Assembly: GCA_031273885.1 (NCBI GenBank) | Contig: JAISRA010000126.1 | Span: forward strand, 1 to 11,986 | Source of the DNA: Endomicrobium sp. | Lineage (GTDB): Bacteria > Elusimicrobiota > Endomicrobiia > Endomicrobiales > Endomicrobiaceae | Direction of reading: 5' to 3' | Length of the DNA: 11,986 bases | Shown here: positions 1 to 11,986 of the stretch, piece after piece | Position numbering within the stretch: the first letter of the stretch is position 1 | How the letters are laid out: every line of letters starts with the position of its first letter | Position numbers and translations under genes: made by a program | The notes under the pieces: model-generated | Told to the model about the DNA's origin: nothing | The model's database searches: none | The model's input: the letters and a program-made list of their open reading frames with translations, nothing else

Positions 1-259
1 TCTCTATATCCTTTTTTTGATTCTTTTTATCTGCTCCGCCATACAATAAAATCAATATATCTTTTCCTCTTTTTGTATAGTAAATCCGTATCCCTTTTCC
101 GCAATGTATTCTCAACTCGGATATTCCATCTCGCAAATACTTACAGTTTGATGTATTGCCTTGCCTTAATCGCTCAATATTATCTGCAACTATAGTTTTT
201 AGCTCTCTAGTTTGATTTTCGAACCATCTCCAGAAGCTGTTTAATATTTGAATTATCAT
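1..259 (-). CDS. RelE/ParE-family (HigB-like) toxin, 3' end cut off by window edge
   Basis: The first 86 codons read from ATG at 259 leftwards and run off the window. The protein contains RLRQGN, ISELRIHCGKGIRIYY and ILLYGG followed by KKNQKKDI. This matches the addiction-module killer branch of the RelE/ParE superfamily, whose members have a conserved ELR..G.G.R.YY strand and a final LL.GG.K..Q..DI segment. Most such toxins are ribosome-dependent mRNA endonucleases of a type II toxin-antitoxin pair. Family length is about 95-110 residues, so little is missing. In this branch the antitoxin gene usually follows the toxin, which would put it just outside the window to the left. No strong Shine-Dalgarno sequence is visible upstream of the ATG. 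The family assignment is solid; function is inferred from family. Confidence 0.85.
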   Translation of the reverse strand, partial: MIIQILNSFWRWFENQTRELKTIVADNIERLRQGNTSNCKYLRDGISELRIHCGKGIRIYYTKRGKDILILLYGGADKKNQKKDIE

Positions 260-359
260 ATTTTAATTGTAGCTTATAAGATACACTTTGTCAATAGCAG
301 CGGCCACTCTTGAGTTAGCTGCGGTAAACAGCAAAGACATAGCATTTAAGGGAAAAGTA

Positions 360-391
360 GTTGTGAAAACCCACAAAAGTGGTTGTGAAAA
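360..391. repeat. two direct copies of GTTGTGAAAA around a small hairpin
   Basis: GTTGTGAAAA occurs at 360-369 and 382-391 in the same orientation. Between them lies CCAC-AAAA-GTGG (371-382), a 4-bp hairpin. The reverse complement TTTTCACAAC is one base off the relaxed DnaA-box consensus, so these could be weak DnaA sites, but this is not a clear match. No function is assigned. Confidence 0.4.
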
Positions 392-430
392 GAGCTAAAA
401 AGGCAACGAACCTACGTTCAAATTTGCTTA

Positions 431-460
431 TTTGTAAGCAGTTTGTAAGCAATTTGTAAG
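431..460 (+). repeat. three tandem TTTGTAAGC repeats, 11-bp period
   Basis: TTTGTAAGC stands at 431-439 and 442-450, with TTTGTAAG at 453-460, giving an 11-bp period close to one helical turn. The inverse TGCTTA lies just upstream at 425-430. The last 18 bases (443-460, TTGTAAGCAATTTGTAAG) recur exactly at 11659-11676 at the other end of the element. Short direct repeats at helical spacing near the ends of an integrated element are typical of integrase arm-type binding sites, but they could equally be iterons or part of an attachment repeat. Confidence 0.6.
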
Positions 461-517
461 AAATTAAATCCTAAAATATGGATGGAAAATTAAAAAAGCT
501 AGCCTTTAAAACAAAAG

Positions 518-618
518 TTATCCACAAGTAAATAATTTTAAAATATAAGACGATAAAATAAGAAAAAAATAGGTTAAGTGAAAAAGTTATCAACAAGTTA
601 TCCACAGAGTTATCCACA
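518..618 (+). promoter_or_regulatory. cluster of four DnaA-box-like sites
   Basis: TTATCCACA, the consensus DnaA box, occurs at 518-526, 598-606 and 610-618. TTATCAACA, one base off, lies at 587-595. All four face the same way, and the last three are packed at 11-12 bp spacing, about one helical turn. A further near match, TTATCCATA, lies at 1389-1397. Clustered co-oriented DnaA boxes next to AT-rich and bent DNA are the hallmark of a DnaA-dependent origin, chromosomal or plasmid-like, or of a DnaA-regulated promoter. No dnaA, dnaN or rep gene is adjacent, so the role is open. Confidence 0.6.
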
Positions 619-672
619 AGCTGTTAAGAAGAGAAAATGCAAAAAAGTAGGGAATCGAACCATTTTAGCAAA

Positions 673-705
673 AAAGGTAGTCTATTTAGTGTCTAAATGG
701 TAGTC
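673..705. repeat. 33-bp palindromic repeat, left copy
   Basis: This copy matches 1229-1261 with two differences. Each copy contains GGTAGYC twice in direct orientation 23 bp apart (here 676-682 and 699-705). The centre is an inverted repeat: CTATTTAG-TGT-CTAAATGG here, with one imperfect pair, and perfect in the second copy. The distal motif AATGGTAGTC also occurs in the leader of the early operon at 5413-5422. This looks like a protein-binding site used several times by the element. Confidence 0.6.
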
Positions 706-721
706 ATTTTATCAGAAAAAG

Positions 722-780
722 TTTTTAATAGATTTTTGATGTGTTTTAAATGCGTTTTTAAGGCTTTTTAAATGGCTTTT
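722..780. other. phased T-tracts predicted to bend DNA
   Basis: Runs of four or five T start at 722, 733, 744, 755, 765 and 777, so spacing is 11, 11, 11, 10 and 12 bp. A/T tracts repeated in phase with the helix are a known cause of intrinsic DNA curvature and are common at origins, recombination sites and strong promoters. They sit 100 bp from the DnaA-box cluster. Curvature itself is inferred, not shown. Confidence 0.55.
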
Positions 781-816
781 AAAAGAAACAAAAAAATAAT
801 AGATACACCTTATTAT

Positions 817-873
817 AATATATAGGCAAAAAAGTTAATAAGTTAATATATAGGGCAAATAGGCAAAAAAGTT
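817..873. repeat. AT-rich direct repeats
   Basis: AGGCAAAAAAGTT occurs at 824-836 and 861-873, and AATATATAGG followed by CAAA occurs at about 817-830 and 846-859. GTTAATA is also doubled between them. Low melting stability plus tandem repeats next to DnaA-like boxes resembles an unwinding region, but no protein site can be named. Confidence 0.4.
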
Positions 874-1088
874 TAAAAAAGGTTGAAGGTTGTAAAATGG
901 GGGTTTAATCAAAAACTACAATGCCATTTAAACGAAAGCTAAGGCATTTAGAAAGCGATAAAGGTGTGTGGTGCTAGGGGGACATCCCCAAGGCCGTTTT
1001 TTAGCGCTTAAAATCAATGTCACTTTTTTTGGAAAATTTGATTTATTTGAAACGACGTGTTGAGATGGTTTTTATATTGTTTTAACGA

Positions 1089-1137
1089 CTTAACGGCCTG
1101 TTACTGCTTTTAAAACTTAAAAACAAAGGCCGTTAAG
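1089..1137. repeat. 10-bp inverted repeat with 29-base loop
   Basis: CTTAACGGCC (1089-1098) pairs perfectly with GGCCGTTAAG (1128-1137). A related fragment, AGGCCGTTTTTTAGCG, lies at about 990, and TTAACG is repeated directly at 1082-1087 and 1090-1095. A GC stem in such AT-rich DNA is notable. It could be a hairpin in an untranslated transcript or a dyad operator. No U-run follows, so it is not a standard terminator. Confidence 0.4.
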
Positions 1138-1228
1138 CTGGATTGGTAAATAACTCATCTTTTTTGCGGGCATGTGCGCGCGTTCGAGACTTTTTGAAAA
1201 ATGTAAAAAGGCTAAAAAAAAGGGGTTA

Positions 1229-1261
1229 AAAGGTAGCCCATTTAGTGTCTAAATGGTAGTC
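1229..1261. repeat. 33-bp palindromic repeat, right copy
   Basis: This is the second copy of the unit at 673-705. Here the inverted repeat CCATTTAG-TGT-CTAAATGG (1238-1256) is perfect, and the flanking direct motifs are GGTAGCC (1232-1238) and GGTAGTC (1255-1261). It lies about 50 bp outside the inverted end repeat at 1308-1372, which suits a site for a recombination directionality or regulatory protein. Confidence 0.6.
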
Positions 1262-1307
1262 CATCTGGGACGTTTTTTAAAAGACGATTTTTGGCAGAAA
1301 AACCGCT

Positions 1308-1372
1308 AACATTATAATGCCGCAAATAAACGCAATTAAACGCTTTTGTTTACCTTTGTGCTTACAATAAAA
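1308..1372. repeat. left arm of a long imperfect inverted repeat bounding the element
   Basis: Read on the plus strand this begins AACATTATAATGCCGCA and ends GTGCTTACAATAAAA. The reverse complement of 11655-11729 begins with the same 17 bases and keeps clear similarity to its end. The right copy has an extra 11-bp ATTGCTTACAA unit. The two arms lie about 10.4 kb apart in opposite orientation and enclose all the element genes. The inner ends carry GCTTACAA, the complement of the TTGTAAGC motif. Confidence 0.65.
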
Positions 1373-1403
1373 TTCTCCCGGAAGGAAGTTATCCATAAGT
1401 ACT

Positions 1404-1430
1404 CTGGCACTCCTGTTATAAGAGTGCTAG
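1404..1430. terminator. hairpin behind the methyltransferase gene
   Basis: CTGGCACTC (1404-1412) pairs with GAGTGCTAG (1422-1430), 9 pairs with one G-T, around a 9-base loop, 17 bases past the methyltransferase stop. The T-rich side is on the plus strand (TTTTAATTTAGTTTT), so as a classical terminator it would stop leftward-to-rightward transcription. For the methyltransferase mRNA it would be a 3' end-stabilising hairpin without a U-run. Confidence 0.45.
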
Positions 1431-1447
1431 TTTTAATTTAGTTTTGT

Positions 1448-2890
1448 TTATAAAAGTTCGTATTGTTGTCCGCCATAGGCTTGAGCGTCTTTTACCACCG
1501 CTCCTATTGGCAAGTCCATCCGGGCTCCGTTCATCATTTCCTCTATAGTGATCACTTGGATTTTAGGATATGTCTTGCCCATTGCCTTAATGGTGAAAGA
1601 TCCCGCCTGAGCAGCTTCCGTCTTCATAGGCTTTGTCGGGGGTGTAAGCGTTATGAATATACCTCCTGCTGCTTCCTCCCGGTTCACCACGCTGATAAAG
1701 TCGCCTATTTGTGAGCGATTTACACCGCCCGATTTTACCGAAAACAGGATTTTACCGCCGCCAAGCTGAGTGGGAATATAGGCTACTCCATCCTGTCCGC
1801 CGTCTGCTCCATATTTGTTGTTTGGTATAGCGTGATTGTTGGAATACGTCAGTACAGCCCATACCTCAAACTCTTTGCGAAGCCGGTCGTTTTTATTATT
1901 GGCAAGAGCGGCAGCTGAGTCTATATCCTGAGGAATGCCGCTAATGGTCACCGATTTCATAATGTCTGCTCCATAAGTGCTTTCAAGGCGCTTTATAATA
2001 AGGGATATGGATTGATAGGTTATGTCAATGCCGATCCATTTGCGATGTAAGCGTTCGGCAACAGCTATTGTAGTTCCGCATCCGCAGAATGCATCAAGCA
2101 CTACATCTCCTTCTGCTGACGAAGCCTTGATTATCCGCTCCAGCAGCGCCTCAGGCTTTTGCGTGGGGTATCCTAAGCGCTCTTTAGTAACATTGTTTAA
2201 CGAAGAAATTTGCCACCAATCAAACGGTATTCTGCCAAGTTCATGTTGTCTTAAATATTCTTTACCGTTCATTTTTTTGTAGCGTCCTTTCTCATCAGAA
2301 CAGTAAGGTTCTCTTACATCATCTACATTGAATATATGCATATCGCTTTTTGCATACCAGAATATAGTATCGTGTTTTTTAGAAAAATGTTTCTTACTTG
2401 CTCCGCCCGAACCATAACACCATGCTATTTCATTTACGAACTCACCTTTTTGACAGAAAATAGAATCTAAAACCAGCTTCAAATAATGACTTGCTGTCGG
2501 GTCACAATGCAGGTAAAAGCTCCCTGTAGGTTTTAATACCCGCCAAATCTCGGCTATTCTTTGCGTCATTGCTACAAGATAGGCTAACATTGAGCCTGCT
2601 CCCAGAACTTCGCGCAAGCCTCTCATAAGAGCGATTGTTTTTTGTGGGTATCGCGTACCGTTATCGGCAGTGATTTCATCATATCCTGCCTGCGCCGCAG
2701 CATCCCATTCCCAAGTATCTACGAATGCCTGTGCTTGCGCCTTGTCTTCTTTGCCTATGTTATTATAGATTTGATTGTAATTTCGCTTAGAATTAAAAGG
2801 CGGGTCAATGTAGCATAAATCAACTGATTCATCTTTTATATGTTTGCGGAGTATGTCAAGATTATCACCATAGAAGAGCCTGTTTCCCAT
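1448..2890 (-). CDS. site-specific DNA methyltransferase with C-terminal nuclease-like domain
   Basis: This 480-residue protein starts at an ATG with AAAGGAG upstream. The N-terminal two thirds is a DNA amino-methyltransferase. The catalytic motif IV DPPF is at residues 29-32, the region YPTQKPEALLERII is at 241-254, and the AdoMet-binding motif I DAFCGCGTT is at 266-274. Motif IV before motif I marks the beta class (N6-adenine or N4-cytosine). Residues about 335-460 form a separate domain with GADGGQDG (361-368) and FSVKSG (383-388), resembling the D...xVK core of Mrr-like PD-(D/E)xK nucleases. It also has the segment GIFITLTPPTKPMKTEAAQAG and YPKIQVITIEE known from this methylase family. 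One chain may thus modify and cleave, or the nuclease-like part may only bind DNA. The gene follows the integrase on the same strand with a 129-bp gap and looks more GC-rich than the early genes, so it is probably acquired cargo. The recognition sequence cannot be predicted. Confidence 0.9.
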   Translation of the reverse strand: MGNRLFYGDNLDILRKHIKDESVDLCYIDPPFNSKRNYNQIYNNIGKEDKAQAQAFVDTWEWDAAAQAGYDEITADNGTRYPQKTIALMRGLREVLGAGSMLAYLVAMTQRIAEIWRVLKPTGSFYLHCDPTASHYLKLVLDSIFCQKGEFVNEIAWCYGSGGASKKHFSKKHDTIFWYAKSDMHIFNVDDVREPYCSDEKGRYKKMNGKEYLRQHELGRIPFDWWQISSLNNVTKERLGYPTQKPEALLERIIKASSAEGDVVLDAFCGCGTTIAVAERLHRKWIGIDITYQSISLIIKRLESTYGADIMKSVTISGIPQDIDSAAALANNKNDRLRKEFEVWAVLTYSNNHAIPNNKYGADGGQDGVAYIPTQLGGGKILFSVKSGGVNRSQIGDFISVVNREEAAGGIFITLTPPTKPMKTEAAQAGSFTIKAMGKTYPKIQVITIEEMMNGARMDLPIGAVVKDAQAYGGQQYELL

Positions 2891-2956
2891 AAAAGTTCTC
2901 CTTTTTGCGATGATTATTACATTTTTATACCCTATTTTGTGTTGTTTATCACACTT

Positions 2957-2984
2957 TTTATACTTTAGATATAAAAACTTACAA
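2957..2984 (-). promoter_or_regulatory. candidate methyltransferase promoter
   Basis: On the minus strand TTGTAA (2984-2979) and TATAAA (2962-2957) are separated by 16 bp and point at the methyltransferase start at 2890. It would let the gene be expressed apart from the integrase. The match is moderate. Confidence 0.4.
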
Positions 2985-3022
2985 GAATTATAAAGTTTTA
3001 TAACTTCTACTATAAAAACTTA
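2966..3022. repeat. operator-like repeats between integrase and methyltransferase
   Basis: TATAAAAACTTA occurs twice in direct orientation (2970-2981 and 3011-3022). Between them lies the palindromic TTATAAAGTTTTATAA (2988-3003), related to the same motif. The set overlaps the end of the integrase gene and the -35 side of the candidate methyltransferase promoter, so it could be a regulatory site for that gene. Confidence 0.4.
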
Positions 3023-4156
3023 TATATCATTTATCTTTGGTTTCTTAACATCAATCTTAATAAAATCAACTACATTAAAATGTTCGTGTGGTTTAAAATC
3101 CGTATATACCTCTTCAGTAATGCGGGTATTAGAATGTCCAAGGCTTTTGCTGGCCATGTAAAGGCTGCCTCCGCCGTCTTTTATTCGGGTTGCATATGTA
3201 TGCCTGCCTGAATGGAACGATACCTCGTATTTAGTCAATTGCAGACGGTCAAAGAGCTTTCTGGTGGATGAAGTCAGTCCGGAGGGGGAAATAGGCTGGT
3301 TAAGATATGTTACTAAGAAGAAATTTGATTTTTCCTTTGCTTTCAGCCATACCTTATATAGATGGTCTCGCCACATAGGGTGTATAGGTATATCCCGCTC
3401 AGAGTGGCTGGTCTTAACAAACCTGCCTAAATGGGACTTGTTCCTGACTTTAATATAATCACGTTCAATATTTGGATTACGTGCCCAAACAAAGTCGCTG
3501 CATTCCAAAGCGCATATCTCGCCGGCTCTCATTCCATGCCAGATAGATAGTATATGCGCTTCTCTTTGCGGGTATTGGGTATTGTCAATGATTTTTTGTA
3601 TTTCGTCATCGGTAAACGCTCTTTTCTTTTGACTGTCGTTTTCAGAGAAATTATCTACTAAATCATAATAATTTGAGGATAGGTATCTGTTTTTATATCC
3701 CCATTTTGCCAGATGTTTTAACAGGTGCATATCTCGGTTAATGCTTGCCTTTCTTAACAGCTTCCCGTCAATCTTCCTTTGTTTAAGCCTTTTATGCATG
3801 TATTCGTTTAGAGCAGCGTCGTCAAACTGGTCGGCAAATTTAACATTAGGACAAATTTCCTTAAATGTTTTCCAAACTATATCATCTCTTTTTATGGTAG
3901 AGTCTCTTTTGTTTTTAACCGAGTGATTTTTCCTATATTCCTCATAAAACTCCTGAATGGGAATATCCCTTTTAAGTGTTTTGCCTCGGGCGGCATATTC
4001 GTTTAGTGTTTTTCTTGCGCAAAACTCCTCAGCTGCTCTTCTGTCGGGGCTTACAGGCTCGCATACCTGCTTTCTAATGGTATTGCCGTTGTCGTCTACT
4101 GCACTGACACGGTATCCGACGTAATAAATCTTGCCTCTTTTGTATACGAATGCCAT
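3020..4156 (-). CDS. int: tyrosine-family site-specific integrase
   Basis: This 378-residue phage/ICE-type integrase catalyses strand exchange between attachment sites. The catalytic set is complete: R210 in GMRAGE, K248 in the beta-hairpin VKTSHSERDIPI, H315 and R318 in SFHSGRHTYATR, H341 in SLGHSN, and nucleophile Y351 in EEVYTDF. Residues 1-50 (YKRGKIYYVGYRV) form an arm-binding-type N-terminal domain, and about 65-165 the SAM-like core-binding domain. The start ATG has GAGGAAAAG upstream. It is encoded convergent to nothing and lies downstream of the repressor operon on the same strand, with a large hairpin (4194-4252) between. The tRNA-Gly gene at the right end and the TTGTAAGC repeats at both ends fit an integrase of this type. 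It appears intact. Confidence 0.95.
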   Translation of the reverse strand: MAFVYKRGKIYYVGYRVSAVDDNGNTIRKQVCEPVSPDRRAAEEFCARKTLNEYAARGKTLKRDIPIQEFYEEYRKNHSVKNKRDSTIKRDDIVWKTFKEICPNVKFADQFDDAALNEYMHKRLKQRKIDGKLLRKASINRDMHLLKHLAKWGYKNRYLSSNYYDLVDNFSENDSQKKRAFTDDEIQKIIDNTQYPQREAHILSIWHGMRAGEICALECSDFVWARNPNIERDYIKVRNKSHLGRFVKTSHSERDIPIHPMWRDHLYKVWLKAKEKSNFFLVTYLNQPISPSGLTSSTRKLFDRLQLTKYEVSFHSGRHTYATRIKDGGGSLYMASKSLGHSNTRITEEVYTDFKPHEHFNVVDFIKIDVKKPKINDI

Positions 4157-4193
4157 TTCTTTTCCTCTTTTTTATTTCATATAATTAAGCCCA

Positions 4194-4252
4194 GCCCCCC
4201 TCTTTTACAGTAAAGCATCTTCACTTTACTCTCTTTTTAGAGGGGGCGCTTC
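4194..4252. terminator. nested hairpin between repressor operon and integrase
   Basis: An outer stem CCCCCCTCT/AGAGGGGGCG encloses an inner 7-bp stem AGTAAAG/CTTTACT (4208-4229) with an 8-base loop. On the plus strand the inner stem is followed by CTCTTTTT and the outer by CAGTTTTTTAT, so it would end rightward transcription. For the leftward repressor operon it lacks a U-run, but it would still place a very stable structure between that operon and integrase and may reduce read-through. Confidence 0.6.
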
Positions 4253-4277
4253 TCAGTTTTTTATAATTATTAACTTA

Positions 4278-4628
4278 TTACTTAGGTAGCGATCTTCCAA
4301 TCGCAATTAGGGTACCTACAATGATAGCGCCAACAGCATAACCATAAAAGAATACTTTTAAGTTATAAAGAGCGCCTCTTCCTTCTTCAATTTCAATAGT
4401 TGGGAAGTGTTTTAAAAATGCACTTTTCTCATTTTTATCATTTATGAAATAGACTATATGTCCCCCTTTCGCAATTTTGCGTTTAACTTTAATACTGGAA
4501 ATACTTTGTCCGATGCCTAGTTCTTGCTTTAATTGAGGTTTAACAACGGAAGCACTCTTATTTTCCTGAGCTGTTACCTGCCCCGCCAGTAAAAACATTA
4601 CAACCATAACTGCCAATGCTTTCTTCAT
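4278..4628 (-). CDS. small exported protein with C-terminal membrane segment
   Basis: This is a 116-residue protein of no recognised family. Residues 1-20 (MKKALAVMVVMFLLAGQVTA) form a signal peptide with a likely cleavage site after TAQ. Residues about 91-112 (VFFYGYAVGAIIVGTLIAI) form a second hydrophobic helix. The middle part (about 25-85) is basic and mixed. After cleavage it would be a periplasm-facing protein anchored by its C-terminus. It shares ATGA with the stop of the 74-residue gene upstream (4-base overlap), has AAGGAGAG as ribosome binding site, and is the last gene of the repressor operon. Being expressed with the repressor, it would be made in the integrated state, so superinfection exclusion or another lysogenic-conversion role is possible but unproven. 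Confidence 0.75.
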   Translation of the reverse strand: MKKALAVMVVMFLLAGQVTAQENKSASVVKPQLKQELGIGQSISSIKVKRKIAKGGHIVYFINDKNEKSAFLKHFPTIEIEEGRGALYNLKVFFYGYAVGAIIVGTLIAIGRSLPK

Positions 4629-4849
4629 TTTTTACTCTCCTTTTTTAGTTTTTCTAACACTAAATCAAGCTTTAAATTTAAAATCTCAAAATCTTTTTTG
4701 AAGTCTACAGAATAGTTTTTCGGCACATCGCTGATACTTTGATTTTTCCCCACCGATGAATTGTCGCCCATATTTAATACTACGTCGGAGTCTAATCCCT
4801 TTTTACCCAACCCTGCCTCAACCAACACCAATTTAATCTTCTTTTCCAT
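4625..4849 (-). CDS. 74-residue paralogue of the repressor's C-terminal half
   Basis: The protein has no HTH domain. It carries NMGDNSSVGKNQSISDVP (residues 26-43), matching NTGDNAVVGKNQNVNTTP in the neighbouring repressor. It then has a leucine-rich helix (FEILNLKLDLVLEKLKK) that corresponds to the repressor's final NNLELKVENLNLKISLI. It overlaps the repressor gene by 17 bases and has GGGAGG as ribosome binding site, so it is translated from the same mRNA. Sharing the linker motif and coiled coil suggests that it could co-assemble with the repressor and alter its DNA binding. That is inference; no family is recognised. Confidence 0.75.
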   Translation of the reverse strand: MEKKIKLVLVEAGLGKKGLDSDVVLNMGDNSSVGKNQSISDVPKNYSVDFKKDFEILNLKLDLVLEKLKKESKK

Positions 4850-5222
4850 GTTCCTCCCTCTTTGAAATCAGAGAAATTTTTAAATTCAGGTTTTCGACCT
4901 TTAGTTCCAAATTGTTCATTCGTTGTTTAAGCGTCTCTACATCATGAGGAGTAGTGTTAACGTTTTGATTTTTTCCGACTACCGCATTATCCCCGGTGTT
5001 TGAAATCGTGTTAAAATTTTCACCGTCTATAAAATACGAAAGTGGTTTGTTTGTTGCTTTCGCTATTTTCTTTAGCGACGTCAGCGAGGGATTGCGTTTT
5101 CCTCCTGCCCAATCGCTAATTAAACTTTCTCCTATGCCTATTTTCCTTGCAAAGTTTTGCTGAGTAAAGCCTGTTTCCCTAACAGCTTGTCTAATTTTTT
5201 TACCTACCGTGTTTCTATACAT
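4833..5222 (-). CDS. XRE/Cro-C1-type HTH repressor
   Basis: This 129-residue protein has an HTH_3 domain at about 8-64: GFTQQNFARKIGIGESLISDWAGGKRNPS is the recognition helix-turn-helix, followed by LKKIAKATNKPLSYFI. A polar linker with GDNAVVGKNQ (77-86) and a leucine-rich helix (about 95-120) for oligomerisation follow. There is no S24 peptidase domain, so it would not be cleaved in the way of LexA-type repressors. It starts with AAAGGAG upstream and heads the leftward operon, divergent from the early promoter at 5274-5302. The 253-bp gap between it and the first rightward gene is the expected place for operators. It is probably the element's immunity repressor. Confidence 0.88.
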   Translation of the reverse strand: MYRNTVGKKIRQAVRETGFTQQNFARKIGIGESLISDWAGGKRNPSLTSLKKIAKATNKPLSYFIDGENFNTISNTGDNAVVGKNQNVNTTPHDVETLKQRMNNLELKVENLNLKISLISKREEHGKED

Positions 5223-5273
5223 TTTTATAAATTTCTCCTTTTAAAATTTATTTTCTCGTCAGAAATATGCCTA

Positions 5274-5302
5274 TTGACATTATTTCGTGAATTGTATATT
5301 AT
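5274..5302 (+). promoter_or_regulatory. early rightward promoter
   Basis: TTGACA (5274-5279), a perfect -35, is followed after exactly 17 bp by TATTAT (5297-5302). Transcription would start near 5309 and leave a leader of about 167 nt before the first gene at 5476. It faces away from the repressor gene, in the position of a lambda-like early promoter that the repressor would control. The overlapping TATAAT on the minus strand could serve leftward transcription, but has no good -35. Confidence 0.75.
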
Positions 5303-5375
5303 ATTACTGCAACTGTATAAAAGCGATTCCCAAAATCACTATAAAAATTTATTAACAAACGAAAAAAGACAGAGC

Positions 5376-5457
5376 ATGGCTATCACGGGAATCCGCCATG
5401 TTCTGAACACAGAATGGTAGTCAGTTCGTTGAGCTTAGCGGTTCTCAACTGACTACC
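5376..5457 (+). promoter_or_regulatory. structured leader of the early operon
   Basis: Three hairpins follow in the leader. CATGGC/GCCATG lies at about 5376-5401. TTCTG/CAGAA lies at about 5401-5414. A long stem follows in which GGTAGTCAG (5416-5424) pairs with CTGACTACC (5449-5457) and TTGAG (5429-5433) with CTCAA (5444-5448), with a TTCG bulge. It ends 18 bases before the first ATG. AATGGTAGTC at its start also occurs in both 33-bp repeats at the left end, so the same DNA could also be a protein-binding site. Confidence 0.5.
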
Positions 5458-5475
5458 TTCTGATAGTATAAAAAA

Positions 5476-5835
5476 ATGAAGATTATTTATCAAATCAATC
5501 CCGAACAATTAAAAACTATCTCTAAAAGAGTGGCTGAAATTATATCCGCTCATCTTTGTGACGTCCGGACAAATAAAGCTCTGAAAGTTAAAGACATAAG
5601 AGACATTATAGGCAGGTCTTCAACGAGTATAAGCAAGTATGTTCGCAAGATTGATTTTCCACACGCAACCAGAATTGGACGAGTATTTAAATTTGATGCC
5701 CGAGAGGTAGAACAATGGTTGGAGAATCTTCAGCCCTGGGACGCAAGACGGAGATTCCAAAATCATATCAATAAAATCATTAACAACAGGAGGAAGGAAT
5801 GGGAGAAGGAGCAGGCGCAGGAACAGTTCAATTAG
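5476..5835 (+). CDS. AlpA/excisionase-like HTH protein with a charged tail
   Basis: This is a 119-residue protein. Residues about 35-88 (LKVKDIRDIIGRSSTSISKYVRKIDFPHATRIGRVFKFDAREVEQWLE) have the layout of the MerR-like winged HTH of AlpA and phage excisionases: helix-turn-helix, a short wing with a fixed Phe, and a final D..EVE.WL helix. The next protein has the same layout, so the pair arose by duplication. The tail (about 90-119, with RRKEWEKEQ) is charged and is copied in the zinc-knuckle gene at 6125. No Shine-Dalgarno sequence precedes the ATG, only an A-rich stretch after the leader hairpin, and an in-frame TAG lies 12 bases upstream, so the start is firm but initiation may be unusual. 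Likely role: recombination directionality factor or early regulator. Confidence 0.8.
   Translation: MKIIYQINPEQLKTISKRVAEIISAHLCDVRTNKALKVKDIRDIIGRSSTSISKYVRKIDFPHATRIGRVFKFDAREVEQWLENLQPWDARRRFQNHINKIINNRRKEWEKEQAQEQFN
5717..5831 (+). repeat. duplicated segment A, first copy
   Basis: This encodes the tail of the first HTH protein and the start of the second. It is repeated at 6255-6360 with deletions of 3 and 6 bases and some substitutions, so the copied reading frame is kept. Both copies contain the ribosome binding site AGGAGGAAGGA and the following ATG. Confidence 0.85.
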
Positions 5836-6122
5836 TAAGTCTTAGTGATGAGCAAATTGAGTCCTTATCGCAAGGGGTTGCAGAAGTTTTATTCCCGCGT
5901 CTAAAAAAATATCGTCCTAAAAAAACAATGACTTTAGATCAGGTATGCAAATACTTAAGTCTTTCAGACGACAGCATCCGCAGATATGTGAAATCCGGCA
6001 GTTTCCCCGCTCCGGTAAAAATCAAAGGGAAACTTCAATTTGACAGGGATGAAATTGACTATTGGTGGGAACAAAAAACCGAAGAAAGTAAACAAATATT
6101 CAAAGGAAAGAATGGAGAATAA
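5799..6122 (+). CDS. AlpA/excisionase-like HTH protein, second copy
   Basis: This 107-residue protein has an HTH_17/excisionase domain at about 42-92 (MTLDQVCKYLSLSDDSIRRYVKSGSFPAPVKIKGKLQFDRDEIDYWWEQ), with the classical SFPAPVKI wing and the D.DEID.W helix. The preceding region EQIESLSQGVAEVLFPRL parallels QLKTISKRVAEIISAHL of the upstream gene, showing common descent. It overlaps that gene by 37 bases in another frame. The start ATG lies right behind AGGAGGAAGGA inside segment A. This is the better match of the two to known excisionases. Two such proteins side by side may act as a heteromeric directionality factor, or one may be a regulator. Confidence 0.85.
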   Translation: MGEGAGAGTVQLVSLSDEQIESLSQGVAEVLFPRLKKYRPKKTMTLDQVCKYLSLSDDSIRRYVKSGSFPAPVKIKGKLQFDRDEIDYWWEQKTEESKQIFKGKNGE

Positions 6123-6124
6123 AA

Positions 6125-6255
6125 ATGGGAAAGAAATGCGTCGTCTGCAAAGGAGGAGGGTTTGTCCCAAAGGGAACAAAAGATAATTACAACTATATTG
6201 AGTTTAAGAAAAAGGGAAAAGGTATTTACTGGATTAAATGTCCTTCATGCAAAGG
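6125..6255 (+). repeat. duplicated segment B (zinc knuckle), first copy
   Basis: This encodes the zinc-knuckle unit MGKKCVVCKG...WIKCPSCKG. It is repeated without length change at 6364-6494, where ATG has become GTG and most changes are silent or conservative. It directly adjoins segment A there, with the second HTH gene missing between them. Confidence 0.85.
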
Positions 6256-6499
6256 GTTGGAGAAGCGCCAGCCTTGGGACACAATGGGATTCCAAAATTA
6301 TATGAATAAACTCATTGACAAGAGGAGGAAGGAATGGGAGAGGGAGCAGGAACAGTTCAAAGGGTGGGAAAGAAATGCGTTGTATGCAAAGGTGAAGGGT
6401 ATCTTCCAAACGGTACAGAAGATAATAACAACTATATTGAGTTTAAGAAGAAGGGAGAAGATATTTACTGGATCAAATGTCCTTCATGTAAAGGAATAG
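6125..6499 (+). CDS. zinc-knuckle protein with chimeric tail
   Basis: This is a 124-residue frame starting behind GGAGAATAAAA. Residues 1-45 form a small zinc-binding unit, CVVCKGGGF ... IKCPSCKG, a CxxCxGxG pair like those of DnaJ-type zinc domains, a plausible four-cysteine site. Residues about 46-79 (QPWD...RRKEWEREQEQF) are an in-frame copy of the tail of the first HTH protein (segment A'). From about residue 80 on, the frame runs out of phase through the second zinc-knuckle copy and makes sequence unrelated to it. The real ancestral protein probably ended soon after the zinc knuckle; the rest is a by-product of the duplication. Function is unknown; a nucleic-acid or protein-binding adaptor is possible. 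Confidence 0.65.
   Translation: MGKKCVVCKGGGFVPKGTKDNYNYIEFKKKGKGIYWIKCPSCKGLEKRQPWDTMGFQNYMNKLIDKRRKEWEREQEQFKGWERNALYAKVKGIFQTVQKIITTILSLRRREKIFTGSNVLHVKE
6255..6360 (+). repeat. duplicated segment A', second copy
   Basis: This is the copy of 5717-5831, starting at GGTTGGAGAA within the end of the first zinc-knuckle unit. It lacks 9 bases in two in-frame deletions. It supplies the tail of the protein from 6125 and the ribosome binding site and start codon of the next gene. Confidence 0.85.
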
Positions 6500-6579
6500 G
6501 ATTTAAAAAAGAATTTGAAGAATATTTAAACAAACAGAAAAACAAGAAAAACGTGAGAATAAAAGAAAAGAAGAATTGA
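6334..6579 (+). CDS. zinc-knuckle protein, second copy
   Basis: This 81-residue protein carries the same knuckle as the upstream gene: CVVCKGEGY ... IKCPSCKGIG, then a lysine-rich helical tail. The ATG at 6334 sits behind AGGAGGAAGGA, the signal inherited from the second HTH gene, so the product starts MGEGAGTVQ (as the HTH protein does) fused to the zinc knuckle. An in-frame GTG at 6364 corresponds to the original knuckle start and is an alternative, but its ribosome binding site is weak. It overlaps the upstream frame by 166 bases in a different phase. It keeps a normal zinc knuckle to its natural end, so of the two it looks the more intact product. Confidence 0.75.
   Translation: MGEGAGTVQRVGKKCVVCKGEGYLPNGTEDNNNYIEFKKKGEDIYWIKCPSCKGIGFKKEFEEYLNKQKNKKNVRIKEKKN
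6364..6494 (+). repeat. duplicated segment B', second copy
   Basis: This is the copy of 6125-6255. It is read in frame only by the 6334-6579 gene; the upstream frame reads it out of phase. All four cysteine codons are kept. Confidence 0.85.
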
Positions 6580-6584
6580 ATAAA

Positions 6585-6639
6585 GCGGAGGCGCAATCTA
6601 TACACTCGTAGCAATAGCTCTTTCTTATAACGCCTCCGC
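6585..6639 (+). ncRNA. hairpin 1 of structured non-coding block
   Basis: GCGGAGGCG (6585-6593) pairs perfectly with CGCCTCCGC (6631-6639) around a 37-base A/U-rich loop. It starts 5 bases behind the stop of the zinc-knuckle gene. No U-run follows on the plus strand, so it is not a standard terminator. It is the first of three stable stems in a 274-base gap without a gene. Confidence 0.55.
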
Positions 6640-6654
6640 CCGTACAAATAAAAA

Positions 6655-6708
6655 GCTGGAAGAGGTCTCCATTATGCTTTGCTAGGGCATTAACTCTCCT
6701 CTTCTAGC
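6655..6708 (+). ncRNA. hairpin 2 of structured non-coding block
   Basis: GCTGGAAGAGG (6655-6665) pairs with CCTCTTCTAGC (6698-6708), 11 pairs with one G-U. The 32-base loop contains a smaller ATGC/GCAT pairing. No U-run follows. Confidence 0.55.
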
Positions 6709-6714
6709 CATAAA

Positions 6715-6753
6715 GGGCGGCGGTAGGTTTTTAATACTTTCTTCCCGCCGCCC
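6715..6753 (+). ncRNA. hairpin 3 of structured non-coding block
   Basis: GGGCGGCGG (6715-6723) pairs perfectly with CCGCCGCCC (6745-6753) around a 21-base U-rich loop. An all G/C stem of nine pairs in such A+T-rich DNA must be under selection or newly acquired. It ends 4 bases before the tRNA-like sequence. Confidence 0.6.
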
Positions 6754-6757
6754 AAAG

Positions 6758-6830
6758 ATCAGGGTAAGATAGCGGTTCAATCGCCTGTTACATCCTGGCA
6801 GGAACGTAGGTTCGACTCCTACCCCTGATA
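6758..6830 (+). tRNA. tRNA-like cloverleaf with aberrant anticodon loop
   Basis: The 73 bases fit the tRNA layout exactly. The acceptor is ATCAGGG/CCCTGAT (7 perfect pairs) and U8 is present. The D-stem has 3 pairs plus an A-G mismatch, with A14, G15, G18, G19 and A21. There is a 5-pair anticodon stem (two G-U), a 4-base variable loop with C48, and a perfect T-stem GTAGG/CCTAC with loop TTCGACT. The discriminator is A and CCA is not encoded. The anticodon loop reads ACATCCT. It lacks the near-universal U33 and a purine at 37, and a literal reading of 34-36 gives AUC. An alternative, stronger stem CCTGU/GCAGG would leave a 9-base loop. It is either a degenerate phage tRNA or a tRNA mimic with another role. 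It lies in the early operon 23 bases before the next gene. Confidence 0.6.
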
Positions 6831-6853
6831 CAACAGAAAAAAAGGAGAATTAA

Positions 6854-7123
6854 ATGAGATGTTATTCAGTAGGGATTGACATTAACAAAAGGAAAAGAAG
6901 AAACAGACTTATCTTTTTAGGATGTGCGTGTGTAGTGTTTTTTGCCATAGGTCTTATTGCCGGAAGATTAGTATGGCACGGTAAAATCAAAGTTATCCCG
7001 CCAGATCAGCTGAATACACTGAGATCGACTATGTTAAATCAAACCGGTGACACTACATTTACACCGACAAACGCAGATAACTGGGATGGCGACTGGTGGT
7101 TGGTAGGTTCAGATGAAGAGTAA
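6854..7123 (+). CDS. small single-pass membrane protein
   Basis: This is an 89-residue protein of unrecognised family, with AAAGGAG ahead of the ATG. A basic stretch (NKRKRRNR, 11-18) precedes a hydrophobic helix (about 19-40, LIFLGCACVVFFAIGLIAG). By the positive-inside rule the N-terminus is cytoplasmic and the polar C-terminal 45 residues lie outside the membrane. The tail ends in a tryptophan- and acid-rich segment (NWDGDWWLVGSDEE). It is the first protein gene after the structured RNA block. Its place in a recombination operon gives no clear hint of role. Confidence 0.7.
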   Translation: MRCYSVGIDINKRKRRNRLIFLGCACVVFFAIGLIAGRLVWHGKIKVIPPDQLNTLRSTMLNQTGDTTFTPTNADNWDGDWWLVGSDEE

Positions 7124-7168
7124 AAACGGGAAGATATGTAAATTTATAATACCTGAAGAGAGGAATAA

Positions 7169-7339
7169 ATGACACAAATAGAAATCAGTTTAGGAGGCAT
7201 TATTTTTTTACTAGGAATTATCATTATTTTGATAATACTAACCCTAGATAAAGTACTAGACATCAGAATACAAATTTATCGTCTTGCGCATAAAAAAGAA
7301 ATAAAAACAAAGGAGGCAATAGATGGAAGAAAATGTTGA
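7169..7339 (+). CDS. 56-residue membrane protein
   Basis: The ATG at 7169 follows GAGAGGAATAA. The protein is MTQIEISLGG followed by a long hydrophobic helix (about 8-30, GGIIFLLGIIIILIILTL) and a basic amphipathic tail (RIQIYRLAHKKEIKTKEA). It overlaps the next gene by 17 bases in another frame, which supports coupled translation in the operon. Size and shape resemble small phage membrane proteins, but no family is recognised. Confidence 0.6.
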   Translation: MTQIEISLGGIIFLLGIIIILIILTLDKVLDIRIQIYRLAHKKEIKTKEAIDGRKC

Positions 7340-7613
7340 AGTTTTAAAATCTCTCCAGGAAAAAGGGGAATCGCTTGTTAATGTTCTCAATGAATTTTGC
7401 GATAAAAATATTTCTAACGGTGTCTATAAGGTTGTAAGTGATAAAGACCTTCTTAGTATGGCCGAAGTACTTCATTCCTATATGAGAACAATAGACAATA
7501 TTCATAAATTCTTAGAGAGACAATCAAAGGCTTTGATCGAGTTTTTTACAGAGGAGTTTAAAAGAAGAGAGTTAGAAATAAAAAAGGAGAAAAAATATGG
7601 ATACACTGTATAA
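7323..7613 (+). CDS. small helical protein, unknown function
   Basis: This 96-residue protein is predicted to be almost all helical, with leucine-spaced stretches (VLKSLQEKGESLVNVLNEF, MAEVLHSYMRTIDNIHKFLER) and a strongly charged end (EEFKRRELEIKKEKK). AAAGGAGGC lies ahead of the ATG. It overlaps the RecT-like gene by 17 bases. The position directly ahead of a phage annealing protein suggests a helper in DNA recombination, but no known family is recognised. Confidence 0.75.
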   Translation: MEENVEVLKSLQEKGESLVNVLNEFCDKNISNGVYKVVSDKDLLSMAEVLHSYMRTIDNIHKFLERQSKALIEFFTEEFKRRELEIKKEKKYGYTV

Positions 7614-8376
7614 AGATCACCTTAAATACAGGAAAAAAAAACTTGAAGATTCAATTGTTTTAATGAAAGAAGGGAAAATTGAAAAAGATCAAAGTGTTCT
7701 TAAGGAATATAAATCAATTACTGAGGAGCTGAAAATGTGTACAGAAAATAAAAAAGAAAATGAAAACATTCCTGAAGAAACAAATTTAGAAGTTTATTTG
7801 GAAAATAGCGATAGAATTATTCCTCAAGGAATAGCAAAGATTTTTTATAAAAGCGGACTTTTTACCGATATAAAAAGCGAAGCTCAGGCGATTGTAAAAA
7901 TTTTAGCAGGAAGAGCTTTGGGTTTAAGTCCTATTCAGTCTATGACAAACGTATACATTATTAAGGATAAGATCGGGTACAGCACAAAAGTTTATCTCAG
8001 CAAAATAAAAAAGACAAACGGGAAATACGATTATTCAGTCATAGAGAGCACTGACGAATCCTGTGTGTTAGAGTTTTACAAGGATGGAGAAGTGTTGGGA
8101 AGATCTTCATTTAATAGAGAAAAAGCGCAAAGAAGCGGACTTATCAATTACCCTACGTACAAAGGTTATCCTCAATTGATGTTTTTTTACCGCGCAGCAA
8201 GCACCGGGATAAAAATGTATATGCCTGAAATCCTTGACGGCGGAGCGTTTATAGAAGATTTTATCGAGGTTGAAGGCAACGAATCGTCACAGAAAAAAGT
8301 CGTAGCTATAGAAGGCAATGAAATCAACGTAAAGGAGGGCTCTGATGGCGGAGATCAAAAAGAAGAGAGATTATAA
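7597..8376 (+). CDS. RecT-like single-strand annealing protein
   Basis: This is a 259-residue protein. The first 65 residues are charged and coiled. Residues about 73-215 follow the pattern of a RecT-superfamily group: FYKSGLFTDIKSEAQAIVKILAGRALGLSPIQSM, a strand with the GKxxxxxxxYLSKIKK block, REKAQRSGL, then YPQLMFFYRAASTGIKMYMPEIL. In that group the equivalent is a tr..A...Gl...w...p..ml..Ra.s...r...Pd...G block. Such proteins coat single strands and anneal them, working with a 5'-3' exonuclease. The exonuclease gene follows with a 32-base overlap, as in RecET and lambda Red operons. The acidic C-terminus (EGSDGGDQKEERL) is in the overlap. The start follows AAAAAGGAG. The family call is from pattern, not search. 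Confidence 0.8.
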   Translation: MDTLYKDHLKYRKKKLEDSIVLMKEGKIEKDQSVLKEYKSITEELKMCTENKKENENIPEETNLEVYLENSDRIIPQGIAKIFYKSGLFTDIKSEAQAIVKILAGRALGLSPIQSMTNVYIIKDKIGYSTKVYLSKIKKTNGKYDYSVIESTDESCVLEFYKDGEVLGRSSFNREKAQRSGLINYPTYKGYPQLMFFYRAASTGIKMYMPEILDGGAFIEDFIEVEGNESSQKKVVAIEGNEINVKEGSDGGDQKEERL

Positions 8377-9001
8377 TAATGATTATCCAAGCGTAACACA
8401 AGCCCTTGGCGTTTTAAGAAAAATCGGCCTTGAGATGTGGTATAAATTCCGCACCGCAAAAGAATGTGACGAAATCAGCGCCAGAGGCAGAGAAATAGGT
8501 ACTCAAATCCATGAATTGATACAGTCCTATATTGACGGTCAATCCCCGCAAATTGAAACTACCTACGAGAAAGAAGTAACAAACGCCGCAAAATCTTTTA
8601 TGTTGTTTAGAAAAGAACATCCGGAATTCGTTCTAAAAAAAGCAGAAATGGCGTTAACAGATGAGGAAAACGGATATAACGGAACGCTGGATTGTATTGC
8701 GGAAATTGACGGTACATCAGTAGTTCTCGACTGGAAAACAGGAGAATGCAAAGATAAATCCCAACCTCCTATTTATGACGAGTATTTGGCTCAGGTCAGC
8801 GCGTACGTAAATCTCTACGATAAAGGAATAAAGGATGCATATATAGTTGTTTTTGCTAAAGACACGGTATGTTACTCGCTAAAACATCTAAACAGCAAAT
8901 TGATAAGTTTTTGTTTTAAACAAATATTTTTGCCGGCTTTGAAAATTTATAAAGCTCAAAAAGAATTGAAAAATATATTAAAAAATGGAGAAATAAAATG
9001 A
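8345..9001 (+). CDS. RecB-family PD-(D/E)xK exonuclease
   Basis: This 218-residue protein has all nuclease motifs of the RecB/Cas4-like group: the helix RGREIGTQIHELI with H56, E101 in KKAEMAL, D116 in NGTLDCIAEI, D129 and K131 in VVLDWKTG, and the final QVSAYV (Q150, Y154). It is short for RecB-like proteins and has no helicase or iron-sulphur cysteines, fitting the stand-alone phage exonucleases that resect double-strand ends for the annealing protein. It is coupled to that gene by a 32-base overlap, has GGAGG six bases ahead of the ATG, and shares ATGA with the next gene. Confidence 0.9.
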   Translation: MAEIKKKRDYNNDYPSVTQALGVLRKIGLEMWYKFRTAKECDEISARGREIGTQIHELIQSYIDGQSPQIETTYEKEVTNAAKSFMLFRKEHPEFVLKKAEMALTDEENGYNGTLDCIAEIDGTSVVLDWKTGECKDKSQPPIYDEYLAQVSAYVNLYDKGIKDAYIVVFAKDTVCYSLKHLNSKLISFCFKQIFLPALKIYKAQKELKNILKNGEIK

Positions 9002-9014
9002 AATTTACTATGGA
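8978..9014 (+). repeat. 37-bp exact repeat at the start of SSB-like gene 1
   Basis: This stretch is identical to 9432-9468. It covers the ribosome binding site (GGAGAAATAAA) and the first codons (MKFTMD). The exact identity in and around the start contrasts with lower similarity of the genes themselves and marks a tandem gene duplication. Confidence 0.85.
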
Positions 9015-9429
9015 TTTTTCGAAAGAAGTTGAACGCAACTATCTCTTCCCCGAAGGATGGCAGAAAGTAGTAATTACCTCCTATAAAATAAAAAAAACTT
9101 CGATAACTGAGGAAAATGGAGTTCTTGTTACGCTAGCTCATACTTCGTCCAACGTCAAAAATGATTTTTGGCTCTCAATGGTGGAGGGAAAAAGGTTTAT
9201 GTTGAAGAAACTTTTAGAAGCGACTGAAGCTTATAAAACAGATATAGACGCTAATTATGTGTTTGATATGGACGATTTAATAGGAAGGATGGTAATGGCT
9301 AAATTTACTATAGGGGACTATATATATGGTTATAAAGGGAGCAAAAATTATATAAGAAAAGGAAGTGAAATCACAGATTTCAAAAAAGCCGAACCTGAAG
9401 AAGACGAGGATATACCTATTCCTTTCTAA
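8998..9429 (+). CDS. DUF669-like phage single-stranded DNA-binding protein
   Basis: This is a 143-residue protein. The layout matches DUF669 phage proteins, regarded as SSB-like: MDFS at the start, LFPEGWQKVVI, a strand pair with NDFWLSM, a helix with LKKLLEATEAYKTDI, then DDLIGRMVMAKFTIGDY. The end is very acidic and closes with an aromatic residue (EPEEDEDIPIPF), the type of tail with which SSB proteins recruit partners. It would protect single strands made by the exonuclease beside it. It starts in an ATGA overlap with the nuclease stop, so translation is coupled. Confidence 0.8.
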   Translation: MKFTMDFSKEVERNYLFPEGWQKVVITSYKIKKTSITEENGVLVTLAHTSSNVKNDFWLSMVEGKRFMLKKLLEATEAYKTDIDANYVFDMDDLIGRMVMAKFTIGDYIYGYKGSKNYIRKGSEITDFKKAEPEEDEDIPIPF

Positions 9430-9431
9430 AT

Positions 9432-9468
9432 TTAAAAAATGGAGAAATAAAATGAAATTTACTATGGA
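9432..9468 (+). repeat. 37-bp exact repeat at the start of SSB-like gene 2
   Basis: This is identical to 8978-9014. It decides the start of the second gene at 9452 rather than at an in-frame ATG at 9365 inside the first gene. Confidence 0.85.
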
Positions 9469-9889
9469 CTTTTCGGAAGAGTTTGAAATTCCTACTCTTT
9501 TCCCTGAAGGATGGCATAAAGTATCAATTGTCGGCTATAGCTTAAGGTTAAATTATAAGAGTAAAGGATTTTATGTTTATCTAGTACATCCTTCGTCCAA
9601 CATCCAAAGAAAATTTTGGATCTCAATGGAGAAAGGCACCAGGTTTAAACTTAAAAAACTTTTAGAAGCGACTGAAGTTTATAAAACAGATATAGAAGGC
9701 AATTATAAGTTTGATATTGATGATTTGATAGGAAGAGTGGTAATGGCTAGATTTACTATAGAAAAGTATATTTATTTTGAAGACGGCAAAGGGTTGACCA
9801 GAAAAAGAAATGAAGTCACAGATTTCAAAAAAGCCGAATTTGAAGAAAAACAAAAAGGAGTGGAATGGGAGAAAAGACCGATAAAATAA
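9452..9889 (+). CDS. second DUF669-like SSB paralogue, lacking the acidic tail
   Basis: This is a 145-residue protein starting at 9452 behind the duplicated GGAGAAATAAA. It aligns with the preceding protein throughout: MKFTMDFSEEFE, LFPEGWHKVSI, HPSSN, FWISMEKGTRFKLKKLLEATEVYKTDI, DDLIGRVVMARFTI, EVTDFKKAE. The C-terminus differs: EEKQKGVEWEKRPIK replaces the acidic DEDIPIPF tail. If the tail recruits partners, this copy can bind DNA but not recruit in the same way, or it forms mixed multimers with the first copy. A frame extends upstream to 9365 but would overlap the first gene without a ribosome binding site. Confidence 0.8.
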   Translation: MKFTMDFSEEFEIPTLFPEGWHKVSIVGYSLRLNYKSKGFYVYLVHPSSNIQRKFWISMEKGTRFKLKKLLEATEVYKTDIEGNYKFDIDDLIGRVVMARFTIEKYIYFEDGKGLTRKRNEVTDFKKAEFEEKQKGVEWEKRPIK

Positions 9890-9914
9890 CTGGGCTAAGC
9901 GGCGAGGAGAACTT

Positions 9915-10268
9915 ATGATTAGATTACCGAAAAAAAGTAAATTTTCATCACAAAAGACAGTAGTTGGCAATATAAAGTTTGCGTCAAAAAAAGAGGCGGA
10001 AAGATATAAAGAATTAAAACTTATGGAGAAAGCAGGTGTTATTGAAGATTTAAAGCTGCAGCCAAACTTTCTTATACAAGAAAAATTCATCCATGAGAAA
10101 AGAGTTCAACGGGAAGTCAGGTACATAGCCGACTTTATGTACTATGACACACATACTGAAAAGACTGTTGTTGAAGATGTTAAAGGGTTTCGCACAAAAA
10201 CATATATTGTGAAGAAAAAAATGTTTTTAAAGAGATACGGCGATCAATACAAATTTGTAGAAATATAG
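9915..10268 (+). CDS. DUF1064 family protein, PD-(D/E)xK nuclease-like
   Basis: This 117-residue protein is a typical full-length DUF1064 protein, found in many phage replication regions. It has IKFASKKEAERYKELKLMEKAGVIEDLKLQPNF (residues 20-52), YIADFMYYD (70-78), VVEDVKGFRTKTYIVKKKMF (85-104). The set E27, D73, D88 and K90 fits a PD-(D/E)xK active site, so a Holliday-junction or flap nuclease role is likely for the family though not shown here. GAGGAG precedes the ATG by 5 bases. Confidence 0.85.
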   Translation: MIRLPKKSKFSSQKTVVGNIKFASKKEAERYKELKLMEKAGVIEDLKLQPNFLIQEKFIHEKRVQREVRYIADFMYYDTHTEKTVVEDVKGFRTKTYIVKKKMFLKRYGDQYKFVEI

Positions 10269-10277
10269 GAGATGAAA

Positions 10278-10631
10278 ATGAAAATGGAAAATGAACAACA
10301 ATTACGAAAGCCTTTTCACGTGATATTTTTAGATAATTTACAAGAGCATTGCAGAAAAATAGATCATGCTTTACAACATGCGTCAAATGAAGCAGACAAA
10401 AGAGAAATCTTAAATGAAGCTTTAAGAAAATTAAGTCCATTATTTAAAATGCGGGAAACGCCTGAAGATCAAATTGAATTGTCTAAAATAGAAGATATTT
10501 TAACCAAACTAAATAAACTATACGATTCAGACGAGATGTGCGTAGGCATATTAGAGGGGATAATAGGCGCATTGGGATATTTTATTCATGAGATGAAGAC
10601 AAGACGACACGCTAAAGGAGAAGAAAAATGA
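10278..10631 (+). CDS. small helical protein, unknown function
   Basis: This 117-residue protein is unrecognised. Three ATG codons follow one another at 10272, 10278 and 10284. The first directly touches the ribosome binding site AGGAG and is too close, so 10278 with 6 bases of spacing is chosen. The protein is helical and mixed-charge, with HCRKIDHALQHASNEADKREILNEALRKL and a histidine- and arginine-rich end. It shares ATGA with the next gene. It belongs to the early operon by spacing. Confidence 0.7.
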   Translation: MKMENEQQLRKPFHVIFLDNLQEHCRKIDHALQHASNEADKREILNEALRKLSPLFKMRETPEDQIELSKIEDILTKLNKLYDSDEMCVGILEGIIGALGYFIHEMKTRRHAKGEEK

Positions 10632-10828
10632 AAGATGTAGAGATAACAACAAAAGAAATCTGCCCAATTTGCAAAGGAGATGGTTTTATAGTCGTAGACG
10701 ATTCGGCAGAAGATTTTGATTTTAAATTCTCAAACAGCGAAGGAGACTTTTCAGCTAAATGCTGCCAAGCGTGTGGAAAAACAGGAATGGTAGATAGAGT
10801 AGACAATATTGCGGTAGAGGATGATTAA
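10628..10828 (+). CDS. zinc-knuckle protein, acidic
   Basis: This is a 66-residue protein. Two cysteine pairs, CPICKGDGF (13-21) and CQACGKTG (47-54) with one extra cysteine before the second, make a four-cysteine zinc site like the two knuckle proteins at 6125-6579 but with an acidic middle (DDSAEDFDFKFSNSEGD). It is coupled to the gene upstream and has AAAGGAG ahead. It ends the early operon: the next gene has its own promoter. Confidence 0.75.
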   Translation: MKDVEITTKEICPICKGDGFIVVDDSAEDFDFKFSNSEGDFSAKCCQACGKTGMVDRVDNIAVEDD

Positions 10829-10875
10829 AAGGACTAGAGATACTCCTTCCCTAATTAAACAGAAACCTCATATTC

Positions 10876-10904
10876 TTGAAAAAAATGTATTTTTACTGTA
10901 ATAT
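10876..10904 (+). promoter_or_regulatory. promoter of the right-end two-gene cassette
   Basis: TTGAAA (10876-10881) and TAATAT (10899-10904) are separated by exactly 17 bp, placing the start near 10911, 17 bases before the gene at 10928. Just upstream AAACAGAAACCTC (10857-10869) also occurs behind the cassette at 11515-11527. Confidence 0.6.
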
Positions 10905-10927
10905 TAAATGCTTAACGGAGGGTTTAT

Positions 10928-11179
10928 ATGGCTGTCAAAGAAATAAAACAAGAAGATAAGCTTGTATTAGAACTTGATAACGGCGACCTAGAAAAGTTCA
11001 AAGAAACAATAAAAAAATGGAATTTTATTGACAGTCAAAGCCTATTACGTTTTGCAATAAGTCTCATGCTTAAAACTGAACGTAACGTGTTATATATAGA
11101 TATTAACAACAAACCCGAAGGACGTATACCTGCCGACCATTTGATTAAACAAAAAGATGGAGACAATGTAAATGGTTAA
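10928..11179 (+). CDS. small protein of uncharacterised type, cassette gene 1
   Basis: This 83-residue protein begins behind CGGAGGG. It has a strand-like start (KLVLELDNGDLEKFKETIKKW), a helix-rich middle (FIDSQSLLRFAISLMLKTERN) and a short strand (VLYIDINNKPEGRIPADHLI). The pattern W.F.D..SLLRFA...ML..E is reminiscent of ribbon-helix-helix-like small DNA-binding proteins, but it is not a clear match. It overlaps the next gene by 8 bases, so the two are translated together. With its own promoter and terminator at the element end, it looks like lysogenic cargo: the pair could be a toxin-antitoxin, exclusion or defence unit. This is inference. Confidence 0.7.
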   Translation: MAVKEIKQEDKLVLELDNGDLEKFKETIKKWNFIDSQSLLRFAISLMLKTERNVLYIDINNKPEGRIPADHLIKQKDGDNVNG

Positions 11180-11495
11180 ACCTAAACGCAGCGAAGAAAA
11201 ATTTGATATTGATAAGCAATTAAAAGTTTTAACTTCTGAAGACTACGTACAATTTGCTGACACTTTCAATCACGAAACTACTCAGAAACTAATATCAGAA
11301 TCAATAAGTAAACTTATTTTACAAGAAATAACCTGTAATCATGAGACAAGAACCGTACTAAAGAAACTTATCAAAGAAGTAGAAAAAGAAGAGCTTCTAT
11401 TGTATGTAAAAAAGTTTGGAATTGCTATATGGATGTGTATTTCAATGGCTTTCGGCTCTGTTATAACTATAATTCTTAAAAAATTCCTCAAATAA
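11172..11495 (+). CDS. tail-anchored membrane protein, cassette gene 2
   Basis: This is a 107-residue protein. Residues 1-80 are charged and helical and stay in the cytoplasm. A single hydrophobic helix (about 82-102, FGIAIWMCISMAFGSVITIIL) lies at the very end, followed by KKFLK. It is thus C-terminally anchored. GGAG lies 9 bases ahead of the ATG, and the gene overlaps cassette gene 1. No family is recognised. Tail-anchored effectors paired with a small regulator are common in phage exclusion and abortive-infection cassettes, which makes this a candidate, not a finding. Confidence 0.7.
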   Translation: MVKPKRSEEKFDIDKQLKVLTSEDYVQFADTFNHETTQKLISESISKLILQEITCNHETRTVLKKLIKEVEKEELLLYVKKFGIAIWMCISMAFGSVITIILKKFLK

Positions 11496-11520
11496 TAGTG
11501 TTTTATCCTTAATAAAACAG

Positions 11521-11568
11521 AAACCTCTGTCATAGAATTGCAGTAATTCTAAAGTGCAGAGGTTTTTT
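11521..11568 (+). terminator. Rho-independent terminator of the cassette
   Basis: AAACCTCTG (11521-11529) pairs with CAGAGGTTT (11557-11565), followed by a T-run. Inside the loop a second perfect stem AGAATT/AATTCT (11534-11550) forms. It lies 26 bases behind the stop of the last gene. Confidence 0.8.
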
Positions 11569-11629
11569 ATTTTCCCTTGGAGCGATGTGCTTGCAAGGGC
11601 GTATGTACAGTAACCACATTTATCGTACC

Positions 11630-11655
11630 AAAAACGTGATAGTCATCACGTTTTT
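11630..11655. terminator. bidirectional terminator at the element's right end
   Basis: AAAAACGTGAT (11630-11640) pairs with ATCACGTTTTT (11645-11655), eleven perfect pairs and a 4-base loop, with T-runs on both strands. It would insulate the element from the neighbouring chromosome. The inverted end repeat begins where it ends. Confidence 0.75.
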
Positions 11656-11729
11656 TTATTGTAAGCAATTTGTAAGCACGAAAGTAAATAAAAGCGGTTT
11701 GTTGCGGTTTATTGCGGCATTATAATGTT
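11655..11729. repeat. right arm of the long inverted repeat
   Basis: This is the reverse-complement counterpart of 1308-1372. On the minus strand it starts AACATTATAATGCCGCA at 11729. It differs from the left arm by scattered substitutions and an extra 11-bp unit that holds a second GCTTACAA. It ends 68 bases from the tRNA-Gly 3' end. Confidence 0.65.
11659..11677 (+). repeat. two tandem TTGTAAGC repeats
   Basis: TTGTAAGC lies at 11659-11666 and TTTGTAAGC at 11669-11677. The first 18 bases match 443-460 exactly and in the same orientation. These may be integrase arm sites or part of a directly repeated attachment site. Confidence 0.6.
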
Positions 11730-11796
11730 GGGATTTTCACGTCGGAAGAATATATTAAAATGGATTTCTCGTCTCAAGAGCGAAAATGCCCTGACT

Positions 11797-11867
11797 AGCG
11801 GGCGATGGGAATCGAACCCACATCTCCAGCTTGGGAAGCTGGGGTTTTACCACTAGACTACGCCCGC
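11797..11867 (-). tRNA. tRNA-Gly(CCC)
   Basis: This is a 71-base cloverleaf read leftwards from 11867. It has acceptor GCGGGCG/CGCCCGC, D-arm with AGTGGTA, anticodon stem CCAGC/GCTGG with loop TTCCCAA (anticodon CCC, plus-strand 11833-11835, reading GGG), T-arm GTGGG/CCCAT-type with TTCGATT, and discriminator U as usual for glycine. CCA is not encoded. One D-stem pair is mismatched. Its 3' end points to the phage-like element; tRNA 3' ends are common integration targets for tyrosine integrases. Confidence 0.93.
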
Positions 11868-11986
11868 AAAATGTATACTTATACTATAAAATGCCATTAT
11901 GTGGCCTCCTGCTGATAGTATATCTGTAGATGTGGTAGATTTTATACTTTTTTATGTCAATTTGCAAGGATGTACTAAAAAATATA

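Follow-up and report, generated by a model that had tools for sequence, protein, structure and literature searches.

The window, that is, the whole stretch of DNA analysed here (11,986 bases), is an entire contig (C10) of an Endomicrobium sp. genome that comprises 143 contigs. It encodes a tyrosine integrase (3020..4156, minus strand; Pfam PF00589, PHROG 1), a phage repressor-type helix-turn-helix (HTH) protein recognized by a profile match (4833..5222, minus strand), excisionase-like HTH proteins, a RecT-like annealing protein (7597..8376, plus strand; PHROG 561) and an exonuclease, and this set of genes indicates that the window is a prophage or part of one. The assignment of the RecT-like protein is also based on its homologues, two of which are named Endomicrobium sp. 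Integrases related to that of the window adjoin tRNA genes in the loci L096 and L097. Beside the window integrase, at 1448-2890 on the minus strand, lies a DNA methyltransferase whose C-terminal part gives a restriction-endonuclease-like (Mrr-type) match. Further along the minus strand, close copies of a GTGGATAAC-like motif, which we take to resemble DnaA boxes, are found at about 585-620, and a T-loop-like match near 650 showed no cloverleaf by eye. A tRNA-Gly(ccc) is located near the contig end (11797-11867, minus strand); a second Gly(ccc), on contig C126, differs from it mainly around the anticodon stem.

The feature studied here lies in a 274-nt gap between two small genes on the plus strand. 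Upstream, at 6125-6579, two consecutive frames have a common CxxC...CxxC module, as if they were tandem duplicates. The second of these (6334..6579) encodes a CxxC protein that resembles the frame at 6125 and has a weak match to a DnaJ-type zinc domain, below the cut-off. The gap is mostly filled by three hairpins, all on the plus strand, followed by a tRNA-like segment. Hairpin 1 (6585..6639), 5 nt after the stop of the upstream gene, has nine perfect GC-rich pairs and a 37-nt loop; hairpin 2 (6655..6708) has 11 pairs, one of them G-T, and an inner 7-bp hairpin; hairpin 3 (6715..6753) has nine perfect GC-rich pairs and three inner pairs. The tRNA-like element (6758..6830, plus strand) ends 23 nt before ATG 6854, which opens the downstream gene (6854..7123, ribosome site 6843-6847). 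This gene encodes an orphan protein of 89 amino acids with one probable membrane segment (by eye), for which a search of 5.8 billion proteins, at the sensitivity used, returned nothing but the protein itself. The predicted fold of the gap (-92.2 kcal/mol) has a z-score of -5.44, and none of 200 shuffles was as stable; the values are -5.8 (0/200) for the three-hairpin part alone and -2.93 (1/200) for 6758-6830 alone. In simple consensus scans, the gap showed no promoter-like site and the region 5200-8400 no terminator-like site with a loop of 3-8 nt, and the hairpins were rejected as terminators within that limit of loop size. The gap is likely co-transcribed with the early operon. Masking of the ribosome site by hairpin 2 was also set aside: complementarity is present, but 23% of 1000 shuffled upstream regions equalled it.

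The segment 6758-6830 matches the Rfam tRNA family (RF00005) over the full model with 35.4 bits, above the curated gathering cut-off of 29, which marks it as a tRNA by descent (E-value 1.9e-4 for the window against all families and 3.5e-6 for the whole genome). No other Rfam family reached its cut-off in the window. ARAGORN calls the segment tRNA-Cys(aca), a label that apparently comes from reading a longer loop. The position and the tRNA character given in the original prediction are thereby confirmed, by the Infernal-type comparison that it had proposed and by the second program. Among the 47 tRNA matches of the genome, however, the segment scores lowest, the remaining 46 having 48 to 75 bits. 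The pair list shows an acceptor stem (7/7) and a T stem (5/5) that consist of Watson-Crick pairs throughout, as had been predicted, and the D-loop bases and all elbow bases listed in that prediction are present. The discriminator is A, CCA is not encoded and the length is 73 nt. The D stem has three of four pairs, with an A-G mismatch at 10-25. If the anticodon stem is counted as 5 bp, it closes the loop ACATCCT with three Watson-Crick and two G-T pairs, and on this reading the C33 and C37 described earlier are correct; the stem can also zip to 7 bp, which leaves a loop of 5 nt. A 7-nt loop with U33 and a purine at position 37 on a paired stem, as expected of a decoding tRNA, is not found. The segment 6758-6830 is therefore a tRNA-derived element without a canonical decoding loop, and to this extent the original prediction is upheld; the element lies in a strongly structured region. 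Its departures from the tRNA norm are mostly in the anticodon arm, while all 12 acceptor and T pairs are perfect, but this contrast is weak, with Fisher p values of 0.05 and 0.14 for sites that we chose ourselves.

Folding predictions place the element apart from ordinary tRNAs. Folded alone, 6758-6830 has a mean acceptor-pair probability of 0.056. The median is 0.98 in a set of 35 host tRNAs (drawn from the best-scoring 30 of the 47 matches) and 0.97 in a set of 302 viral tRNAs, and each of the two sets has a single member below 0.05. Across nine stretches of flanking sequence the probability is 0.005 to 0.04. The acceptor stem thus does not dominate the predicted fold, as it would in a decoding tRNA, and by energy models that treat RNA without modified bases and without proteins the cloverleaf is not the favoured fold. 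Two hairpins compete with it in the minimum free energy structure (plus strand). Hairpin A (6759..6798) pairs the 5' acceptor strand (6759-6765) with 6792-6798, which is the anticodon loop together with the 3' anticodon strand. Six of its seven pairs have probabilities of 0.85-0.99 in eight of the nine stretches, and of 0.16-0.25 in 6758-6950. Hairpin B (6799..6827) is an extension of the T arm in which 6799-6802 pair with 6824-6827; the probability of the T stem itself is 0.32 to 0.86 over the nine stretches. The two folds of the element are calculated at about -22 versus -25 kcal/mol.

The predicted weakness of the acceptor stem comes from the odd loop, which is able to base-pair with the 5' strand of that stem. 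In substitutions run after the refolding had been noticed, the acceptor probability was as low as in the native element for two of 400 random 7-nt loops, about one of 400 random anticodon arms and about one of 400 random D arms, and for none of 400 canonical loops. Since random D arms gave such values about as rarely as random loops did, the loop alone is not singled out; rather, the native combination of parts is, in these models, unusual. Pair probabilities further indicate that CTCCT, on the 3' side of the T arm (6816..6820, plus strand), can pair with the ribosome site 6843-6847. This pairing reaches 0.57-0.67 when 6580-6900 or longer is folded and 0.12-0.28 in shorter stretches, values that are uncontrolled, and the T stem drops to 0.32-0.37 in the stretches from 6580 to 6900, 6950 and 7000, where CTCCT pairs in this way. 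We treat the predicted pairing as an uncontrolled lead.

Searches for relatives returned the element itself and little else. With 6570-6860 as query, blastn matched one of 99 relatives, which was its own genome, and two of 340 phylum genomes, the second through 21 bases at the 3' edge, outside the element. Queried alone, the element had matches in 14 of the 76 family genomes (E up to 1). Apart from the self match these are partial (best 0.0037), and within its own genome the element matched itself only. Its best global score to the fetched tRNAs of the host and relatives is 56, where identity would be 148. From this score and the self-only match in the genome it follows that the element did not arise recently as a copy of a host tRNA, and the 'recently decayed tRNA' of the original prediction, taken as a copied host gene, is not supported; the family matches, moreover, are only partial. 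Exact pieces of the element were absent from viral contigs and from species genomes. Named phages gave four weak records with the long query and 524 with the element at E up to 10, one of which was examined; plasmids gave three weak records. No tRNA-like counterpart was found in ten host or relative contigs, of which nine were scanned with Rfam and all for strong hairpins, with parts of L094 and L096 also inspected by eye; a single GC-rich hairpin lies in the early region of L096. Overall, the searched collections yielded no relative of the element, of the hairpins or of the downstream gene. The earlier proposal that selection has kept the elbow and acceptor therefore lacks support: no homologue was found in the 99 relatives or the 340 phylum genomes, and the predicted fold abandons the acceptor stem.

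Other phages do carry tRNA-shaped RNAs that lack a canonical anticodon loop. A scan of viral contigs for distant RecT proteins yielded 80 loci, 30 of which contain an element of 87-92 nt that scores at least 73 bits; we label this family R1. The R1 model was built from 20 of the 30 elements (19 distinct). In these 20 sequences, standard pairs fill 98.8% of the pair cells, both partners vary in 19 of the 26 pairs, and covariation scores 0.650 versus 0.236 when shuffled; RNAalifold independently predicts the same structure. A pattern scan found 59 further matches in 58 contigs, 11 of which are the same by name as before, and in total R1 comprises 55 distinct sequences of 85-109 nt. In the 40 distinct rows from the pattern scan, aligned by fitting to the model, both partners vary in 21 of the 26 pairs and the score is 0.784 versus 0.235. 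Members are spread over the loci L254-L333 and L334-L391, for example L295:3745-3835, L280:7499-7590, L283:5191-5278 and L271:1192-1283. The fold runs from the acceptor through U8 and G9, the D stem, a hairpin in the D loop (loop GAATRAATA), an anticodon-like arm and a linker to the T arm, and covariation spans the acceptor, T, D-loop and anticodon-like stems. The linker has 4 nt (AGAT in 32 of 40). The anticodon-like loop has 1-6 or 21-22 nt and in none of the 40 distinct rows has it 7 nt. The acceptor probability is at least 0.72 in 39 of these rows and 0.10 in one.

The position of R1 in the genome is that of an intercistronic RNA. Not one of the 59 matches lies wholly within a same-strand frame of more than 80 codons, and the preceding stop lies at a median distance of 27 nt and the following ATG at 42 nt (n=59). 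Almost half (28/59) begin 10 nt or less from a stop, and in 22 of 59 both the stop and the next ATG are within 80 nt. RecT is present in the locus for only 12 of the 59 matches, and thus R1 is not tied to RecT. With repeated contigs included, the neighbouring frames fall into 25 clusters downstream (68 frames, largest cluster 16) and 24 upstream (70 frames, largest 22), a variety that would be more in keeping with a free RNA gene than with a switch serving a single gene. ARAGORN, applied to 40 of the 80 RecT loci, called eight of 18 members tRNA-Lys(ctt) and one tRNA-???, and part of the family is therefore visible to this program as tRNA; the CTT that it used lies in a segment that is variable between members. 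An Rfam scan of seven loci, five of them with R1, gave 29.8 bits for tRNA to the member in L276 and no family at E up to 0.5 to the other members. In 80 viral loci that had been chosen without RecT, nothing matched the R1 model at E up to 1e-9, and the exact pattern is absent from the species genomes. In the host family the model matched five of 76 genomes, with 43-46 bits and over no more than the length of an ordinary tRNA (72-75 nt). Two members compared with named phages by blastn gave one match of 27 bases, annotated as a pseudo-tRNA of a Nostoc phage. A description of the family was not found in our literature searches, several of which were aimed at other points.

The window element resembles R1 in that it keeps the acceptor and T arm, has no canonical anticodon loop and is intercistronic. 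It is not a member of the family. It scores 26.1 bits with the R1 model, less than the ordinary tRNA-Gly of the window (38.0) and far less than accepted members (at least 65.8); its D loop AGCGGTTCA has no insert, so that the GAATRAATA hairpin is missing, and its acceptor is predicted to be unstable.

Skunavirus (936-type) phages provide a second case. In the 33 loci inspected (L099, L102-L133), ordinary tRNAs (e.g. Trp and Pro) stand at the end of the middle region together with elements of 45-58 nt that consist of a T arm and an acceptor, the anticodon arm being absent by eye (examples in L099:425-727, L102:871-1040 and L106:672-842). The T stem shows a compensated change (GTAGG/CCTAC, GCGGG/CCTGC), and the two short elements that were tested have acceptor probabilities of 0.96 and 0.97. 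In many loci the last element is directly followed by the ribosome site and ATG of a small gene. In SK1, a hypothetical protein is annotated from this ATG, and the BM22 annotation starts a putative membrane protein within the element. The BM22 and ASCC406 records annotate two tRNAs and leave out the short elements. According to one paper on 936 phages, its authors detected no tRNA in them (PMC6105707), and the term 'tRNA' is absent from the main text of a second (PMC4759559). Other tRNA-like elements, of 72-109 nt, have a Leu-type D arm and remodelled centres, and several of them have the acceptor AGTCAGG/CCTGACT. Those with the Leu-type D arm are found on the minus strand of L301, L260 and L287, and at L262:6686-6779 and L313:7468-7562.

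The window element is best read as part of a cis-acting RNA, with plain decay close behind. A phage tRNA gene would have lost its canonical decoding loop and would now make up the 3' part of a structured RNA between two genes in the early operon of an Endomicrobium-type prophage. This intercistronic RNA, about 250 nt long, would consist of the three hairpins and the tRNA-derived segment. Protection of the 3' end of the upstream message would fall to the strong hairpins. The tRNA-derived end, either as two hairpins or as a transient cloverleaf cut by RNase P and RNase Z, would separate this message from that of the small protein, whose ribosome site lies about a dozen nt downstream. The tRNA match, the strong folding of the gap, the lack of promoter- and terminator-like sites in the scans and the rarity of such refolding among random loops count in favour of this reading, as do the R1 and Skunavirus elements, which likewise lack a canonical anticodon loop and are intercistronic. 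Against it, the searched collections yielded no relatives of the array that would show selection, and the competing helix is weaker in one of the stretches folded. Punctuation by RNase P and RNase Z is suggested by the position, 23 nt before the next ATG. We put this reading first tentatively and give it somewhat less than an even chance.

It is quite possible, if on balance doubtful, that the element is simply a decayed phage tRNA, acquired by the phage and drifting after loss of function next to unrelated hairpins. Elements with a T arm that ARAGORN does not call are common: in 80 of at least 120 viral loci, they make up 43 of the 215 GGTTCGANTCC sites with a good T stem, although by eye some of the 43 resemble tmRNA ends. 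They are found at 22 of 83 such sites near a ribosome site versus 21 of 132 elsewhere (Fisher p 0.08), and enrichment just before the ribosome site is thus not significant. The missing D-stem pair, the two G-T pairs in the anticodon stem and the loss of a dominant acceptor stem in folding also fit decay. The 12 perfect acceptor and T pairs beside an anticodon arm that is hit most speak against it, as far as that weak contrast (p 0.05 and 0.14) goes. Furthermore, a parent-like tRNA was not found in the host or the family, and refolding of equal strength is rare for random loops (2/400).

An RNA with two states, in which a tRNA-binding factor or the speed of transcription would set downstream expression, appears unlikely. 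Its two forms might be a cleavable cloverleaf and an uncut two-hairpin structure, or, alternatively, a formed T arm that leaves the ribosome site free and an open one that covers it. Both folds are well formed at about -22 and -25 kcal/mol, the competing strand contains the non-canonical loop, and the ability of that loop to refold is rare among random loops. Once coding sequence is added to the fold, the ribosome site is paired to CTCCT with a probability of 0.57-0.67, and that of the T stem falls to 0.32-0.37. Still, no homologues show that both folds are kept, the acceptor is disfavoured in all stretches folded, and the arrangement has no known ligand. Since CTCC in the T arm is common to tRNAs, the pairing with the ribosome site may also be trivial. 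A broader version, which we regard as distinctly unlikely, is that phages keep a general class of non-decoding tRNA-shaped intergenic RNAs and that the bistable one in the window makes expression of the early operon switchable. A cleavable cloverleaf would then interconvert with a two-hairpin form made from the former anticodon loop, and opening of the T arm would cover the ribosome site.

The original prediction had suggested a tRNA mimic, for instance a decoy. As a stable free RNA that acts in trans, such a mimic would occupy RNase P, the CCA enzyme or a defence nuclease that targets tRNA. The intact elbow bases are consistent with this, and other phages indeed contain a covarying tRNA-like RNA that lacks a canonical anticodon loop and has the varied neighbours that free RNAs would have. 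The kind of RNA that had been envisaged appears to occur in other phages, but for the window element a mimic is improbable, as its acceptor is predicted to be unstable, unlike that of R1 members and viral tRNAs, and it occurs as one copy with no homologue. The ARAGORN call would agree with a tRNA that works but is unusual, perhaps in having an extended loop with the anticodon ACA; such a tRNA is very improbable because none of the examined pairings gives a 7-nt loop with U33 and a purine at position 37 on a paired 5-bp stem, and the element is the lowest-scoring of the 47 in the genome. Lastly, a tRNA remnant at an attachment site, which would recall the two related integrases that adjoin tRNA genes, is hardly credible, since the element is a full cloverleaf within the early operon, 2.6 kb from the integrase, and has no identity to a host tRNA, matching itself alone in its own genome.

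One of the known systems closest to the element is tRNA (RF00005), with a full-length match over the cut-off, the elbow bases, the 7-bp acceptor, the T arm and the length of 73 nt in common; the anticodon arm and loop are non-canonical, however, and the cloverleaf is not the favoured predicted fold. Bacterial Y RNA (YrlA) is a tRNA mimic and the partner of the Ro protein, and its non-decoding tRNA-like fold occurs in bacteria and phages. The window differs from this case in that tRNA alone reached the Rfam cut-off. A tRNA-like partner of a Ro/TROVE protein is mentioned in a passage of a jumbo-phage review (PMC7824862). Phage tRNAs with mutations in the anticodon loop have been proposed to resist anticodon nucleases (PMC10264068). 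These are phage-borne and have an altered anticodon loop, as does the window element, but that paper describes them as replacing depleted tRNAs in translation, whereas the window element has no canonical loop. Integrating elements leave fragments of tRNA genes (PMC9897764), which are likewise non-canonical tRNA-like sequences in mobile elements; the window element is of full length, is situated away from the integrase and has no host tRNA match. According to PMC10865867, a phage tRNA serves tRNA-dependent lysogeny. This too is a tRNA in a temperate phage with a tyrosine integrase, but the role in lysogeny described there requires that the tRNA substitutes for an essential host tRNA.

R1 offers a directly testable case of a phage that keeps the tRNA shape without ordinary decoding. 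It bears on the purpose of phage 'tRNAs', and this wider point is stronger than the case of the window. If the tRNA-derived segment of the Endomicrobium prophage acts in cis, as in our preferred reading, the phage would have recycled a tRNA gene into an element of RNA processing or stability.
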